Origin: a virus
Virus record (IMG/VR): IMGVR_UViG_3300037507_005588
Location: 25,823 to 89,822 of that record
Length of the DNA stretch: 64,000 nucleotides
Direction: 5' to 3' (one strand)
Of this stretch, positions 1-64,000 are shown one piece after another. The translations under genes were made by a program, and so were the position numbers. The notes beneath the pieces are model-generated. The model was not told where the DNA came from. It saw nothing but the letters and a program-made list of their open reading frames with translations, and ran no database searches. Every line of letters starts with the position of its first letter. The first letter of the stretch is position 1.

Positions 1-111
1 GACTATAAGTGGTAAATATTTGTTGGTCTTACTACCCAAAATATATTTGATGAGGGTGTAGTAGTCTAGCCCAAGTGTATGTGGATGTTGTTTTACAAAC
101 TCGTTTTTCAT
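1..111 (-). CDS. Partial hypothetical protein (N-terminal 37 residues)
   Basis: An open frame on the minus strand starts with ATG at 111 and runs off the left edge of the window. The visible N-terminus is MKNEFVKQHPHTLGLDYY followed by a hydrophobic/basic stretch. It lies just downstream of the repeat-protein gene on the same strand, so the two may be co-transcribed. No family is recognised, and only the start is visible. Confidence 0.55.
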   Translation of the reverse strand, partial: MKNEFVKQHPHTLGLDYYTLIKYILGSKTNKYLPLIV

Positions 112-128
112 GTCAATATTTTTCTGAA

Positions 129-1151
129 TTATAGTTCAGTTGTTTCGTTATTCAAAATTATTTTTTCACCTTTGTTGATAACCTCGTTTACTCTATTCTG
201 AGGTTGATTTTCATATCCCCAAGTTTCCTTTACACCATCTCTAATAATGTGGTCAGCCCTCATTAGTGAGTGTAACTCACAATATTTGGTTTCTTTAATA
301 CCATTCTTAACCGTTTGAACTACTTCTCGTAATCGATGATGTTCTTCCTGTTTGGTTTCTTTAACCCCATTTTTTATTATATCATCAAATCTTTCATCGC
401 CATCTAACCAATCACCATATTCAGTATGTTTCACCCCCTTTTCAAGGACATCTTTAACTGAAGGACGATTCTGATTCCATTGGTCAATGGTTACTTTAAT
501 CCCATTTTGAATGACCTCTTCCATAGCAAGACCGTCCTCGAAGGGATTGTGTTCGGTCTCTTTCACCCCATTTTGAATAGTATCTTCAATTGTTAAAAGT
601 GAGTGGAATGTCATTTCTCGGGTGTGTTTCACTACATTTTGAATGGTGTCTTCAACAGTTGGTCTACGCAAGTCAACATCACCCCAGGTGTATATCACCC
701 CATTTTGAATGGTATCTCCAACCTCAAGGTGTTGCTCACTCTCATCAGCAACGGTGTATATCACCCCATTTTGAATGGTATCTCCAACGCGCGAACCAAT
801 GTTTAAGAAGCGGGGGTCGGTGTATATCACCCCATTTTGAATGGTATCTCCAACCAAAAGAGATTCCCGCGTGTACCCTCCTTGGGTGCGTTTTACCCCA
901 TTTTGGATGAAATTCTCAACCCATTTGGTTATATGGTGCTGATTCTCAATCACATCCAAAGAAATGATTTTGAATATTTTTTCAAAAAAATAATAATTAT
1001 ACCACAGGGTTCCTGTTTTTGTGAGTTCAAAAATCCATTTCTTTTCATCGGTAAAAATTAACCACCGACTACTATGATTGATATATGTGTCAGCACCTTT
1101 GACCTTTTTATCAATCATTTTTTCTAAAAGTTCGTAGATGTCCCGTTTCAT
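129..1151 (-). CDS. Tandem-repeat protein with twelve 22-residue units
   Basis: 340 residues. The start at 1151 is chosen because a TATATTTG promoter box lies five bases upstream; a longer frame would run into the tRNA-Ser gene. An N-terminal unique domain of about 80 residues, rich in Trp, Tyr and Phe, is followed by twelve units. Each unit has a conserved 12-residue part (consensus V-x-D-T-I-Q-N-G-V-x-x-T) and a 10-residue part that differs completely between units. One unit carries a single-codon insertion, and degenerate units keep the NGVKxT core by synonymous change, so this is coding. Three central units are identical at DNA level in the conserved 36 bases. No known repeat family is recognised; a binding or recognition surface is a guess. 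Confidence 0.8.
   Translation of the reverse strand: MKRDIYELLEKMIDKKVKGADTYINHSSRWLIFTDEKKWIFELTKTGTLWYNYYFFEKIFKIISLDVIENQHHITKWVENFIQNGVKRTQGGYTRESLLVGDTIQNGVIYTDPRFLNIGSRVGDTIQNGVIYTVADESEQHLEVGDTIQNGVIYTWGDVDLRRPTVEDTIQNVVKHTREMTFHSLLTIEDTIQNGVKETEHNPFEDGLAMEEVIQNGIKVTIDQWNQNRPSVKDVLEKGVKHTEYGDWLDGDERFDDIIKNGVKETKQEEHHRLREVVQTVKNGIKETKYCELHSLMRADHIIRDGVKETWGYENQPQNRVNEVINKGEKIILNNETTEL
555..920 (-). repeat. 36-nt repeats separated by 30-nt unrelated segments, inside a gene
   Basis: Repeat copies start at 555, 621, 687, 753, 819 and 885, exactly 66 bases apart. The copies at 687-722, 753-788 and 819-854 are identical over 36 bases, while the 30 bases between them share nothing obvious. 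The flanking copies are diverged. The geometry matches a type II CRISPR array, but the frame stays open throughout and copies outside this block conserve protein rather than DNA. Confidence 0.85.
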
Positions 1152-1156
1152 AACAC

Positions 1157-1164
1157 CAAATATA
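1157..1164 (-). promoter_or_regulatory. TATATTTG host-type promoter box for the repeat-protein gene
   Basis: On the minus strand TTTGTATATTTG ends five bases before the ATG at 1151. This fits the Bacteroidota -7 element TAnnTTTG. The very short distance to the ATG implies a leaderless or nearly leaderless transcript. Confidence 0.6.
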
Positions 1165-1197
1165 CAAACTAAATTGTTATGAAACAAATAAATTCTG

Positions 1198-1283
1198 CGG
1201 TGGGTGTGGGGCTCGAACCCACGCGGCTGTAACACCCTACTTGTTTAGCAAACAAGCCCCTTCACCAACTTGGGTAACCCACC
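1198..1283 (-). tRNA. tRNA-Ser(GCU)
   Basis: Acceptor stem GGTGGGT/ACCCACC, anticodon loop TTGCTAA (anticodon GCT), long variable arm as in serine tRNAs, T-loop TTCGAGC. The 3' CCA is not encoded. Confidence 0.92.
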
Positions 1284-1308
1284 AAAAAATCCCGACCTAT
1301 CTCGGGAT
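1284..1308 (-). terminator. Intrinsic terminator between two tRNA-Ser genes
   Basis: Read on the minus strand, ATCCCGA pairs with TCGGGAT around a 6-base loop and is followed by T6. It would end transcription coming from tRNA-Ser(UGA). Confidence 0.6.
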
Positions 1309-1325
1309 AACACATCGGATTATTG

Positions 1326-1413
1326 TGGAAGGAGAGGGATTCGAACCCCCGGAACCCTCTCAGGTTCAACAGTTTTCAAGACTGCCTCGATAAACCAACT
1401 CTGACATCCTTCC
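1326..1413 (-). tRNA. tRNA-Ser(UGA)
   Basis: Acceptor GGAAGGA/TCCTTCC, anticodon loop CTTGAAA (anticodon TGA), long variable arm, T-loop TTCGAAT. It is the second serine tRNA of the minus-strand pair. Confidence 0.92.
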
Positions 1414-1462
1414 TTTTCGAGATTATAATTACAAAGTTACAAATAAAAAATCAATCAGTAAA

Positions 1463-1858
1463 TTATGAAATTGAATTTTTGAAATCATTTTTAACTTTTT
1501 CACTAATTGGAATTGGATTCCCATCTTCATCAATTCTGACAAAAGTTATGTGAGTAGATAAAACGGTTTCTTCCTCGTGAGTGTAGACATTGAATGAACG
1601 AGCCTCAACATAAAGATTACAACTAGTGTTTCCTATTTTGTCTACTTTACCGTAAATTTTTAATAACATCCCTTCTTTAGCTGGTTTCTTGAAGACACAT
1701 TTATCGATACAGACTGTCACCATTCTTCTGTTATGGCAAACCTCCATAGCGTAAGCGGCTGCTGAAGCGTCAATCCACGCCATTAATTTGCCCCCAAAGA
1801 GGTTTCCGTGAAATCCTAAATCCGATTTTTTGATTGGGTGTGTGTTAATTAAATCCAT
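1463..1858 (-). CDS. Acyl-CoA thioesterase, hotdog fold
   Basis: 131 residues, the usual length for a single hotdog domain of the YciA/ACOT type, which hydrolyses acyl-CoA thioesters in the cytoplasm. The N-terminal GNLFGGKLMAWIDASAA segment has the expected GG-x-LM-x-W-x-D-x-x-A signature, followed by the KPAKEG strand and an HITFVRID strand typical of the family. It is divergently arranged with the exported protein at 1916. It looks like a host-derived metabolic gene carried by the phage; its substrate cannot be told from sequence. Confidence 0.85.
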   Translation of the reverse strand: MDLINTHPIKKSDLGFHGNLFGGKLMAWIDASAAAYAMEVCHNRRMVTVCIDKCVFKKPAKEGMLLKIYGKVDKIGNTSCNLYVEARSFNVYTHEEETVLSTHITFVRIDEDGNPIPISEKVKNDFKNSIS

Positions 1859-1903
1859 AAAAACAATATATTCAAATTTTTTGGGTAATCAAATTATATT
1901 TTG

Positions 1904-1911
1904 TATATTTG
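1904..1911 (+). promoter_or_regulatory. TATATTTG promoter box
   Basis: TTTTGTATATTTG ends four bases before the ATG at 1916, with the same near-leaderless spacing as on the opposite strand at 1157-1164. Confidence 0.6.
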
Positions 1912-1915
1912 TGTT

Positions 1916-2413
1916 ATGAAATTGAAATTAACCGTACTGTTTTTAATTGTGTCCTTTTTTACTAAAGCACAATCTGCTTACTACAATTATTATGGAGGAG
2001 GTTACAACAACGGACGAACCGTAGATTTTATCTTGGTTCAAGGTGACACATCTCTAATTACCACATTCAACGGATTGGACCGAAGGGACTTTGGAATTTA
2101 TTTGGGTGTGAGATATGCCGGTTTGTTCAGTGGTTCTTTGTTCTACACCCCATTCAACTCAATTAATCGTGTCGGAATTACCAAAGGTTTCCTCAAAGAT
2201 GGTGTTAGAGGAATGGCTGGCATGAAAATTCAACCGAACGGGATAAGTTATGATGTTTATCCCGAATTTGGTGTCATGATTCACCCAATCAGATTGTTGA
2301 CAAAAGACCCATATTCATTTGATATCACATTTACAAGTCACTTATCAAACCAAAGTAGATTGGGTTTTGGTATATCTTTTCCTATCCAATACAGAAACAA
2401 CTTTAGATTGTAG
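1916..2413 (+). CDS. Exported protein, possible outer-membrane beta-barrel
   Basis: 165 residues. The start at 1916 is supported by the promoter box directly upstream and by the signal peptide that begins there: two Lys, a hydrophobic core of about 12 residues, then a KAQS cleavage region typical of Bacteroidota exported proteins. The mature part is rich in aromatic residues and alternating beta-strand patterns and ends in a phenylalanine-containing strand (NNFRL). No family is recognised. An envelope-modifying role is an inference. Confidence 0.65.
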   Translation: MKLKLTVLFLIVSFFTKAQSAYYNYYGGGYNNGRTVDFILVQGDTSLITTFNGLDRRDFGIYLGVRYAGLFSGSLFYTPFNSINRVGITKGFLKDGVRGMAGMKIQPNGISYDVYPEFGVMIHPIRLLTKDPYSFDITFTSHLSNQSRLGFGISFPIQYRNNFRL

Positions 2414-2421
2414 TATTTATA
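2414..2421 (+). promoter_or_regulatory. Putative late promoter TATTTATA
   Basis: The octamer ends four bases before the ATG at 2426. The same octamer precedes the head genes further right. Confidence 0.55.
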
Positions 2422-2425
2422 GTTT

Positions 2426-3022
2426 ATGGGTTATAAAAACAACAATGATATGTTGCAAGAAGACAAGGTCTCAAGAAAAAATGTTAGAGAATTAATTCGG
2501 GACATTATTTTCAAAATAAAACCTGATATTCACGCACCTCAAACTCTTAACTATGAAGGTTTGGACCCCGGTTTCGGTTCGGAATTTGATTTGGAAATTG
2601 TAATTAATAAGGGTGTCGATTTGGATGAAAATACACTCAAACCATATGATTTAGAAGGTTATTGGGACGACGATACCAACTCAATTGAAATCTTTTTGAA
2701 TGTGGACTCAGATGCCAACAATTCTATTTTTTATGAATTGATTGGTGATTTGAACGATATGATTTATCATGAGTTACGACACAAAAAACAATATGAAGAT
2801 GGTTACGAATCTTCAAACAGAGTCATTAAAAAACCTGAGACCTATTATACTCAACCTCACGAAATTGATGCTCAGATTGTTGGTTTGAAAAGAAAGGCTA
2901 AATTACAAGGAAGAGAGTTTGAAGATGTCTTGAGGGAATTCTTCGAAAAAAGACGAAAGAAATACAAATTGACTGATGGTATTATCAATCGAATTGTCCA
3001 AAAAATTATGAATGAATATTAA
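2426..3022 (+). CDS. Putative zinc metallopeptidase-like protein (HELRH)
   Basis: 198 residues. A short zincin signature HELRH lies at residues 115-119 inside a predicted helix, followed by a conserved HEIDAQ segment about 25 residues later that could supply a further ligand. The N-terminus is charged and helical, and the C-terminus is basic. The late-type promoter octamer upstream suggests expression with virion genes. Peptidase activity is inferred from the motif only; similar short proteins occur in other large phages without assigned function. Confidence 0.5.
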   Translation: MGYKNNNDMLQEDKVSRKNVRELIRDIIFKIKPDIHAPQTLNYEGLDPGFGSEFDLEIVINKGVDLDENTLKPYDLEGYWDDDTNSIEIFLNVDSDANNSIFYELIGDLNDMIYHELRHKKQYEDGYESSNRVIKKPETYYTQPHEIDAQIVGLKRKAKLQGREFEDVLREFFEKRRKKYKLTDGIINRIVQKIMNEY

Positions 3023-3024
3023 GG

Positions 3025-3642
3025 TTATTTTACCTTAAGAATTTTTTTCACAATATCACTTAGCATTTCGGCTGAAATGTGGAATATTCCGATAGCCGAT
3101 AATCGAGTAATTAATAATTCAATTTCTTCAGGGGAAAATGTGTGACCCTGAAAGGCATTTACCAAATATCCCAATAACGGAATCATGTAGGTATAGGCAA
3201 TTACATCTGAAGTAAAAGATAACCCTTTTACGGTATTACCCAAAAATTTTCTAAAAGACGATTCAAGAGACTTAGTTTTCTGAACGGCAGTTTTCAACTC
3301 AGATTCAATTCCAAGACTTTTAATTCTCCCCATAACTTCTTTGAGTAATTCTTTGTTTTCAAAATAAAGAATTGAAATTGTACCTATCAGTAATAATAGA
3401 ATTTCGTCTTCATTTAAGGTTGGAAATTTACCTCTGAGAAACTCTTCAAGAGGTCTTGTTATAGCCCCAATCATACTAGAAAACGTAAGAAGAATTTTGA
3501 AATTTATACCCAATCTCTTCAGAACTCGTTGATACAAGTCAGCTGAATAGTCGATGGTTCCTGAGTATAATTTTTGTAAAGTTTCACCAACACCTTCTGT
3601 TATCAAAAGTTTTTGTTGAGATTCTGTAATCAAAATATCCAT
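3025..3642 (-). CDS. Late protein with hydrophobic helices and [IL]xE N-terminus
   Basis: 205 residues. The start at 3642 is chosen because TATTTATT lies four bases upstream at 3646-3653. The protein begins MDILITESQQKLLITE, giving two ITE tripeptides within 16 residues, the cleavage signature of T4-type prohead proteases. The rest contains two to three hydrophobic segments and an amphipathic Lys-rich middle. It is convergent with the HELRH gene, and the two stops are three bases apart. No family is recognised; a capsid-internal or membrane role is possible. Confidence 0.55.
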   Translation of the reverse strand: MDILITESQQKLLITEGVGETLQKLYSGTIDYSADLYQRVLKRLGINFKILLTFSSMIGAITRPLEEFLRGKFPTLNEDEILLLLIGTISILYFENKELLKEVMGRIKSLGIESELKTAVQKTKSLESSFRKFLGNTVKGLSFTSDVIAYTYMIPLLGYLVNAFQGHTFSPEEIELLITRLSAIGIFHISAEMLSDIVKKILKVK

Positions 3643-3661
3643 AATAATAAATACCTCAGTA

Positions 3662-3669
3662 TATTTATT
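3662..3669 (+). promoter_or_regulatory. Putative late promoter TATTTATT
   Basis: The octamer lies five bases before the ATG at 3675 and only 9 bases from the divergent copy at 3646-3653 that serves the minus-strand gene, making a compact bidirectional late promoter region. Confidence 0.5.
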
Positions 3670-3674
3670 TGTAT

Positions 3675-3986
3675 ATGTCACAATTAAACCCACCCTTAAC
3701 ACCTGGAGATAGAATCGTTCTATTACATATGCACGGCCCAAGTGTAATCAAACCTGGCATTGCAGGTACTGTAATTGATATTCAGAAAGTCCCATATGGT
3801 GACAAATTTGATTTCCACTATCTTATGCAATGGGATAATGGGTCTACTTTGGCTTTGGAACCTGATGTGGATAATTGGGTTCTTAAATCAGACTTTGATG
3901 AAAAGAAAAAACCGACCCTTGGTGAGTCGGTTAAGAACGAGTGGGAAATTTATGAGTCACTTTATCGGAGTAAAAACTTCCAATGA
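3675..3986 (+). CDS. Small conserved phage protein, SH3-like barrel possible
   Basis: 103 residues from the ATG at 3675 (MSQLNPPLTPGDRIVLLHM). The segment PGDRIVLLHMHGP then GIAGTVIDIQ, then MQWDNGSTLALEPDVDNW resembles the strand pattern of small SH3/KOW-like barrels found in phage accessory proteins. It overlaps the convergent minus-strand gene by 25 bases at its 3' end. Function unknown. Confidence 0.55.
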   Translation: MSQLNPPLTPGDRIVLLHMHGPSVIKPGIAGTVIDIQKVPYGDKFDFHYLMQWDNGSTLALEPDVDNWVLKSDFDEKKKPTLGESVKNEWEIYESLYRSKNFQ

Positions 3987-4264
3987 TTATTGGTTTTGAT
4001 TGGTTCTAAGATATAGGATGTAAAAATCGGATTCAGTGTCCCAAAATGTCCACCTATGATGTTGAAGGAAAAGTAGTCAGTTGCCTCATCCTCCGTCATT
4101 CCATCATTTTGAAGCAAAGTCAAAATTTTATTGGTATCATATAGTACTCTTAGACCCTCAAAACTTTGAACCAATCCTATGATTGCGGATTCCATACCAT
4201 CTAACAAAATGATATTTTCATCCAAATCTCCAATATCTAAATAATCAAGTTCAGTTTGATTCAT
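3962..4264 (-). CDS. Conserved small phage protein (DGMTEDEA motif)
   Basis: 100 residues starting MNQTELDYLDIG. It has the pattern of a widespread phage protein: LLDGMESAIIG, then VLYDTNKILTLL, then DGMTEDEATDYFSFNI and a final GT-containing segment. Members are common beside DNA-metabolism genes, but no function is established to my knowledge. Its start overlaps the end of the exported-protein gene by 14 bases, so the two minus-strand genes are translationally close. Confidence 0.7.
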   Translation of the reverse strand: MNQTELDYLDIGDLDENIILLDGMESAIIGLVQSFEGLRVLYDTNKILTLLQNDGMTEDEATDYFSFNIIGGHFGTLNPIFTSYILEPIKTNNHWKFLLR

Positions 4265-4655
4265 GACTACATACGTAAAACCAGACAAAGTCATTAAATT
4301 CTATGGCAACTGTTATTAAACCTGGATATTCAGGGTTTGTTTGCATTCTGATGTAACAACTAAATCCGTCTAAATTTTTACATAACCATTTGTGTTCGTT
4401 CTCGGTTTGAGAGACTTTATTTATAATAAAATAGTTTTGTTCTTTTTTACTAAAAATTTTTACCTTAGTTTCATGTAATTCTATTAGAATGTTTACTTCT
4501 TCCCCCTCAACAGACCAAGATGTTACAGGAGAATTTTCATCAACTCTAACTCCCATAGAAACGTTATGAGCTCGGAGGTAGTGTATTTTTGCCGATTGAG
4601 CAAAAGAAGTTAAAGTTGAAACCAATAAAAATAATGAAAGGAAAAAAGACTTCAT
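4251..4655 (-). CDS. Small exported protein
   Basis: 134 residues with a clear signal peptide (MKSFFLSLFLLVSTLTSFAQS, cleavage probably after FAQ). The mature part is about 113 residues of beta-rich sequence with two cysteines in KNLDGFSCYIRMQ and VCSHESN. The upstream gene's stop and this start overlap as TAATG, so the genes form an operon. No family is recognised; it is probably periplasmic. Confidence 0.6.
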   Translation of the reverse strand: MKSFFLSLFLLVSTLTSFAQSAKIHYLRAHNVSMGVRVDENSPVTSWSVEGEEVNILIELHETKVKIFSKKEQNYFIINKVSQTENEHKWLCKNLDGFSCYIRMQTNPEYPGLITVAIEFNDFVWFYVCSHESN

Positions 4656-4903
4656 TATTCGTAATTCTGAAGAGTACCTGTTTCAGTAAAATACAAATCC
4701 AAGATTTGTAACTTATCTTGAGCTGAGGCAACCTGTTCCACGAATTTATCCATTTCCTCGATGTGTTGAGGATGTTCCCCTATCCCAACAGAATTGGTAA
4801 AGTAAATTTCAAGTGTTGCTAATCCCTCAGCAATTTGTGACTCATACTTTTTTTTAAGTGCTGAGTATTTCAGATTTTTTTTGTTCATGTAAATAATTTT
4901 CAT
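4655..4903 (-). CDS. Small helical protein
   Basis: 82 residues if the ATG at 4903 is used; an alternative ATG lies five codons further in at 4888. TTATTTATT lies a few bases upstream of 4903. The sequence is Lys-rich at the N-terminus and helical, with EEMDKFVEQVASAQDKLQILDLYFTETG at the end. It is the first gene of a three-gene minus-strand operon through 3962. Function unknown. Confidence 0.5.
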   Translation of the reverse strand: MKIIYMNKKNLKYSALKKKYESQIAEGLATLEIYFTNSVGIGEHPQHIEEMDKFVEQVASAQDKLQILDLYFTETGTLQNYE

Positions 4904-5034
4904 ATATTTAATAAATAACAAAAGGGAACCTCGGGACCTCACCAAGAATAACCAATAACCAAAATACTACACAAAGATTTTTGGTCCCGAAGTTTTCCCC
5001 TTCTGTTAAATGATACGATGAAAATTATTATCTA

Positions 5035-5478
5035 TCAAGTTTTCTGAATGAACTTTGTTAGATTTTTCAAACGATTACCCTTAATGTACTCTCGCACTTG
5101 ATTGTAAGGGAGCCAAAAGTCAAAAGTTCCAACTTCTTCTACTCGTTTATTTACACTCTCACGGAAAGATTCAACCTCTTCAACTGAGTTTAGATACTTC
5201 AACCCCAAGTATTTTGAACAGGTTGGTCCCACTCCGACCAACATTGAGAGGTCTTGTTTCAAAGTCTTGTTGCAACAACGACAAAGTTTTCCGTTGTCTT
5301 GAGTCATTTTTGCAACGACACGAATACCATCCTTGTTTGCTTCAATCGCTGAGAGAACGTCAACAACGATTGGGTGGAAGTTCAATCCTTTGGTGTTTCG
5401 GATTGATAATGCTACTTTGCGCTTCAACTTAATGGTTTCATTGTTGAGCGAGATTTCGATTTTCTTCATTTGTGACAT
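5035..5478 (-). CDS. Zinc-ribbon protein, DUF6011-like
   Basis: 147 residues from the ATG at 5478 (MSQMKKIEISL). The central segment has CRCCNKTL followed by GVGPTCSKYLG, the pattern of the small DUF6011-type zinc knuckle found in phage proteins. The flanking regions are basic, consistent with nucleic-acid contact. A TATCTTTG box lies about 22 bases upstream, indicating host-type transcription. The role is unknown. Confidence 0.6.
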   Translation of the reverse strand: MSQMKKIEISLNNETIKLKRKVALSIRNTKGLNFHPIVVDVLSAIEANKDGIRVVAKMTQDNGKLCRCCNKTLKQDLSMLVGVGPTCSKYLGLKYLNSVEEVESFRESVNKRVEEVGTFDFWLPYNQVREYIKGNRLKNLTKFIQKT

Positions 5479-5500
5479 TGTGTAGTTGTTTTTGGTTCTA

Positions 5501-5508
5501 CAAAGATA
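5501..5508 (-). promoter_or_regulatory. TATCTTTG host-type promoter box
   Basis: The Bacteroidota-like -7 box on the minus strand, about 22 bases upstream of the ATG at 5478. It overlaps nothing on the divergent side, where a late octamer at 5532 serves the gene at 5555. Confidence 0.55.
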
Positions 5509-5531
5509 CAATTTTTTTTTATTCTACAAAC

Positions 5532-5539
5532 TATTTATA
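5532..5539 (+). promoter_or_regulatory. Putative late promoter TATTTATA
   Basis: The octamer lies 15 bases upstream of the ATG at 5555 and supports that start over the longer upstream frame. Confidence 0.5.
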
Positions 5540-5554
5540 GAGAAATATTTTTGT

Positions 5555-6736
5555 ATGAGTGCGTACTTTGTAAACATCAAGCCTGAAGAAAGAGAGAATA
5601 TCCTTAATAAACACAAAGAGGTTTATAATGGATATCAGACTTTGAATCCAGCCCCTGTTAAGAATCCACAAGATTTGTATGTCCAAGATTTGGCAAACGA
5701 TAAGATGGGTATGACAGTGAATAATCGTGGTGAGGTAATGCCCTACACAAACATGGGAATCAATGAATCCAAAAGGGATTTTTCCCCATTGGGATACGCA
5801 AAAAGGATTGTGAACGGTGAAATATCATTTGAAGAGGCGATGAAAGAAGCTGAATTACCGTTTGTTATACTTGCTGATTTAGTTAAAAAATTAAAAAAAT
5901 CGAAAGGTGTCGAAATGGAAGAAGGCGAAATGTGCGAGCAATGTCAAATGGAAGAGGGTTTAGAAGATGGTGGTCAAATGGACATATCAGATATGGCCTC
6001 TTCTATAATGCAATCACAGGAGTTCCAAGAAATATTTCAATTATTGGACCCATCACTATTTGAGGATGAATTTGAATATGCTGACAATGTAATTTACAAT
6101 TTACTCGACAAATACGAGGACGAACCTTATTATGAAGACCTTTTTGACTATATTAAGTATGAATACTCAGAAGATTTGTTTGACGCTTACAGAGTTACTG
6201 TTGGTGATGATTATTCAGACGAAGATTTTGAGGATATTGATTATGAAGAAGTGGAAGAAGATGTTGATGATGGTGAAGTTGCTTCAGATGTTGAACCGGC
6301 ATACGATTTTCAATCACATGGACCTGAGGACGTGTATGGTACATTAAAAGATTACGATAAAGAACACCCTCATCACGATTACGATTCGATGGAAGACGTT
6401 GAAAAGTATGACCCAAGTATGGATTTGGCCAATATGTTTGGAGATATGGAGGACGGAATGGCGTTCAAAGACATCCCAACAGATACATTTCAACAAGACG
6501 CTGGTGACATAAATAGAATGGGTGACGAAGGATTAGGTCAAGATACTGAAAATGATATGGACCTACAGAAAGTTGATACAGGATATAATTTTGTATCGGG
6601 TGGCTCTGAAGGTGGAGATGTTTTCCCGAATGAAGACGACATCGACGAAGAAGTGGATGAAGATTTGAAAGAGTCGTTTACCGAACAAAGGAAATTGACC
6701 CTTGAAATGTTCCAAAGGTTGTCAAGATTCAACTAA
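5555..6736 (+). CDS. Large acidic late protein
   Basis: 393 residues from the ATG at 5555 (MSAYFVNIKPEER). The N-terminal 110 residues are mixed, with RDFSPLGYAKRIVNGEISFEEAMKEAE. The centre has the CEQCQM cysteine pair and then long runs of Asp and Glu, and the C-terminus ends in a helical LTLEMFQRLSRFN. The composition resembles the acidic core proteins encoded next to the capsid gene. It is followed by a strong terminator. Function unknown; a head-associated or DNA-mimic role is possible. Confidence 0.6.
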   Translation: MSAYFVNIKPEERENILNKHKEVYNGYQTLNPAPVKNPQDLYVQDLANDKMGMTVNNRGEVMPYTNMGINESKRDFSPLGYAKRIVNGEISFEEAMKEAELPFVILADLVKKLKKSKGVEMEEGEMCEQCQMEEGLEDGGQMDISDMASSIMQSQEFQEIFQLLDPSLFEDEFEYADNVIYNLLDKYEDEPYYEDLFDYIKYEYSEDLFDAYRVTVGDDYSDEDFEDIDYEEVEEDVDDGEVASDVEPAYDFQSHGPEDVYGTLKDYDKEHPHHDYDSMEDVEKYDPSMDLANMFGDMEDGMAFKDIPTDTFQQDAGDINRMGDEGLGQDTENDMDLQKVDTGYNFVSGGSEGGDVFPNEDDIDEEVDEDLKESFTEQRKLTLEMFQRLSRFN

Positions 6737-6742
6737 AAAAAC

Positions 6743-6772
6743 AATCCCCTTTAATTGAGGGGATTTTTTTTT
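6743..6772 (+). terminator. Intrinsic terminator
   Basis: AATCCCCT pairs with AGGGGATT around a 7-base loop and is followed by T9. It closes the transcription unit of the acidic protein gene. Confidence 0.8.
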
Positions 6773-6783
6773 ATATTGACCTC

Positions 6784-7581
6784 ATGAGGATAGACAATGT
6801 TTATATCATTACGATAGACCACCGACCAGAATACATCGAGGAATTAGTTGAAAGGGCGAAACAACTTCCGCTGCCAGAAGCAACTCCTATTGAAATAATG
6901 CCAGGTTTTATCGGAACAAGATTAAAAACCGAAGGGGATTTACCGTATCAATTATATGAAGGTTGGGATTTAACATACAGAAACAACAACAATTTTTGGT
7001 GGACAAGACCCGTAACTTACGGAGAAGCTGGTGGCGTGATTTCACACACTCAATGTTGGGAAGATGCTTATGAAAAAGGTTATGAAACCATTTTGATTTT
7101 AGAAGATGATTTTATACCCATACATGAGATTGATTGGTCGATATTCGATGAGTTATGGGACTACGATTGGGACATTTGTTTGATGTCACACAATTCGTTA
7201 CATGGATTATATTCTGATGTTGCAAAACCCTCGAGAATTGGTAAAGAACATTTTATCCGACCAACTTATTTTTACAATACTCATACCTATGTTCTCCAAA
7301 GTGAGGGTATTAGAAAGTTAGTGGAAGACCATCTTTGGATGTTGAAAAGTAATATTATTGTCTCAGATGAATTTCTTTCAGCGGTAACATCGTCCCATCC
7401 CCGATGGGACATTCGAGAAAAGTATATCTCGAATATGATTGCAGTTGCAACTAAACAAAATTATACCGGACAATCACGAAGTGAGGGTCTTGGTAACAGT
7501 CTAACAGAACCTGAAAATGAATCTAAAAACGTACAAACCATTCAACCGATATTTGGTTTACCAATCAATAGAGCCAATTGA
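6784..7581 (+). CDS. Glycosyltransferase family 25-like
   Basis: 265 residues. The N-terminal VYIITIDHRPEY strand, the SHTQCWEDAYEKGYETILILEDDF block with the EDD metal-binding triad at about residues 106-108, and the later NTHTYVLQSEGIRKLV segment match LPS-type GT25 enzymes, which transfer sugars from nucleotide donors. It is the first of a run of sugar-transfer-like and oxygenase-like genes. The acceptor is unknown; either host surface glycans or virion proteins are possible. It overlaps the next gene by 65 bases. Confidence 0.8.
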   Translation: MRIDNVYIITIDHRPEYIEELVERAKQLPLPEATPIEIMPGFIGTRLKTEGDLPYQLYEGWDLTYRNNNNFWWTRPVTYGEAGGVISHTQCWEDAYEKGYETILILEDDFIPIHEIDWSIFDELWDYDWDICLMSHNSLHGLYSDVAKPSRIGKEHFIRPTYFYNTHTYVLQSEGIRKLVEDHLWMLKSNIIVSDEFLSAVTSSHPRWDIREKYISNMIAVATKQNYTGQSRSEGLGNSLTEPENESKNVQTIQPIFGLPINRAN

Positions 7582-8320
7582 AAAACAAATTTTAGGTATT
7601 CTCACAACGTATTTTTTGGCAATCCTTAACAATTATAAGTTTGCCATTGCCAATCTACAAGAGAACAAGTTAGCGGAAATTTTTACTTCACCCGAAAAAT
7701 GGTGGTCAAAAGAATGGTCCGATTTTGCTCAATACCATGGTATTTTGAATTTGAATAATTGGTATGAAGAAACAGTGTATAAAATAAAAGATGTTACCTT
7801 GGATGAGGTATATCCAAAATCAACCTCAATTCAAGTTTATTGTAATCAAAATTTTATACCCACAATTTTTGAAAATCCAAACTACGCAAAAAAGATTGAA
7901 AAACTCGAACTAAATGAATCCACAATTTTCAATGAATTGTTCACACATCTGTTTACTCAGTTCGAATCAAAATACTTAGAGAATTATAACTTTCTTTTGA
8001 AAAAAATTCTTGAATATGGAGATGACTTCGTTGCCGTGAGAATAAATAAAATTGACGACCAACTGATAAAAAGAATATTGGATACAAAAAAGAAAAATAT
8101 TTTTATTTCATCCCCCGATGAAAATAATGTTGTATTACTTAAAAACAAATTATCCGACAAAAATGTTTTTCATATTGCCAAGATAGTTGATGTTGAAAAC
8201 CAAAAGGAACTCGACACCGTCAAGATGTTCTATGAACTAAAGATATTCCAACAATTTCAAAATATTTTGATTGACGACACCTTTAGTGATGTCTGCAAAC
8301 TATTTGAAGTCAAAGAATAA
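7517..8320 (+). CDS. Hypothetical protein, possibly glycan-related
   Basis: 267 residues starting MNLKTYKPFNRY inside the end of the GT25 gene. The sequence is mixed alpha/beta with many aromatic and Lys residues. A late AVRINKIDD...IFISSPDENN pattern faintly recalls the GT-B fucosyltransferase-like fold, but no signature is complete. Context (GT25 before it, a GT17-like gene after it on the other strand) suggests glycan work. It overlaps the convergent gene by 21 bases. Confidence 0.5.
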   Translation: MNLKTYKPFNRYLVYQSIEPIEKQILGILTTYFLAILNNYKFAIANLQENKLAEIFTSPEKWWSKEWSDFAQYHGILNLNNWYEETVYKIKDVTLDEVYPKSTSIQVYCNQNFIPTIFENPNYAKKIEKLELNESTIFNELFTHLFTQFESKYLENYNFLLKKILEYGDDFVAVRINKIDDQLIKRILDTKKKNIFISSPDENNVVLLKNKLSDKNVFHIAKIVDVENQKELDTVKMFYELKIFQQFQNILIDDTFSDVCKLFEVKE

Positions 8321-8869
8321 TGATTTTGGTGTGGTGACAATTTTCTTCACCAAAAACAAACCGTCTTCTCTTTTGTGGAAAAATTGAGTATGAACCCCTT
8401 CGTATTTTTCTTTCTGAACGGTTTTTAATGTACTCGGGTCTTTGTGGTAGGTGTGATAATACATCAAAATACTTCCCCTTTCATTCTTGTCCAAATCTGA
8501 TTTTGAGATGATATCATGAACCTTAGATTCCAAAACCAAAGGAGCAAAAGTACAAACATTTTTTATATGTTGAGGATTTGTAATCTTTGGGATTTCGTAT
8601 ATCTTGGAAAAAGATAATACATCTTCATAGTCCAATTCTAATTTATATAACAAATCCAAGAAACTTACAGAATTGGTGTGGATGTCAAAATTTTTGAGAA
8701 TTATAATTTTTTTTCTTAGTTGGGGGTCTACCTTATCGTAGATATCAAACTCATCTTGATTATCAAAAATAATGAAGTAAAAGACATCATTTGACAATAA
8801 ATCTAACCTGTAATTTAACAAGTCTAATTCTCCTTCAAATTCAAAACAATCTATCAATCTGTTTGTCAT
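8300..8869 (-). CDS. GT17-like glycosyltransferase, weak call
   Basis: 189 residues. The N-terminus IDCFEFEGELDLLNYRLDLL matches the conserved opening of GT17 (N-acetylglucosaminyltransferase-type) proteins seen in T4-like phages (x-DCF-x-F-x-ELDLL-x-x-RL), and YYHTYHKDPS is compatible with the later part. It is shorter than cellular GT17 enzymes. It is convergent with the preceding gene. Confidence in the family is moderate; the substrate is unknown. Confidence 0.45.
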   Translation of the reverse strand: MTNRLIDCFEFEGELDLLNYRLDLLSNDVFYFIIFDNQDEFDIYDKVDPQLRKKIIILKNFDIHTNSVSFLDLLYKLELDYEDVLSFSKIYEIPKITNPQHIKNVCTFAPLVLESKVHDIISKSDLDKNERGSILMYYHTYHKDPSTLKTVQKEKYEGVHTQFFHKREDGLFLVKKIVTTPKSLFFDFK

Positions 8870-8929
8870 AATATGTATTTCTTTTAGTTAAAAATAATTA
8901 TATACTTCATTAAACTAAATGTTTACTAT

Positions 8930-9529
8930 ATGACTTTTTCAGACCCTTTTGTTTCCCAATATGCGCAAAATAAAAGATTCTTTATGGATTACTATTATTT
9001 TGAATCAGCATTCACTGACGAAGAGATTGAAAAAATTATCGACTTGGGTGAAAACTCAGAATTATTCGAGGGTCTTGTCGGTGGTTTTGATAACATCAAG
9101 AGAAAACATGTGAGAGATTCCACGGTCGGATTTTTAGATTACGATAACAATACCAGTTGGGTGTTTGAAAAAATGGCAGATTATGCCAAGGAGGCTAACA
9201 ATGAAATGTGGAGTTTTGATTTGTTAGGGTTCGGTGATGGAATCCAATACACCAAGTATTTTGGTGGAGGAGGACACTATGATTGGCACGCTGACATCGG
9301 AGAAACTTGTAGTCATAGAAAAATCTCAATGGTTGTACAATTATCAGATGAAACTGATTATGATGGGGGTATCCTACAACTGAACGTTGGACATCAATTA
9401 TTGGAAGTTCCAAAATTGAAAGGGTCATTATCTATATTTCCTTCTTATCTTTTACATAGAGTTACTCCTGTAGTGACAGGCGTTCGTAAAAGTTTAGTAA
9501 GTTGGGTTTCGGGACCAAATTTGAGATAA
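8930..9529 (+). CDS. 2-oxoglutarate/Fe(II)-dependent oxygenase, PKHD/P4H type
   Basis: 199 residues. The double-stranded beta-helix ligands are visible: His120-x-Asp122 in HYDWHADIG, distal His176 in LLHRVTPV, and Arg186 in GVRKSLVSW for 2-oxoglutarate. The spacing fits PiuC/prolyl-4-hydroxylase-like enzymes. Such enzymes hydroxylate protein side chains or small molecules using O2 and 2-oxoglutarate. It is one of six oxygenase-like genes in the window and lies next to glycosyltransferase-like genes. The substrate is unknown. Confidence 0.85.
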   Translation: MTFSDPFVSQYAQNKRFFMDYYYFESAFTDEEIEKIIDLGENSELFEGLVGGFDNIKRKHVRDSTVGFLDYDNNTSWVFEKMADYAKEANNEMWSFDLLGFGDGIQYTKYFGGGGHYDWHADIGETCSHRKISMVVQLSDETDYDGGILQLNVGHQLLEVPKLKGSLSIFPSYLLHRVTPVVTGVRKSLVSWVSGPNLR

Positions 9530-9530
9530 T

Positions 9531-9950
9531 ATGTTCAAAAAATTTATTGGGAAAAACTTCTTTGATTATCTTTATGAAGATAAAAGTTTTATCATAATTT
9601 TTCATGGTAAAGAAATCTCAGACAGAATGGGTATTCGACCGAGTGATGAAAGGGAGGATTTCTCGGAATTTGCGAATGAGTTGCATATTTTCGAGGAGAA
9701 TTTTCCTGAAATTGTGATTTACGAAGCGGTAGTAACCGATGAGATTGATAGTATTATCAACATGGGTATTTCCACTGATTATTTTTGGGACGAAAAGTTT
9801 GAATATTTTAGACCCTTTTTTGTGTTGATAAAAAATGGTTGGGTATCCGAAACATCCCTCGATAGTTGTTGGTGTTTGGATACCCTAATACATTATGCCT
9901 CCCAATTGAGACCTGACTTATTTGAACCACCCAGTGTAAGTGAGTCTTAA
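9531..9950 (+). CDS. Hypothetical acidic protein
   Basis: 139 residues beginning one base after the stop of the oxygenase gene, so clearly the same operon. The sequence is mixed with MFKKFIGKNFFDYLYEDKSF at the start and a WCLDTLIHYASQL helix near the end. It overlaps the convergent oxygenase gene by 33 bases. No family is recognised; tight coupling to the oxygenase suggests a related job. Confidence 0.55.
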   Translation: MFKKFIGKNFFDYLYEDKSFIIIFHGKEISDRMGIRPSDEREDFSEFANELHIFEENFPEIVIYEAVVTDEIDSIINMGISTDYFWDEKFEYFRPFFVLIKNGWVSETSLDSCWCLDTLIHYASQLRPDLFEPPSVSES

Positions 9951-10643
9951 CTCAGGTGTACCTGGAGCAATCGGTGAAACAAAATGCCACTTACCTTTAT
10001 CTTTTGGAAGATAAAACAACGTCAAACTATTATATTCAGGAACTTCAATTCTTTCTACAACAGTTCTATTGTCATCCATAAAGTGAAGAAGACCACCATA
10101 TTCAGGTAACCAATTTTTACTCATTTGTAAAACAAACCCTAATGTTCCGTTGGGAGAATCAACGTGTGGTGATAAAAAGTCTCCCACAGTGTAACAAGCA
10201 GCAAATACCTCGTCACTACCTGTATATTTTTCAGTCGTAATACTATTCAAAAAATTCAACGACTCGTCTGAAACTAACCATTGTCTAAATTCACACTCGT
10301 GACAAACACAGTCAGGATAGTGATTATCTTTTGTTCTGAAAAAATTGTAGGCGAATTTCCCCTGAGAAAATTCAGAGACGGCATATTCGTAGTATTGTCG
10401 AATCACATCTTGATTTTCAGTGGTATTCCTAATGAATGAAGGTCCCGACTCTTCTTCTTGGGGAAATGTTGAAACGTCCCACCAATCACTCGGCATTCCA
10501 TCACTGAACCACTCATGTAATTTTGACATTTCACTTTCTTTCAAGAAGTCTTTAATAACAACGACTTTATTCTTGTGAAATTCTTCTCTTATTTTTTCTA
10601 CATCCAAGTTTGGATTGATAATTAGGTCTTCAAAATGTGCCAT
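9918..10643 (-). CDS. 2-oxoglutarate/Fe(II)-dependent oxygenase
   Basis: 241 residues from the ATG at 10643 (MAHFEDLIINP). Fe(II) ligands His160 and Asp162 in LSPHVDSPNG, distal His220 in KWHFVSP and Arg233 in ELRLTYTGW are in place. A CVCHEC cysteine pair near residue 113 is extra to the usual fold. It lies immediately downstream of the DUF6445-like gene on the minus strand, with a one-base gap, so the two are co-transcribed. Confidence 0.8.
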   Translation of the reverse strand: MAHFEDLIINPNLDVEKIREEFHKNKVVVIKDFLKESEMSKLHEWFSDGMPSDWWDVSTFPQEEESGPSFIRNTTENQDVIRQYYEYAVSEFSQGKFAYNFFRTKDNHYPDCVCHECEFRQWLVSDESLNFLNSITTEKYTGSDEVFAACYTVGDFLSPHVDSPNGTLGFVLQMSKNWLPEYGGLLHFMDDNRTVVERIEVPEYNSLTLFYLPKDKGKWHFVSPIAPGTPELRLTYTGWFK

Positions 10644-10644
10644 A

Positions 10645-11238
10645 TTAAAATTCTGTGTTAAAAAAGAATACTTGAAAAAGTCTCCCGTCTTCTTTTGTTT
10701 TTCCGAAGTAATCCAAAGATACGTGATACAAATCTGCTCTATATAAAATAAGACGATTGAATAAATTTCCAAATCTATCTACCATATCCCATTTAGTATA
10801 ATCTTTGGCATCCATATGTCCCGGTGATAATTCCTTGGGTTCACTTCCTCTGTAATCAAAACTCATTAGTCCAGTTTCTTTGTGTTTGAAAATACCTGTT
10901 CCAGCTGAAATAGGTGCATCAGGGGTTAAATACAAAACACCGGCCCAATCTGTATAGGAATCCGAATGAATCCATGACCTATCTTCAGCTGTTGTATATT
11001 GAAATGAACCCGTATAATCCCCACCCCAATTAACTATTTTACCAGCAAAAGGTTGAATATTGTATTGGATAATTTGTTTGATTTCTTCGTTCAAAAATGA
11101 TTGTGTTCTTCTTCCTGGATAATTACCAGAAACTGAAAATTCTTGACTCAATGCAAAGTCTCTAACCTCATGTGGGTTAGAATAAAAATCGTCAATAATC
11201 AAAGAAGAAACTCTCATTTTTGGTTTTTTAATAAACAT
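10645..11238 (-). CDS. DUF6445-like 2-oxoglutarate oxygenase-fold protein
   Basis: 197 residues from the ATG at 11238. IIDDFYSNPHEVRDFALSQEF and the SGNYPGRRT element are the opening of the DUF6445 family. His91-x-Asp93 in WIHSDSYTDWAGVLYL and a later LYHVS histidine complete an Fe(II) site. It is co-transcribed with the oxygenase gene at 9918. The late octamer TATTTATA lies about 37 bases upstream on the minus strand. The substrate is unknown. Confidence 0.75.
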   Translation of the reverse strand: MFIKKPKMRVSSLIIDDFYSNPHEVRDFALSQEFSVSGNYPGRRTQSFLNEEIKQIIQYNIQPFAGKIVNWGGDYTGSFQYTTAEDRSWIHSDSYTDWAGVLYLTPDAPISAGTGIFKHKETGLMSFDYRGSEPKELSPGHMDAKDYTKWDMVDRFGNLFNRLILYRADLYHVSLDYFGKTKEDGRLFQVFFFNTEF

Positions 11239-11274
11239 ATTCTTTCTTTTGGTAAAGAAAATGATATTTGTATA

Positions 11275-11282
11275 TATAAATA
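11275..11282 (-). promoter_or_regulatory. Putative late promoter TATTTATA (minus strand)
   Basis: Reads TATTTATA on the minus strand, about 37 bases before the ATG at 11238. The distance is longer than for most copies, so the assignment is less certain. Confidence 0.35.
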
Positions 11283-11301
11283 AACTCTCGATAGATTGCA
11301 A

Positions 11302-11610
11302 ATGGAAGTAAGAGAAATTGTTGAAACAATTGTTAGAGAACCCGTCTTAGAAGTACGATTCAGGTTGGATTCTGATTCTGATGATGTCATTAGAATTTCA
11401 GAATTTATTATAAGTGAAATCCAAGATTATGGGTATAATGTTCTTTATGAAGAATTTGACTTATTTGACTATGACGAAGATGAGGATGATGATAACAATT
11501 ATGTTGATGATGAAGATATATCCTCTGAAGTTGATGAAGATGAACTTATTTCATTTATGAATGAGTTTTTTATGATATCAGGTGACATTCCGGAACCTGA
11601 AATGTTCTAA
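11302..11610 (+). CDS. Small acidic protein
   Basis: 102 residues from the ATG at 11302 (MEVREIVETIV). Beta-alpha rich N-terminal half, then a run of Asp/Glu (DYDEDEDDD) and a hydrophobic C-terminus with FMNEFFMI. It is followed four bases later by a late octamer for the next gene. No family is recognised. Confidence 0.55.
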   Translation: MEVREIVETIVREPVLEVRFRLDSDSDDVIRISEFIISEIQDYGYNVLYEEFDLFDYDEDEDDDNNYVDDEDISSEVDEDELISFMNEFFMISGDIPEPEMF

Positions 11611-11614
11611 TCAG

Positions 11615-11622
11615 TATTTATA
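11615..11622 (+). promoter_or_regulatory. Putative late promoter TATTTATA
   Basis: Ends three bases before the ATG at 11626, one of the tightest spacings in the window. Confidence 0.5.
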
Positions 11623-11625
11623 AAG

Positions 11626-11862
11626 ATGGACCTAAACAATATAGATGAATTGATTGACCTTTTCGATTCTTTTGGAACCAAAGATTCTGAATTTAATGAA
11701 GAGGAGGGTGATACTTCATCAGCGAGTTCATCAACTTCAGGATATCCCACGGTAACCAAATGGGAAAGTGGTGTTGTAAGAGGTCCCGCAAATCAAATTG
11801 GTAATACCAAGTGGAGTGATTCACACAAGATAACCAGAGGTAAGGCTAATACTTTACTCTGA
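11626..11862 (+). CDS. Small late protein, Ser-rich centre
   Basis: 78 residues. Acidic N-terminus (MDLNNIDELIDLFDSFG), a Ser/Thr-rich stretch TSSASSSTSG, then GYPTVTKWESGVVRGPANQIGNTKW, a Gly/Asn/Trp-rich tail of a kind often seen in small virion proteins. The promoter octamer directly upstream supports late expression. Function unknown. Confidence 0.6.
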   Translation: MDLNNIDELIDLFDSFGTKDSEFNEEEGDTSSASSSTSGYPTVTKWESGVVRGPANQIGNTKWSDSHKITRGKANTLL

Positions 11863-11868
11863 TAAAGA

Positions 11869-11876
11869 TATTTATA
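11869..11876 (+). promoter_or_regulatory. Putative late promoter TATTTATA
   Basis: Located 15 bases upstream of the ATG at 11892; it precedes the two-gene late unit 11892-14188. Confidence 0.5.
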
Positions 11877-11891
11877 TCAAAAGGAATTCCT

Positions 11892-12530
11892 ATGTCTAAC
11901 AAAATTATACAAGAAGGTAAAGATGCTTTAAGTAGAAGCCTACTTCTTATGAACTATAGTAATAAACAAACTTTATCGGAAAACGTTGCAAAGGTTTCCA
12001 AAATTGAGGAACAAAGTTGGTCACAGATAACCAAGGGAGCCGCAACGGGTGCGGCTACAGGTGCTGGCATAGGATTGGCGGGAGCTGGTGTAGGTGCTAT
12101 CCCAGGAGCTATAATTGGTGCTTTAGGTGGTGCAGTATTGGCTGCGATTGGAAACCCAAAGATGGACCAAGTAAAAAAAATGTTTGATGCGTGTAAAACA
12201 GAAAAATCTACCCCCACTCTAACAACATCTCAGTTAGATGCTATATCTGATAGTATTAATAATGCAATTCAGGGAGTTGGGACAGATGAAGATGCTATTT
12301 CTTCAGCATTACAACAATTACCGACAATTCCGGATTTGTGTGGTTTAATTAAAGCTTATGACTATCACGGAGATTTATTCTCTGATTTAGATGGTGACTT
12401 GGATAGTGACTATGAATGGAAACAATATGTGGTGATTCCATTAAGAAATGCAATAAGAAAGAGTCAGGAAATAACCAATAATGCTGGACAAAAAAATACA
12501 GGTTCAGGTAAAGAAAAAATTGATTGGTAA
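11892..12530 (+). CDS. Late protein with Gly/Ala membrane segment and annexin-like motif
   Basis: 212 residues. It begins MSNKIIQEGKD, with an IQE tripeptide at residues 6-8 resembling a prohead-protease site. A long Gly/Ala hydrophobic segment at about residues 50-86 could cross or perforate a membrane. Then comes GVGTDEDAISSALQQL, which resembles the annexin repeat core G-x-GTDED. It is one operon with the peptidoglycan-binding gene, whose ATG starts two bases after this stop. A role in cell entry is inferred from these features. Confidence 0.6.
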   Translation: MSNKIIQEGKDALSRSLLLMNYSNKQTLSENVAKVSKIEEQSWSQITKGAATGAATGAGIGLAGAGVGAIPGAIIGALGGAVLAAIGNPKMDQVKKMFDACKTEKSTPTLTTSQLDAISDSINNAIQGVGTDEDAISSALQQLPTIPDLCGLIKAYDYHGDLFSDLDGDLDSDYEWKQYVVIPLRNAIRKSQEITNNAGQKNTGSGKEKIDW

Positions 12531-12532
12531 TT

Positions 12533-14188
12533 ATGGATAATCAAGCGTTAAAATCTTTGTTTGACAAAGTAGATGCAAAATTTGACATCGGGACCTTTGA
12601 GGAATTCAAGGGTAAGATGAAAACTGCCGACCAGAGAAAAAAGTTTTTTGATAAAGTAAGTGAGAAGTTTGACATTGGAACTTTTGAAAACATGGAGAAA
12701 AGACTTTCAGGTACAGGATGTAACGCTGGCGGAGTTAAAAACAAACAAGGAAAATGTGTTTTCCCGTGTTTGAAAAGTTTGAAACAATATTTAGTTCCTG
12801 GAAGCAAAGGTCAATATAAAATGAGTGGTGGTGAATATAAGTTCATATCATCAGGAAAATATACTTTCACCAGTAATGACCCCAAAAAATCCAAGGAAGG
12901 AACATGGACATGTAACTCGAACGGTAAAGTAGAATTAGATGGACAAACTTCAAAATTATTAGGATTTCAATGGAAACAATCCCCTACTGAAGAGGAAGTT
13001 AAAAATGGTCTCAAAATTTTGAAATTTGGAATGAAAGGTGATTTTGTTACGGTAGTTCAAAATAAATTAAAGGAAAGAGGTCTAAATCCAGGTTCTTCTG
13101 ATGGTAAATTTGGTAGAAAAACGAAAAAAGCTGTCATGGATTATCAAACACAAATGGGACTTAAATCAGATGGAGTTGTTGGTAAAAATACTTATGCAAA
13201 ACTATTCTTTGTTGCCCCAAAACAAGAACCAATAAATCTTAGTCCAGAAACCCAAGAAGTGCCTCAACAAGGTCAAACCCAAACTACTGAACCTGGAATA
13301 AATCGTGTTTTTGAACCACAAACTCCTGAGATTCAAAAACAATCACCAATACAACCGGTATCACCTGTTGAACCACAAACTCCTGAGATTCAAAAACAAT
13401 CACCAATACAACCGGTAGCACCTGTTGAACCACAACAAACTCGAAGAATGAATAGAAGACAATCACGTAGACAACAAAACGCACACGTTGACCCTAAACC
13501 AACGATAATAGAGAGTTTGAAAAAAAACTTGAAAACTACTTTAGTGGAAAAAACTAAAGAAAAAGAAAACTTAATCGTTGAAACCAACATAATCAAAAAT
13601 AGATTCGCATTAATTTCTGAGGGTCAGACATTCAAGAGTGAAGAATCCAAAATTGATTTAATTGAAAGTGTATTCGTTGAAACAAATTATCTTTCAATAC
13701 AAGGTTACAACTCCGAGTTAATTAATGAAGGTTTGTTTTCTTTCATCGGAAGTATATTAGGAGGTGGCGTAGGTTCAACTCCTCAAGTGGTTGGTGAATA
13801 TATTGCAAAATGGTTGACTAGAAAGTTAGGTGTTCCACAGGGTTCTTACATTGAAGGAGTAATTGTAAGTTTGGTTACAAGTATGAATATTAGTGATTAT
13901 GATAAAATATTTACCGATTGTCGATTCCTAACAAATAAATTATCTGACGCTTTGATTGAGGGATACCTGTTCCAAATGCAAAGTCAGAAAGGTTTGGAAA
14001 GTGGTGTTTCAGGATTTCTATTGTCAGCAATAAGAAACTCCATTATTGAATATTTCGCTGAAGATAAGGACGGTTTAATTCAAAAACTCGAGGACAAAAT
14101 TGCAGAATTCCTATGTCCTGCAATTTCAAAAATCTCGGGAAAAGTACAAGACAAGGCAGATGAGTTGAAAGACAAAGCTTTGGCTTAA
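12533..14188 (+). CDS. Virion-associated peptidoglycan-binding protein
   Basis: 551 residues from the ATG at 12533. Two copies of an FDKVxxKFDIGTFE unit open the protein. A peptidoglycan-binding domain of the PF01471 type covers roughly residues 165-230 (LKFGMKGDFVTVVQNKLKERG ... DGKFGRKTKKAVMDYQ). A Pro/Gln-rich linker contains a 19-residue direct repeat, and a C-terminal helical region includes a Gly-rich hydrophobic stretch. No catalytic domain is evident, so it probably anchors a virion or injected complex to the cell wall. Late octamer upstream, double hairpin downstream. Confidence 0.7.
   Translation: MDNQALKSLFDKVDAKFDIGTFEEFKGKMKTADQRKKFFDKVSEKFDIGTFENMEKRLSGTGCNAGGVKNKQGKCVFPCLKSLKQYLVPGSKGQYKMSGGEYKFISSGKYTFTSNDPKKSKEGTWTCNSNGKVELDGQTSKLLGFQWKQSPTEEEVKNGLKILKFGMKGDFVTVVQNKLKERGLNPGSSDGKFGRKTKKAVMDYQTQMGLKSDGVVGKNTYAKLFFVAPKQEPINLSPETQEVPQQGQTQTTEPGINRVFEPQTPEIQKQSPIQPVSPVEPQTPEIQKQSPIQPVAPVEPQQTRRMNRRQSRRQQNAHVDPKPTIIESLKKNLKTTLVEKTKEKENLIVETNIIKNRFALISEGQTFKSEESKIDLIESVFVETNYLSIQGYNSELINEGLFSFIGSILGGGVGSTPQVVGEYIAKWLTRKLGVPQGSYIEGVIVSLVTSMNISDYDKIFTDCRFLTNKLSDALIEGYLFQMQSQKGLESGVSGFLLSAIRNSIIEYFAEDKDGLIQKLEDKIAEFLCPAISKISGKVQDKADELKDKALA
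13321..13434 (+). repeat. 57-nt direct repeat in the peptidoglycan-binding protein gene
   Basis: Two near-identical 57-base units (19 codons, TPEIQKQSPIQPV core) start at about 13321 and 13378. They form part of the Pro/Gln-rich linker, and one base difference changes Ser to Ala. Confidence 0.8.
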
Positions 14189-14192
14189 AAAA

Positions 14193-14216
14193 ATTCCCGA
14201 GGTAGAACTCGGGAAT
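14193..14216 (-). terminator. Intrinsic terminator for the clpP transcript
   Basis: ATTCCCGAG pairs with CTCGGGAAT around a 6-base loop; on the minus strand it is followed by T7. It lies 65 bases past the clpP stop. Confidence 0.7.
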
Positions 14217-14255
14217 ATAAATCACTTTTAGAAGGGGGGTGAACTAATATCTAAG

Positions 14256-14283
14256 AAAGGGAGTCGTGAGACTCCCTTTTTTA
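14256..14283 (+). terminator. Intrinsic terminator for the late unit 11892-14188
   Basis: AAAGGGAGTC pairs with GACTCCCTTT around GTGA, followed on the plus strand by a T tract that runs into the clpP stop region. Confidence 0.75.
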
Positions 14284-14955
14284 TTTTTTCTTCATAACAA
14301 CCTCGTCGATGATTCCGTAGTCAACAGCCTCTTGAGCTGAGAGCCAAAAATCACGTGAAGCATCTTCAGTGACCTGTTCAGGTGTTTTACCACAGAAACC
14401 ACCTAAAAGTTCGAATAAGATTTTGTTGGTTTTTTCCCATTCTTTGAAATTAATACGAGCGTCTTGGATATTACCACCAGCACCACCTGAAGTTTGGTGA
14501 AGCATTGTCTTGGAAAAACGGAGAGATGAACGTTTACCTTTAGTCCCCGCTCCCAAAAGAACTGAACCCATTGATGCTGCCATACCTGTGTTGACAGTGC
14601 GAATATCACACTTGATGTAGTCCATAACATCAACCATAGAAAGTCCTGATTTTACAGAACCACCAGGACTGTCAATATGCATGGTGATGTCCAAATTGTC
14701 CGCAGAATCCAAATACATAAGTTGTGCTTGGACAACAGTCGACATACGGTCGTTTACCGGACCCGCAACCCACAATAGACGTTCTCTCATCAAACGAGAA
14801 AAAATATCCATTTGAGTTACTCGCATTTCACGTTCCTCCAAAATGTAGGGGGTCATAGACGCTTTTACTTGTTCATCGTAGTAATGTAGGTTCATCGAAG
14901 ACAAACCGTACTCGCTCATAGCGTACTTTTGGAAATCATTCATAGTTGGGTTCAT
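14281..14955 (-). CDS. clpP: ClpP-family serine protease
   Basis: 224 residues, the normal ClpP size plus a short N-terminal extension. The catalytic triad is readable as Ser128 (GMAASMGS), His153 (TMLHQTSGG) and Asp202 (RDFWLSAQEA). The 25- and 49-residue spacings equal those of E. coli ClpP. The HIDSPGGSV loop and the DYGIIDEV C-terminus are typical. ClpP forms a tetradecameric proteolytic chamber that needs an AAA+ partner with an [LIV]-G-[FL] loop; a suitable ClpC-like partner is encoded at 39782-41776. The AAA+ handle region and phage context suggest replacement or supplementation of host ClpP. Confidence 0.93.
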   Translation of the reverse strand: MNPTMNDFQKYAMSEYGLSSMNLHYYDEQVKASMTPYILEEREMRVTQMDIFSRLMRERLLWVAGPVNDRMSTVVQAQLMYLDSADNLDITMHIDSPGGSVKSGLSMVDVMDYIKCDIRTVNTGMAASMGSVLLGAGTKGKRSSLRFSKTMLHQTSGGAGGNIQDARINFKEWEKTNKILFELLGGFCGKTPEQVTEDASRDFWLSAQEAVDYGIIDEVVMKKK

Positions 14956-14971
14956 AGTTTATAAAAATTAG

Positions 14972-15057
14972 TACCGCCTACCGGAATCGAACCGGTACGA
15001 CCATTTCGGGTCGAGGGATTTTAAGTCCCTTGTGTCTACCTGTTTCACCAAGGCGGC
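14972..15057 (-). tRNA. tRNA-Leu(UAA)
   Basis: Acceptor GCCGCCT/AGGCGGT, anticodon loop CTTAAAA (TAA), long variable arm, T-loop TTCGATT. It sits between clpP and the HNH gene on the same strand. Confidence 0.92.
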
Positions 15058-15088
15058 AACTTTAGGAATTATAGTTATGTAATTTGTG

Positions 15089-15580
15089 TTAGACAAATGC
15101 GATTTGGAAATCATTCCAAATATTTTCAATCTCAACTGATAGTATCGAGGAGAAAATACTTGGTTCATAAGGTTTGTGACGAAGTTTCATACCCGATTCC
15201 TCAGGAGTCCGATTACCTTTTTTCATGTTGCAAGTAGTACAACACGTTACCAAATTGTTCCAATTGTTTCTACCACCTCTTGATTTGGGTAGAACGTGGT
15301 CCAAAGTCAAATGTTTTTTACTTCCACAATAAACACATTCGTTATTGTCCCGACGATACAAACGTTTACGATTCAACTTTAACGGTGAGGCATGAAAACG
15401 TACATAATTCAACAAACGAATTACAATTGGTCTGACAAACTCACCAACAGTTGTTACAATTTTTTTGGAATCTTCCCGCAATACCTCAGCCTTTCCTTTT
15501 ACAACAAGGATAAACCCTCTACGTAAACTTGTTACGTTGAGTGGGGTGTAATCTGAATTGAGAACTAATACTTGGTCCAT
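15089..15580 (-). CDS. HNH endonuclease
   Basis: 163 residues from the ATG at 15580 (MDQVLVLNSDYTPLNV). The HNH core is clear: CVYCG, then LTLDHVLPKSRGG, then NNLVTCCTTCNMKKGNRTP, with two Cys pairs binding zinc and His in the DH dyad. The N-terminal domain matches stand-alone HNH proteins of bacteria and phages rather than intron-encoded homing enzymes. A TATCTTTG box lies just upstream. The target is unknown. Confidence 0.85.
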   Translation of the reverse strand: MDQVLVLNSDYTPLNVTSLRRGFILVVKGKAEVLREDSKKIVTTVGEFVRPIVIRLLNYVRFHASPLKLNRKRLYRRDNNECVYCGSKKHLTLDHVLPKSRGGRNNWNNLVTCCTTCNMKKGNRTPEESGMKLRHKPYEPSIFSSILSVEIENIWNDFQIAFV

Positions 15581-15598
15581 GATTTCTATAATACAATA

Positions 15599-15606
15599 CA
15601 AAGATA
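15599..15606 (-). promoter_or_regulatory. TATCTTTG host-type promoter box
   Basis: Minus-strand box about 18 bases upstream of the HNH start; it could also drive the tRNA-Leu and clpP downstream. Confidence 0.55.
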
Positions 15607-15630
15607 ATAAAAATTTATGATAAAAAAAAA

Positions 15631-15657
15631 GTCCCTCGTAAGAAGGACCATATAATA
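15631..15657 (-). terminator. Possible minus-strand hairpin with T9
   Basis: On the minus strand GTCCTTC and GAGGGAC can pair with one mismatch and are followed by T9. No minus-strand gene lies upstream, so it may block antisense transcription from the right; a weak call. Confidence 0.35.
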
Positions 15658-15769
15658 ATGCGTATTTATATCAATCGTTCCATGAGTTTGCGTCGAATGT
15701 ATTGAAGTAATAAAAATCTCATATTGATAAATATTATCAACTTGTGTTTGTAATTTCAAAAAAAGTATG

Positions 15770-15777
15770 TATCTTTG
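15770..15777 (+). promoter_or_regulatory. TATCTTTG promoter box for tRNA-Arg
   Basis: Box 17 bases upstream of tRNA-Arg(UCU). Confidence 0.6.
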
Positions 15778-15794
15778 GAGTGTTAAAAATATCT

Positions 15795-15868
15795 GCCTCC
15801 GTAGCTCAGCTGGATAGAGCAACGCACTTCTAATGCGTAGGTCATTGGTTCGAATCCAATCGGGGGTA
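15795..15868 (+). tRNA. tRNA-Arg(UCU)
   Basis: Acceptor GCCTCCG/CGGGGGT with wobble pairs, anticodon loop CTTCTAA (TCT), T-loop TTCGAAT. It reads AGA, a codon common in this AT-rich genome. Confidence 0.92.
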
Positions 15869-15887
15869 CAAAATTTTAGGGTTGAAT

Positions 15888-16241
15888 ATGGCACATCCAA
15901 ACTTACACGCCAAATCCTCGGCGAAACAATTTGGGGGAAAACCTGAAGATTATATGCATCTTCATAATTGGATGGATGAAACAAAAGGATGGGTAGGAAA
16001 TTCTAATCACAGAATTTTCAGACATCATTCAGAAGGTATTTTCGAAATGGAAAAGATATTCGGTGCAGAATTCACAAACAGTGATGGAAAAGTTGTATAC
16101 ACAAGGTATGTTGGAGAACAACATGTAAAAGAAGACTGTAATAACTACATCCCATCTGCCAAAGAATGGGTTGACGCGATGTTATCCCAAAAAAAACCAA
16201 TGTGGATGCTCAGAACCGTGGAATTGGAATTCACTGACTGA
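15888..16241 (+). CDS. DUF6915-like protein
   Basis: 117 residues from the ATG at 15888. MAHPNLHAKSSAKQFGGKPEDY, HRIFRHHSEGIF and VGEQHVKEDC reproduce the conserved His-rich blocks of the DUF6915 family, which is common in phages and of unknown role. The clustered His and Cys residues suggest metal binding. The gene follows tRNA-Arg by 19 bases and may share its promoter. Confidence 0.75.
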   Translation: MAHPNLHAKSSAKQFGGKPEDYMHLHNWMDETKGWVGNSNHRIFRHHSEGIFEMEKIFGAEFTNSDGKVVYTRYVGEQHVKEDCNNYIPSAKEWVDAMLSQKKPMWMLRTVELEFTD

Positions 16242-16249
16242 TATTTATT
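16242..16249 (+). promoter_or_regulatory. Putative late promoter TATTTATT
   Basis: Ends three bases before the ATG at 16253. Confidence 0.45.
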
Positions 16250-16252
16250 ATT

Positions 16253-16933
16253 ATGACAGAAAAACAAACAAAAATTTTTGAGCTTATTGCAAAGGCTATA
16301 CAGTCAAAAGGGTGCGACTATGGTAGTTTCAATGTAGAATATTACTCCGACTACGTATTTCACGGAAGAGATTTTGAGTGTGGTGAATTTAAGGGAACTG
16401 GTAAATTACCTTTCGACGTTTCTGAAATTCTCTCAGATTGGTACAATGAAAATAAATGGGAAAGGTACATTGATGAAGATTCATTGAGTAGTGTCGAAAT
16501 GAAAATTATTCCATCTGAAAGGAAAATACAACTTATTGGGTATTATTACGAATATCAAACTGACGATTCTGAAGTTACAGAAGCTGACTTACCAAACGAC
16601 GAGGAGATTAATAATTTGATTGATAATTTTGAGTTAGAAGGTCATACAAAATTGTATATTGAATTTAACGGAGGTGGTGATGATGGAGAAATCTTACTTA
16701 GGGAAGTAAAAAGTGAAAATCACAGTGAATTATTGAACTTAAGGGGTGATGTTTACCGACCACTTACAAATTTTGTCTATCAGATGCTTGAAAATGAGTA
16801 TGGTGGTTGGGAAAACAATGATGGTGCCGAAGGTGAATTTGTCATAGATTTGGAGGAAAAAAATGTTACTTTATATTTCAGACGTAACTTCACTGTTGAC
16901 AAACCTGAGGTTTTATTTGAAATGAACTATTAA
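16253..16933 (+). CDS. Conserved phage protein, DUF6878-like C-terminus
   Basis: 226 residues. The second half has FNGGGDDGEILLRE and YGGWENNDGAEGEF, a pattern shared with DUF6878-type phage proteins; the first half repeats a related fold (YYSDYVFHGRDFECGEFKGTG). Two copies of one domain are likely. It is three bases upstream of the next gene in the same operon. Function unknown. Confidence 0.6.
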   Translation: MTEKQTKIFELIAKAIQSKGCDYGSFNVEYYSDYVFHGRDFECGEFKGTGKLPFDVSEILSDWYNENKWERYIDEDSLSSVEMKIIPSERKIQLIGYYYEYQTDDSEVTEADLPNDEEINNLIDNFELEGHTKLYIEFNGGGDDGEILLREVKSENHSELLNLRGDVYRPLTNFVYQMLENEYGGWENNDGAEGEFVIDLEEKNVTLYFRRNFTVDKPEVLFEMNY

Positions 16934-16936
16934 TAT

Positions 16937-17572
16937 ATGTCATTATTAAATTCTAACATTCCGAGTTTCAAAGCTCTGATGAGAAAATCACATATTACTA
17001 AAAATCAGAATGACTCTGAAACTTACGTCAATGTTTATGTTTTTGGATTACAGTCTTGTGATGGTAAAATTTTGACATTCCACGTTATGACTGATGATGG
17101 AATGGTTCGAAGTAGGGTACCGATTTCCGAGATTTTTACCAAAATACCCACAAACGACATTCCATTCAACTTCAAACAATTATGGGATTGTTTTTCAAAT
17201 AATGTAACCGTGGTAGAATATGATTTCCTAAACTCCCACAGAGCTCAGATTGTTCTAAGAGATGGGACAAAAGTTTGGGGAACTTATATGTTTACCGTAG
17301 ATTGGTTTGACAATCCCTATAGTGATGAACCATCAGATTATAAATGTGGACATATTTTCAAATCTGACGATGGATACTTGTTATGTCAACCAAACAATCG
17401 TATATTTTGGAAAGACTCAAATTGGGTTACCAAAAAAATGTCAGACGATTTGAAACAATACAAAGTTGATACAGACTTACCTTCAGTTGAAAATCGTTCG
17501 GATAGGTGGATTACAGAAGATACAAACAGTTTTTATTATGACATTAAACCAATCGTGGATGAGACGCCCTGA
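16937..17572 (+). CDS. Conserved phage protein
   Basis: 211 residues. Features include FHVMTDDGMVRSRVPISEI, a YDFLNSHRAQIVLRDGTKVWGTYMFTVDW block and GHIFKSDDGYLLCQPNNRIFWKD near the end. The pattern is that of a conserved T4-like hypothetical protein with beta-rich halves. It overlaps the following small gene by 14 bases. Function unknown. Confidence 0.6.
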   Translation: MSLLNSNIPSFKALMRKSHITKNQNDSETYVNVYVFGLQSCDGKILTFHVMTDDGMVRSRVPISEIFTKIPTNDIPFNFKQLWDCFSNNVTVVEYDFLNSHRAQIVLRDGTKVWGTYMFTVDWFDNPYSDEPSDYKCGHIFKSDDGYLLCQPNNRIFWKDSNWVTKKMSDDLKQYKVDTDLPSVENRSDRWITEDTNSFYYDIKPIVDETP

Positions 17573-17756
17573 TTTAAGAAACGTCAACCCATGGGTCAAA
17601 GTAGACCGAGATACTTACCAAATCCTTCAAATAGGTTCATTTGAAGAAATCAACAAATCCAAGATTGATGGTCATACGATGACTCTTTATTTACATACTC
17701 AAATTCTTGAGGAACGATATGATGAAGAAATGATTGAATTTGCCGAAAAAGATTAA
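17559..17756 (+). CDS. Small protein, operon with the preceding gene
   Basis: 65 residues from the ATG at 17559 (MRRPDLRNVNPWVKVDRD), overlapping the previous stop. Charged and helical C-terminus. No family is recognised; the overlap suggests translational coupling. Confidence 0.5.
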   Translation: MRRPDLRNVNPWVKVDRDTYQILQIGSFEEINKSKIDGHTMTLYLHTQILEERYDEEMIEFAEKD

Positions 17757-17758
17757 TT

Positions 17759-17804
17759 TGCCAAACAAAGTCTGATTTTTCTTTGATTATAATTTTGTTT
17801 GGCA
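17759..17804 (+). promoter_or_regulatory. 11-bp inverted repeat adjoining a promoter
   Basis: TGCCAAACAAA at 17759-17769 and TTTGTTTGGCA at 17794-17804 are perfect inverted copies 24 bases apart. The right arm abuts the TATCTTTG box at 17805. This is an operator or an RNA hairpin controlling the HAD/oxygenase operon. Confidence 0.5.
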
Positions 17805-17812
17805 TATCTTTG
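17805..17812 (+). promoter_or_regulatory. TATCTTTG promoter box for the HAD gene
   Basis: Ends five bases before the ATG at 17818 and directly follows the right arm of the inverted repeat. Confidence 0.6.
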
Positions 17813-17817
17813 TCCTT

Positions 17818-18408
17818 ATGAAAGTTTTATTCTTAGATAACGACGGTGTAATTTGTCTTGCCAACACTTGGGGGACTAGAAACAAAAAACGCCAAAAGGC
17901 GGGTCTTTCCACTAAAGTACCTTTTAAGGAACTACCTCTTGATGTTAGGTTCGACAACTTTGACAAGAAATCAGTTCAAGTATTGAATGAAATTTTGGAA
18001 GAAACTGGTGCTGAACTTGTTGTCAGTTCTGATTGGAGATTTTACGCAACACTCGAAGAACTCGGTGATTACTACCAATCTCAAGGTATTAATAAAAGAC
18101 CAATTGACGTCACCGAAAAGTTTTCTGATGCGTTTCCTAAAGAATGGAGTGGTCTAAGATTCAGGGCCGAACTTGAGCTCGAAAGGTTTATGGAAATTGA
18201 ACTTTGGTTGGAAAATCATCCCGAAGTTACTCAATGGGTTGCAGTTGATGATTTGGATATGAGTATTGATTATCTTGGACCGAGGTTTTCAGATAAGAAT
18301 GGTTCCGATAAAAAACCAGGTCTTACCAATTTTGTTTTAACTCCAAAGTCAACTGAAGGTATTAAACAATATGGTATTAAAGATAAAATTTTGAAATATT
18401 TATTATAA
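17818..18408 (+). CDS. HAD-superfamily hydrolase, HAD_SAK_2-like
   Basis: 196 residues. HAD motif I is FLDNDGV with Asp7 as nucleophile and Asp9. Motif II is in VVSSDWR. The acidic motif IV is WVAVDDLDM. The layout (LDxDGV ... TGAELVVSSDWR) matches the HAD domain linked to nucleic-acid repair proteins in phages, so a phosphatase on a nucleotide or nucleic-acid end is plausible. Its stop overlaps the start of the oxygenase gene (TAATG). Confidence 0.8.
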   Translation: MKVLFLDNDGVICLANTWGTRNKKRQKAGLSTKVPFKELPLDVRFDNFDKKSVQVLNEILEETGAELVVSSDWRFYATLEELGDYYQSQGINKRPIDVTEKFSDAFPKEWSGLRFRAELELERFMEIELWLENHPEVTQWVAVDDLDMSIDYLGPRFSDKNGSDKKPGLTNFVLTPKSTEGIKQYGIKDKILKYLL

Positions 18409-19013
18409 TGATTATTATAGACAACTTCATCAAAGACTTAGATTTTTTGGAAAGAATTGAAAAATCTGATAAATTTTGGGAACGTGGATATCAGTGGTAC
18501 GACGGTTGGTGGAATCTCGAACCGAATAATTTAAGACATCACTTAATCAAAGCTATTTGGGGTCCCAACTCACCTCATCCCAATATTTCATGTTTGGGAT
18601 TCGAACATTGGGTTGGTGATTTTACAGACACATCTGAAAGTTTTGAACAAATGGGTAGAGAATATTCTTTGAAACTCCATTTTGACAAAGACGAAGATTA
18701 TTGGAAAGAACATAAAACAATTCTTGGTCCTAAAATAGGTACGGTATTTTACCCATGTAGGGAAATTAACGAAATGGAAGGTGGTATGTTATACCATTGG
18801 GAGAATTATGATTCATCCAAGTTAACTCCTGAAGGTTGGTTGACAGAACCTGAAGATGAGCCCGAAATCATCAAAGCTAAATTCAATAGATTGATTATTT
18901 TTGATGCGTCAAAACTACACGGGGTTTCCAAAGTAACCAAAGGTAGACGTAGAGCTATTGCAATTAATTTGTGGGACAAAAAACCACTCGAATTTGTCAA
19001 TAAAGATTATTAA
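18408..19013 (+). CDS. 2-oxoglutarate oxygenase-fold protein
   Basis: 201 residues. His91-x-Asp93 in LKLHFDKDEDYW, a distal His in KLHGVSKVTKGRRRAIAINLW and following Arg residues give the Fe(II)/2-oxoglutarate site. The IIIDNFIKDLDFLERI opening resembles the DUF6445-type genes at 10645. It is translationally coupled to the HAD gene. The substrate is unknown. Confidence 0.7.
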   Translation: MIIIDNFIKDLDFLERIEKSDKFWERGYQWYDGWWNLEPNNLRHHLIKAIWGPNSPHPNISCLGFEHWVGDFTDTSESFEQMGREYSLKLHFDKDEDYWKEHKTILGPKIGTVFYPCREINEMEGGMLYHWENYDSSKLTPEGWLTEPEDEPEIIKAKFNRLIIFDASKLHGVSKVTKGRRRAIAINLWDKKPLEFVNKDY

Positions 19014-19023
19014 TTAAACTGAC

Positions 19024-19122
19024 ATGGTTTGTTCAATTTGTGGTATGGAAATCGATGAAAGAATCTCAGAAGAATATATTGCGGGAGATGTTCATTTAGC
19101 CTGTTCGATTTCCGAAAGTTGA
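19024..19122 (+). CDS. 32-residue zinc-knuckle-like peptide
   Basis: A short frame with ATG at 19024: it starts MVCSICGMEIDER and ends VHLACSISES, giving C-x-x-C and H-x-x-C ligands for one zinc ion. It follows the oxygenase stop by 10 bases and overlaps the end of the convergent sulfotransferase gene by 31 bases. Short, but the metal-ligand pattern argues it is real. Confidence 0.4.
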   Translation: MVCSICGMEIDERISEEYIAGDVHLACSISES

Positions 19123-20135
19123 TTTTGGAAAATTTGTATTTGTAATCTATAATAAAGAATTTTCTGATTCAAATCCAAAATTTCTTTGGAGTTTTTGTTC
19201 CTAATCAAAGAGTTATCTGTTTGATTCAACATTTCATTTTCTAATTCGGAAATTTTTTTCTGCACCGATAAAATGTTGTTTTTATACAAAAGAGTTTTTC
19301 TATTCAATTTATCTATGTCAAAGAGGTGTCGACGTTCTTCATCAGTCATATCGTTGTGATAGTAATGTGCTTTAACATTTGACAATCCATACGGGGGAGT
19401 CCCAAAACAAAAAACAAAATTGGAGGGGAGTGTAAAACCTCTTTTCACCAAAGATTCATTAAGTTCGTTGATATATCCTGTGTTTTTTGGGTGCGGATTC
19501 TCAAATTCATACCCGAACATTTTAATATCTAAATCGAATCTATTTGCAACGATTTCTTTTGTTTCATCCGTATAATATTGTTTATAATCTCTATCTTTTT
19601 CGTTCAAATATGACTCGTTGGTCATAGGTAGAAAACTATCTTTTAACTTCAAATGAGTTGAAATTAAGTCAAAATCCTCATTGAGTTTTTCAAAAGCACC
19701 AATAAAGTTGACAATAAATTTACCACTCTCATCAATTAGATAATACGTTTGAGGTGTGCGGTTACTATAATAACAAGTTCTTAACCATTCCAAATCTACA
19801 TGAGGGTCATTGGTAGGTAATCTATCTTGCATCTGTAAAATATTTCCATTGAATTTCCAATTTATGAATTCATCAAATGTCATATCGATATTCTTATTCC
19901 TGACATAATACCTCCAACAAGAAACTTGGAGGTCCCATGGATTTCTTACAAAAGCAAATTTGAATAAAGATTCAAAAAAAATTGGTTCCAACCAATCACG
20001 GTATTGGACGGATAGAGCGTGAGTTAATTCGTGATACAAAAATTCTGTATACGAATGAAGTGAGTCTTCAATTGAGGACCCAGCCGTTTTTGGGATATGA
20101 ATAAAAAGAAACGGAGGGTCAGTAGATAAAACCAT
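19092..20135 (-). CDS. Sulfotransferase family protein with coiled-coil tail
   Basis: 347 residues. FIHIPKTAGSSIE is the 5'-phosphosulfate loop and FAFVRNPWDLQVSCW the 3'-phosphate motif of PAPS-dependent sulfotransferases. The last 80 residues are a Leu/Ile/Lys/Gln-rich coiled coil (KKISELENEMLNQ) not usual for the family. The enzyme would transfer sulfate from PAPS to a sugar or protein hydroxyl. It is one of four such genes in 19-26.5 kb. Confidence 0.82.
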   Translation of the reverse strand: MVLSTDPPFLFIHIPKTAGSSIEDSLHSYTEFLYHELTHALSVQYRDWLEPIFFESLFKFAFVRNPWDLQVSCWRYYVRNKNIDMTFDEFINWKFNGNILQMQDRLPTNDPHVDLEWLRTCYYSNRTPQTYYLIDESGKFIVNFIGAFEKLNEDFDLISTHLKLKDSFLPMTNESYLNEKDRDYKQYYTDETKEIVANRFDLDIKMFGYEFENPHPKNTGYINELNESLVKRGFTLPSNFVFCFGTPPYGLSNVKAHYYHNDMTDEERRHLFDIDKLNRKTLLYKNNILSVQKKISELENEMLNQTDNSLIRNKNSKEILDLNQKILYYRLQIQIFQNQLSEIEQAK

Positions 20136-20205
20136 AAAAAAAATATCGTCAAACTATTTGACATGTAAAATAAATTTTATAACTTTGTGGTATAATTATA
20201 AAGAT

Positions 20206-20304
20206 ATGAAAACGCACGTTCAAAATATTGTAGGTTTTATGATTGATGTCATTTGTCAAAAATGGTTTCAGCGTCCTATATTTAGTTCGGGTATTTTCAT
20301 GTAA
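20206..20304 (+). CDS. Possible 32-residue peptide
   Basis: A short frame from the ATG at 20206 starting MKTHVQNIVGFMIDV, preceded by a TAACTTTG box about 20 bases upstream and followed by a strong terminator 25 bases after its stop. Promoter, frame and terminator together support a small transcription unit; the coding nature is uncertain and it could be an RNA. Confidence 0.35.
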   Translation: MKTHVQNIVGFMIDVICQKWFQRPIFSSGIFM

Positions 20305-20328
20305 ACTACAAAGTTAACAAAATATTAC

Positions 20329-20357
20329 AACCCGAACTCACAAGGTTCGGGTTTTTT
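20329..20357 (+). terminator. Intrinsic terminator
   Basis: AACCCGAAC pairs with GTTCGGGTT around a 7-base loop, followed by T6, insulating the tRNA block to the right. Confidence 0.8.
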
Positions 20358-20361
20358 GTTT

Positions 20362-20369
20362 TATCTTTG
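20362..20369 (+). promoter_or_regulatory. TATCTTTG promoter of a four-tRNA operon
   Basis: Box about 30 bases upstream of tRNA-Phe, just after the terminator. Confidence 0.6.
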
Positions 20370-20398
20370 TAAGTTCTTTGACATATTAGTAGCCATAA

Positions 20399-20471
20399 GG
20401 TATTGTAGCTCAGTTGGTAGAGCACCAGACTGAAAATCTGGGTGTCACTGGTTCGATTCCAGTCAGTACCA
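20399..20471 (+). tRNA. tRNA-Phe(GAA)
   Basis: Acceptor GGTATTG/CAGTACC, anticodon stem CCAGA/TCTGG with loop CTGAAAA (GAA), T-loop TTCGATT. Confidence 0.93.
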
Positions 20472-20479
20472 CAACAAAC

Positions 20480-20553
20480 AGGCATTTAGCTCAGATGGTT
20501 AGAGCACCTCGCTGATACCGAGGGGGTCGTAGGTTCGAGTCCTACATTGCCTA
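20480..20553 (+). tRNA. tRNA-Ile(GAU)
   Basis: Acceptor AGGCATT/ATTGCCT with one mismatch, anticodon stem CCTCG/CGAGG, loop CTGATAC (GAT), T-loop TTCGAGT. Confidence 0.9.
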
Positions 20554-20557
20554 CAAA

Positions 20558-20630
20558 GACTTCTTAGCTCAGCTGGTAGAGCAATACACTTTTAATGTAT
20601 GGGTCCCGAGTTCGAATCTCGGAGGAGTCA
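20558..20630 (+). tRNA. tRNA-Lys(UUU)
   Basis: Acceptor GACTTCT/AGGAGTC, anticodon stem ATACA/TGTAT, loop CTTTTAA (TTT), T-loop TTCGAAT. Confidence 0.93.
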
Positions 20631-20634
20631 CAAA

Positions 20635-20709
20635 GCACCCTTAGCTCAGTTGGTTCAGAGCATCTCGTTTACACCGAGAGGGTCGGGAGTTCGAGTCTCT
20701 CAGGGTGCA
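20635..20709 (+). tRNA. tRNA-Val(UAC)
   Basis: Acceptor GCACCCT/AGGGTGC, anticodon stem TCTCG/CGAGA, loop TTTACAC (TAC), T-loop TTCGAGT. Confidence 0.92.
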
Positions 20710-20726
20710 CTTTCAAATTTTTTTCT

Positions 20727-20734
20727 TATATTTG
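20727..20734 (+). promoter_or_regulatory. TATATTTG promoter box
   Basis: Ends four bases before the ATG at 20739 and fixes that start. Confidence 0.6.
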
Positions 20735-20738
20735 TATT

Positions 20739-21329
20739 ATGAAAGAATTAATCTTAGAACGTGTCACAAACACTTTGGTTGATTTTCAAATTGACGAAGG
20801 TTCAGAACAGAGAACCGTTGGAGATTTGATTGAATACCAAATCAAACAAATCATCATGGGACTCAAGGACTCCAACTTGGTGAGAGAATGTTTGGAACCA
20901 CGTAGCAAAAAATCAATTGAAGATGTGACTTTGATTGGGGTCGACAATATAACAAATTATATTGACACAAAAACCCACGATGTTGATTCTGAATTTTCAA
21001 TGCCAAATTTAACATCCGTTGAAAAAATCCGAAAGTTACTTTTGGATGATTCCAAATCATTAATCTACGTGTTCGTTTCTTATAAAAAAGAAAACAATAT
21101 TGTCACAATTCAAAAAATCCAAGTAAAATATATTTGGGAAATTGACTTCTCAATTCTTAGAATTGGTTCATTGGGAAAGGGACAACTTCAAATTTCAGAT
21201 ATGAATAAAGAATTGGTCTTCACCGAAGAAGGAAAAGTATCTTGGTTTGAAAAACTCAAATCCAAAGTTCGAGAATATCATCAAGATAGAATCAATCAAA
21301 TCGAAAAAGACAAATTGTCTTGGTTATAA
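20739..21329 (+). CDS. Putative PD-(D/E)XK restriction endonuclease-like protein
   Basis: 196 residues from the ATG at 20739. Asp62 in EDVTLIG and Asp76-x-Lys78 in YIDTKTHDVDSEF form a D...D-x-K nuclease-type active site, followed by SMPNLTSVEKIRKLL and a strand-rich second half, a layout I associate with type II restriction-like proteins in phages. An N-terminal Glu may complete the site. No methyltransferase lies nearby, so host DNA degradation is as likely as restriction. It is embedded between two tRNA blocks. Confidence 0.6.
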   Translation: MKELILERVTNTLVDFQIDEGSEQRTVGDLIEYQIKQIIMGLKDSNLVRECLEPRSKKSIEDVTLIGVDNITNYIDTKTHDVDSEFSMPNLTSVEKIRKLLLDDSKSLIYVFVSYKKENNIVTIQKIQVKYIWEIDFSILRIGSLGKGQLQISDMNKELVFTEEGKVSWFEKLKSKVREYHQDRINQIEKDKLSWL

Positions 21330-21331
21330 AT

Positions 21332-21407
21332 GGTGGATATAGTTCAGTTGGTTAGAACGTCTGATTGTGGTTCAGAAGGTCGTGGGTTCGAATCCCATTA
21401 TTCACCC
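21332..21407 (+). tRNA. tRNA-His(GUG)
   Basis: Acceptor GGTGGAT/ATTCACC, anticodon stem TCTGA/TCAGA, loop TTGTGGT (GTG), T-loop TTCGAAT, discriminator C as in histidine tRNAs. Confidence 0.92.
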
Positions 21408-21411
21408 AAAT

Positions 21412-21485
21412 GGTCTTGTACCCAAGTGGTTTAAGGGAGCGCTCTGCAAAAGCGTCAGTCGTCAGTTCGAATCTGACCGAGACCT
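21412..21485 (+). tRNA. tRNA-Cys(GCA)
   Basis: Acceptor GGTCTTG/CGAGACC, loop CTGCAAA (GCA), T-loop TTCGAAT, discriminator U as in cysteine tRNAs. Confidence 0.92.
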
Positions 21486-21491
21486 CAATTT

Positions 21492-21562
21492 TACCCTCTC
21501 GTATAATGGCAGTACAAGCGGTTTTGGTCCGCTGAATTGGGGTTCGAGTCCCTGGGGGGTAA
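21492..21562 (+). tRNA. tRNA-Gln(UUG)
   Basis: Acceptor TACCCTC/GGGGGTA, anticodon stem AGCGG/CCGCT, loop TTTTGGT (TTG), T-loop TTCGAGT. Confidence 0.9.
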
Positions 21563-21567
21563 CAATT

Positions 21568-21638
21568 GCGTCCATAGTGTAATGGTAACATCACGGTCTC
21601 CAAAACCGTTGTTCTAGGTTCGAGTCCTAGTGGGCGTG
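21568..21638 (+). tRNA. tRNA-Trp(CCA)
   Basis: Acceptor GCGTCCA/TGGGCGT, anticodon stem ACGGT/ACCGT, loop CTCCAAA (CCA), T-loop TTCGAGT, discriminator G. Confidence 0.92.
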
Positions 21639-21719
21639 CTAAAAGTTATGATGTATAAGAACCCAATTTTGTTGTTGGAACAGAAAGGATAACAATCCCT
21701 TCGGGGACATTATCTCATC

Positions 21720-23822
21720 TTATGTGAATTGTAAACTCCAAGAAAGTATTTCGTGATTGTCATTATTACCTCCTGTTGCAGCACCGAATCCCATGTAGTA
21801 AGAACCAGTGTCAAATGAGAAACTGCTATATGTAATGTTTGGAGAACCTGGTTTACTATTTGTTGTATTGTAATATAATGATAGTGTTTGAGCTGAATTA
21901 TTATAATCCGCCCAGAAATATAATTGTTGTCTCCAAAATCCTGCACTTACACTTGTAGTTGATTGTAAGACATTACTCTTATACCATTGGAAATTATTAA
22001 CTGTAAAGGTGTAGAATCCGATGGCATTTATTGTTGATGATGATTCTATTCTACCAACACCGCCACCACTAGTTCCATTGGTATTATTTGTTGTTGTCCA
22101 TTGTACACAATATCCATCGGCACCTGTTCCTCCGCCAATAAAAGATGACCATTGAGCTGAGAAGTTTCTATTGTATTGAATTGCAGTCGTCCTATACATA
22201 TTTCCAACTGAGGCACTTGTTGTTGTTGTTAAAGCAATAATAGTACCTCCCGATACTGCAGCGGCTCCAACAAGAGTAATACCATCAGTTGATGTAAAGT
22301 TAGGGTAACTAAATCCTTGTAAGTTAGTTGTATTTGTCGATGTTGGGGTTGGAGTTTGTGTATTGGTTGGTGTCTGAGTTGGAGTAGTTGTTGGTGTAAA
22401 ACTTGGAGTCAAACTACTCGTTGGTGTTTGTGTAGGTGTTTGAGTACTTGTTGGACTTGGTGTTGGAGTGACTCCTGGATTTATTACCAAACTTACATAT
22501 ACAGGTACACCTATTGTGAATTGTGTTGTTGCGGATTGTATTAGTACGGCATTTCCGGAGGGTACATTTGTAGGAGGTGCACCTATACCAGCACCAAAAA
22601 CAAATCCATTGTTTGATGGCGATTCTTGCCAATATTTGAAAGAGTCAGTATCACCTGAATAAATTGCTGTAATACCTGCTTGATAGAATGTTATGGTCAC
22701 ACTTTGACCTGTAAACACCGAATAATAATTTGTTCTATTAACACTTTCTGAATCTATACTATTGAGGTAAAATCCTCTACCTCCTGTTGCTAAAACATTT
22801 ATGTCTGTACTTCCTGATGTAATTCCACCAGTACTGTTCATAATAGAATTACCTGAAGAAGGGAAGCTGTATGGAAGTGCTACCAAATTAAATGAATAAC
22901 CCGTTAACGCAACTGGTGAGGTCGAAGGTGTGGGAGTATTTGTGGGACTAACCGTTGGAGTGTTTGTATTCGTTTGAGTCGGAGTTGTTGTTGGTGTTGG
23001 TGATGGAGTTCCAATAACACAAACATTATTTACTCCTTCTGCAGGTGTATATAATGCAAAGAATGTATGTAATGGTTGTGTAACTGGATTTGATGAAGTA
23101 TAAATTAATACATTATTTTTATAATATGTAACATTCGTTCCATTATATTCTACCTTCCATACATCAGTTGATAAGGTAGTTATTGAACCTGGAACATTAA
23201 CTTGGTTACCATTTTCATATATCTCTATGAAATTATTTTGTAAGTATATTCCATATGAAATATTAACATATGTCTCAACATTTCCTGTTGGATTATAAGA
23301 GAATCCACCCATTAAGATGTTACCATTAGCTGTAGTTTGGAAGGTCAATGTAACAGGAGTTGTATATGTTTCCAAGGAATATGCCGATGAATCCCAACCA
23401 CCAGCAGATGTTTTTATTGCTGAAGTTGTTGTTGTGTTTGCATTAATACTATTAAATGTAAATGAATCACAGAGAGACACACCATATGATGTCCAATAAC
23501 CATTATTATTTAACCATGTTTTTGCTTCTTCTCCAGTTGCAAATGATTGACCAGCAATAGTTTCTGATAAAGTAATAAACGACCCTTCAGTTAAATCGGT
23601 TGACCTGAAAAATCCCAAAAATGCGGTTGTGCCGTCGGCACCTGGTTGACCACTTGGAGTTTGGTGGGTGATTACATATCCCAAATCTTCATCAGGACCA
23701 TTCCAAAATTTTGGACTTTGGGTAAATCCAGATGTTGGTGTACCAATTGCTAAATTACCTAACTGTTCTGTTCCATCAATTGATGAACCCAAATTATAAG
23801 CGAAAGGACGAGTTGTTGCCAT
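21720..23822 (-). CDS. Virion fibre/adhesin-like protein with Pro/Thr-rich linkers
   Basis: 700 residues from the ATG at 23822 (MATTRPFAYNLGSS). The N-terminal 80 residues (GTEQLGNLAIGTPTSGF ... GYVITHQTPSGQPG) resemble a virion-attachment domain. They are followed by globular beta-rich domains with concanavalin/lectin-like character, separated by two linkers made of TPTPSPT/TQTPT repeats at roughly residues 277-307 and 457-497. The late octamer TATTTATT lies eight bases upstream. It probably recognises a host surface glycan. It sits among sulfotransferase-like genes. Confidence 0.7.
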   Translation of the reverse strand: MATTRPFAYNLGSSIDGTEQLGNLAIGTPTSGFTQSPKFWNGPDEDLGYVITHQTPSGQPGADGTTAFLGFFRSTDLTEGSFITLSETIAGQSFATGEEAKTWLNNNGYWTSYGVSLCDSFTFNSINANTTTTSAIKTSAGGWDSSAYSLETYTTPVTLTFQTTANGNILMGGFSYNPTGNVETYVNISYGIYLQNNFIEIYENGNQVNVPGSITTLSTDVWKVEYNGTNVTYYKNNVLIYTSSNPVTQPLHTFFALYTPAEGVNNVCVIGTPSPTPTTTPTQTNTNTPTVSPTNTPTPSTSPVALTGYSFNLVALPYSFPSSGNSIMNSTGGITSGSTDINVLATGGRGFYLNSIDSESVNRTNYYSVFTGQSVTITFYQAGITAIYSGDTDSFKYWQESPSNNGFVFGAGIGAPPTNVPSGNAVLIQSATTQFTIGVPVYVSLVINPGVTPTPSPTSTQTPTQTPTSSLTPSFTPTTTPTQTPTNTQTPTPTSTNTTNLQGFSYPNFTSTDGITLVGAAAVSGGTIIALTTTTSASVGNMYRTTAIQYNRNFSAQWSSFIGGGTGADGYCVQWTTTNNTNGTSGGGVGRIESSSTINAIGFYTFTVNNFQWYKSNVLQSTTSVSAGFWRQQLYFWADYNNSAQTLSLYYNTTNSKPGSPNITYSSFSFDTGSYYMGFGAATGGNNDNHEILSWSLQFT

Positions 23823-23829
23823 GGACAAC

Positions 23830-23837
23830 AATAAATA
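23830..23837 (-). promoter_or_regulatory. Putative late promoter TATTTATT (minus strand)
   Basis: Lies seven bases upstream of the fibre gene start at 23822. Confidence 0.5.
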
Positions 23838-23839
23838 CT

Positions 23840-24442
23840 TTATTCAATAATATTTTTCCAAGAATCCTTTTCATAACCCCACATTTCAAAGTCTTCGGTT
23901 CTTTTTTGATAAACAATGTCCGCCAATTCTTGAGTATAATAAGAATGATATGGTTTTTTGTATTGTTCCAAATAGTTGGTTTGCCAAGGTTTTTTACCAT
24001 CTTGAATCATATCCAACAATTCTGACAATTCAGTTTGATTGTCTTTTATAAATGGTATTCGTAAAAGGTCTTGATATAAATTTTCATGTCTTACAAGATA
24101 ATCAGGTTTGGTGTTGTACCTTTTGAGGGTCCCCAATTCATGCCAATTATTATCATAATTCAAATCCAAGAATTCGTTATGGTTTCTAACGAAATCTGAA
24201 AAAGAAACCTTCTTATCTTTTGGAATGTCATCGGTACCGTTTCTTAAAATCCACCATGAGACAGTTCTTGAATAAGGATTTCTAATGTTTAATATTATCG
24301 ACCAACTTGGGTCAATAACTTCCATTCCATGACTTATTCCATAGTCAACGAAACCCAAATTGGTGGCAATCATAGATGTTGCTCTACTTGCCGTTCTTGG
24401 AGGACCCCACCAATGACATTTATATTTTTCAGAAATATACAT
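23840..24442 (-). CDS. Sulfotransferase-like protein
   Basis: 200 residues. WGPPRTASRATSMIATNLGF is a degenerate PAPS loop and IILNIRNPYSRTVSWW the 3'-phosphate motif. The tail DIVYQKRTEDFEMWGYEKDSW is the usual family ending. It is very similar in plan to the gene at 25908 (same N-terminus YxSxKYxxxW and the same tail), so the two are paralogues. It is four bases downstream of the next sulfotransferase gene on the minus strand. Confidence 0.75.
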   Translation of the reverse strand: MYISEKYKCHWWGPPRTASRATSMIATNLGFVDYGISHGMEVIDPSWSIILNIRNPYSRTVSWWILRNGTDDIPKDKKVSFSDFVRNHNEFLDLNYDNNWHELGTLKRYNTKPDYLVRHENLYQDLLRIPFIKDNQTELSELLDMIQDGKKPWQTNYLEQYKKPYHSYYTQELADIVYQKRTEDFEMWGYEKDSWKNIIE

Positions 24443-24447
24443 GTGCG

Positions 24448-25266
24448 TTAAATCTTATCGTAGTTGAAATAAATAAAATCTTTTTCAAATTTTTTATTAA
24501 TCCAATCGATGTTTTCTTTACTGATATCTTCTAATCCAAATCTTTTTTCTGAGTAGTAGTGTGAACCTATGTTTGCAGATTTGTTGATTCTTATTTTAGT
24601 ATTGTAGTTAAACATAAGATTATCAAACTCTTCTTTCAAATTCTCCAATTTGATAACATGGGGTATAACTTTCTTGTCTTTGTAATATACAAAATCATAC
24701 ATAGTGTCAGATTTTATAATAGATTCTGAAACCCAAACATTAAACTCATCTTTGGTTGGTTTATATTGACTTCTGTTTTGAAATACAAGATTGAATGGGC
24801 AATAAGTCAAACTTAAAATTCTATCATAAGGGTTTCTTACTGTGGTAAACAATACCTTGTCTTTGATTAAGTCTGGATTGTTCATAAAGTAATTTGATGG
24901 TGAATGATAACTATGGGGTGTTTCGTACCATTTTGACCACCTTACACCCCATTCATAACCAGTGTTTTCTATTGTAGACCCACCACATTTTGGGATATGG
25001 ATGTAATGTAGTTCAGTGGATTCTTCTCCTTTATGTGCGAAATAGTCTTGGACTATACGAATCTCTTTGCCAGGATACATTTTCAAAAATGAATGTCCAA
25101 CCCAAGAGGAATAAGGTTTGATTGCTGGGTTGAAGACAGTTTCATGTAAAATATCCTCACCATACATCAGATTAATTATAACCCCGTCATAATTTCTAGG
25201 AACTGTATATTTGCAATAAAATTCACCTGTTTCGCTGAAAATTTTTTCAAATGGAAGTGATTTCAT
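24448..25266 (-). CDS. Sulfotransferase family protein
   Basis: 272 residues from the ATG at 25266 (MKSLPFEKIFSET). HIPKCGGSTIENTGYEW is the PAPS 5' loop at about residues 113-129, and FTTVRNPYDRILSL the 3' motif, in the order expected for carbohydrate-type sulfotransferases. The N-terminal 100 residues are extra. It is co-oriented with the smaller paralogue at 23840. Confidence 0.8.
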   Translation of the reverse strand: MKSLPFEKIFSETGEFYCKYTVPRNYDGVIINLMYGEDILHETVFNPAIKPYSSWVGHSFLKMYPGKEIRIVQDYFAHKGEESTELHYIHIPKCGGSTIENTGYEWGVRWSKWYETPHSYHSPSNYFMNNPDLIKDKVLFTTVRNPYDRILSLTYCPFNLVFQNRSQYKPTKDEFNVWVSESIIKSDTMYDFVYYKDKKVIPHVIKLENLKEEFDNLMFNYNTKIRINKSANIGSHYYSEKRFGLEDISKENIDWINKKFEKDFIYFNYDKI

Positions 25267-25355
25267 ATTTTGTATATTGTTGATATTATAACGGAATAAA
25301 AAAGATTGTCCATAAAAATTAACCGTAGTTAGTTTGGAAATTAGAATACTTATTG

Positions 25356-25363
25356 TATCTTTG
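25356..25363 (+). promoter_or_regulatory. TATCTTTG promoter box of the Leu-Tyr tRNA block
   Basis: Box 57 bases upstream of tRNA-Leu(UAG). The leader between contains a short CGGGG/CCCCG hairpin at about 25375-25390. Confidence 0.5.
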
Positions 25364-25420
25364 TAGGGTTGAAACGGGGATAACACCCCGAAGGTCTTTG
25401 AAATGTTGGTGAAAAAAGTT

Positions 25421-25501
25421 GCCGAGGTGGTGGAATGGTAGACACGCTGGTCTTAGGAACCAGTGCTGTGAGGCGTGTGGGTTCGAGTCCCACCCTCGGT
25501 A
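25421..25501 (+). tRNA. tRNA-Leu(UAG)
   Basis: Acceptor GCCGAGG/CCTCGGT, anticodon stem CTGGT/ACCAG, loop CTTAGGA (TAG), long variable arm, T-loop TTCGAGT. Confidence 0.92.
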
Positions 25502-25507
25502 CAACTT

Positions 25508-25605
25508 GGTGTAGTAGCTCAGGAGGAATGCCCATATGACATTCCCATGGTAGAGCAGAGTCCTGAAAAAACTTGTGCCACGTGGTTCGAACCCCGTCTA
25601 CACCA
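25508..25605 (+). tRNA. Aberrant tRNA-Phe(GAA)-like gene with a hairpin inserted in the D-loop
   Basis: Acceptor GGTGTAG/CTACACC is perfect and the D-stem GCTC/GAGC is present. The D-loop, however, contains about 24 extra bases that form their own 6-bp hairpin (GGAATG 25525-25530, CATTCC 25540-25545). The anticodon loop reads CTGAAAA (GAA), but the anticodon stem GAGTC/AACTT has a mismatch next to the loop. The T-stem has one mismatch around TTCGAAC. Whether it is a functional isoacceptor, a decoy or a decaying copy is open; a normal tRNA-Phe is at 20399. Confidence 0.6.
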
Positions 25606-25611
25606 CAACCT

Positions 25612-25694
25612 TGGAAGGTGGGTGAGTGGTTAAAACCGGCAGACTGTAAATCTGCTCCCTTACGGGTACGGCGGTTCGAATCCGTCCCTTCCAA
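25612..25694 (+). tRNA. tRNA-Tyr(GUA)
   Basis: Acceptor TGGAAGG/CCTTCCA, anticodon stem GCAGA/TCTGC, loop CTGTAAA (GTA), long variable arm, T-loop TTCGAAT. Confidence 0.92.
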
Positions 25695-25753
25695 CAGCCT
25701 ATTAGGGGGTTGTTCTCGATTGTAGGTGGGATTCCTACCCCGACTATCGTGTG

Positions 25754-25909
25754 GGTTGGTAGTACAAAGCGTAGGTTGACAGACTGAGAGAGCAGTTCGC
25801 AAGGGTACACACTAAGAATTCTATTTCTCTCTAATGGTGTGTGAAGTTAGGCCATTCCGAGGTTGCTAAACGGGATTCCTGATAAAGTCAACTACTACCA
25901 ACCTTTTTT
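25754..25909 (+). ncRNA. Candidate structured RNA with a closed multi-branch fold
   Basis: GGTTGGTAGTA (25754-25764) pairs with TACTACCAACC (25893-25903), immediately followed by T6. The stem continues with GTTGAC (25775-25780) to GTCAAC (25887-25892). Inside are three local hairpins: ACTG/CAGT (25783-25796), ACACAC/GTGTGT (25807-25842) and ATTCCG/CGGGAT (25854-25876). No reading frame fits. The upstream stretch from the tRNA-Tyr end can also fold (GTAGG/CCTAC, CGAT/ATCG). I do not recognise the family: it lacks RNase P, SRP, 6S and tmRNA signatures. Confidence 0.55.
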
Positions 25910-26507
25910 ATTTCACCAATGTTTTCCAAGAATTCGGGTCATACCCGAAATTATCAAACTCCAATTTTCTTTGACGGTAAACTATATTGGCCAATTCTTG
26001 GTCATAAAATTCGTAATAAGGTCTTTTAACTTCTTCAGGATAATCGTCCATCCAAGGTACGTCACCTTGATGTAATTTATCAATTTCATTCTGTAACAAA
26101 CTAGAATTATTCTTGATAAAAGGAACGTTCATTATATCTTCAGCAAAATTCTCGTACCTGATAACTCTATCGGGCATTCGGTTAAAAATTTGTAAGTAGT
26201 AAGAAGGTCCAATTTCAGGAGGTATACCATAGGTAGGTCTATCCAACTCCAACGTATGTTCTAAAAAAGTTGGAACTGGTCTATTATTTTTTTTTCGATT
26301 TTTGTAGATTAGAATCCACATAGACGCTGCAACAGCATATGGGTTTCTTGTATTAATTATCAATTCCCAATCATTTCTTACATTAACAACCACATGATGA
26401 CCAAACAATTCATTGAAACCCAATTTATCCAAAAATTCCTTTGTCATACGACTTGCAGTTCTTGGAGGAAGTCCCCATTGAGCTTCATATTTTGGTGAGT
26501 AATACAT
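25908..26507 (-). CDS. Sulfotransferase-like protein (paralogue of 23840)
   Basis: 199 residues. LPPRTASRMTKEFLDKLGF corresponds to the PAPS loop region and LIINTRNPYAVAASMW to the 3'-phosphate motif. The tail NIVYRQRKLEFDNFGYDPNSW matches that of the gene at 23840. The stop lies at the edge of the terminator of the convergent structured RNA. Same presumed role: sulfation of a phage or host surface component. Confidence 0.72.
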   Translation of the reverse strand: MYYSPKYEAQWGLPPRTASRMTKEFLDKLGFNELFGHHVVVNVRNDWELIINTRNPYAVAASMWILIYKNRKKNNRPVPTFLEHTLELDRPTYGIPPEIGPSYYLQIFNRMPDRVIRYENFAEDIMNVPFIKNNSSLLQNEIDKLHQGDVPWMDDYPEEVKRPYYEFYDQELANIVYRQRKLEFDNFGYDPNSWKTLVK

Positions 26508-26575
26508 CCGTTTTAATTATAATTAAATTCCTTAATATTTTCGATTAGGTTATTTTGAATGATAAATTTTTTTTG

Positions 26576-26583
26576 TATATTTG
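26576..26583 (+). promoter_or_regulatory. TATATTTG promoter box
   Basis: TTTTGTATATTTG about 31 bases upstream of the small membrane protein gene at 26615. Confidence 0.55.
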
Positions 26584-26614
26584 TATATAGAAATCATTAA
26601 TTGTTGTTTGAAAC

Positions 26615-26791
26615 ATGAAGCATCTGTATTATTTTCTTTTTACCGTGATTTACATGAGTTTGTTGGGTTTTATCATCTGGATGACTCAAAATCCTTGGTG
26701 GTTATTGGGAATTTTATTGATGCCTACAGCTAGTTTCGATGACGATGACAATGACGAAGAACCAACTAAAAACTCACAACTCAATGGCTAA
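26615..26791 (+). CDS. Small membrane protein, 58 residues
   Basis: The ATG at 26615 opens a frame beginning MKHLYYFLFTVIYMSLLG with two closely spaced hydrophobic segments (about residues 4-24 and 28-41), then an acidic tail FDDDDNDEE. Its stop overlaps the ATG of the next gene (ATGGCTAA). No family is recognised; insertion in the inner membrane is likely. Confidence 0.6.
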   Translation: MKHLYYFLFTVIYMSLLGFIIWMTQNPWWLLGILLMPTASFDDDDNDEEPTKNSQLNG

Positions 26792-27428
26792 ATATCAACT
26801 CCTTGTGAACGGATACGGACTCGATGGTTCCGCTCACACCTTAACTGATGAAGAAGTTCAAACCATCCTTTCTTTCAAGGAAAAAGAGGGACATAAAACT
26901 TTGGATGAAATGTACATGGACCTTCCTGAAATTTTGGAGGATTATGACCATTATATGACAAATTATTGGGTAACAACCACAGCTATTGATTCTGAGAGAC
27001 TTCATTTCGTACTCGTTGACGAGCAGGAGAATGTGGTTTGGGACGTTAAACAAGACGAAATGGACCGTTTTATGGAAAATTTCGAATACCCCGAAAATGC
27101 TGATGACCATATAAAAGAAATTGATGCTTATCCTCATGAGGGTAAAGAAAATATTCTTTTGGTTTATGAGACTGTTAAAGGTACTATGTTCGGTTTCAAT
27201 ATTGAATCAGATGAACAACCAAAACCTTCAGACTTTGCAGTGACTGGACAATCAATGGAGACACCAAATTACGAAGAACAGTTGATTGACAAGGTTTTCT
27301 TCAAGGGTCAAGAACTTGAACGAAATTACGATGAGGAACATTTTTGGGGTAAGAGTCTTACGGTAGAACTATTCACAATGGATGACCTTGACAGTGATGA
27401 TGATTGGGATGATGATGAAGAAGAATAG
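26784..27428 (+). CDS. Conserved acidic phage protein
   Basis: 214 residues from the ATG at 26784 (MAKYQLLVNGYGLDG). The opening YQLLVNGYGLDGSAHTLTDEEVQTIL resembles a recurrent phage hypothetical protein with beta-strand rich repeats. The C-terminus is an Asp/Glu run. Translation is coupled to the small membrane protein upstream. Function unknown. Confidence 0.55.
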   Translation: MAKYQLLVNGYGLDGSAHTLTDEEVQTILSFKEKEGHKTLDEMYMDLPEILEDYDHYMTNYWVTTTAIDSERLHFVLVDEQENVVWDVKQDEMDRFMENFEYPENADDHIKEIDAYPHEGKENILLVYETVKGTMFGFNIESDEQPKPSDFAVTGQSMETPNYEEQLIDKVFFKGQELERNYDEEHFWGKSLTVELFTMDDLDSDDDWDDDEEE

Positions 27429-27433
27429 TTTTG

Positions 27434-27441
27434 TATATTTG
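27434..27441 (+). promoter_or_regulatory. TATATTTG promoter box
   Basis: Ends 14 bases before the ATG at 27456. Confidence 0.55.
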
Positions 27442-27455
27442 TTAAAATTTTAATT

Positions 27456-27947
27456 ATGGGAACTAACTATTACCGGGTACCCCAAGGACACGAAATGATT
27501 AAGCGGGAGCAAAAGCTCCGCATGCGGATTGATGAAATGGATTCAATTAATCCAGGACAAATTGAGCGGGGATTTCGTTCAATCTCAGTTGGTGAGTGGG
27601 TTTCTATTTCACCTTGGGAGGAGTTCTTGGAAGGAACCAACATCCACTTGGGTAAGCGAAGCTCTGGTTGGAAATTTCTTTGGAACTGGAACGACTCAGA
27701 ATACTACAAGACCAAAGAAGAACTCTTTGAGTTTATCCGGAGTGGTCGTGTGGTTAACGAATACGGAGAACTTATAGACCAAGAAGAGTTTATTCAAATG
27801 GCTCTTGAGTGGGGTCAGGAAGATGGATGGGACATTCAAACATACTATAAGGAACATCCTGAACACCGTACGAGTTCTCTTTCAAACAAAAAACAAGAGC
27901 AGTATCTTTATGGTCTTCGGGTTTCCACCCGTGTTGAGTTTTCATAA
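27456..27947 (+). CDS. Conserved phage protein (HLGKRSSGWKF motif)
   Basis: 163 residues. It opens MGTNYYRVP and has the segment NIHLGKRSSGWKFLWNWND, both characteristic of a small phage family of unknown role found widely in large phages; some relatives place Cys pairs before the His, absent here. Own promoter and own terminator, so a single-gene unit. Confidence 0.65.
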   Translation: MGTNYYRVPQGHEMIKREQKLRMRIDEMDSINPGQIERGFRSISVGEWVSISPWEEFLEGTNIHLGKRSSGWKFLWNWNDSEYYKTKEELFEFIRSGRVVNEYGELIDQEEFIQMALEWGQEDGWDIQTYYKEHPEHRTSSLSNKKQEQYLYGLRVSTRVEFS

Positions 27948-27960
27948 TTCTTTCTACTAC

Positions 27961-27984
27961 ACGGGGACTTCGGTCCCCGTTTTT
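27961..27984 (+). terminator. Intrinsic terminator
   Basis: ACGGGGAC, TTCG tetraloop, GTCCCCGT and T5, immediately before tRNA-Met. Confidence 0.85.
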
Positions 27985-27986
27985 AT

Positions 27987-28060
27987 GGCAAGGTAGTTCA
28001 GTTGGTCAGAACACATGATTCATAACCATGAGGTCGGGAGTTCGATTCTCCCCCTTGCTA
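27987..28060 (+). tRNA. tRNA-Met(CAU), elongator type
   Basis: Acceptor GGCAAGG/CCTTGCT, anticodon stem CATGA/CCATG region with loop TTCATAA (CAT), T-loop TTCGATT. A lysidine-type tRNA-Ile cannot be excluded. Confidence 0.88.
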
Positions 28061-28076
28061 CATCAAAAATTTTTAT

Positions 28077-28084
28077 TATATTTG
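28077..28084 (+). promoter_or_regulatory. TATATTTG promoter box
   Basis: Ends four bases before the ATG at 28089. Confidence 0.55.
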
Positions 28085-28088
28085 CACT

Positions 28089-28667
28089 ATGAAAATCAGT
28101 AGAAAAGACCTTGAATGGTTCATCAAGAATATCCGAACTCACAGTGAGGGTAAAGAACTCACCGATGAACAATTGGTAGATGAACTTGCCACCTACATGG
28201 AGAGAAATCCAAGGTGTGTGGATATTCATGGTGTCAGTGACCCTGGTAGATTCTATTACTCGACTGTCGGATATGGAGTGTTCTCTTTGTTTGGTGAGAA
28301 ATACCGAATGGGAAGAATTGAAATCTTTGATAGTCAAGACGAGTCAGGTTACGCTGTTGATGAGGGTATCTACACGATGCCATTCGTAGCTGCGAATCAG
28401 TTCGAAGACTTCATTGACTCACTTGAGACCGATTTACCAATCCATATCTCAATTGGTTCTCATGAGTGGTGTGAAAAAGAGTGTGCCAAAGCTCTCGGAT
28501 TTGAAAATCCCGATGAGATGAGGGACCCTGAAAAAATCCAAGCATTTCAAAGAAAGAAAAATGATGATTATGCGGTAGAACGTGGATTCAAAGATTTTGA
28601 TGATTTGTGGACAAATAGTAAATTCGGTGGTAAAGCACCAAGTAACTTAAAAAACGAAGAAAAATGA
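28089..28667 (+). CDS. Hypothetical protein
   Basis: 192 residues. An N-terminal helix MKISRKDLEWFIKNIRTH, a beta-rich centre (GRFYYSTVGYGVFSLFGEKYRMGRIEIFDSQDESGY), HEWCEKECAKALGFENPDEM and a charged tail. No family is recognised. Its stop overlaps the next small gene (ATGA). It is the first gene of a three-gene unit that leads straight into the RNase P RNA. Confidence 0.55.
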   Translation: MKISRKDLEWFIKNIRTHSEGKELTDEQLVDELATYMERNPRCVDIHGVSDPGRFYYSTVGYGVFSLFGEKYRMGRIEIFDSQDESGYAVDEGIYTMPFVAANQFEDFIDSLETDLPIHISIGSHEWCEKECAKALGFENPDEMRDPEKIQAFQRKKNDDYAVERGFKDFDDLWTNSKFGGKAPSNLKNEEK

Positions 28668-28783
28668 TTGTAATTGGTCTAATAGTAATTGTGCAGTTGT
28701 TTGCAATTCTAAAACAAATTGAGAAGGGGAACAACTCACCAACAAAACATCCAAAAGGAAATGAATACAATAGAAGATATTGA
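28664..28783 (+). CDS. 39-residue single-span membrane peptide
   Basis: The ATG at 28664 overlaps the previous stop by ATGA. The N-terminal MIVIGLIVIVQLFAIL is one membrane helix, followed by a basic, Asn-rich tail. The ATGA coupling at one end and a 23-base overlap with the next gene at the other support it as a real gene. Function unknown. Confidence 0.5.
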   Translation: MIVIGLIVIVQLFAILKQIEKGNNSPTKHPKGNEYNRRY

Positions 28784-29045
28784 AAAAGTAGTTAGTGGAT
28801 TCTTGATGAAGAATCACAACGAACTTGGTTTGGGTGAATTTGATTTTGTCTACAACGAAGAAGTTATGGAACACGTTCACAGTATTTGTGTGAGCATTTT
28901 GTGTACCAAACATGGTATCGGTTACCCTGGCGGAGGGTTCGTTCAAGCAGTTGTCAACAACGACTTGATGGGAGCTTTCGGTCGGGCGGACAGTATCAAC
29001 AAAAAGTACATCGGTCTATACGTAAAACTTTTATACAATTATTAA
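28761..29045 (+). CDS. Conserved small phage protein
   Basis: 94 residues from the ATG at 28761 (MNTIEDIEKVVSGF). Segment GIGYPGGGFVQAVVNNDLMGAFGRAD is typical of a phage helical protein family in which a PGGGFV turn is followed by an active-site-like ND. Its stop codon lies at the 5' end of the RNase P RNA, so the RNA probably shares its transcript. Confidence 0.6.
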   Translation: MNTIEDIEKVVSGFLMKNHNELGLGEFDFVYNEEVMEHVHSICVSILCTKHGIGYPGGGFVQAVVNNDLMGAFGRADSINKKYIGLYVKLLYNY

Positions 29046-29275
29046 CAAAGTTCTGTCGCTCCACGGAGAGGAAACTCAGGACATCTCAGCTTAAGGTGGG
29101 AGATATAAGGATTACAACTTATAATGGTCAGTTATAAGTCCACATCATTATATCATAATTACCACCGAGGATGCAACCCAAAATAGTCCATGACGGTGAG
29201 CTGGTCGGACAAGGTGGGGGCCAAAAGATTAATGACAGATTAAATACAGAATCCTGGTTATACTTTGTTGATTAA
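29044..29275 (+). ncRNA. rnpB: RNase P RNA, compact phage-encoded form
   Basis: About 230 nt. All conserved RNase P elements occur in order: GAGGAAACTCAGGAC (29068-29082; bacterial GAGGAAAGTCCGGGC), GATGCAACCCAAA (29170-29182; TGCAACAGAGA), GGTGAGCTGGTCGGACAAGG (29195-29214; GGTGAAA-GGTGCGGTAAGAG), GGGCCAAAAGATTAATGA (29218-29235; AGGCCAAATAGG) and ACAGAATCCTGG (29246-29257; ACAGAACCCGG). P2 pairs CAGGA 29077-29081 with TCCTG 29252-29256, a compensated change from CCGGG/CCCGG. P1 pairs TTAACAAAGT with ACTTTGTTGA. It is much shorter than the E. coli RNA. RNase P matures tRNA 5' ends; a tRNA-Arg starts three bases downstream, and 26 tRNAs lie in the window. Confidence 0.85.
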
Positions 29276-29277
29276 AC

Positions 29278-29349
29278 GCCCCCTTAGGCTAATGGATAAA
29301 CCACTTCACTACGGATGAAGTTTTGGGAGTTCGAATCTCTCAGGGGGTA
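29278..29349 (+). tRNA. tRNA-Arg(ACG)
   Basis: Acceptor GCCCCCT/AGGGGGT, anticodon stem CTTCA/TGAAG, loop CTACGGA (ACG), T-loop TTCGAAT. The ACG anticodon needs A-to-I editing by host TadA to read all CGN-type codons. It lies three bases after the RNase P RNA. Confidence 0.92.
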
Positions 29350-29385
29350 CTGAAAAAAAGATTTGGATATTTATAAAATCTTTCT

Positions 29386-29393
29386 TATCTTTG
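29386..29393 (+). promoter_or_regulatory. TATCTTTG promoter box of the Glu-fMet-Gly tRNA block
   Basis: Box 11 bases upstream of tRNA-Glu. Confidence 0.6.
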
Positions 29394-29404
29394 TACTATC
29401 AAAT

Positions 29405-29476
29405 GGCCCGGTCGTCTATCGGTCAGGACACGTCCCTTTCACGGATGAAAGCGGGGTTCGATTCCCCGTCGGGCTA
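29405..29476 (+). tRNA. tRNA-Glu(UUC)
   Basis: Acceptor GGCCCGG/TCGGGCT with wobble pairs, loop CTTTCAC (TTC), T-loop TTCGATT. Confidence 0.92.
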
Positions 29477-29482
29477 CAACAT

Positions 29483-29554
29483 CGCGGGGTAGAGCAGTGG
29501 TAGCTTACGAGGCTCATAACCTCGGGGTCGGAGGTTCGAATCCTCCCCCCGCAA
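29483..29554 (+). tRNA. Initiator-type tRNA-fMet(CAU)
   Basis: Acceptor CGCGGGG/CCCCGCA leaves a C1-A72 mismatch, the hallmark of bacterial initiator tRNA. Loop CTCATAA, T-loop TTCGAAT. The anticodon stem ends AGG/CCT rather than the full GGG/CCC run, a small departure from the initiator rule. Confidence 0.85.
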
Positions 29555-29558
29555 CAAA

Positions 29559-29626
29559 GTAGACCTTCAAAAGGGCCCTTCCGTCTCTGCGTGAGCGGCT
29601 TGCTGGGCCCGGGTCTACCTCTTTTT
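29559..29626 (+). terminator. Large two-stem hairpin with T5
   Basis: GTAGACC (29559-29565) pairs with GGTCTAC (29612-29618) and GGGCCC (29573-29578) with GGGCCC (29605-29610), closing a 26-base loop, then T5. It is bigger than an ordinary terminator and lies inside a tRNA operon between tRNA-fMet and tRNA-Gly. It may be an attenuator, a processing element or a tRNA remnant. Confidence 0.5.
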
Positions 29627-29628
29627 AA

Positions 29629-29701
29629 GCGAAAGTAGCTCAGTTGGTAGAGCATGACCTTGCCAAGGTCAGGGTCGCCGGTTCGAATCCGGTCTTTCGC
29701 T
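29629..29701 (+). tRNA. tRNA-Gly(GCC)
   Basis: Acceptor GCGAAAG/CTTTCGC, anticodon stem TGACC/GGTCA, loop TTGCCAA (GCC), T-loop TTCGAAT, discriminator U as in glycine tRNAs. Confidence 0.92.
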
Positions 29702-29706
29702 CGAAT

Positions 29707-29780
29707 AGTTGAGTAGCTCAGTGGTAGAGCAATCCCATTTATGGGATGTGACGCGATAGGTTCGATTCCTGCCTCAACTA
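29707..29780 (+). tRNA. tRNA-like gene with irregular anticodon arm
   Basis: Acceptor AGTTGAG/CTCAACT and D-stem GCTC/GAGC are perfect and the T-loop TTCGATT is normal. The only good anticodon stem, ATCCC/GGGAT, closes a 6-base loop ATTTAT instead of seven bases, and the variable region is then eight bases long. The anticodon cannot be assigned. Forcing a 7-base loop gives TTA (stop-reading) but destroys the stem. Either a decayed gene or a deliberately odd tRNA. Confidence 0.5.
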
Positions 29781-29795
29781 CAAACCTATTTCATA

Positions 29796-30347
29796 ATGTC
29801 AAACTTATGTGAAAATATTATCTACTATGATAATTTTCGAGTCATACCAAATGTAATTAATGAACAAGAAGTTCAAGAACTATTAAAATATTGGAATGGT
29901 ATAACAATAGGTGTTTCGGTAAATATTAATAGATGGGATGTACACTCAACTACAAAAACAAAGATACAAGCATCCAACCGTAATGTAGAAATTATTGGTA
30001 TTCCGAATAACAAATTTGTTTTTTTAACTGAAAAACTTATTGAATGTTTTTCGTGTTTTATTGAAGACCCATCTTTAGAATCTCCACACTATTTCACTTA
30101 TTATCCTGTTGGGGGTAAACACTCCAAACACAGAGATTCGGGACCTGAATTCAATCGGGACTTGGTCCTGACACTTTTTTTGAATGATGATTTCCAAGGA
30201 GGAGAATTGATAATCAATGGAGAAACTGCCCCTGTTAAAAAATATTCAGCAATTATTTACGATGGAAATTTGTTTCATGAGGTAAAAAGTGTTACCTTTG
30301 GTGAAAGATTTGTAATAACTGAATGTGCTGGTAAAAAATTGAAATAA
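29796..30347 (+). CDS. 2-oxoglutarate/Fe(II)-dependent oxygenase, P4H type
   Basis: 183 residues. TYYPVGGKHSKHRDSGPEF gives His112-x-Asp114. The LVLTLFLNDDFQGGELIING strand-turn and distal His in LFHEVKSVTFGERFVITEC complete a prolyl-4-hydroxylase-like site. The next gene starts within the stop (TAATG). One of six oxygenase-like genes in the window. Confidence 0.82.
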   Translation: MSNLCENIIYYDNFRVIPNVINEQEVQELLKYWNGITIGVSVNINRWDVHSTTKTKIQASNRNVEIIGIPNNKFVFLTEKLIECFSCFIEDPSLESPHYFTYYPVGGKHSKHRDSGPEFNRDLVLTLFLNDDFQGGELIINGETAPVKKYSAIIYDGNLFHEVKSVTFGERFVITECAGKKLK

Positions 30348-30571
30348 TGAAAGCAATCTTAGAATTTAACCTACCTGAAGACGACCACGAATTCCAAATG
30401 GCAACTGGTGGTTCTAAATTCCATTCCGTTCTTTGGGATATGGACCAATATCTTCGAGGTAAAATTAAATACGCTCCTGATAATATGAGTGATGAAGAAC
30501 TCAATGCTTTGGAACAATGTCGTAGTCAACTCCACGAGTTTATGGCAAGTTATAATGTTTCATTTGACTAA
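30347..30571 (+). CDS. Conserved small phage protein (MKAILEFNLPEDD)
   Basis: 74 residues. The sequence MKAILEFNLPEDDHEFQMA ... LWDMDQYLRGKIKYAPD is a recognisable, widespread phage small-protein family without an assigned role. Overlaps the oxygenase stop as TAATG, so co-translated with it. Confidence 0.75.
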   Translation: MKAILEFNLPEDDHEFQMATGGSKFHSVLWDMDQYLRGKIKYAPDNMSDEELNALEQCRSQLHEFMASYNVSFD

Positions 30572-30601
30572 GGAGATATCTATAGTATAATTGAAACACA
30601 T

Positions 30602-30674
30602 AGGGATGTAGCGCAGATGGTAGCGCACCTGGTTTGGGACCAGGGGGTCGCAGGTTCGAGCCCTGTCATCCCTA
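30602..30674 (+). tRNA. tRNA-Pro(UGG)
   Basis: Acceptor AGGGATG/CATCCCT, anticodon stem CCTGG/CCAGG, loop TTTGGGA (TGG), T-loop TTCGAGC. It would serve the proline-rich fibre proteins. Confidence 0.92.
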
Positions 30675-30689
30675 CAAAATTTTAATCCT

Positions 30690-30869
30690 ATGCCGTTTGT
30701 AATATTAAAAGAAACCACAATGATGAACCAAAAGGTAACGATTTTGGTCAATGACAGTGAAGGTATTCCGATGGAATTTGAGACCTTCGAACAAGCGGAA
30801 AAAATTGCCAAGTTGTTCGAATCCAATTCTTTGTTGGGAAATAAGTATACCGTCAAACAAATATCATGA
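30690..30869 (+). CDS. Small protein, 59 residues
   Basis: The ATG at 30690 starts MPFVILKETTMMNQKVTIL; internal ATGs at residues 11 and 12 are alternatives. The plan MNQKVTILVNDSEG ... FETFEQAEKIAKLFE is a compact beta-alpha unit. The stop overlaps the lipoprotein start (ATGA). Function unknown. Confidence 0.5.
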   Translation: MPFVILKETTMMNQKVTILVNDSEGIPMEFETFEQAEKIAKLFESNSLLGNKYTVKQIS

Positions 30870-31141
30870 AAACTTGGTTGAAAGACAACGGTCCCGCTTT
30901 TTTGATTTTTTTAGGAATCATATGTTTATCTCTTTTGTTAATTTCCCTATCATCTTGTGACAGACCTACGAAAGATAATGGTGTAATAGTCCAATGTGTT
31001 GTTGATAGTAGCTGGACGATTGGACCTGATGAAAACAATGTGAAATTTATCCGAACTCAGTGTGGACAAACTGTAATGATGGATGGTATGGGAAACTATA
31101 AAATTGGTGATACTCTTATCTATGTCTACAAAGGAAATTGA
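30866..31141 (+). CDS. Putative lipoprotein, 91 residues
   Basis: The N-terminus MKTWLKDNGPAFLIFLG and the following hydrophobic core end in LLISLSSCDRP, a signal-peptidase II lipobox with Cys at about residue 31. The mature part of about 60 residues contains two more cysteines (VQCVVD, RTQCGQ) able to form a disulfide. Phage lipoproteins of this size often block superinfection; that role here is inference from architecture. Confidence 0.6.
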   Translation: MKTWLKDNGPAFLIFLGIICLSLLLISLSSCDRPTKDNGVIVQCVVDSSWTIGPDENNVKFIRTQCGQTVMMDGMGNYKIGDTLIYVYKGN

Positions 31142-31322
31142 TTTCAGTAAACAAAAATACAATAAGTTTGTTGGCGTTTCCCCCGAGGGAATGGTTTTGG
31201 TACCTTATGAGGTCTTGGAAATGTTGAAAGACTTTGATGTTTGGAAAGAATTCAAATATGCTGATAAAGATTGGATTGTTGAAAAATCTGCAGAAATTTT
31301 TTCAACAAGAGAACAAGTTTAG
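31122..31322 (+). CDS. Small hypothetical protein
   Basis: 66 residues from the ATG at 31122 (MSTKEIDFSKQKYNKF), overlapping the lipoprotein gene by 20 bases. Mixed helix, with PYEVLEMLKDFDVWKEFKYADKDW. No family is recognised. Confidence 0.5.
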   Translation: MSTKEIDFSKQKYNKFVGVSPEGMVLVPYEVLEMLKDFDVWKEFKYADKDWIVEKSAEIFSTREQV

Positions 31323-31345
31323 TTTGAAATTAATATTATTTGATA

Positions 31346-31353
31346 TATATTTG
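31346..31353 (+). promoter_or_regulatory. TATATTTG promoter box of tRNA-Thr
   Basis: Box 10 bases upstream of tRNA-Thr(UGU). Confidence 0.55.
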
Positions 31354-31363
31354 TACAGTTATT

Positions 31364-31436
31364 GCCTCCATAGCTCAGCTGGTAGAGCCACTGATTTGTA
31401 ATCAGTAGGTCGTTGGTTCGAATCCGACTGGAGGCT
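31364..31436 (+). tRNA. tRNA-Thr(UGU)
   Basis: Acceptor GCCTCCA/TGGAGGC, anticodon stem ACTGA/TCAGT, loop TTTGTAA (TGT), T-loop TTCGAAT. Confidence 0.92.
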
Positions 31437-31459
31437 CAGAATTTTCTAAATTTAATTAA

Positions 31460-31588
31460 ATGAGTAAACTCAATTTGCAAAATCTTCCGTTGGATGACGA
31501 AGACAAAGGTCCGAAACCTCGTCAAGTTAAAAAACAAACGAAGGCACCAAAATTGACCGATAAAACAAAGAAGGGTAAAAATAAGTAA
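31460..31588 (+). CDS. 42-residue Lys-rich peptide
   Basis: The ATG at 31460 opens MSKLNLQNLPLDDEDKGPKP, then a basic tail (KKQTKAPKLTDKTKKGK). Followed two bases later by another small gene. The acidic-then-basic design is typical of small phage proteins; unstructured and unassigned. Confidence 0.45.
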   Translation: MSKLNLQNLPLDDEDKGPKPRQVKKQTKAPKLTDKTKKGKNK

Positions 31589-31590
31589 TC

Positions 31591-31758
31591 ATGGATTCCT
31601 CTGAAGATATTCACAACCAAATTATTGCCAAGGGCAATACAAGCGAATTGGTTGATATCTTACAAGATTTACCCAATTCCAAAGAACGAATATCAAAACC
31701 TGAGTTGTTTGTATGTCCATGGGATAATCAACATGGTGACACAACTTACTTCCGTTAA
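31591..31758 (+). CDS. Small hypothetical protein, 55 residues
   Basis: The ATG at 31591 starts MDSSEDIHNQIIAKGNTSELV. A helical N-terminal half is followed by ELFVCPWDNQHGDTTYFR with one Cys and one His. It sits between a Lys-rich peptide gene and tRNA-Ile. No family is recognised. Confidence 0.45.
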   Translation: MDSSEDIHNQIIAKGNTSELVDILQDLPNSKERISKPELFVCPWDNQHGDTTYFR

Positions 31759-31765
31759 TCTTTAT

Positions 31766-31838
31766 AGACGGATAGCTCAGGGGTGAGAGCAGGATGCTTA
31801 TACCATCAAGGTCTTGGGTTCGATTCCCATTCCGTCTA
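31766..31838 (+). tRNA. tRNA-Ile(UAU)
   Basis: Acceptor AGACGGA/TCCGTCT, loop CTTATAC (TAT) on a four-pair stem GATG/CATC, T-loop TTCGATT. A UAU anticodon reads AUA directly; most bacteria use a lysidine-modified CAU tRNA instead. Confidence 0.88.
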
Positions 31839-31873
31839 CCAATATGTAATTTTGTAATTTAACAAACTTTTTG

Positions 31874-31881
31874 TATCTTTG
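31874..31881 (+). promoter_or_regulatory. TATCTTTG promoter box
   Basis: Ends four bases before the ATG at 31886. Confidence 0.55.
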
Positions 31882-31885
31882 TCTA

Positions 31886-32458
31886 ATGGAACATAAAAAA
31901 CTTTCTTTTTGGGGAAAACTTCGGTTGTTTTGGCAATTCGAATATCGTTACTATCCACAGAACTTTGTGCGTGGTATCAAAAACCTAATCAAATGGGGTC
32001 CAGTAATTTGGAAGGACCGTGATTGGGATGATACATTTTTGTTCGAGATAATCAAGTTCAAACTATCTAATATGTCCGAGTCCCACGGTAAAACTATGCC
32101 ATACGTGGGTTACGAACGTAACGTGGAAATCATGAACACAATTGTCAGACTTATTGAAAAGTTTCAGTCAGAACATTATCTCCACGAGTATTTTTCCTAC
32201 GTTGATGATGAATATACATTCGTAAAGATTGAAGGAAGTGATGACTATGAGATGAAAATCAAAAATCTTCGTGACGATTTGGACGAGTATTTTACCAAAT
32301 ACCCCTTGTTGAAAAATAGAGCAACAAAACATAAGATTTACCAAAGTAATCCAAGTTCAGTACGTTTGGCAATGGCAATGGGATTTGTGCAGCACGAACG
32401 GGCAAAAGGCCTTATCTTTGAACTTCTAAATCGTCACGTTGACAAGTGGTGGGAATAA
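31886..32458 (+). CDS. Conserved phage protein (FVRGIKNLIKWGPVIWKDRDWDDTF)
   Basis: 190 residues from the ATG at 31886 (MEHKKLSFWGKL). The WGPVIWKDRDWDDTFLFEIIKFKL segment is a recognisable conserved block of a phage protein family in which a short aromatic loop precedes a long helical bundle. The C-terminal helix is rich in His and Arg. No function is established to my knowledge. Single gene with its own promoter. Confidence 0.65.
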   Translation: MEHKKLSFWGKLRLFWQFEYRYYPQNFVRGIKNLIKWGPVIWKDRDWDDTFLFEIIKFKLSNMSESHGKTMPYVGYERNVEIMNTIVRLIEKFQSEHYLHEYFSYVDDEYTFVKIEGSDDYEMKIKNLRDDLDEYFTKYPLLKNRATKHKIYQSNPSSVRLAMAMGFVQHERAKGLIFELLNRHVDKWWE

Positions 32459-32466
32459 ACAAATAA

Positions 32467-32539
<73 letters not shown>

Positions 32540-32558
32540 CAAATTTTTAATTTATAAA

Positions 32559-32744
32559 ATGAAACCTGTTATCTATCGTCCAAAATCAGACCGTGTGTTT
32601 GGTGGTGTGTGTAGTGGTTTGGCATACCACTATAACATTAATCCTCTAATATCCAGGGTAATCTTCTTCGGCTTGATTTTCACGCCATTCCCAATTATAT
32701 TAATTTACTTTTTATTTTGGATGTTTATTCCATCAGGAGAGTAA
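32559..32744 (+). CDS. PspC-domain protein
   Basis: 61 residues forming one PspC domain: YRPKSDRVFGGVCSGLAYHY with the conserved GGVC-x-GLA turn, then NPLISRVIFFGLIF and a second hydrophobic helix ending WMFIPSGE. In bacteria PspC senses membrane stress and antagonises or activates PspA-type responses. A phage copy could blunt the host envelope stress response during infection. Confidence 0.85.
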   Translation: MKPVIYRPKSDRVFGGVCSGLAYHYNINPLISRVIFFGLIFTPFPIILIYFLFWMFIPSGE

Positions 32745-32749
32745 ATTTT

Positions 32750-32822
32750 GCGGAAGTAGCTCAGTTGGTAGAGCTATAGCCTTCCAAGCTATAGGTCGCG
32801 GGTTCGAGTCCCGTCTTCCGCT
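32750..32822 (+). tRNA. tRNA-Gly(UCC)
   Basis: Acceptor GCGGAAG/CTTCCGC, anticodon stem ATAGC/GCTAT, loop CTTCCAA (TCC), T-loop TTCGAGT, discriminator U. Confidence 0.92.
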
Positions 32823-32826
32823 CAAA

Positions 32827-33051
32827 ATGATGAAGAGACTATCTATATATCGTCACTTGGCGAAAACTGTTTCTTATAGGATTTTAGGTACAATAACAAC
32901 AATTTCAGTTGCATATTTTTTTGGTGCAAGTGTAGAATTAGCTTCCATGTTAGGTTTGGGTGAATTGTTATTCAAACCAATTTTGTATTTTATTCACGAA
33001 AGAATATGGTACAAAATACCTTTTGGTATAAAAAATGAAACAAAAGACTGA
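32827..33051 (+). CDS. DUF2061 membrane protein
   Basis: 74 residues. RHLAKTVSYRILGTITTISVAYFFG ... ELLFKPILYFIHERIWYKIPFG follows the DUF2061 pattern: basic N-terminus, K-T-x-S-x-R, two membrane helices, HER-W near the end. Cellular members occur near cysteine and sulfate metabolism genes, which is suggestive given the sulfotransferase-like genes here. The start could also be the second ATG. Confidence 0.8.
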   Translation: MMKRLSIYRHLAKTVSYRILGTITTISVAYFFGASVELASMLGLGELLFKPILYFIHERIWYKIPFGIKNETKD

Positions 33052-33069
33052 TAAAGCTTAGTCTTTTTG

Positions 33070-33077
33070 TATTTATT
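33070..33077 (+). promoter_or_regulatory. Putative late promoter TATTTATT
   Basis: Located eight bases upstream of the ATG at 33086; first late octamer after the tRNA region. Confidence 0.45.
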
Positions 33078-33085
33078 AAAGTATT

Positions 33086-33712
33086 ATGGATTGGATTTCC
33101 CTTATTCAGACTGTCATTACCGCGATTACATCTGTAATCATAGCACTAATTGGTGCTGGGTATTTCAAAAAAATGCAGGATAAAAAGGATGAGAAAAAAA
33201 GTCGCGAAAAATTGGTAGAACAAATCCAAAAAGATGAAGTGATTCACTTTACTCTCAGAGAAATAAGAAGAAGATTTAATTCAGATAGAATTTACGTAAT
33301 TCAATTTCACAACGGAGGATATTTTTACAGTAAAAATCCAATGCAGAAAGCTTCGGTGACATATGAAAGAAATTCAGACGGATTAGAAAGAGTTGGAGAT
33401 AAATTTCAAAATATTTTAGTTTCAAATTACACTTGGTATTTGGGACAGATGATGTCCAGTAGAATGTTCTATGTAGATTTGGATAATCAAATGGAAGACT
33501 TACCAACGATGAGTCTTTTGAAAAATTATGGAAATTATGCTCACGTTGCAGTCCCTATTTATGATGAAAGTAAAAACTTGATAGCCACATTAGCCTTAAG
33601 TTGGGTATTCTCTGAAATACCAACATCTATTATTAAGGACAATAACTTTTCAGATGAATTCAAAGAAGAGTTATATAATGATGCGAACTCATTAAGAAAC
33701 TATTTGGTATGA
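33086..33712 (+). CDS. Membrane-anchored phage protein with GAF-like domain
   Basis: 208 residues. One N-terminal membrane helix (residues 5-26), a basic coiled coil (KKMQDKKDEKKSREKL), then a soluble alpha/beta domain with VIQFHNGGYFYSKNPMQK and a YAHVAVPIYDESKNLIATLAL strand pair that resembles GAF folds. Such proteins recur in large phages; the role is unknown. It overlaps the next gene by ATGA. Confidence 0.6.
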   Translation: MDWISLIQTVITAITSVIIALIGAGYFKKMQDKKDEKKSREKLVEQIQKDEVIHFTLREIRRRFNSDRIYVIQFHNGGYFYSKNPMQKASVTYERNSDGLERVGDKFQNILVSNYTWYLGQMMSSRMFYVDLDNQMEDLPTMSLLKNYGNYAHVAVPIYDESKNLIATLALSWVFSEIPTSIIKDNNFSDEFKEELYNDANSLRNYLV

Positions 33713-33987
33713 TTGATTTTTGGGATATAGATTTCGATGATGAAACAATAGTCGAAGAAAATTTTATTGAAGGTTTATTGAAACTCGGTTTTGTCAAAAG
33801 AAATCCAAACATTTACACAAAAGAAATTGTGAACTTACATGGAGATTTAGTTGAAGATGGTGTTTTTATTGACCTTGAAAGTTCGATTTTGATTTTTACT
33901 CCTGAGCCAAAAAATCATGTTAAAATAAAAATTGGAGACAGGGACATTAACAGGGTTGATAAATTTATCCGAAACAATGTTATTTGA
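33709..33987 (+). CDS. Small acidic protein
   Basis: 92 residues starting MIDFWDIDFDDETIVEEN. Alternating beta-strand pattern with IKIGDRDINRVDKFI at the end. Coupled to the previous gene by overlap. No family is recognised. Confidence 0.5.
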   Translation: MIDFWDIDFDDETIVEENFIEGLLKLGFVKRNPNIYTKEIVNLHGDLVEDGVFIDLESSILIFTPEPKNHVKIKIGDRDINRVDKFIRNNVI

Positions 33988-33995
33988 TATTTATA
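33988..33995 (+). promoter_or_regulatory. Putative late promoter TATTTATA
   Basis: Ends four bases before the ATG at 34000; overlaps nothing but the previous stop region. Confidence 0.55.
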
Positions 33996-33999
33996 ATTT

Positions 34000-34677
34000 A
34001 TGAATATATCATACCCACTACAAGGAAAGAGTTTTGAAAAGACCTCTGACTTCGGTCCGAGATGGGGTCGACAACACAAAGGTATTGATTTGGCTGCCGA
34101 CCCTGGCACAAGAGTAGTTGCCGTTGCAGATGGAGAAATTGTCAAAGCCGGTAACTTCAATGATGGTTTTGGTGGTCAAGTTCTTATAAAACACGTTACC
34201 GAAGATGGTAAAGTTTTTTATACAAGATATGCTCACCTAAATAAGTGGTATGCTCGCGAAAATGAAAAAATTACCAAAGGTAAAAAAATTGGCGAATCTG
34301 GTGGTGAAAAAGGACATCCCAATGCAGGACGTAGTGAAGGACCACATCTGCATTTTGAACTCTTGGATGGTGGATTAGTTGCAAAGGACCCTGAACCATA
34401 TCTTAAAGGTGCTGCTATTGGAGCTTTGGCGACAGCGGCAGTATTAACAAAAGATGGTGGAGAGAGTAAAAGTGGGAATAAAGAAACAACCTATACACCT
34501 GGAAAATATGGTGAATTACAAAAGGACGGTAATAACTTGGTGGATAAAATTATGAAAACTGCGTTGAAAGTTATCACACCAGCCGCCGCTGTTACATCTT
34601 TGAAAGGGTTATCTGAACCAAAGGAGGAAGATAAAAAATTAAATGAAGAAATTTCTCGTATAAAACAATTATTATAA
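34000..34677 (+). CDS. M23-family peptidoglycan endopeptidase
   Basis: 225 residues. The LytM/M23 zinc site is readable: His26 and Asp30 in HKGIDLAADPG and the HLHFE pair near residue 114, with the RYAHLNKW strand between. M23 enzymes cut peptide crosslinks in peptidoglycan. The C-terminal 80 residues are a linker plus a helical tail ending LNEEISRIKQLL. The late promoter points to a virion-borne or lysis-stage wall hydrolase. No signal peptide. Confidence 0.88.
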   Translation: MNISYPLQGKSFEKTSDFGPRWGRQHKGIDLAADPGTRVVAVADGEIVKAGNFNDGFGGQVLIKHVTEDGKVFYTRYAHLNKWYARENEKITKGKKIGESGGEKGHPNAGRSEGPHLHFELLDGGLVAKDPEPYLKGAAIGALATAAVLTKDGGESKSGNKETTYTPGKYGELQKDGNNLVDKIMKTALKVITPAAAVTSLKGLSEPKEEDKKLNEEISRIKQLL

Positions 34678-34682
34678 CGATA

Positions 34683-34690
34683 TATTTATA
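34683..34690 (+). promoter_or_regulatory. Putative late promoter TATTTATA
   Basis: Ends three bases before the ATG at 34694. Confidence 0.5.
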
Positions 34691-34693
34691 GAC

Positions 34694-34996
34694 ATGGATG
34701 ACATTAAAAGATTACTCAGAGAGAGTTTAGTACAACACCTCAAGGAAGCCGAGGGTAAGAAAAAAGAAGACGTTATGGTACCTCAGGGATGTTTTGGTGG
34801 ACCTAAACATGGTTTGGGTGCGTTAGTAAACATCGTAGAATTACTCATGAGAGAGAAAGATAGTGAGGGTACGAAAGCCGTTGATGATTTGAAACAATTT
34901 TTGAAAGGAACATCTAAGGTTGACCCGAAAGTTGTTGTTCAGATTTTAAGGAAACACAACAAACCACAATTTATAAGTTTTACAGGATGTTTGTAA
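34694..34996 (+). CDS. Small late protein with LKE N-terminal tag
   Basis: 100 residues. It opens MDDIKRLLRESLVQHLKEAEGKK: an amphipathic helix ending in LKE at residue 18, a possible prohead-protease site. Then comes a compact domain with two cysteines (VPQGCFGG, SFTGCL). Similar N-terminal helices occur at 35517 and 63917. A capsid-packaged protein is one reading. Confidence 0.55.
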   Translation: MDDIKRLLRESLVQHLKEAEGKKKEDVMVPQGCFGGPKHGLGALVNIVELLMREKDSEGTKAVDDLKQFLKGTSKVDPKVVVQILRKHNKPQFISFTGCL

Positions 34997-35003
34997 AATA
35001 AAA

Positions 35004-35033
35004 AACCCCTCCCGAAAGAGGGGTTCTTTTTTT
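35004..35033. terminator. Bidirectional intrinsic terminator
   Basis: AACCCCTC pairs with GAGGGGTT around CCGAAA, with A's before and T's after, so it can act on both strands: after the gene at 34694 and after the tmRNA. Confidence 0.8.
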
Positions 35034-35443
35034 GGTGGAGGTGGCGGGAATCGAACCCGCGTCTTGCTCAGTCTACCCATAAAGGACTACATGCTTAGGT
35101 CAGGGTTTTTCACACCCTCCGAACTATTTGGTTTCTATTTTACCATCGTCACCAACAACTGTGGGGTGTTCACTCAAATCGGTAGAACACCAAACGTTAC
35201 CTCCATTCCTTTTTGGGTAGAAACCACACCGTAGGGACTTCTGTTTCCAGGTTATATGTCCATCGACCCATTGTCACTATAGCCTTAGGCTACAGTAACT
35301 TCCTCAGCTTGGATAAGACCCAAAGCCTCGAGAGTTGCGAAAGTTTCGCCGTTTGATTGTTGCATCCATAGATTAAGGTGATAGGAAACATCTCACCGCA
35401 TGCCCCGTATGACTAACTCTGCCAATCAATACCGGTCACCCCC
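35033..35443 (-). ncRNA. ssrA: tmRNA (transfer-messenger RNA)
   Basis: 411 nt on the minus strand. The tRNA-like ends pair GGGGGTG (35437-35443) with CACCTCC, followed by an encoded ACCA. The 3' T-arm reads GCGGGTTCGATTCCCGC and the 5' part has the usual GACCGGTATTGATTGGC region. The tag frame starts at GGC (35348-35350) and ends at TAA (35285-35287), which sits in a GTAGCC/GGCTAT hairpin loop. The tag has 21 residues: GETFATLEAL, then GLIQAEEVTVA. The upstream minus-strand sequence combines TATTTATA and TATATTTG boxes (35462-35473). tmRNA rescues stalled ribosomes and tags the products for Clp proteolysis. Confidence 0.92.
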
Positions 35444-35461
35444 ATAATTCAAAGAACAATA

Positions 35462-35473
35462 CAAATATAAATA
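35462..35473 (-). promoter_or_regulatory. Overlapping TATTTATA and TATATTTG boxes upstream of tmRNA
   Basis: Minus strand reads TATTTATATTTG, so the late octamer (35466-35473) and the host-type box (35462-35469) share bases. This could allow transcription both early and late in infection. Confidence 0.5.
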
Positions 35474-35493
35474 CTTTTTTTCGAATCACAAAG

Positions 35494-35501
35494 TATTTAT
35501 A
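35494..35501 (+). promoter_or_regulatory. Putative late promoter TATTTATA
   Basis: Located 15 bases upstream of the ATG at 35517. Confidence 0.5.
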
Positions 35502-35516
35502 TGTAAAATATTTCAA

Positions 35517-36059
35517 ATGAAAAAAGTTATTAGACTAACTGAATCTGATTTAGAAAAGATTGTAAGAAGAATAATTCAAGAACAGCCAGCCCCTGAGAAA
35601 GAGGCTAGAAAAATTACAAACGGTTGGATGGTACCGACAGTTCAAGACCTTGAACTAAGTGCAAAAAAGGTATTTGGTGAGTTAAGTGGTCAGATTCCAG
35701 GCCAAAAGACCCCCACTTTTACTGAATTTATTAAGAGAGACGCTTTGGATAAGGTTGAATTACAAAAATTAGTTAACGGGGCAATCAATATGGCGTATCA
35801 AAGAGTGAGAGTAAAAAAATTACCTTTATACCAATTGAGTGATTTCTACACAAAAGCTTGTAACGCAGGTCAGGCATTTTGTTACAGTTACACTGAAGGT
35901 AATGAACTTGAAAAAAACCAAGCATTAGAGGTTGGTCAACGTAAGGCATATGGTCAAGCACAGAACGCAACATTTGAAATGTTGAAAAAGTTAGGTAATA
36001 CTAATACAGTCCAAGACTTGAATATAGGTGGAGAATCTGTAGGGGCATTAGTATTCTAA
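35517..36059 (+). CDS. Late protein with 22-residue N-terminal tag ending IIQE
   Basis: 180 residues. The N-terminus MKKVIRLTESDLEKIVRRII then QE is a charged amphipathic helix ending IQE at residue 22, matching in length and pattern the N-terminus of the gene at 63917. The remainder is a helical domain (TPTFTEFIKRDALDKVELQKL, CNAGQAFCYSYTEG) ending NIGGESVGALVF. The T4-type protease gp21 cuts after [IL]xE, so this looks like a removable capsid-targeting peptide. Confidence 0.6.
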   Translation: MKKVIRLTESDLEKIVRRIIQEQPAPEKEARKITNGWMVPTVQDLELSAKKVFGELSGQIPGQKTPTFTEFIKRDALDKVELQKLVNGAINMAYQRVRVKKLPLYQLSDFYTKACNAGQAFCYSYTEGNELEKNQALEVGQRKAYGQAQNATFEMLKKLGNTNTVQDLNIGGESVGALVF

Positions 36060-36081
36060 AAATACTTGTTATGTAAAATGT

Positions 36082-36110
36082 AAAAGGGGGGGTATATTAC
36101 CCCCTTTTTT
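36082..36110 (+). terminator. Intrinsic terminator, usable on both strands
   Basis: AAAAGGGGG and CCCCCTTTT flank a short AT-rich loop, followed by T's; it separates the convergent genes at 35517 and 36110. Confidence 0.75.
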
Positions 36111-36430
36111 TATTCCACTGTCTCTTCGAGTAATTGTTTGTATCGGTCGGACTCCAAGAATTCAGAATATCGACTTACATGTTGTTTTTTGGGGTAGATG
36201 ATAATTGGTGCGGGGAATTCGACAGGAACTCCTACCATTTTACGACCTTTCTGATGGAAGACGTACAGTACGTCTTTGACCAAGAACATCTCCGAAGATT
36301 GTTCCATTGCGTATGAAACCCATTGTTCGTCTTCTCGAGATTCAACCATGATGAATGTGGTGTCAGATGTTTTTTGTGCGAAGACACTCGCTCCTGCGAG
36401 GGTCATCAGTAAGAATAGTGCCTTTTTCAT
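36110..36430 (-). CDS. Small exported protein
   Basis: 106 residues with a signal peptide (MKKALFLLMTLAGASVFAQK, cleavage after FAQ). The mature part is beta-rich with FIMVESREDEQWVSYAM and a charged C-terminal helix. The third KAQ/FAQ-type exported protein in the window. Function unknown. Confidence 0.6.
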   Translation of the reverse strand: MKKALFLLMTLAGASVFAQKTSDTTFIMVESREDEQWVSYAMEQSSEMFLVKDVLYVFHQKGRKMVGVPVEFPAPIIIYPKKQHVSRYSEFLESDRYKQLLEETVE

Positions 36431-36434
36431 ACTT

Positions 36435-36442
36435 CAAATATA
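36435..36442 (-). promoter_or_regulatory. TATATTTG promoter box (minus strand)
   Basis: Ends four bases upstream of the ATG at 36430. Confidence 0.55.
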
Positions 36443-36496
36443 CAATACATTTTTCAATTTTACAAATAGTGGAGACATAAATTGGGTTTTTCCAAG

Positions 36497-36504
36497 TATT
36501 TATT
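36497..36504 (+). promoter_or_regulatory. Putative late promoter TATTTATT
   Basis: Ends six bases before the ATG at 36511. Confidence 0.45.
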
Positions 36505-36510
36505 TGAGGT

Positions 36511-38328
36511 ATGAACAAAATATTTCTTGTTGAAGGTAAGAAAGAGGATGCGTATAAAAAACTTTTTCAAAAGTTTCCTGACTACGACAATACCATTGAA
36601 CGTATATTGGATTCCGACCCAACCGGGTCAAGGTTCATTACGTGGATTGAAAAATCCCTTGAGGAAAAACTTACAGAACTCCAAGAAAAATCTCTTAGTC
36701 AAAGAGAGAAAATCGAACAGACACAGTATTTAATCCAACTATTTGAGGAGGTTGTTGGTACATTTTCGAATAATGTTAATAGGATTACCCCAAAAATTTT
36801 GGAAAAATTAAAAGTTGCTCAGACTTGGAACGACAATAAGATGAGTGAAGAGGATTTGGAAAGAATTCTGAAATCTCCAAAAGATATTTTTTCTTATAAT
36901 CTTGACCAACTTTTTGTATTGACAACAATATTGAAAAAAAATCTGTCAGAAAAATCAAAACAAAAAACCGCAAAAAAAGAATCGGATGTCATCTATGATG
37001 ATGGAAGATACTTGGTAGTCCGTCCAAACTCCCATAAGGCATCTTGTTATTATGGGGCAAACACCAAATGGTGTACCACAGCCGAAAATGACCGACACTT
37101 TGAAGATTATAAATCTCGTGGTTCGTTATATTATTTTATAGATAGAAGAAATGCAAAAGAAAAAATGGCCGTTTTCATCCCAATAAGTGGTACAATTGAA
37201 ATTTACAATACCGCAGACAACAGAAGTACCTTGGAATATTTGATAAATCTTTATCCTTTTGCAACAGATATCCTCAATGAGGCACGAAAGGGTACCGGGT
37301 TGATGGAGTTGATAAAAAAAATTAAAAATGGTGATGTATCGTTGAGTCAACTTTACTCATTCGATGAAATGATTCGTTCAGCTTCACGAGATTCTGATGG
37401 TAACATCATTTTGAACATTTCTTTTGATGATAAAGGTTTTTGGGATTTATTTACTGAAATGGATGATTGGGAACGTGTGGCATATTCATCAGTTGGAAGT
37501 CATTATCCTATGGAACATTATGACTCTTATGTGGGTGAAGAAGATTGGAACGAGGGTTATCTGTTCGACTATTTTAATGAAACTCAGAAGGTAAGGTTAC
37601 AAGAATACTTGTCCGTTTTATTCTCAGGAAAATTACCAAATGAATGCCTTGAAACACCACTTCAGGGGGGTTGCCGACAAAAAGTTGCATCAGAATTGCA
37701 AACTTTTTTTCCTGACGAAGTTGAAGAAATTCAAAATTATTATGTTTCTGACAAAAATTCGGATGTGGAAGAAGGTCTCAGTGACTACCTTAAAAAAGAA
37801 TATTCCAACATTTTTGAAGAAAATGGTTTGAATTTGATTATGGACAAACCTTTTTGGAAATACGATATCAAACTTGATGATTTAGAAAACTATTTGGAAA
37901 AAAATAGTGGAGGACTGCATCAAAACTTATTTGATTTGTTGAGTGACTTTGTAAACAACAAAACGGGTGGAATTGAAGATTTCTCGCAGTTACAATATCA
38001 AGTTTCCGGTTCTGGTGATTATGACTATACAGAATCTGCCATTGAAAAATTATTGGACAAAATGGAGGAAGTCATTGACGATGGTTCTTTTGAGATAGAA
38101 AAAATTGCCGAAGCTCAGAATTTTATAAAGAAAATTGGTGGTTTTAATCAACGATTAGTTCTTCCTTCAGATGAAAACTATATCTTCATGGTAGATAGGA
38201 TTGATACTGAAACGGGTAAAATTTTGTTTACGGTAGGTAAAAAAAATGAATTCATAAAAAAAGGGTTCAGATTACCCTTGGAAGACTTCAAGAGTTTCCT
38301 TTATAACAAAAAACTTTTTGATATATAA
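36511..38328 (+). CDS. Large late protein with TKWCTT domain
   Basis: 605 residues. It begins MNKIFLVEGKKED, with LVE at residues 6-8. A helical N-terminal region covers about 150 residues. A central block, CYYGANTKWCTTAENDRHFEDY then GSLYYFIDRR, is recurrent in large phages (G-x-x-TKWCT...F-x-x-Y...LYYFID). The C-terminal half is long and acidic with a DYDYTES segment. The WCT block looks like an active or ligand site, but no reaction is known to me. The late promoter and size suggest a virion or injected protein. Confidence 0.55.
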   Translation: MNKIFLVEGKKEDAYKKLFQKFPDYDNTIERILDSDPTGSRFITWIEKSLEEKLTELQEKSLSQREKIEQTQYLIQLFEEVVGTFSNNVNRITPKILEKLKVAQTWNDNKMSEEDLERILKSPKDIFSYNLDQLFVLTTILKKNLSEKSKQKTAKKESDVIYDDGRYLVVRPNSHKASCYYGANTKWCTTAENDRHFEDYKSRGSLYYFIDRRNAKEKMAVFIPISGTIEIYNTADNRSTLEYLINLYPFATDILNEARKGTGLMELIKKIKNGDVSLSQLYSFDEMIRSASRDSDGNIILNISFDDKGFWDLFTEMDDWERVAYSSVGSHYPMEHYDSYVGEEDWNEGYLFDYFNETQKVRLQEYLSVLFSGKLPNECLETPLQGGCRQKVASELQTFFPDEVEEIQNYYVSDKNSDVEEGLSDYLKKEYSNIFEENGLNLIMDKPFWKYDIKLDDLENYLEKNSGGLHQNLFDLLSDFVNNKTGGIEDFSQLQYQVSGSGDYDYTESAIEKLLDKMEEVIDDGSFEIEKIAEAQNFIKKIGGFNQRLVLPSDENYIFMVDRIDTETGKILFTVGKKNEFIKKGFRLPLEDFKSFLYNKKLFDI

Positions 38329-38339
38329 AAAAGTTTTCA

Positions 38340-38347
38340 TATCTTTG
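38340..38347 (+). promoter_or_regulatory. TATCTTTG promoter box
   Basis: Box about 28 bases upstream of the M20 peptidase start at 38376. Confidence 0.5.
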
Positions 38348-38375
38348 TTGAAAACTATTGTAAATTTCTTCATAG

Positions 38376-39209
38376 ATGAATGAATTAGAATTCCTCAAGA
38401 ACGTCCTTTCTGTCAGGACCGCAACACATCATGAAGAACTGATGGTTCAATACATTTGTGATTGGTTAAAAGAACAGAACATCCCGTATGTTGTTGACGA
38501 AATGATGAATGTATATGCAACAAAAACTTCCCAAGGTTATGAAAACAAACTATATCCTTGTATGGTGGCTCACACCGACACTGTCCATCGATTTTCGGAT
38601 GAAATTATAGTCAAGGAAGAATTCCTTCCCAACGAAGAAAATCAAACCAAACTATCACTTAAAGGATACAATGCCGAAGGCAAACCTGTAGGTATTGGTG
38701 GTGACGACAAATGTGGTGTTTATGGTGCACTTGTTTCTTTGAGAGATTTGCCTCACGTAAAAGCAGCATTCTTTGTTTCCGAGGAAACTGGTTGTTGGGG
38801 TTCAAAAGAGGCAAGTCCCGAGTTCTTCTCGGATGTTGCTTACGCAATTCAATTGGATGCTCCAAGTAATTTCATGGTAACTGAAGTTTGTTCTGGTGTT
38901 CGTCTTTGGGAAAGGGATAGTGAATTTTTCCAAATATGTGATGAGGTTCTTGAGGAATTAATGCCGACTCGACAATACATGATTCACCCATATACGGACG
39001 TATCACAACTGAAAAAGAAATTTGATTTTTCTTGTATAAATTTTTCTTGTGGTTATTATTCTTATCATACACCTCATGAATATGTTGTGATTGAAGATTT
39101 ACATAATTCAATTCGGGCAGCTCACGAGATGATAAATCGTCTTGGATACAAGAAACATTTTTATGAACATAAAGGAAACAATTGGAATCTACCCTGGGAC
39201 ACTCAGTGA
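38376..39209 (+). CDS. M20-family metallopeptidase (peptidase T-like)
   Basis: 277 residues. Two-zinc ligands can be placed: His66 in MVAHTDTV, Asp110/111 in GIGGDDKCG, the Glu136-Glu137 pair in SEETGCWGS, Asp161 in IQLDAPS and a late His in YYSYHTPHEYV. The order fits M20 aminopeptidases and tripeptidases, but the lid domain is missing or very short. It would split small peptides in the cytoplasm. It lies on the host-type promoter side and is convergent with clpC, so it could finish peptides released by ClpCP. Confidence 0.8.
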   Translation: MNELEFLKNVLSVRTATHHEELMVQYICDWLKEQNIPYVVDEMMNVYATKTSQGYENKLYPCMVAHTDTVHRFSDEIIVKEEFLPNEENQTKLSLKGYNAEGKPVGIGGDDKCGVYGALVSLRDLPHVKAAFFVSEETGCWGSKEASPEFFSDVAYAIQLDAPSNFMVTEVCSGVRLWERDSEFFQICDEVLEELMPTRQYMIHPYTDVSQLKKKFDFSCINFSCGYYSYHTPHEYVVIEDLHNSIRAAHEMINRLGYKKHFYEHKGNNWNLPWDTQ

Positions 39210-39756
39210 TGAATTTTGTGATAGGTTAATTGAAATCTTTCACGAAAAAAAAGATTTACAATACAAAGGTGAAATGGCTAGTGGTGTTGACCCCACTGTC
39301 AAGGACACAACAGATTTGAATTTGATGGCAGACCCTGACCTTGCAGATATTGTTGAGGAAATTTGTGATGCTGCAAATGAAAAAATTGATTTATACGTTA
39401 AGAGGTACAGAACAGATGAGTCTTTCAATACCCAAGAATATCTTTTCAATCAAGGAACTCATTATCCTGTGTGGCAATTACAGAGATATGAAAAGGGACA
39501 AGGTCATTATATGGCTTGGCATACTGAAGGAGAATACCACGAATTTTGTAGTAGAATTTTTGCGGTGATGTTCTACTTAAATGATGTTACCGAAGGAGGA
39601 GAAACCGAATTCATACATCAAGGGTTGAAATTACAACCTACCAAAGGAACTTTTGTTGTATGGCCAGCTCCATGGCCATATGTACATCGTGGAAATGTCC
39701 CAATCTCAAATGACAAATATATTCTTACTACTTGGTTAGTCAGAAATGATGAATAA
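39163..39756 (+). CDS. 2-oxoglutarate oxygenase-fold protein (HxE variant)
   Basis: 197 residues from the ATG at 39163, overlapping the peptidase gene by 47 bases. MAWHTEGEYHEF places His120-x-Glu122 where most relatives have HxD. The MFYLNDVTEGGETEFIHQGLKL strand-turn is typical, and the distal His175 is in PYVHRGNVP; the usual Arg is a Lys (DKYILTTW). The P4H-like fold is clear, but activity is less certain because of the substitutions. Confidence 0.75.
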   Translation: MNIKETIGIYPGTLSDEFCDRLIEIFHEKKDLQYKGEMASGVDPTVKDTTDLNLMADPDLADIVEEICDAANEKIDLYVKRYRTDESFNTQEYLFNQGTHYPVWQLQRYEKGQGHYMAWHTEGEYHEFCSRIFAVMFYLNDVTEGGETEFIHQGLKLQPTKGTFVVWPAPWPYVHRGNVPISNDKYILTTWLVRNDE

Positions 39757-39758
39757 AA

Positions 39759-39780
39759 AAAGGGGTCTTTCGACCCCTTT
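39759..39780. terminator. Bidirectional intrinsic terminator
   Basis: AAAGGGGTC pairs with GACCCCTTT around TTTC with flanking A and T tracts; it serves the oxygenase gene on one side and clpC on the other. Confidence 0.8.
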
Positions 39781-39781
39781 C

Positions 39782-41776
39782 TTATTTTACCGTCACTTTA
39801 TCTTCGACTACGGTTATTTTGTAGTTTTTGTCTTCCACAACATCCCCATTTAGAACAAGTTCTGAAATAAGGTCTTCTACTTCATCTTGAATTGCTCGTT
39901 TGATTGGGCGAGCACCATAGACATCATCAAAACCAACTTTGGAAATATGATTAACCAACTTTTCATCAAATGTGAATTGTAGTTTCAATTCACCCAATCG
40001 TTTAATCAAATTTTGAAGTTCAATTGAAACAATCTTACTTACAGAGTCCTGGTCCAAAGAGTTGAAAATGATGGTGTCATCAATACGGTTTAGGAATTCA
40101 GGAGAGAAATAATTCTTCATTTCTTTTTTCAGGATTTCTTTTTTCTGTTCTTCGTTAGAATAACTTGAACCGCCAAAACCGATACCTGTACCGAAATCTT
40201 GAAGTTTTTTAACTCCGATATTTGAGGTCATAATAATCAAAGTATTTTTGAAATTGATTTTACGTCCCAAAGAATCCGTGAGGTGACCCTCGTCCAACAT
40301 TTGTAGGAGAGTGTGGAAAATATCTTTATTTGCTTTTTCAACCTCATCAAACAAAATTACAGAATACGGTTTGTTTTTTACTTGTTCAGTGAGTTGACCA
40401 CCTTCATTGTATCCAACGTATCCTGGAGGTGCTCCAATCAATCGAGATACTGTGTGTTTTTCTTGGTATTCACTCATGTCTACACGGATAAGTGCGTCTG
40501 AGCTACCAAAAACTTGTTTAGCTAATTGTTTAGCCAAGTGAGTTTTACCAACACCAGTGGAGCCCAAGAAGATGAATGAACCAATTGGTTTGTTGGGGTC
40601 TTTAATTCCGATACGATTACGACGCATTGCTCGTGCAATTTTCTTAACCGCTTCGTTCTGTCCCACAACATTCTTTTGAAGTTCTTGCTCCAAATTCTTG
40701 AGTGACTCTTTATCATCTGTCGACAACTTTGTAACAGGAATTTTTGTCATTGAGGAAACAACATTCAAAACCAATTCAGGTTCGATAATCTTTTTGTTTT
40801 TGATTTGGTCCTCTTCAAACTTACGTTTTTCTTTTTCCAAACGTTCCAAAAGTTTCTTTTCTTTGTCACGAATCTCTGCTGCTTGTTCGTAATCTTGTTT
40901 CTTTACAACATCTAATTTGTGTTGTTTGAGTTCCACAGCTTTTTGCTTCAATACCTCAATTGATTCAGGCACCTTAACTTCGACTTGACTACGAGCACCT
41001 ACCTCGTCAAGGATATCAAATGCTTTGTCAGGAAACTCTCGGTCAGTGATGTAACGGTCTGCCAAGTTTACACACATTTCCAAGATTTCATCAGAATAAG
41101 AAACTTTGTGAAAATCTTCGTAACGGTCTTTTGAATTCTTGAGAATCAAAAGGGTTTCTTCTTTTGATGGTGAGTCTACCACAACCTTTTGGAAACGACG
41201 CTCCAAGGCTCCATCTTTTTCAAAATTAGTTCGGTATTCATCCAAAGTGGTTGCACCGATACATTGAATTTCCCCACGAGCCAAGGCGGGTTTGAAAATG
41301 TTGGATGCGTCCATTGAACCTGATGCGTTACCGGCACCAACCAAAGTATGAATTTCATCGATGAAAATGATAATATCAGGATTTTCGGTAAGTTCCTCGA
41401 TGATTACCCGCATACGTTCTTCAAACTGTCCACGGTATTTTGTACCAGCCACAATTGATGTGAGGTCCAACAGAACGATTTTTTTATCTCGAAGATTTTT
41501 GGGACATTCACCCAAGAAAATTTTCATTGCAAGTCCTTCGACAATTGCAGTTTTACCACTTCCTGGTTCCCCTATAAGAATTGGATTATTCTTTTTACGA
41601 CGTGAAAGAATTTGGGCGATTCGATTGATTTCCAACTCGCGACCAATTACAGGGTCCAATTTACCCTCAGAAGCCAATTTGATTAGGTCTCGGCTAAAGT
41701 TATCCAAGACTGGAGTTCTACCACCTTTATTTCTCGATTTGATGTTTCCATCGTTGTCATCCATAGATTCAATCAT
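39782..41776 (-). CDS. clpC: ClpC-like AAA+ unfoldase lacking the N-domain
   Basis: 664 residues. Two AAA+ modules: Walker A GEPGSGKT (69-76) and Walker B IIFIDE (136-141), then Walker A GSTGVGKT (405-412) and Walker B VILFDE (473-478). Between them lies a short UVR-type coiled middle domain (about 283-312, KQDYEQAAEIRD), as in ClpC and unlike the long ClpB arm. An IGF tripeptide at 532-534 (GTGIGFGG) matches the ClpP-docking loop. The usual 140-150-residue N-domain that binds adaptors is missing; the protein starts almost directly at module 1. A TATATTTG box lies upstream. The obvious partner is the phage ClpP at 14281. Confidence 0.93.
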   Translation of the reverse strand: MIESMDDNDGNIKSRNKGGRTPVLDNFSRDLIKLASEGKLDPVIGRELEINRIAQILSRRKKNNPILIGEPGSGKTAIVEGLAMKIFLGECPKNLRDKKIVLLDLTSIVAGTKYRGQFEERMRVIIEELTENPDIIIFIDEIHTLVGAGNASGSMDASNIFKPALARGEIQCIGATTLDEYRTNFEKDGALERRFQKVVVDSPSKEETLLILKNSKDRYEDFHKVSYSDEILEMCVNLADRYITDREFPDKAFDILDEVGARSQVEVKVPESIEVLKQKAVELKQHKLDVVKKQDYEQAAEIRDKEKKLLERLEKEKRKFEEDQIKNKKIIEPELVLNVVSSMTKIPVTKLSTDDKESLKNLEQELQKNVVGQNEAVKKIARAMRRNRIGIKDPNKPIGSFIFLGSTGVGKTHLAKQLAKQVFGSSDALIRVDMSEYQEKHTVSRLIGAPPGYVGYNEGGQLTEQVKNKPYSVILFDEVEKANKDIFHTLLQMLDEGHLTDSLGRKINFKNTLIIMTSNIGVKKLQDFGTGIGFGGSSYSNEEQKKEILKKEMKNYFSPEFLNRIDDTIIFNSLDQDSVSKIVSIELQNLIKRLGELKLQFTFDEKLVNHISKVGFDDVYGARPIKRAIQDEVEDLISELVLNGDVVEDKNYKITVVEDKVTVK

Positions 41777-41798
41777 GATATTAAGTTTTTAGTTACCA

Positions 41799-41806
41799 CA
41801 AATATA
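41799..41806 (-). promoter_or_regulatory. TATATTTG promoter box of clpC
   Basis: Minus-strand TTGTATATTTG, about 22 bases upstream of the ATG at 41776. Confidence 0.6.
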
Positions 41807-41832
41807 CAATTATTTTTCCAAACTACAACAAA

Positions 41833-41881
41833 GACAATTTGTCAGGTATAAATTTTATGGTATTGACAAATTGTCAGGTAT
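41833..41881. promoter_or_regulatory. Tandem palindromic operators between clpC and the UVR gene
   Basis: GACAATTTGTC (41833-41843) and GACAAATTGTC (41865-41875) are perfect odd palindromes, each followed by AGGTAT, and their centres are 32 bases apart (about three helical turns). The second overlaps a TTGACA that has TTATAT 17 bases downstream. They are placed to control both divergent genes. They are not CIRCE-type heat-shock operators. Confidence 0.65.
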
Positions 41882-41960
41882 TAGATTATATTTTGGACTG
41901 GCACATTATTTACTATCATTGAGTTAAATATAAAAAATAAAAATTAAAATAAGAAATATT

Positions 41961-42434
41961 ATGTTTGGAAGACGAGATTCATTTGACGATTTGTTCAACG
42001 AACTAAATAAATTTTTTGGAGATAATTCTAACCCTTTCGGTGGAAGGTTTGGTATTCATGGAAAAAATAACGTAGAAAAAGGTAAAGATGAGAACGGTGA
42101 TTGGAATAAAGAAACCTTCACATCAGATGACGGAAAAATTGTAATTACCAGTTTTGTTCGTAGCTCGGGATTTGATGACGACATGATGAATAGTCTATTC
42201 AAAGAACCAAAACGTAAACCAAGTTCTGTTGAATCACTAAATCGTGAACTACAAACAGCAATTAAAAATGAGGATTACGAATTGGCAATTGCTATTAGAG
42301 ACAAAATCAAAAAAATCGAGGGTAATCAAGAATCAATTACCCAACTCGAGAATGAATTAAAAGAGTGTATCGAAACCCACAATTTCGAACGAGCAATAGA
42401 AATTAGAGAAGAGTTGAAGAAACTCAAAGTGTGA
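41961..42434 (+). CDS. Protein with two UVR motifs, possible ClpC adaptor
   Basis: 157 residues. The N-terminal half is Phe/Gly/Asp-rich (MFGRRDSFDDLFNELNKFFGD). The C-terminal half holds two UVR motifs: LNRELQTAIKNEDYELAIAI with RDKIKKIE (about 93-121) and LENELKECIETHNFERAIEI with REELKKL (about 129-156). UVR motifs occur in UvrB/UvrC, in ClpC and in the ClpC activator McsA. Position beside clpC with shared operators makes an adaptor or regulator of ClpC the best guess. No zinc fingers as in McsA. Confidence 0.7.
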   Translation: MFGRRDSFDDLFNELNKFFGDNSNPFGGRFGIHGKNNVEKGKDENGDWNKETFTSDDGKIVITSFVRSSGFDDDMMNSLFKEPKRKPSSVESLNRELQTAIKNEDYELAIAIRDKIKKIEGNQESITQLENELKECIETHNFERAIEIREELKKLKV

Positions 42435-42442
42435 CCCGAAAG

Positions 42443-42469
42443 ACCCCCAAAATTAATTGGGGGTTTTTT
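42443..42469 (+). terminator. Intrinsic terminator
   Basis: ACCCCCAA pairs with TTGGGGGT around a 6-base loop and is followed by T6, directly after the UVR gene. Confidence 0.8.
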
Positions 42470-42470
42470 A

Positions 42471-42478
42471 TATTTATT
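42471..42478 (+). promoter_or_regulatory. Putative late promoter TATTTATT
   Basis: Ends four bases before the ATG at 42483, immediately after the terminator. Confidence 0.5.
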
Positions 42479-42482
42479 AGGT

Positions 42483-42794
42483 ATGGAATCACCTTGGAAG
42501 AAATTTTTGGATACGGTCATGTTAAACGACCTTAAAAACGTTGCTGACCTTTACAGAAATATGAGGGTGAGTTTACAAAAAGAAGGAATCAGACAATCTC
42601 AATTGGAAAAGGGTGTCAACATTCCTCACAATATTTACATGGAGCGAGAATTTACAATCTACGCATTAAAACAAATGAAAGCCAAACTTAGAAAGTATGG
42701 TTTGATTGAAGGTGGTGGATTTGAATTTGATGATTACATTTCGGAAATATTTTCTAAAATTGATGAAGAAACACCTTTAGAAAATGGCCGTTAA
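42483..42794 (+). CDS. Small late protein
   Basis: 103 residues, helical and charged (MESPWKKFLDTVMLNDLKNVADLYRN ... EFDDYISEIFSKIDEE). No family is recognised. It overlaps the KTSC gene by 11 bases. It begins the late block that leads into head morphogenesis. Confidence 0.55.
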   Translation: MESPWKKFLDTVMLNDLKNVADLYRNMRVSLQKEGIRQSQLEKGVNIPHNIYMEREFTIYALKQMKAKLRKYGLIEGGGFEFDDYISEIFSKIDEETPLENGR

Positions 42795-43029
42795 ATCACA
42801 AATTATAGAAGGTACAAGAATCATCAACACAATTGATTCTTCAAACTTAGTAAAAACTGAGTACGATACCGACACAAAAAAAATGGTTGTTGAGTTCAAA
42901 AACGGAACTCGATATGAGTATGATGAGGTTCCCCACAACGTCTATGCTGAGTTTAGATTATCCGAATCACAGGGAAAATACTTCAATACCAAAATTTCAA
43001 AGACTTATAAGTTTAATAAATTAACTTAA
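42784..43029 (+). CDS. KTSC-domain protein
   Basis: 81 residues with one KTSC domain: IDSSNLVKTEYDTDTKKMVVEFKNG, RYEYDEVPHNVYAEF and SQGKYFNTKI. The domain is common in phages and is sometimes fused to RNA-binding modules, but its role is not settled. Overlaps the preceding late gene. Confidence 0.8.
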   Translation: MAVKSQIIEGTRIINTIDSSNLVKTEYDTDTKKMVVEFKNGTRYEYDEVPHNVYAEFRLSESQGKYFNTKISKTYKFNKLT

Positions 43030-43042
43030 ATTTTTATTTGAG

Positions 43043-43050
43043 TATTTATA
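43043..43050 (+). promoter_or_regulatory. Putative late promoter TATTTATA
   Basis: Ends four bases before the ATG at 43055. Confidence 0.55.
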
Positions 43051-43054
43051 GTTT

Positions 43055-43807
43055 ATGGACAAATACTCGGATATTTTAACCTCTTTTGGTACAAAAGATA
43101 CTTTGAACCCCCAAATTTGGGATGGGTTTGATACCGATAGTCCAATTCTTAAACCATCGATAAGAAAAGCATTACTCGCCATTGCCGGTGAATTTATGGA
43201 TTTTTTGGGTGAAAACCTATTCATCGATGATGTAAGATTTACAGGTTCCTTGGCAAATTACAACTGGTCAAAATATTCCGATATCGACCTTCATCTATAT
43301 GTAGATTTCACCCAATTCGATAGCGAAGATAGGGAGGTTTACAAAGAACTGTTTGGATTGAAAAAAACTCTTTTTAATACAACACACAATATAACCGTCA
43401 AAGGATATGAGGTTGAGTTATACGCTGAGGATACAAATGAATCACATTTCTCTACGGGGGTGTATTCAGTATTATATGATGAATGGGTTCACAAACCCGA
43501 AAAAGAAAATAAATCAATTGATAAAGACTTTTTGATGAAAAAAGCGCAATCTGTTATGGATTGTATCGATGATTTAATGGACGAATCCAAGGACATGGAT
43601 TATGAGAAAGCTGTCAAGAAAATTGATACCTTCAAAGAAAAGTTGAAGAAGTATAGAACCGCTGGATTGGAAAAAGATGGTGAGTTCTCTTATGAGAATT
43701 TGGTGTTCAAATTCTTAAGACGAAATGGATATATTGATAAACTATTCGAATTCAAAAATAAACTAACGGATAAGAACCTCTCGGTTGAAAATATGGAAAC
43801 CGAATAA
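43055..43807 (+). CDS. Nucleotidyltransferase-fold protein
   Basis: 250 residues. The pol-beta-type signature is readable: FTGSLANYNWSKYSDIDLHLYV gives the GS...D-x-D, and the third Asp/Glu lies in GYEVELYAED. A long helical C-terminus follows. Family members transfer nucleotides to RNA, proteins or small molecules. With many phage tRNAs present, a tRNA-end function is conceivable, but the late promoter argues for another role; the substrate is unknown. Confidence 0.75.
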   Translation: MDKYSDILTSFGTKDTLNPQIWDGFDTDSPILKPSIRKALLAIAGEFMDFLGENLFIDDVRFTGSLANYNWSKYSDIDLHLYVDFTQFDSEDREVYKELFGLKKTLFNTTHNITVKGYEVELYAEDTNESHFSTGVYSVLYDEWVHKPEKENKSIDKDFLMKKAQSVMDCIDDLMDESKDMDYEKAVKKIDTFKEKLKKYRTAGLEKDGEFSYENLVFKFLRRNGYIDKLFEFKNKLTDKNLSVENMETE

Positions 43808-43830
43808 ATTGAGATTTATGATTTTCCGTA

Positions 43831-43838
43831 TATTTATA
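43831..43838 (+). promoter_or_regulatory. Putative late promoter TATTTATA
   Basis: Located 15 bases upstream of the ATG at 43854. Confidence 0.5.
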
Positions 43839-43853
43839 AAGTAAAAAAATTAG

Positions 43854-44675
43854 ATGAGTCTCGTAACATATTTAGTGGCACCCTGTGCTGGCGGAGCCGC
43901 AGTTGAAGTCGATTTTGATGGACGTTCTCTTCCTGTAATTGGGGGAAATTATTATTTAACCTTTAATGGTGCAACTGCCGAAGGTTGTTACGAAGTTGTT
44001 GATACTGCGGAACCAGGTACTGGTTCAGATGTTGTTGCAACACAATCTTCGAATTATGGAGATTGTTTAACTTGTTTGGCGGATAACCCAACACCAACCC
44101 CAACACCCACACAAACTTCAACACCTACTCAGACTCCTACTAACACTGTAACACCATCGGTAACCGCGAGTCAAACAGCAACCAATACTCCAACACCATC
44201 GGTAACTGCGAGTCCAACACCGACACCATCGGTGACAAGTACTGTAACTCCGTCACCAACACCGACGGTCACGACATCACAAACAGCAACAAAAACACCG
44301 ACTCCGAGTAATTCTCCGACTCCAAGTGTTACGGCTTCGAATACTCCAACACCATCTATTACGGCATCACAGACCGCAACAAAGACACCAACACCAACGG
44401 TGACTCCGTCCGTAACGGCTACGAATACTCCTACACCGACACTTACACCTACTAATACACTTACACCAACTAACACACCTTCACCAACACCGTCAAACAC
44501 CCCAGCAGCTTCGGCTCAGTTTAACGGTCAAATCGACTATGAAGATTGTGTAAATTGTAGTGGTACAATAACGACTCCACAACTTCCTAAACCAGCTTGG
44601 TCTGATAACCAAGGTGCGGTTGTTTACCAAACAGATGCGGTTGCGCTTGGAGGTCCTAATGGATTAAATTCTTAA
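43854..44675 (+). CDS. Pro/Thr-repeat virion-type protein with Cys module
   Basis: 273 residues. A globular N-terminal module of about 75 residues has [18 protein letters not shown] and ends YGDCLTC. It is followed by some 140 residues of TPTPS/TQTAT-type repeats and a short C-terminal domain with [10 protein letters not shown]. The Cys module recurs twice in the 1127-residue protein at 58411. It lacks a signal peptide, so a virion surface component is likelier than an exported protein. Confidence 0.6.
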
Positions 44676-44693
44676 AAATTAAATAAATAAAAA

Positions 44694-46148
44694 ATGGCTG
44701 ACTTAAAACCTATTGGTAGTGAAAAATTACAAGGACAAGAAAAATTGAACAGAATCCTTGAAATTGCTCGTTACAAAGAAAACATTCCACAAACCGTAAA
44801 CGAAACTGCAAAAGTTGAGTTTGGTAAAACATTGTCTGATGGAAACCAATATGAAATCGTTAAAGAAAAGGGTGGTTACGTTTTGATGAAACGTATCAAT
44901 GAATCTTTGGATTACATTGAACCTATGAAGAATAGAAAACATTATAAGTCATATTCTCAAGCTTTGAAAAGATTAAATTTGATGGCTGGCGAAATTAACA
45001 GATTGACTGAAAATGTTGAAGAAGTTTCTATGTTCAGAGTTGATGAGGAAAAAAAGTTCACACTAAAATTACCAAAACCATCTACGCCAGAACCAGCTCC
45101 GGCACCTGAGGTATCTATGGATGCTGAAATGGATATGACAGACGTACCTGAAATGGGTGATGAAGAAATGTCTATGGATACTGAAGTTTCGATGGATTCA
45201 CCAGCAGACACTGAACCTATGGATATGGGAGCAGAAACTGATGGAGGTATGGAAGAGGAAGTTGATTTTAGAGTTATTCAAAAAATTACAGGAAAATTAG
45301 GTCAAAAAATTAGAATGATGAATGATTCTGTTGGAATGTCATCTGAAGATGTTAAGTACGTTATTAATTCCATTTTGTCAGCGTTGGATTTAAGCAAACT
45401 ATCTGAAGAAGATAAAGAAGATATTTTAACAAAATTTGAAGATACTGAAACAGATTATGATATGGATATGGACATGAGTATGGACAATTCATCTGAATCT
45501 GATTTTGATTTTGATATGGATTCTGAGGAGACTGTTGATTCTGAAATGGGTGAAGGTATGTATGGTTCATTTGGTAATATTAGAAGAAAAGATTACAAAG
45601 GTGATGAATACTATGACGAAAAAGGCAGACAGGCTAAAAGTGCTGATATCTATGGTATAGCTGGAGATGATTTTGATACTGAAGAATTTGATACTTTTCA
45701 GCAATTATATGACAAATATGGTGACAAACAATCTTGGTTTAATAAAACAGATGGTGAAAAAATGTTTAACAAATATAGAGAAAGGACAGGTAAACCATTT
45801 AAGGTAAAAACAAGAAAGATGGACGGTGAAATGGGTGAAACCGAGTCGAAGGTTTCATCAATCATGGATTCAATCTTTGCTGAGTCAAAAGTTGATAAAG
45901 TATTATCAAGTTATTTTGTTTTATCTGAATCTGAAATTGAAAAATCTGAAAAACAAAAGTCAAAAGTTGATTCAAAAATGTTAAAGGTAAAAAAGTTGTC
46001 TGAAACAATTGAACAAGAATTGGCTGCTGAGTTTATTATCAAAGAAAACTCTGAATTAAAACTTCTGGGTAAAACTAATAAAAACAACTTAGTTTTCGAA
46101 AGCAACGGTGAACAATTCAGAATTTCACCAAAAGGAGAATTACTATGA
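44694..46148 (+). CDS. Acidic head-associated protein
   Basis: 484 residues. A basic N-terminal region (GSEKLQGQEKLNRILEIARYKEN) is followed by a centre dominated by Asp, Glu and Met repeats (DMDMDMSMDNSS) and a helical tail ending in a small domain. Position at the head of the unit leading to the terminase and the resemblance to the acidic core protein at 54833 suggest a role in head assembly. It overlaps the next gene by four bases (ATGA). Confidence 0.6.
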   Translation: MADLKPIGSEKLQGQEKLNRILEIARYKENIPQTVNETAKVEFGKTLSDGNQYEIVKEKGGYVLMKRINESLDYIEPMKNRKHYKSYSQALKRLNLMAGEINRLTENVEEVSMFRVDEEKKFTLKLPKPSTPEPAPAPEVSMDAEMDMTDVPEMGDEEMSMDTEVSMDSPADTEPMDMGAETDGGMEEEVDFRVIQKITGKLGQKIRMMNDSVGMSSEDVKYVINSILSALDLSKLSEEDKEDILTKFEDTETDYDMDMDMSMDNSSESDFDFDMDSEETVDSEMGEGMYGSFGNIRRKDYKGDEYYDEKGRQAKSADIYGIAGDDFDTEEFDTFQQLYDKYGDKQSWFNKTDGEKMFNKYRERTGKPFKVKTRKMDGEMGETESKVSSIMDSIFAESKVDKVLSSYFVLSESEIEKSEKQKSKVDSKMLKVKKLSETIEQELAAEFIIKENSELKLLGKTNKNNLVFESNGEQFRISPKGELL

Positions 46149-46540
46149 TTCTAATCTATGTGAACGGACTTGGTCCTAACTATAGAGGGGATAATATGTA
46201 TGAATTCATTTTTGGAAAAGAATTAGATGTATGGGGTGAAGGTTGGGATTCAAAACCATCAAGTGGATATCCTGAACCACCTGAACTCCAATACATTTCC
46301 AAAGTTGGAACTTTGAAGAATACAAGTTTGGAATTAGAACTTGTTCAAAAATCTGACTTCATGGGAATGACAGACGCGATGGAAGATATAATCGCGTTAG
46401 CCTGGGAAACCGATGAAAGTTGTGAAAATCAAACTCGTCTTGTTTTCCGTTTCGGAGATTCCGAACAAAAAGTTAAAGATAAATTGTACGAAAGGGACCT
46501 AATTTTAGAATTTGATAAAGAAGTTGTTTATGAAAACTAA
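46145..46540 (+). CDS. Conserved phage protein
   Basis: 131 residues, MILIYVNGLGPNYRGDNMYEFIFG opening, then VWGEGWDSKPSSGYPEPPELQYI and a charged second half. The pattern MYEFIFG...WGEGWD is a conserved T4-like small-protein theme beside head genes. Overlaps both neighbours. Function unknown. Confidence 0.6.
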   Translation: MILIYVNGLGPNYRGDNMYEFIFGKELDVWGEGWDSKPSSGYPEPPELQYISKVGTLKNTSLELELVQKSDFMGMTDAMEDIIALAWETDESCENQTRLVFRFGDSEQKVKDKLYERDLILEFDKEVVYEN

Positions 46541-47372
46541 AAAAGAAACAAAAGAAGTAGTTCAAGTGTCTCAAGCAGACACTGTTACCATCAATAAATT
46601 AAAGACTGAGAAGAAACCTTTCGAAGTTTATGAAGATGAGGATGAAACTATAGTAAAAGACCCTTTCGAATTAGGTTCAACACAAGACAAAAGACAAGTT
46701 GGTGCTAGTAGTTATGGTGACAATCCAACTGTGGACAAAGAATTAGACGCTGACGATGAAGATGGTATGGGTATGATGGAAGGTGAAATGGATGAAAAAT
46801 TCGAGTCCAAATCACAACAAAAATACTTCTTTGCAAAATGTGGCGATGGAAAAACTCCTGAACAAAAAAAGTGGTGTAAGATGGCTGATGAATTTGCAAG
46901 TAAAACAAAAAACTTCAAAAAATTACCTGAAAAAGTTACTGAAAGAAAAACAAGTCAACAAGTTTTAGAAGAATCTCTTGAGAAGATGATTCTAAAACAT
47001 GTCCAACCAAGAATGACAAAAAAAGAATTGATTCAAACTTTATCAGAAAGTGGAATCATCAGAAAAACTATTCATAAGATGCCAACTGAGAAAATGGTTG
47101 GAGATAAAAAATTGGACAAGCCTGTCGGGAAGATGTATACTTTAACAAAAAAGGAAGCTATGGAATCTACTACAACAGCACCAACAAGAACAAAACCCAC
47201 TACTAAACCAGGTGTAAAACCTGGTACTAGTGACCCCTTCAAACAACCTAAACACCAACCCAAACCTAAGGCTGGTAAAAATATGGTTGATTCCAATCCA
47301 AAATCAGAAGTCGTAAAAATTCCAGATTACCTTACTTTTGACCAACTTAAAATTAATTTCAAAGACAAGTAA
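46530..47372 (+). CDS. DUF3008-like protein
   Basis: 280 residues from the ATG at 46530. An internal SKSQQKYFFAKCGDGKTPEQ ... DEFASKTKNFKKLPEKV block matches the short DUF3008-type domain (SK-x-QQ ... LP-x-KV). The rest is Lys/Glu/Thr-rich and looks disordered, with a Pro/Lys-rich C-terminal quarter. It lies between two head genes with ATGA-type junctions, so probably a virion or assembly component. Confidence 0.6.
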   Translation: MKTKKETKEVVQVSQADTVTINKLKTEKKPFEVYEDEDETIVKDPFELGSTQDKRQVGASSYGDNPTVDKELDADDEDGMGMMEGEMDEKFESKSQQKYFFAKCGDGKTPEQKKWCKMADEFASKTKNFKKLPEKVTERKTSQQVLEESLEKMILKHVQPRMTKKELIQTLSESGIIRKTIHKMPTEKMVGDKKLDKPVGKMYTLTKKEAMESTTTAPTRTKPTTKPGVKPGTSDPFKQPKHQPKPKAGKNMVDSNPKSEVVKIPDYLTFDQLKINFKDK

Positions 47373-48670
47373 TGAAAAAATTTATCAAAGAAGCGGACCC
47401 AAAGGACAGGTCGGAATTTGAAAAATCGACTAAGGGAATGTCTGGTGACATTAAAAGTAAAATGGAACGTGGTGAAACTCCTCTTTCCAAAAGTCCTGCT
47501 TTTCCTGACATCAAATCTCCTGAGGTTCCTGTTTCATTTGAAGAAAAAATTGCATCTAAAAGATTCAATGACGTAGTTGAAAAAGTAAAAAGATATACAG
47601 GTCAAGAAGACGTAAGAAGTCAGAATGCTTTGATGGGTTTACAGATGGCCATGATGGGTGCTGTAAGAGATGTTATAGGGATTCAGACTAGGAATAAAGA
47701 ATATTTAGAAAATTTAGCAGTAGATTTGGTAAGAAAAGAAATGGGTGTAAGACCTGACCAAGTCAATTATGATGCTAAGTTGGTGATGCCAGGACAAATT
47801 GATATGGCAGGTTTTTCCAAACAAGGTGAAGAACCTGAACAAGAAGACTTGGAACAAAATTTTGGTCAACAAGAAGAAGATATTGAAGATTTCATGACTG
47901 CGTTCGAAAGATTCGATATTGAAAAGGCAAAGAGAAGATTTATCAACGCACTAATTCAAGGTTCATCCAAAAAAGGTCACTACATGTTCGAATTGGTAAG
48001 AGATGAACTAGACCGAATTGATGAAAATCTTCTAAATCTTTATGGAGTTTTAATGTCTGTAAACGATTTGATGTATTGGGTATTACCTGACCAAGCGTTT
48101 GACATGATGATGAATCAAGGTGGTATTGCTGGAAAAGAAGAGGTTGACATTGAAACTGACCCTCCAACAGTAAAAGCTCGTGGAGTATTTTTTCCTGTAT
48201 TAGTCCACGAATTAATTAAAGGAACCATGGAAATTTTGGGAACTCAGGGTTTACCTGATGACCCTAAACAAGCCGAAATGGTAATGGCATCAACCGATAC
48301 TTTGGCAAATGAAATTTGGGATTTGAGACTTGGTCCAGTCCTGTGGGAAAAGTTTATTGAGGCTTATCCTGAACGTTTGTTTGACGAAGATAAACGATGG
48401 ATACAAAACTATCTATTTGCTCGTTTCTCAGCACTTTCTTCTGAAGAATTTTTCAAGTTGGCAAAAGCAATCCTAAAGGGAGATGTAAATGCTACCAAAA
48501 TTCTTGACAGAATGATTGATGAAATTGTACAACATTTGAATCAAGTTCACGACGATGAAGATTATTCAGATGATGATGAGGATACAACCGAACCTTCATC
48601 CGATGATGACGACGACAATTTGGATGACTTGGACGACTTTTTGGGTAGTTTAGGTATCAGTAGAAGCTGA
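47372..48670 (+). CDS. Conserved late protein upstream of terminase
   Basis: 432 residues. It begins MKKFIKEADPKD (IKE at residues 5-7). A helical N-terminal half is followed by a well-ordered centre (GVFFPVLVHELIKGTMEILGTQGLPDD, WDLRLGPVLWEKFIEAYPE) and an Asp/Ser-rich tail. Directly precedes the terminase gene with a 10-base gap. I know no function; position suggests a packaging or head role. Confidence 0.6.
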   Translation: MKKFIKEADPKDRSEFEKSTKGMSGDIKSKMERGETPLSKSPAFPDIKSPEVPVSFEEKIASKRFNDVVEKVKRYTGQEDVRSQNALMGLQMAMMGAVRDVIGIQTRNKEYLENLAVDLVRKEMGVRPDQVNYDAKLVMPGQIDMAGFSKQGEEPEQEDLEQNFGQQEEDIEDFMTAFERFDIEKAKRRFINALIQGSSKKGHYMFELVRDELDRIDENLLNLYGVLMSVNDLMYWVLPDQAFDMMMNQGGIAGKEEVDIETDPPTVKARGVFFPVLVHELIKGTMEILGTQGLPDDPKQAEMVMASTDTLANEIWDLRLGPVLWEKFIEAYPERLFDEDKRWIQNYLFARFSALSSEEFFKLAKAILKGDVNATKILDRMIDEIVQHLNQVHDDEDYSDDDEDTTEPSSDDDDDNLDDLDDFLGSLGISRS

Positions 48671-48680
48671 ACTTAACTAT

Positions 48681-50450
48681 ATGGGTCTTTCCCGTGAACA
48701 ATTATTATTAGAATACACGAAGTGCATGCAGAATACTCCGTATGCGCTTCGAACTTATTTGCAGACATACGACAATACCCAATCGAGGTATGTTCCGTTA
48801 GAACTATTCCCTGACCAAGTTAGGTTAGTAGAAGATTACGATAGTTTTAATGAAAATATTGCCCTGAAATACCGACAAGCGGGTGTATCAACGGTTACCG
48901 CAGCATGGGCAAGTAAGAAACTTGTATTCGCTAGAAAAAACAAACCAGAAAAGGTTTTGATTATTGCCAATAAATTGGATACCTCTGTAGAATTTGCCAA
49001 CAAAATCAGGGAATTTACAGACCAATGGCCTTCGTGGGTTGGAGTGACTTTTTCCAACGACAAAAATGCTGCAAAACACTACAAACTCACAAACGGATGT
49101 GAGGTTAAGGCAGTTGCAACATCTAAAGACGCATTACGTGGATATACCCCCACGATTCTTATATTTGATGAAGCGGCGTTTATTGACGCGGACAGTGATT
49201 TCTGGGCGGCTTGTATGGCGTCACTATCCACAGGTGGTAAAGTGATTGTTATATCCACACCAAACGGATATGACCCCATCTATTACGAAATCTATGAACA
49301 GGCAAATCGTGGAATGAACGATTTTAAGATTACTGAGATGTATTGGTATCGAGACCCAAGATATACTAAAGATTTATACTTGGTAAAAACTGATGATATT
49401 GTTCATTATTTTCTAAACAGAGAGGAATATAAAAATGAAAAAATTTTAGATTACTCTGACGTAAACCCATTTGAAAGAAATTTTGCTGAGTTGGTAGATT
49501 TGTTCAAACAAGGTTGGAAACCATCCTCATCTTGGTTTGAGGCGATGGTGAAAAAACTCAAGTACGACAAAAGAAAAGTTGCTCAAGAATTGGAATGTAA
49601 TTTCCTCGGTTCAGGTGACAACGTTTTTGACTCAAATATGTTGAAGAGTATTACAGACAATATGGTTCAAGAACCCCCCACCAAAATGATGAGTGGTGGT
49701 TTGTGGATTTGGAAGGAACCAGAACTTGGTCACAAATATATTATGGGTGTTGACGTTTCTCGTGGAGATTCTGAGGACTTTTCCACATTTCAAATTTATG
49801 ATTTTGACGACAGGGAACAAGTTGCCGAATATCTAGGTAAAGTTCCACCTGATGTTTTAGCTGAAATTGCTTATAAATGGGGGAATATGTATAAAGCCTT
49901 TATTGTTGTGGATATCACTGGTGGGATGGGGGTATCGACTTCGAGGAAATTACAAGAACTTGGTTATAAAGATTTGTATGTCGATGGAGTAGAGTTTGGT
50001 AATAAATGGAAATATGACCCAAAAATGGATTTGAAGATTCCGGGTATTAACTTTAACTCAAAACGTGTTCAAATAATTGCATCTTTTGAAGAAGGGTTAA
50101 GACATGGATTAAAAATTAGGTCTTCACGATTATTGAACGAGATGAATACGTTTGTTTACATCAATGGTAGGCCAGACCACATGAAGGGGCAACATGATGA
50201 TTTGATTATGTCCTTGGCAATGGCTGTGTATGTTTCTGACTCATCGTTTTCCCAATTGACAAAGGTATCTGAGCAGGCTAAAACTATGTTGGAATCATGG
50301 ACGGTTCAATCATATGAAAAACCACAAGAAACGTACTTCAACCCATCTATTTCGAATAATAACTTCAAAAGGAATGTTGCATATCAAAATGAACCTAGCA
50401 AAAGCGATTATGAAAAGTATTTATGGTTATTCGGCGGTGGCAAGCGTTGA
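48681..50450 (+). CDS. Terminase large subunit (gp17-like)
   Basis: 589 residues, close to T4 gp17. ATPase: Walker A-like YRQAGVST (64-71), Walker B ILIFDEAAF near residue 155 and the ISTPNG coupling motif. Nuclease: GVDVSRGDSED with the first acidic ligands and QHDDLIMSLAMA near the C-terminus. The enzyme translocates DNA into the prohead and cuts concatemers. It is followed directly by the portal gene, whereas in T4 the sheath and tube genes lie between. Confidence 0.95.
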   Translation: MGLSREQLLLEYTKCMQNTPYALRTYLQTYDNTQSRYVPLELFPDQVRLVEDYDSFNENIALKYRQAGVSTVTAAWASKKLVFARKNKPEKVLIIANKLDTSVEFANKIREFTDQWPSWVGVTFSNDKNAAKHYKLTNGCEVKAVATSKDALRGYTPTILIFDEAAFIDADSDFWAACMASLSTGGKVIVISTPNGYDPIYYEIYEQANRGMNDFKITEMYWYRDPRYTKDLYLVKTDDIVHYFLNREEYKNEKILDYSDVNPFERNFAELVDLFKQGWKPSSSWFEAMVKKLKYDKRKVAQELECNFLGSGDNVFDSNMLKSITDNMVQEPPTKMMSGGLWIWKEPELGHKYIMGVDVSRGDSEDFSTFQIYDFDDREQVAEYLGKVPPDVLAEIAYKWGNMYKAFIVVDITGGMGVSTSRKLQELGYKDLYVDGVEFGNKWKYDPKMDLKIPGINFNSKRVQIIASFEEGLRHGLKIRSSRLLNEMNTFVYINGRPDHMKGQHDDLIMSLAMAVYVSDSSFSQLTKVSEQAKTMLESWTVQSYEKPQETYFNPSISNNNFKRNVAYQNEPSKSDYEKYLWLFGGGKR

Positions 50451-50478
50451 TAAAATATTGGCATGATGTAATTTTTGT

Positions 50479-52287
50479 ATGATGGCAGAAAATGAAAAAA
50501 ATTTAACAGTTTGGCAGAGGTTATCCCAAACTTTCGGACCCAATTCTTTATTGGGTCAAGATATTCCTACGTATCAATACGACAAAAAAGTTTTATTGAG
50601 AACTACGGACAAAGACGAATACGAAAAACAAAAATTACAAGCTCGTCAAACTTACTATTTGTCTCAACAATGGGCAAAAATTGAGAATAATTTATACTCT
50701 CAAGCAATTTATTATGAACCAACAAGATTGGCTTCATATTACGACTACGAATCAATGGAATACACTCCCGAGATTTCTGCCGCTTTGGATACCTATGCTG
50801 AAGAATCTACCACAGTGGATGAGAATGGACACATGTTACAAATCTATTCTGACTCACCACGTATCAAATCTATTTTGGGTGATTTATTTAACAATGCTTT
50901 GGATATCAACACCAACCTTCCCATGTGGACAAGAAACACTTCGAAATATGGTGATAACTTTGTTTTCTTAAAATTAGACCCAGTCAAGGGTGTTGTTGGT
51001 TGTTTACAACTACCAAACATCGAAATTGAAAGAATTGAAGTAGGTATGAGAGGACGAGCAACTTCAGGGTTGGGTGGTGCTCCTACAACAACAGATGCTA
51101 GAAGTTTAACTTTTACGTGGAAAAACAAAAACTTAGAATTTAATAGTTGGGAGATTGCTCACTTTAGATTGTTGGGTGACGATAGAAAATTACCTTATGG
51201 TACTTCCATGTTGGAAAAAGCTAGAAGAATTTGGAAACAACTGGTTCTTTCGGAAGACGCTATGTTGGTTTATCGTGTATCGAGAGCACCCGAGAGAAGA
51301 GTTTTCAAAGTTTACGTGGGTAATATGGAAGACCAAGACGTTCAACCATACCTACAAAGGTTTGCACAACAATTCAAAAAAGACTCTGTCGTAGACCCTC
51401 AAACAGGAAACGTAGATATGAGATTCAACCAAATGGCGGTTGACCAAGATTTCTTTATTCCAGTTAGAGACCCAGCAGCTCCAAATCCGATTGAAACCTT
51501 GGATGGCGCGAAAAACTTATCAGAAATCGCCGACATTGAGTACATTCAAAAGAAATTATTGACAGCACTGAGGATTCCAAAGGCGTTTTTGGGATTTGAA
51601 GAAGTTGTGGGAGATGGTAGAAACTTATCTCTACAAGACATCCGTTTTGCCCGTACAATCAATAGGATTCAAAAATCTATGATTGCCGAGTTAAATAAGA
51701 TTGCAATTGTTCATTTGTTTTTATTGGGATTTGAAGACGAACTTGGTTCGTTCCAACTTAGTTTGACAAATCCATCGAAACAAGCTGATTTACTTACCAT
51801 AGATGTTTGGAAAGAAAAAATGTTATTGTATAAAGACGCCGTGACAGCGGTAGATGGTATTGCACCTGTTTCACAGACATGGGCTAAAAAACATATAATT
51901 GGTTTCTCAGATGAAGAAATCAAATTGGATTTACAACAACAAAGAATCGAAAAGGCGGTTGCAACTGAAATTCAAAATACTCCTAACGTGATTACCAAGA
52001 CTGGTTTATTTGATAATATTGATAAACTTTATGGAGGTTCTACAACCGGGGCAACGACGAGTAGTGATACGGGTATTGATGCTGGTTTGGGAGAATTACC
52101 CTCAGAAACTCCAATCGAGTCACCCACGGAAGGAGCTCCCGCAGAAATTACACCTGAATCTACAAATAAACAAGACAAGGTCATTTACGATTCAGAAAAC
52201 TTGGGGACAATTATGGAAATTGATTTGGATAAAGGAAGACGTTCTTTGGGTGAAATAGAAGAGCGTCTGTCTAAACTAATTAACTAA
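50479..52287 (+). CDS. Portal protein (gp20-like)
   Basis: 602 residues. Blocks YYEPTRLASYYDYESMEYTP, ALDTYAEESTTV, RRIWKQLVLSEDAMLVYRVSRAPERRVF and ETLDGAKNLSEIADIEYIQKKL are the core of T4-type portal proteins, which form the dodecameric DNA channel. The C-terminal 100 residues are Pro/Thr-rich and variable. The start may be either of two adjacent ATGs (50479 or 50482). Confidence 0.93.
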   Translation: MMAENEKNLTVWQRLSQTFGPNSLLGQDIPTYQYDKKVLLRTTDKDEYEKQKLQARQTYYLSQQWAKIENNLYSQAIYYEPTRLASYYDYESMEYTPEISAALDTYAEESTTVDENGHMLQIYSDSPRIKSILGDLFNNALDINTNLPMWTRNTSKYGDNFVFLKLDPVKGVVGCLQLPNIEIERIEVGMRGRATSGLGGAPTTTDARSLTFTWKNKNLEFNSWEIAHFRLLGDDRKLPYGTSMLEKARRIWKQLVLSEDAMLVYRVSRAPERRVFKVYVGNMEDQDVQPYLQRFAQQFKKDSVVDPQTGNVDMRFNQMAVDQDFFIPVRDPAAPNPIETLDGAKNLSEIADIEYIQKKLLTALRIPKAFLGFEEVVGDGRNLSLQDIRFARTINRIQKSMIAELNKIAIVHLFLLGFEDELGSFQLSLTNPSKQADLLTIDVWKEKMLLYKDAVTAVDGIAPVSQTWAKKHIIGFSDEEIKLDLQQQRIEKAVATEIQNTPNVITKTGLFDNIDKLYGGSTTGATTSSDTGIDAGLGELPSETPIESPTEGAPAEITPESTNKQDKVIYDSENLGTIMEIDLDKGRRSLGEIEERLSKLIN

Positions 52288-52289
52288 TA

Positions 52290-52297
52290 TATTTATA
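52290..52297 (+). promoter_or_regulatory. Putative late promoter TATTTATA
   Basis: Located 14 bases upstream of the ATG at 52312. Confidence 0.5.
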
Positions 52298-52311
52298 GTA
52301 AAATATATCAA

Positions 52312-53013
52312 ATGAACTTCGGAGAAATTTTATCTAAAATTGAGTCAAAAATGGTATCGTCATACGTGAATGGTACTTTGAAAGAAGATACGCTAAACTT
52401 CAAAAAATTTGTTTTGGAGAATAAAACAATTAGTTCTTTGACTCACCTATATACTGAACTTGATAAGAGTCAAGGTTTGGATAAAGAAACTGCTGAATTA
52501 TTTATTTTTGAGTCTGTTAGACAGATTGAAAAGTTCTTACCGAAGTTAGATTTGACAAAAGTTGCAAAATGGACTCAAAATGTTGTTTGTGAAAACCAAT
52601 ACAAATCAATTGACAATTTGGTATATACTCTTCCAACAACAATTTTAGAATCTGTAGAAAGTAGAAAAAATATTATTTCAACTTTGACTCAAAAACCGCA
52701 AGTAAAAGAATCAATTAATTTACCTATTGAAACAATTTTCAATATTGCGGGAAAACAATTAGAAAATTATATTCAAAATTTAGATGAATCTTCAAAAAAA
52801 GATTTGTCAAAAGTTTTAATGACTGAAGATACACAACTAACAGTAGAATTCGAAGACTTAAAAACTAAAACGGTAGATGCTTTGAGAAAGATTTCATCTG
52901 ATGATGAACTAACTCAAAATAAATTGAACGAAACTATCGAACAAGTTTCACAAGACAACTATTCAAAGATTAATTACGTAAGATTATACAATTTATTCAA
53001 TAATCTTAACTAA
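52312..53013 (+). CDS. Late head-region protein
   Basis: 233 residues, almost wholly helical (MNFGEILSKIESKMVSSYVNG ... LYNLFNNLN), rich in Lys, Thr and Ser. It occupies the place between portal and protease where T4 carries the small core genes 67 and 68, so a prohead-core role is plausible. The 3' end overlaps the stop of the antisense bS21 gene by four bases. Confidence 0.55.
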   Translation: MNFGEILSKIESKMVSSYVNGTLKEDTLNFKKFVLENKTISSLTHLYTELDKSQGLDKETAELFIFESVRQIEKFLPKLDLTKVAKWTQNVVCENQYKSIDNLVYTLPTTILESVESRKNIISTLTQKPQVKESINLPIETIFNIAGKQLENYIQNLDESSKKDLSKVLMTEDTQLTVEFEDLKTKTVDALRKISSDDELTQNKLNETIEQVSQDNYSKINYVRLYNLFNNLN

Positions 53014-53201
53014 TCTTTTTCACTATCCTTTTTATTCTGAACGTACTTGGCTTTCAAAATTTGGGAACGATGTGAAACGCTCTTTTTTTGGAATTGTTGT
53101 CTTTTACGTAACTTGTCCAATTGCTTGGTTTTAATAACTTTTCCCTTAAGAATTTTGAGGGCTTTTTCGATGTTTGACTTTTCGACTATTACGTGAAGCA
53201 T
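53010..53201 (-). CDS. rpsU: Ribosomal protein bS21 homologue
   Basis: 63 residues. MLHVIVEKSNIEKALKILKG, KVIKTKQLDKLRKRQQF and KSVSHRSQILKAKYVQ follow the bS21 pattern from start to end, including a Tyr at residue 53. bS21 binds the small subunit near the anti-Shine-Dalgarno end of 16S rRNA. In Bacteroidota, bS21 helps hide that sequence, so a phage version could alter start-site choice. It is the only minus-strand gene in the head block. The late octamer TATTTATA lies upstream at 53217-53224. Confidence 0.88.
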   Translation of the reverse strand: MLHVIVEKSNIEKALKILKGKVIKTKQLDKLRKRQQFQKKSVSHRSQILKAKYVQNKKDSEKD

Positions 53202-53216
53202 AGATTTGTTTATTGG

Positions 53217-53224
53217 TATAAATA
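53217..53224 (-). promoter_or_regulatory. Putative late promoter TATTTATA (minus strand) of bS21
   Basis: Ends 15 bases before the ATG at 53201 on the minus strand. Confidence 0.5.
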
Positions 53225-53308
53225 ACTTGTAAAAAAGAAAAAATTTGACGGAGTAACTTTTATACCTATTATTTTACTACAAATAAATTAGTAGTACTCA
53301 AATAACAC

Positions 53309-53749
53309 ATGAAAAAAGGAAAAACCTCTCGTATTGCAGGGTTTCCCGAAGCTAAAATTACTTACGGAACAGTAGACTCAAAAAATCTAAAATCAGTTTA
53401 TCTAAATTTACAAAGTTGGGTCAATCCCAAAGATGAATATGAAAATTGGGACAGAATTGTTTCATATTTTTCTAAGACAATAAAAAATTCTGTCTACGAA
53501 GTTTTGGATAAAGAAATCTTTAAGGAAAACTATATAGTAGATTTAGATTTGAGAAGTAGTGGTATTGTCACAGGAAAAAAGAGTTTCATGAATTTAGAAA
53601 TTACTTTTTTTACCAACCAAGAATTCGATTTCAAAGATGTAATCCTCAAAGAATCCCTAAGAAGAGTTACTCGAAATATATACATTGAGAATTTCAAGAA
53701 AAACAAATATTTTGATTTTACAATCTCAAAAAAAGTAAAAGAAGCTTAA
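53309..53749 (+). CDS. Head-region protein
   Basis: 146 residues, basic and beta-rich (MKKGKTSRIAGFPEAKITYG ... FKDVILKESLRRVTRNIYIENF). It lies directly before the prohead protease and, with the gene at 52312, fills the 67/68 position of T4. No family is recognised. About 20 AT-rich bases separate its start from the divergent bS21 promoter region. Confidence 0.55.
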   Translation: MKKGKTSRIAGFPEAKITYGTVDSKNLKSVYLNLQSWVNPKDEYENWDRIVSYFSKTIKNSVYEVLDKEIFKENYIVDLDLRSSGIVTGKKSFMNLEITFFTNQEFDFKDVILKESLRRVTRNIYIENFKKNKYFDFTISKKVKEA

Positions 53750-53754
53750 AGGTA

Positions 53755-53762
53755 TATTTATT
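53755..53762 (+). promoter_or_regulatory. Putative late promoter TATTTATT
   Basis: Located 14 bases upstream of the ATG at 53777. Confidence 0.45.
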
Positions 53763-53776
53763 ACTAAAATATCTTT

Positions 53777-54499
53777 ATGAAAATTTTGGGACCTAACGAT
53801 ACTGGCAAAGGAATTCTAATTGAATATGATGCAGGTTTAGTATCACCTAACCATGAGTTTAACAAAAAAATGATTCAAGAATCTAACAAAACTATGTTGG
53901 ATTATTCTAAACCTTTTGAGTTTTATGCCGTATTACAAAAGTATAATACGCCAAACAGAAATGGTCGTGTTTATCCCGAGAGAATCCTAAAAAGAGAAGC
54001 CGAAAACTATAAAAAGGCAATCGCGAAAGGTGTAGCACTTTCTGAACTCAATCACCCTGAATCTTCACTGATTGATTTGGATAGAGTTTCACACAGTATC
54101 GAAGATGTTTGGTGGGACGGTCATATTTTGATGGGTAAATTAAAATTGTTAACCTCACCTGGGTTTCATGAAAGAGGTATTGTATCTACCAAAGGTGACC
54201 AAGCGGCAAACCTTTTGAGACAGGGTGTAACTTTGGGTATATCATCAAGAGGTGTTGGGTCCCTTAAAAAAGTTGGGGAACAAAATGAAGTTCAAGATGA
54301 TTTTGAATTGATTTGTTTCGATTTGGTTTCTTCACCATCTACTCCTGGCGCATATCTTTTCACAAATCCTGAGGATAGAAATAACTTCGAAGAAAATTTG
54401 GAAGAGGAAAAAAGAGAACGTTCTACCGAAATTCATTCAACTGGTTTGAATCGCTCAGTTGACTTATTGAAAAAATTAAATCATTATTTGAATAAATAA
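53777..54499 (+). CDS. Prohead core protease (gp21-like, S77)
   Basis: 240 residues, near T4 gp21 in size. Catalytic His93 in LSELNHPESS and the nucleophile Ser156/157 in LGISSRGVG are spaced as in the herpes-type assemblin fold, with the NRNGRVYPERIL opening of the family. It matures the prohead by cutting after [IL]xE in capsid and internal proteins. Candidate sites are visible in the capsid protein (LINE60) and at several N-termini in this window. Confidence 0.9.
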   Translation: MKILGPNDTGKGILIEYDAGLVSPNHEFNKKMIQESNKTMLDYSKPFEFYAVLQKYNTPNRNGRVYPERILKREAENYKKAIAKGVALSELNHPESSLIDLDRVSHSIEDVWWDGHILMGKLKLLTSPGFHERGIVSTKGDQAANLLRQGVTLGISSRGVGSLKKVGEQNEVQDDFELICFDLVSSPSTPGAYLFTNPEDRNNFEENLEEEKRERSTEIHSTGLNRSVDLLKKLNHYLNK

Positions 54500-54508
54500 A
54501 AAATACTT

Positions 54509-54721
54509 ATGGACGAAAAATATTTTGTAGCAAAAATCACTTATGATTTACCTGACGATAATACAGGTAAAATCAAAAAAATCAGAGAGGAAAAACTCGT
54601 AAGAGGATATAACGTAACTGATGTAGAAGCTAAAGTCACAAAAAGATATTCGGGTTTTCAACATGATTGGAGAATAACCGCAGTATCTGAAAGTAAAATA
54701 GACGAAGTGATTGAAGAATAA
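54509..54721 (+). CDS. DUF4494-like small protein
   Basis: 70 residues: MDEKYFVAKITYDLPDDNTGK, then EEKLVRGYNVTDVEAKV and WRITAVSESK, the pattern of DUF4494-type proteins common in Bacteroidota and their phages. Follows the protease gene by nine bases. Role unknown. Confidence 0.6.
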   Translation: MDEKYFVAKITYDLPDDNTGKIKKIREEKLVRGYNVTDVEAKVTKRYSGFQHDWRITAVSESKIDEVIEE

Positions 54722-54724
54722 GAA

Positions 54725-54749
54725 AACCCCTCCGAAAGAGGGGTTTTTT
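54725..54749 (+). terminator. Intrinsic terminator within the head block
   Basis: AACCCCTC, CGAAA loop, GAGGGGTT and T6 after the DUF4494 gene. It separates the protease unit from the core and capsid genes, which have their own late promoter. Confidence 0.8.
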
Positions 54750-54801
54750 AATTATATGAAGTTTATAATAACAGAAAAAAGAATTTTTTAAGTTTTGGCT
54801 A

Positions 54802-54809
54802 TATTTATA
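54802..54809 (+). promoter_or_regulatory. Putative late promoter TATTTATA of the core/capsid unit
   Basis: Located 23 bases upstream of the ATG at 54833. Confidence 0.55.
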
Positions 54810-54832
54810 GTGTAAATTATTCACAATATAAT

Positions 54833-56449
54833 ATGGCAGAAAATAAGTCATTAGTTGAGGAAGCACTACTCCAAATGAAAAATTTGGAACAAGTAGTAGC
54901 GGAAAATGCAAAAGGAATACTTGCTTCTACAATGAAGGAAGAAATCTCTGAACTAGTAAAAGAGTCTTTGAAAGAGGCTGAAGAGGAATCTAACGAAATG
55001 GAAATGGACGAACAACCTGAAATGGATGTTATGACTATTGATATGGATTCCGAAGAATCTGACGATGAATCCGAAGAAATGATTAATATGGATTCTGAAG
55101 ACGACATGGATGACATGGAGTCTGAGGATGAAATGGATTTTGAACTTTCTATGGATGATGAAGAAGAAGATGAACAACCAATCGACCTTAGAAATGCTTC
55201 TACAGAAGAAATTCTTAAAGTATTCAAGAAAATGGGTGATGAAGATGGAATTATTGTAACTCAGGATGATGAAGACATTCATCTTACCGATAACGATGAG
55301 GATGTTGAGTATATTATCCAAACTGAAGGTGACGATGAATCTGATGAGGAAGTTATCGATGAAGAAATGCACGGAGAAGAAATGGAAGAAAACATTTCTG
55401 ATGAAGAGCTAGATTCGATGATGGACAGTATTTTCCAAGAATCTGAAATGGAAGAAGAAGACTCAATGGAAGAAGATGAAGTTGTTTATGAAATCGAAAT
55501 GGACATGGAAGATGATGAAATGGAAGATTCAGAAATGGACGAAGAGTACATGGAAGAAGAAGACATGATGGAGGCTATTGGTTTCAAACCAGTTATGGGT
55601 CACACAAAAAAATCAACATTAACAAATAAAGCTAAGAAAATGGAAACAAAAGAAGGTGACATGATGACCAAACCTGTAGTAGGTAAAGGTGTTAAAACAG
55701 GAAAACCTGATTTTGAATTCAAAGAAGGTAAGAAGATGGAAACTAAGGAAGAAGTCATCGAACCTAAAGGTTCAGCTAAAGGTGTTAATATGAATTTGAA
55801 ACCTAAGAAGTTTGAATATACAGAAGCAAAAAAGAAGCAGGGTTATGATGCTCGTGAAGACGAGAGAGAAGGAATGAAGCACGGCAAGATTGCTGGTAAA
55901 GATTTGAAAACTACCAAAGCAAGAAGAGACGATGCTCATTTTGAAACTCGTAAAAAAGGAGAACATTCAGAAGCTGCAAGAACATTAGGTAATGGAACAA
56001 GAAATTACCCTATGAGAAAAGGTCTTCCAAAAATGAAAGTTATACCAAACGAATATCTTCAAGAAGAAGTCGAAAGATTAAGAAATAAAAACGATGAGTA
56101 CCGTAAGGCTCTTAACGTGTTCAGAGAAAAACTGAATGAAGTTGCGGTATTTAATTCAAATTTGGCATACGCTACTAGATTGTTCACAGAGCATACAACC
56201 ACAAAACAAGAAAAAATCAATATCTTAAGAAGATTTGATGATGTGGAAAGTCTTAAAGAATCTAAAAATCTGTATGGTACTATTAAAAATGAGTTGAATA
56301 CTCAGGTTCAAAGTGTTGTAACTGAATCTATCAAAGAGATTGACAAATCTCCAGCATCAGGTTCATCACAAAACTTAATTGAATCTAAAACGTATGAAAA
56401 TCCACAGTTCTTAAGAATGAAGGATATCATGTCAAAAATTAACAGATAA
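54833..56449 (+). CDS. Prohead core (scaffold) protein, gp22-like
   Basis: 538 residues, about twice T4 gp22. The N-terminal helix MAENKSLVEEALLQMKNLEQ contains LVE. An exceptionally acidic region (about residues 45-240, dominated by DE, MD and ME runs) is followed by a basic Lys-rich stretch and a helical C-terminus (EEVERLRNKNDEYRKALNVF ... LRMKDIMSKINR) that resembles gp22-type scaffolds. Position between protease and capsid gene is as in T4. It should fill the prohead and be degraded. Confidence 0.82.
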   Translation: MAENKSLVEEALLQMKNLEQVVAENAKGILASTMKEEISELVKESLKEAEEESNEMEMDEQPEMDVMTIDMDSEESDDESEEMINMDSEDDMDDMESEDEMDFELSMDDEEEDEQPIDLRNASTEEILKVFKKMGDEDGIIVTQDDEDIHLTDNDEDVEYIIQTEGDDESDEEVIDEEMHGEEMEENISDEELDSMMDSIFQESEMEEEDSMEEDEVVYEIEMDMEDDEMEDSEMDEEYMEEEDMMEAIGFKPVMGHTKKSTLTNKAKKMETKEGDMMTKPVVGKGVKTGKPDFEFKEGKKMETKEEVIEPKGSAKGVNMNLKPKKFEYTEAKKKQGYDAREDEREGMKHGKIAGKDLKTTKARRDDAHFETRKKGEHSEAARTLGNGTRNYPMRKGLPKMKVIPNEYLQEEVERLRNKNDEYRKALNVFREKLNEVAVFNSNLAYATRLFTEHTTTKQEKINILRRFDDVESLKESKNLYGTIKNELNTQVQSVVTESIKEIDKSPASGSSQNLIESKTYENPQFLRMKDIMSKINR

Positions 56450-56480
56450 AAATAAATAAATTAAAAAAACCAATATTAAA

Positions 56481-58325
56481 ATGGGCGCATTATTAGAAAG
56501 TGGTCTAGTTGGTAACATCGGTCTTAAGCACTTGAAAGTTATCAAAGAAGACACAGTAAATAAGTGGGACAAATTAGGATTCCTTGAGGGTCTAGGTGGT
56601 CACTTGAAAGAGAACGTAGCTCAGTTGTACGAAAACCAAGCTTCATATTTGATTAACGAAGCTTCTTCAACTTCTGACTCAGGTTCTTTCGAGACCGTAG
56701 TTTTCCCAATCGTAAGAAGAGTATTCTCTAAACTTCTTGCAAACGATATCGTATCTGTACAAGCAATGAACTTACCAATCGGTAAATTGTTCTACTTCGT
56801 ACCTAAAATCCAAGGTTACTCTGGTGGTACTACTCCTAACGACCTAGGTTACTTCGGTCAATCTGGTGACCACTACGCTCCTGTAGGTTCTCCAGGTAAC
56901 TACCCAGGTAATCCTGACGCTGGTTACACTAACGGTACAGGTTCTTACAATCCTACATACACAAAGGATTTGTATGACTTGTTCTACGAAGGTAACGAAG
57001 CTGGTTTGAATCCTCCAGGTTTGTTTGACTACTCTAAAGGTAAGTGGTCAGCTACTACAGCTGCTACTACAACTGTAGCTTGGAACAACAATGGTCTTAT
57101 GGTTCCTGCAGCATACGCTATAAACGATTACAGAAAGGTTATTATCGTATTGAGTGGTTTCTCTAACTCAGGTGCTGGTCAACTTATCGGACCTAATGGT
57201 AACACTATGGATACAGAAGAATTCCTTTCAGGATTGAACATCTTCGGTGTTCCTTCAAACGCGACTACTTCTGCTAACACCAGCAATCCTTACTTATTCA
57301 GAGTAGTAACTCAAAGATACGGTAAGGGTATCGTAGAATACGGTAACCAAGCTTCAACTACTTGGCCAACAACTGGTTCAGGTGGTCAGTACTACAACGT
57401 ATGTGACGCTAACGGTAGAATTTACTTGGAGGTAGACCTTCAGGTTCCTGTTTGTATTGAGTGTGGTCAAACAACTCCTGATGGTTACACAGGTTCAACA
57501 TTCGAATCTACACCAGCATTGAACCAAGCGTTCGTTGGTGTTTACAGAATCTACAAAGAACTTGAATTCGAAGACCAAATCGGTGAAGTTTCTTTCGACC
57601 TTGAGTCAGTAACTGTTTCTGTTACAGAAAGAAAACTTAGAGCACAATGGTCTCCTGAATTGGCACAAGACGTTGCGGCATTCCACAACATCGACGCTGA
57701 AGCTGAATTGACAGCTTTATTGTCTGAGCAAGTGGCTGCTGAAATCGATAGAGAAATCTTGAGAGACTTGAGAAAAGGTGCAGCTTGGAACCTAAGATGG
57801 GATTACAACGGATGGAAGAGACTTGCTTCTAGCGGTACAACTCCATACACTCAGAAAGACTGGAACCAAACTTTGATTACTGCAATCAACCAATTGTCAG
57901 CTCAAATCCACAAATCAACTTTGAGAGGTGGTGCTAACTGGATTGTTGTTTCTTCTGAAGTTTCAGCTATCTTTGACGACTTGGAGTACTTCCACGTTTC
58001 AAACGCGGCTCCTGAGCAGGACCAATACAACATGGGTATCGAAAGAATCGGTACTTTGTCAGGTAGATACCAAGTGTATCGTGACCCTTACTTCCCAGCT
58101 AACCAAGTGTTGATTGGACACAAAGGAACTAGCTTGTTGGATACAGGTTACATTTACGCTCCATACGTACCTCTACAATTGACTCCAACAATGTATAACC
58201 CATTCAACTTCACTCCTATCAAGGGTATCATGACTAGATACGCTAAGAAGATGGTTAACAACCGTTTCTATGGTAGAGTAACAGTTGACGGTGTTAGAAC
58301 ATTCGACTTGAGAGAATTGAGATAA
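56481..58325 (+). CDS. Major capsid protein (gp23-like)
   Basis: 614 residues. The N-terminal 60 residues form a propeptide ending SYLINE60 before ASSTSDSGSFETV, a proper [IL]xE cleavage site, comparable to E65 in T4 gp23. Then FPIVRRVFSKLLANDIVSVQAMN, RKLRAQWSPELAQDVAAFHNIDAEAEL and the tail PIKGIMTRYAKKMVNNRFYG are hallmarks of the T4-type HK97 fold. An insertion between residues 110 and 330 is larger than in T4. Codon use is visibly more GC-rich than in neighbours, as expected for the most abundant protein. Confidence 0.95.
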   Translation: MGALLESGLVGNIGLKHLKVIKEDTVNKWDKLGFLEGLGGHLKENVAQLYENQASYLINEASSTSDSGSFETVVFPIVRRVFSKLLANDIVSVQAMNLPIGKLFYFVPKIQGYSGGTTPNDLGYFGQSGDHYAPVGSPGNYPGNPDAGYTNGTGSYNPTYTKDLYDLFYEGNEAGLNPPGLFDYSKGKWSATTAATTTVAWNNNGLMVPAAYAINDYRKVIIVLSGFSNSGAGQLIGPNGNTMDTEEFLSGLNIFGVPSNATTSANTSNPYLFRVVTQRYGKGIVEYGNQASTTWPTTGSGGQYYNVCDANGRIYLEVDLQVPVCIECGQTTPDGYTGSTFESTPALNQAFVGVYRIYKELEFEDQIGEVSFDLESVTVSVTERKLRAQWSPELAQDVAAFHNIDAEAELTALLSEQVAAEIDREILRDLRKGAAWNLRWDYNGWKRLASSGTTPYTQKDWNQTLITAINQLSAQIHKSTLRGGANWIVVSSEVSAIFDDLEYFHVSNAAPEQDQYNMGIERIGTLSGRYQVYRDPYFPANQVLIGHKGTSLLDTGYIYAPYVPLQLTPTMYNPFNFTPIKGIMTRYAKKMVNNRFYGRVTVDGVRTFDLRELR

Positions 58326-58347
58326 TATTTATCTTAATTAACAACAG

Positions 58348-58376
58348 AAGGGAGACGAAAGTCTCCCTTTTTTTAT
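58348..58376 (+). terminator. Intrinsic terminator after the capsid gene
   Basis: AAGGGAGAC, GAAA tetraloop, GTCTCCCTT and a T tract. Confidence 0.85.
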
Positions 58377-58384
58377 TTTACGGG

Positions 58385-58392
58385 TATTTATA
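58385..58392 (+). promoter_or_regulatory. Putative late promoter TATTTATA
   Basis: Located 18 bases upstream of the GTG start at 58411. Confidence 0.5.
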
Positions 58393-58410
58393 AGATATAA
58401 TTTTCAAAAG

Positions 58411-61400
58411 GTGAGTCTTTGTAAAAAACTTGTAATCAAAAACATATCTACTGTTGTTAGGGTTATCTCATACACTCGATGTTCGGATGGTTTGGTAATT
58501 TACAATTATCAAATTCCTGCAGGTGCTACAAGGACAATTTATTATAGAATATATTCTTATAGTACCGCATCTCCTCAAAGTTTTCAAATTTTATCGTTAG
58601 AAGATTGGCCGCCAGATTCAACACCAACACCAACACCCACGATAACTCCTACGGTGACTCCTACGGTGAGTATTACTCCTACTAATACTGCTTCACCAAG
58701 TCCAACGAGAACGAGTACTCAAACACCTACACAGACCTCCAGTGGGACTGCAACGCCAACACCTACACCAACCGTAAGTCCAACTCAAACTCCAACTAAC
58801 ACACCTACACCTTCAATTACTCTGTCGGCAACAAATTCACCAACACCGACAAATACAAATACTCCAACTCAAACGTCAACTCAAACACCTACGAGTAGCG
58901 TTACTCCATCAAATACGCCAACGCCAACAATAACTGAATCACCAACAGCAACACCAGGTGAAACTCCAACTCAAACTCCCACAAATACTGCATCTAATTC
59001 TCCTACACCAACAAATACGGATACTCCGACCCAAACTCCATCCCAAACACCAACATCGACGGTCACTAGTACTCCTACGGTAAGTATTACATCATCTCCA
59101 ACAGCAAGTAATACCCCAACTAATACTCCTACAAATACTGTTACCGCAAGTAATACTGTTACACCAACACAAACAGAAACTCCAAGTCCAACACCCGGAG
59201 AATCTCAGACTCCGACACCATCGGTAACCCCAACAATTACCTTGTCTCCAACAAATAGTGGTACACCGACTACAACACCAACCAACACATTCACACCAAC
59301 TCCTTCGATAACATCATCACCTACGGAAACTCCAAGTCCAACACCTGGAGAAACACCATCTCCGACCGCTTCGATTACACCTACAAATACGCCGACACAG
59401 ACCTCAACAACAACACCAACTAATACTCCATCAAACACTGGAACTCCGACTAACACGCCGAGTCCTACTGTGACTGATACCCCAACCCCAACTCCTGGAG
59501 AATCTGCAACTCCAACTCCGACTCAAACAGGAACACCAACAAATACTCCAAGTAACACGGCATCTCAAACTCCAACACAGACTGAAACACCAACAAATAC
59601 TCCAAGTAATACAGCGTCTCAGACTGCAACACAAACACCAACGCAAACTGAAACACCAACAAATACTCCAAGTAATACAGCGTCTCAGACTGCAACACAA
59701 ACACCAACGCAAACTGAAACGCCAACCAATACTCCAAGTAATACCGCGTCTCAGACTCCATCTCAAACACCTACTCAGACCGGTACACCAACAAACACTC
59801 CGAGCAACACGGCATCTCAAACTCCATCTCAAACGCCAACTCAGACTGGTACACCAACCAACACGCCAAGTAACACAGCTTCTCAGACTGCAACACAAAC
59901 ACCAACTCCAACTGAAACACCAACAAATACTCCAAGTAATACAGCTTCCCAAACTCCGACTCAGACTGGTACACCAACAAATACTCCAAGTAATACAGCA
60001 TCTCAGACTCCATCTCAAACGCCAACTCAGACCGGTACACCAACAAACACTCCGAGCAACACGGCATCTCAAACTCCATCTCAAACGCCAACTCAGACTG
60101 GTACACCAACCAACACGCCAAGTAACACAGCTTCTCAGACTGCAACACAAACACCAACTCCAACTGAAACACCAACAAATACTCCAAGTAATACAGCTTC
60201 CCAAACTCCGACTCAGACTGAAACACCAACAAATACGCCAAGTAACACGGCTTCTCAGACTGCAACACAAACGCCAACTCAAACCGGCACACCAACAAAT
60301 ACTCCAAGTAACACGGCTTCTGAGACCCCAACTCCGACACCGACACAGACTCCAACCCCGACACAAACATACACTCCTACCCCAAGTTTAACAGCATCAG
60401 TCACTCCAACAGAAACTCCGACTCAAACACCCGAACCAACTTATTGGTCAATTAATGAATTGACAAATTGTTGTACTGGAGAACGATATAATCCTGGGGT
60501 TCTTGTTAGTTTATCTTCGACAGCACCTCAAAATGGTGACACAATTTCTGTGAATGCCGATGGTACAGGAATCAAGTGTTGGACAATCACGAGTGAGGTC
60601 ACACCAATATCACCAGAATCTGGAGAATATATCATAACTAATTATGGTCCTGAGAACTGTGAAATTTGTGTGTTGACATACCCATGTCCTTCACCAACTC
60701 CTACTCCAACTCAGACACAGACTCCAACACAAACTCAAGCGGAATTGGTTTATATCTTGGAAGAATGTCCAGGTGGTGGTGATGTAATATATGCTAACTT
60801 TATAAATGCCGGAGCACCTAATAACGACGTAGTTTATATTAATTTCGATGGAGGAAGTGGTTGTTATATAGTCGTAGAAGGACCAATTTTAGCACCAGCT
60901 GATGTATATGTACTTAGTAAAACTGACCAAACTGCTTGTAATACTTGTAATGTGTCTCCAACTCCAACACCTACTCAGACAAGAACACCAGCGGCAACCC
61001 CAACGGTGACCCCGACTAAAACTCCAACTTCAACCCCAACAAGGACTCCAACTGGAACACCTACAACAACACCTACACCTACGAAGACCAAGACACCAAC
61101 TCCAACTAAGACTAAAACACCAACTCCAACGCCGACTCCGACTGGTCCTTGTAGTTGTAGTGGTCAACTTCCTTGTCTTGGACCAACAAGTGGGTATGAT
61201 TTCACCATAAAAGAAGTGATTGGTGGTACTACGTCAACTGCTTTGTGGCAGAATATTTCTGAATGGGAAACATGGCTTGGTTGGAAATCATGGAGTTTTG
61301 GTGGTGGTGAACCTTGTACTAGTAATCCTGGTAGTGTTCAGCCGATTAGTCAGAATAAACCAAATACAAATACTGGTAATGGAGTTGAAAAAACCACCTC

Positions 61401-61794
61401 AGTAAATGACTATTTCACAAGGTGTTATCTTGTTGTTGTTGGGTTTAGATATGTACAATCAGGTGCCACCCCAAGTAGTAATATAAGACTTTCAGTTGGT
61501 AATGGTTATGGAGATTGTAGTTATGGAGTATTTGATATTCCAAACCCAATTAGTGGTACATATTATTCATTCCAATGTCAGATACCTAACATGACTGCGC
61601 CTAATCTTGTAATCGGACTATATACACCTGTTTACAGTCCATATAATTCATGTTTTTCACCTGGTTCATTATCCTGTTGTTATACAACCGCTCAAGGTTC
61701 CACGAACTATGTTTGTCCTGCTGGTCTATGTTCAAGTTCAACTGGTTGTGACCCGTATTGGCAAGGTTCTTGTCCTTTAGGTGATGGGTGTTGA
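58411..61794 (+). CDS. Giant Pro/Thr-repeat virion-type protein
   Basis: 1127 residues with a GTG start. An N-terminal beta-rich domain (about 1-70) is followed by some 600 residues of [16 protein letters not shown] repeats with no Tyr, Trp or Cys. Next come two copies of the Cys module seen at 43854 ([10 protein letters not shown] ... [10 protein letters not shown]; then GCYIVVEG ... CNTCNVSP) separated by further PT linkers, and a Cys-rich C-terminal domain of about 215 residues. The architecture is that of a long flexible fibre or a mucin-like capsid decoration. The terminator before it makes it an independent late unit. Confidence 0.72.
59505..60345 (+). repeat. Tandem Pro/Thr-coding repeats with an internal 252-bp duplication
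   Basis: Units of 42 to 66 bases encode [13 protein letters not shown] variants. A block of about 190 bases starting near 59775 recurs almost exactly 252 bases later (from about 60027), a recent in-frame duplication of 84 codons. Copy number is likely to vary. Confidence 0.8.
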
Positions 61795-61818
61795 GGTGGT
61801 AATATATTTTATTTGTTT

Positions 61819-62178
61819 ATGAAAAAATTTTGGAATTTTATAAAAAAACTTTTGGGTCTAAAGTCAAAGATAACCACTACAACTACTACCCGTTGGGTGG
61901 TACATCCACAACCTACACCACCTACTTTAGATAAAGTATACCCACACAATGTAAATGGTGTTGAAGAGGATTTGGGTAAGATTTGTAGTACAGGAGTTTT
62001 AACAATTTATTCCGATTGTGAAAATCTCAGTATGGGTTGTTTCGTCTGTGCGGATTCACAGGCGAATGACTTTACAACTTTAGCAGGAAAGTATTTCCAC
62101 GATTATTCTGATGACGTAGTTTATTACGTCCAAGAGGTCGACGGAATGATTTTCAATGTAGGAAGTTGTAACCTATAA
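61819..62178 (+). CDS. Small Cys-containing protein next to the Pro/Thr protein
   Basis: 119 residues from the ATG at 61819. A basic, amphipathic N-terminus (MKKFWNFIKKLLGLKSK), a TTTTTT stretch and a C-terminal domain with ICSTGVLTIYSDCEN, MGCFVCADSQ and GSCNL. The cysteine pattern recalls the Cys modules of the Pro/Thr protein just upstream, so they may work together. No family is recognised. Confidence 0.55.
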   Translation: MKKFWNFIKKLLGLKSKITTTTTTRWVVHPQPTPPTLDKVYPHNVNGVEEDLGKICSTGVLTIYSDCENLSMGCFVCADSQANDFTTLAGKYFHDYSDDVVYYVQEVDGMIFNVGSCNL

Positions 62179-62385
62179 TTTCCGAATAAGTCGGGAGACC
62201 ATCTCACTTTCAAGTAAATTCAAACACCCCCTACGATGCGCTGATACTAAAGCCAAAGTGGTAATATACTTTACCTGTTCGGGTGAAAGATTGTCTAAAA
62301 GAGTATTTATTTCGTCTTCGTTAGTAAATTGTATTGTGTCGAATAATTCTCCGATAATATCTTCGTTTTTTTCTGTATTTTCCAT
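62173..62385 (-). CDS. Small acidic helical protein
   Basis: 70 residues (MENTEKNEDIIGELFDTIQF ... LLESEMVSRLIRKL), entirely helical, with LDNLSPEQVKYITTLAL as core. It overlaps the end of the convergent gene by six bases. No family is recognised. Confidence 0.5.
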   Translation of the reverse strand: MENTEKNEDIIGELFDTIQFTNEDEINTLLDNLSPEQVKYITTLALVSAHRRGCLNLLESEMVSRLIRKL

Positions 62386-62405
62386 AACAATTCAAATGGT
62401 GTTAG

Positions 62406-62413
62406 TATTTATT
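62406..62413 (+). promoter_or_regulatory. Putative late promoter TATTTATT
   Basis: Located about 32 bases upstream of the ATG at 62446; a longer spacing than most. Confidence 0.4.
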
Positions 62414-62445
62414 GCAAGTATCGTAAAAATCACGAAAAAAACAAC

Positions 62446-63000
62446 ATGCAAAACAATTTGAAAGAAGATTTGGCGGTTTGGTTTGGAACTAAAAAGAAAC
62501 CAAAAGGTAGTTCACAACCCAAGGGTCCATGGGTAAATATATGTTCCAAAGACAAAGATGGAAAACACCCACCGTGTGGACGGAAAGAAGCCGATTCTAA
62601 ATCTTATCCAAAATGTAGAGCGGCAGGTGTTGCAGGAAAAATGAGTGATTCTGAAAAAAAAGCGGCTTGTAGACAAAAAAGAGCTGCTGAAAAGAAAGAT
62701 ACTCAAACAGGTAAAGGACAAAAACCTGTAATGACATCATATAAACCAAAAAAGAAAACTAATGAAGGAATGCGACAAATTATTAAGTCCATCCTCCGCG
62801 AAAGAATTGAAAGAAATGACATGTTAGAACTTGGTAAATTAGTTGAGATGGAGCACTCATCGGACCCAAAAGTGGCAATCGAAATTGCTACCGACCATCT
62901 ACAACAAAATCCAAGGTATTACTGTGTTTTATACCGTATCGGTTTAATTGACGAAGAGGATGCAGTAAAATTAGCCGAAAGTATTTGCCCCTCAATCTAA
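62446..63000 (+). CDS. Basic Cys-containing phage protein (CGRKEA ... KCRA)
   Basis: 184 residues. WVNICSKDKDGKHPPCGRKEA, YPKCRAAGVAGKMSDSEKK and ACRQKRAAEKKDTQTGKGQ form a recurrent, highly basic phage motif set, possibly zinc-binding. The C-terminal half, after GMRQIIKSILRERIERN (an ILRE element), is a separate helical domain. Recognised as a common phage family without known role. Confidence 0.7.
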   Translation: MQNNLKEDLAVWFGTKKKPKGSSQPKGPWVNICSKDKDGKHPPCGRKEADSKSYPKCRAAGVAGKMSDSEKKAACRQKRAAEKKDTQTGKGQKPVMTSYKPKKKTNEGMRQIIKSILRERIERNDMLELGKLVEMEHSSDPKVAIEIATDHLQQNPRYYCVLYRIGLIDEEDAVKLAESICPSI

Positions 63001-63399
63001 ACTATGGGCAATAGTCTTCAAGGAATGTTTAATATTCTTTGTAATCTCATCCTCCATCTTTTTTCGTTGTAATTCAATTTTATCGTTGAATAAGTTTTGA
63101 ATGGTTTGACGAGTTTTTTCTGAAATTTGTACGGTATATGAGTATTTGTGATTAATCACATTTACCAAACTACCATCGATGACGATGAAAATTCCAAGAA
63201 TATCGTTTTTAATATAACGTTTATTGGAGATTGGTGTCATGAGAAGATTACTATCTTCTCGCAAAATCATTTTATTACAAATCAGTAGACAATCTTTTTC
63301 ATAGACTGAACGATATTGTCTATCGTAGTCCAAATATTTTATAACTTGGATAACGGTTTTTTGTAGGAACCTACGAAAAAGGTGTCGAATTGATTTCAT
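62992..63399 (-). CDS. Small basic protein
   Basis: 135 residues from the ATG at 63399 (MKSIRHLFRRFLQKTVIQV). Basic amphipathic N-terminus, then a beta-rich domain (ILGIFIVIDGSLVNVINHKYSYTVQI) and a charged helical tail. A TATATTTG box lies directly upstream. Overlaps the convergent gene by nine bases. No family is recognised. Confidence 0.55.
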   Translation of the reverse strand: MKSIRHLFRRFLQKTVIQVIKYLDYDRQYRSVYEKDCLLICNKMILREDSNLLMTPISNKRYIKNDILGIFIVIDGSLVNVINHKYSYTVQISEKTRQTIQNLFNDKIELQRKKMEDEITKNIKHSLKTIAHSLD

Positions 63400-63403
63400 G
63401 GTA

Positions 63404-63411
63404 CAAATATA
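63404..63411 (-). promoter_or_regulatory. TATATTTG promoter box (minus strand)
   Basis: Ends four bases upstream of the ATG at 63399. Confidence 0.55.
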
Positions 63412-63440
63412 TGAAAAAAAATTATTGTACCAAAAAAAAA

Positions 63441-63917
63441 TTAACAGTAAGCCCCTGAACAATGTTTCTTTCCGTCGAGTCCTGGCATCTTACCTTTACA
63501 GACTTGAACTGCGTAACCGTTGGCATATGCACTTGGATAAACATCGAATTTAGCTTTAGCTGCAGATTTACCTCTTGCACACAATTTAGTACCCGTCTTT
63601 TTTCTACCTTCTTCTAAAGTAGATATTTGAGGATTGTTTTGAAATTCACTATCATCTGAATGTACTTCATTCATCATGAATTCAAAAACGTGGTCCAAAT
63701 TTTCTTTGGATTTGGAAATATGGTCATCGGCCCAATCATGTCCGTTTTGTAAAAAACCTTCAACAACCTCTTTGGGTAAGTCCAACAAAAGTTCTGCTTG
63801 TCTTTTTATTTGTTCTAAATTAGAAAAGAACATGTAGTTTTCAGTTCTTTCTTCTTGTAATGTTTTTTTGATAACCTCGTAAAGTTGAGATTCTGATAGT
63901 TTGATTACTTTTTTCAT
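63441..63917 (-). CDS. Late-type protein with 22-residue N-terminal tag and Cys-rich tail
   Basis: 158 residues. MKKVIKLSESQLYEVIKKTL then QE repeats the plan of the gene at 35517 (MKKVI-x-L-x-ES-x-L ... QE at residue 22). The C-terminal 50 residues, KLCARGKSAAKAKFDVYPSA then NGYAVQVCKGKMPG, are a phage motif that recurs in many otherwise unrelated proteins. The unit therefore joins a tag and a basic Cys module through a helical spacer. Its ATG overlaps the stop of the partial gene to its right (ATGA). Confidence 0.65.
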   Translation of the reverse strand: MKKVIKLSESQLYEVIKKTLQEERTENYMFFSNLEQIKRQAELLLDLPKEVVEGFLQNGHDWADDHISKSKENLDHVFEFMMNEVHSDDSEFQNNPQISTLEEGRKKTGTKLCARGKSAAKAKFDVYPSAYANGYAVQVCKGKMPGLDGKKHCSGAYC

Positions 63918-64000
63918 TTTTTGTTAACTATTTCAAAAGTTAGTTGTCTTTGATAAGTATCTTTCTCTCCACTTGTATTCACTTGGATATCAACATAATA
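63914..64000 (-). CDS. Partial gene, C-terminal 28 residues
   Basis: A minus-strand frame enters from the right edge and ends at TGA 63914-63916, overlapping the next ATG. The visible end DIQVNTSGEKDTYQRQLTF then EIVNKK is beta-rich. Only the tail is visible, so the product cannot be named; co-translation with the following gene is likely. Confidence 0.45.
   Translation of the reverse strand, partial: YYVDIQVNTSGEKDTYQRQLTFEIVNKK

Follow-up and report, generated by a model that had tools for sequence, protein, structure and literature searches.

We found that a phage very probably infecting Bacteroidota carries an intact and conserved bS21 gene on the strand opposite to its head genes, in a conserved locus and behind an octamer of its own, and that this gene has no Shine-Dalgarno (SD) sequence, whereas the rpsU genes of Flavobacterium have a strong one. 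The encoded protein keeps an aromatic residue at position 54 and displays phage-only residues. The best-supported mechanism, to which we assign a probability of about one half, is that the phage synthesizes a substitute bS21 outside the SD-based autoregulation of its host. The stretch of DNA analyzed here (the window, 64,000 bases) runs from base 25823 to base 89822 of a virus record in IMG/VR that is 89,822 bases long, and the features around the gene are listed in Table 1. In addition, 25 tRNA genes are predicted in the window, between 1197 and 32823.

Table 1. Features of the bS21 locus (positions in the window)
Feature	Position	Strand	Basis or remark
Terminase large subunit (terL)	48681..50450	+	PF03237, E 6e-14; phrog_2, E 9.5e-39
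T4-type portal protein (gp20)	50479..52287	+	PF07230, E 1.5e-74
Conserved uncharacterized protein, 233 aa, convergent with bS21	52312..53013	+	3' ends overlap by 4 nt, including the stop codons
Phage bS21 gene, 63 aa, ATG start	53010..53201	-	Pfam, 7jil match, conservation, dN/dS, tree, model
Predicted short leader/start region of bS21 mRNA, without SD	53202..53216	-	Pairing +1.9 kcal/mol
Octamer TATTTATA, 15 nt before the bS21 ATG; putative late promoter element	53217..53224	-	Enrichment; same octamer in relatives and immuto
GTCAAA element ahead of the bS21 octamer, kept in many relatives	53244..53249	-	Intergenic alignment; seldom found before TATTT in the rest of the record
Conserved uncharacterized protein, 146 aa, divergent from bS21	53309..53749	+	Same place in relatives; positional match to 'bS21_CN' (Chen et al. 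2022)
Prohead core serine protease	53777..54499	+	PF03420, E 1e-23
Major capsid protein, MCP (gp23)	56481..58325	+	PF07068, E 6e-73

The product of the reverse-strand gene matched Pfam family PF01165 with 33.6 bits (E 3e-8), passing the curated cut-off of 27 and covering profile positions 1-52 of 55, and no further match to this family was present elsewhere in the 89.8-kb record. Its top sequence match in the PDB is the bS21 of Flavobacterium johnsoniae (7jil, E 7e-8), and AlphaFold modeled the two helices as expected (mean pLDDT 88, pTM 0.44). Between the phage protein and that of a relative (L012), 43 of 61 residues are identical, and a dN of 0.228 against a dS of 1.80 (dN/dS about 0.13) indicates that the gene is under purifying selection. 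A chance ORF is ruled out by the family score, the dN/dS and the conservation. At the sequence level, the full-length bS21 homologue described in the earlier note is confirmed as real and complete; the gene looks functional and belongs to a kind described before.

On the forward strand, the genes follow the order terL, portal, 233-aa gene, 146-aa gene, prohead protease, a short DUF4494 gene, a scaffold-like acidic protein and gp23, with bS21 antisense between the 233-aa and 146-aa genes. From the portal side to the protease side, all neighbors of bS21 lie on this strand. Its reported placement between portal and protease held for the region, but the direct neighbors are the two conserved uncharacterized genes. 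Proteins rich in Thr-Pro repeats (PTPTPTQTP) are encoded at 58411-61794 and 43854-44675, adjoining the head genes.

To what extent the locus is conserved was seen in two scans. With the phage bS21 as query, 61 loci were obtained from IMG/VR, 60 of them with the same 233-aa neighbor, and the remaining head genes were nearly always on the strand opposite bS21. With F. johnsoniae bS21, 21 viral loci were obtained and 20 showed the same arrangement; the odd one (L145) was excluded as bacterial-type, since its bS21 and upstream region match those of the bacterial locus L201. Pooling both scans, 80 of the 82 related viral loci had the same flanking genes.

This arrangement is that of the lake Bacteroidetes myophages (clades a-e) described by Chen et al. 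2022 (PMC9723584), in which a reverse-strand bS21 lies between two hypothetical genes inside the terL-portal-protease-MCP region. In those phages, bS21 is expressed late alongside the head genes and is also co-expressed with the adjacent divergent gene (PMC9723584). They share with the phage analyzed here the aromatic residue at position 54, the divergent N-terminal positions and the predicted Bacteroidetes hosts, and nothing categorical sets our phage apart. Both the antisense arrangement and a late-translation hypothesis have been published previously (PMC9723584).

In all 33 distinct relatives, bS21 converges with the 233-aa gene with a 3' overlap of 4-20 nt. Such a conserved overlap, together with the site inside the head module, would suit a non-ribosomal role, in which, for example, bS21 binds RNA as a structural or packaged component, or its transcript acts as a regulatory antisense RNA where the upstream gene ends. 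We consider this highly improbable: selection is seen at the protein level, the rRNA-contacting aromatic residue is kept, and an overlap of this length does not call for an antisense role. Nor was an RNA family or a conserved fold detected: RNAalifold gave 0.0 for either strand of the divergent intergenic region, and Rfam yielded no match. As for the divergent 146-aa protein, a confident alpha/beta model was obtained (pLDDT 90), and about 40 of its residues are invariant in relatives. It has no significant solved relative in the PDB and no PHROG family; its one match is an uncharacterized myovirus protein with the same fold.

We compared the phage protein with F. johnsoniae bS21 at the residues contacting the 3' end of 16S rRNA, which were taken from PMC9976891 and PMC9723584. 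Tyr54 of F. johnsoniae is stacked against A1534 and gives the 16S tail a new direction (PMC9976891). In the alignment its counterpart in the phage protein is Tyr53, the kind of aromatic residue characteristic of Bacteroidia-type bS21, and the position is aromatic in all 32 distinct phage bS21s (27 Tyr and 5 Phe). Because the residue is retained, phage bS21 should keep the anti-SD occluded instead of exposing it. That replacement of bS21 would expose or alter the anti-SD, as the change in initiation proposed in the earlier note might be read, is thus unsupported: the stacking position stays aromatic, and the genes of the phage lack an SD with or without the octamer.

The differences lie away from position 54, where the phage protein has V23, I24, Q28 and K41 in place of F, D, T and P in F. 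johnsoniae. F23V, D24I/V and T28Q are found in 32/32 phage proteins and in 0/23 Tyr54-type bacterial bS21s, and P41K in 30/32 and 1/23, respectively. Likewise, the motif KV[IV]x[TS][KR]Q (KVIKTKQ in the window protein) is present in all 32 phage proteins and absent from 61 bacterial bS21s. Most of the N-terminal changes among them had been reported by Chen et al., who list positions 21, 23, 25 and 28 as divergent (PMC9723584).

Fixed changes of this kind are not predicted if the phage simply supplies more of the same protein, that is, if late in infection the loosely bound, exchangeable bS21 runs short or is lost and the phage tops it up, leaving mRNA choice and host regulation unchanged. This explanation agrees with how strongly the gene and its rRNA-binding C-terminal half are conserved, with the finding that bS21, like some other ribosomal proteins, can be exchanged in vivo (PMC6375957), and with the lowered initiation on SD-less mRNAs after bS21 loss in F. 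johnsoniae (PMC9976891). Given the phage-only residues in all 32 proteins, we regard it as unlikely. The same residues speak for selective initiation, put forward by Chen et al. 2022 and close to the view of the earlier note, in which changes in the N-terminal half, which lies near the mRNA path, would make ribosomes prefer phage late messages to those of the host, perhaps favoring short leaders. The predicted phage leaders of about 0-11 nt point the same way, as 87% of F. johnsoniae leaders are longer than 10 nt, with a mean of 33 (PMC6847099). We nevertheless find selective initiation possible but doubtful, in view of the octamer geometry and start contexts of the phage genes.

The octamer attributed to bS21 in the earlier note is present, and 20 ORFs have TATTTATA upstream, where 0.8 would be expected. 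Allowing TATTTAT[ATC] within 34 nt upstream, 34 genes were counted against 3.3 in shuffles (maximum 10 in 500 shuffles). The T4 late octamer TATAAATA was also considered on the coding strand and gave only 4 upstream matches, the enriched form being its reverse complement TATTTATA. Head-protease and lysis-type genes of this record likewise have the octamer in front of them, which makes the label 'late-type' reasonable though not proven, and in relatives the octamer precedes protease, portal, scaffold and terL homologues. A late sigma factor was not seen among 20 ORFs of the record examined. In the intergenic region of relatives (53202-53308), a (GT)CAAA(C)TTTT element precedes the TATTT box of bS21 by about 20 nt (53244-53249, reverse strand), and TTTATTT (AAATAAA on the forward strand) lies about 20 nt before the divergent gene (53281-53287, reverse strand).

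The distance from octamer to ATG is bimodal, 3-8 and 14-15 nt, with TATTTAT[AT] found, for example, before the starts at 34694, 43055, 52312 and 53777. If the first six bases of the octamer serve as a -10 element, leaderless mRNAs and mRNAs with leaders of about 11 nt are predicted, suggesting that both kinds of late message may occur in a Bacteroidota phage. The bS21 gene of the window has the longer spacing, while in most relatives a TATTT box lies about 4 nt before the ATG. To this extent, the near-leaderless late messages of the earlier note find a basis in the sequence. However, the spacing differs between orthologues (3-19 nt for ORF52312; 3 or 27-31 nt for the portal), and MCP has an A-rich leader with no octamer within 45 nt, which disfavors leaderlessness as the target of bS21. 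Furthermore, genes with the octamer hardly differ from the other genes of the phage in SD strength or start-site folding, which counts against selective initiation.

The contrast with host rpsU lies in the SD. In F. johnsoniae, translation of rpsU is driven by its SD on ribosomes lacking bS21, which constitutes autoregulation (PMC9976891). We estimated SD strength as the pairing energy of the 22 nt upstream of the start codon with the 16S tail (25-nt or 22-nt windows for a second phage subgroup). The value for the window bS21 is +1.9 kcal/mol (taken from the L002 group, of identical sequence). Among 19 distinct phage bS21 upstreams, values ranged from -3.3 to +2.1 kcal/mol, and in the second subgroup from -1.1 to +2.7 kcal/mol; phage bS21 thus lacks the extended SD of autoregulated Bacteroidota rpsU (below -13 kcal/mol). 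Flavobacterium rpsU served as the comparison set: an SD of -17.2 to -21.7 kcal/mol is present at all 80 loci (15 distinct upstreams). Across Bacteroidota, 34 of 56 rpsU genes lie below -10 kcal/mol and 15 lie above -5, so the autoregulatory loop would be common, but absent from some possible hosts; these 56 are the parsed ones of 70 host loci, 14 left unparsed by the motif rule being set aside.

As rpsU autoregulation is SD-based, a bS21 gene without an SD would stand outside the host loop. The genes of the phage are in general SD-less (median -1.1 kcal/mol), and the missing SD of bS21 therefore need not reflect selection for escape. Neither the SD comparison with host rpsU nor the octamer geometry is in Chen et al. 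2022 (PMC9723584), and the SD contrast, of which we found no earlier mention in the literature consulted, is the main addition of this analysis. Two further cases were noticed. The 735-kb phage LR756501 (L237) has a bS21 gene with a strong SD (AAAGGAGG, -12.1 kcal/mol) and an aromatic residue at position 54, and in one Bacteroidota genome a bS21 gene with a strong SD (L223, -15.9 kcal/mol) is accompanied by an SD-less paralogue (L222, -1.5 kcal/mol).

The host is very probably a member of Bacteroidota, as the earlier note had proposed, judging from the Tyr54-type bS21, the head module collinear with that of Flavobacterium phage vB_FspM_immuto and the SD-less genes; no spacer match was found. 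In a tree from 64 columns, whose inner forks are weak, all 32 distinct phage proteins group in a single clade (support 100/99) placed among the bS21s of Tyr54-type Bacteroidia. The portal matches that of immuto (MW353176, host Flavobacterium sp. LMO8) at 37%, and both phages have the order terL-portal-protease-scaffold-MCP. Immuto also shares TATTTATA, located 16-17 nt before its terL, portal and next gene. Unlike our phage, its head module has no antisense gene, and a phage search found no bS21 in immuto.

Taken together, we favor a substitute bS21 made outside host autoregulation. A functional, phage-adapted bS21 would be produced from its own octamer promoter, probably late, as its position, the octamer and the published RNA data on relatives suggest. 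It would then replace or supplement host bS21 on 30S subunits, a substitution we consider plausible and in this respect in line with the earlier note. With the Bacteroidia-type C-terminal helix and the aromatic residue retained, the anti-SD would stay hidden, and SD-less messages of the phage, and of the host, could still be read. Because its mRNA has no SD, synthesis would be independent of the bS21-free ribosomes that drive host rpsU. As these ribosomes are filled by the phage protein, translation of host rpsU should be lowered and new 30S subunits would carry the phage version, possibly to the benefit of phage mRNAs. A stronger form, in which the SD-free, anti-SD-hiding bS21 fills bS21-free 30S subunits and shuts off SD-dependent host rpsU while its N-terminal changes favor short-leader late mRNAs, appears to us improbable.

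Known systems bear on this mechanism in both directions. The bS21 of F. johnsoniae (7jil; McNutt et al. 2023, PMC9976891) belongs to the same family and has the same C-terminal signature with Tyr54, but there rpsU is autoregulated and preceded by an extended SD, whereas the antisense phage family is SD-less and has V23, I24, Q28 and K41. The pelagiphage HTVC008M also encodes a bS21, and 70S ribosomes of E. coli were shown to take it up (Mizuno et al. 2019, PMC6375957); that protein is of alphaproteobacterial origin, serves an SD-using host and lies outside the antisense head-module family. Two observations count against the mechanism: E. coli ribosomes with the pelagiphage bS21 were nearly inactive (PMC6375957), and the bS21 gene of the distant huge phage LR756501 has a strong SD.

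The phage bS21 described here is a clear member of the commonest class of phage-borne ribosomal proteins, in hosts where bS21 governs access to the anti-SD. Its SD contrast with host rpsU turns the question of why phages carry bS21 into one that can be tested with reporters in F. johnsoniae.
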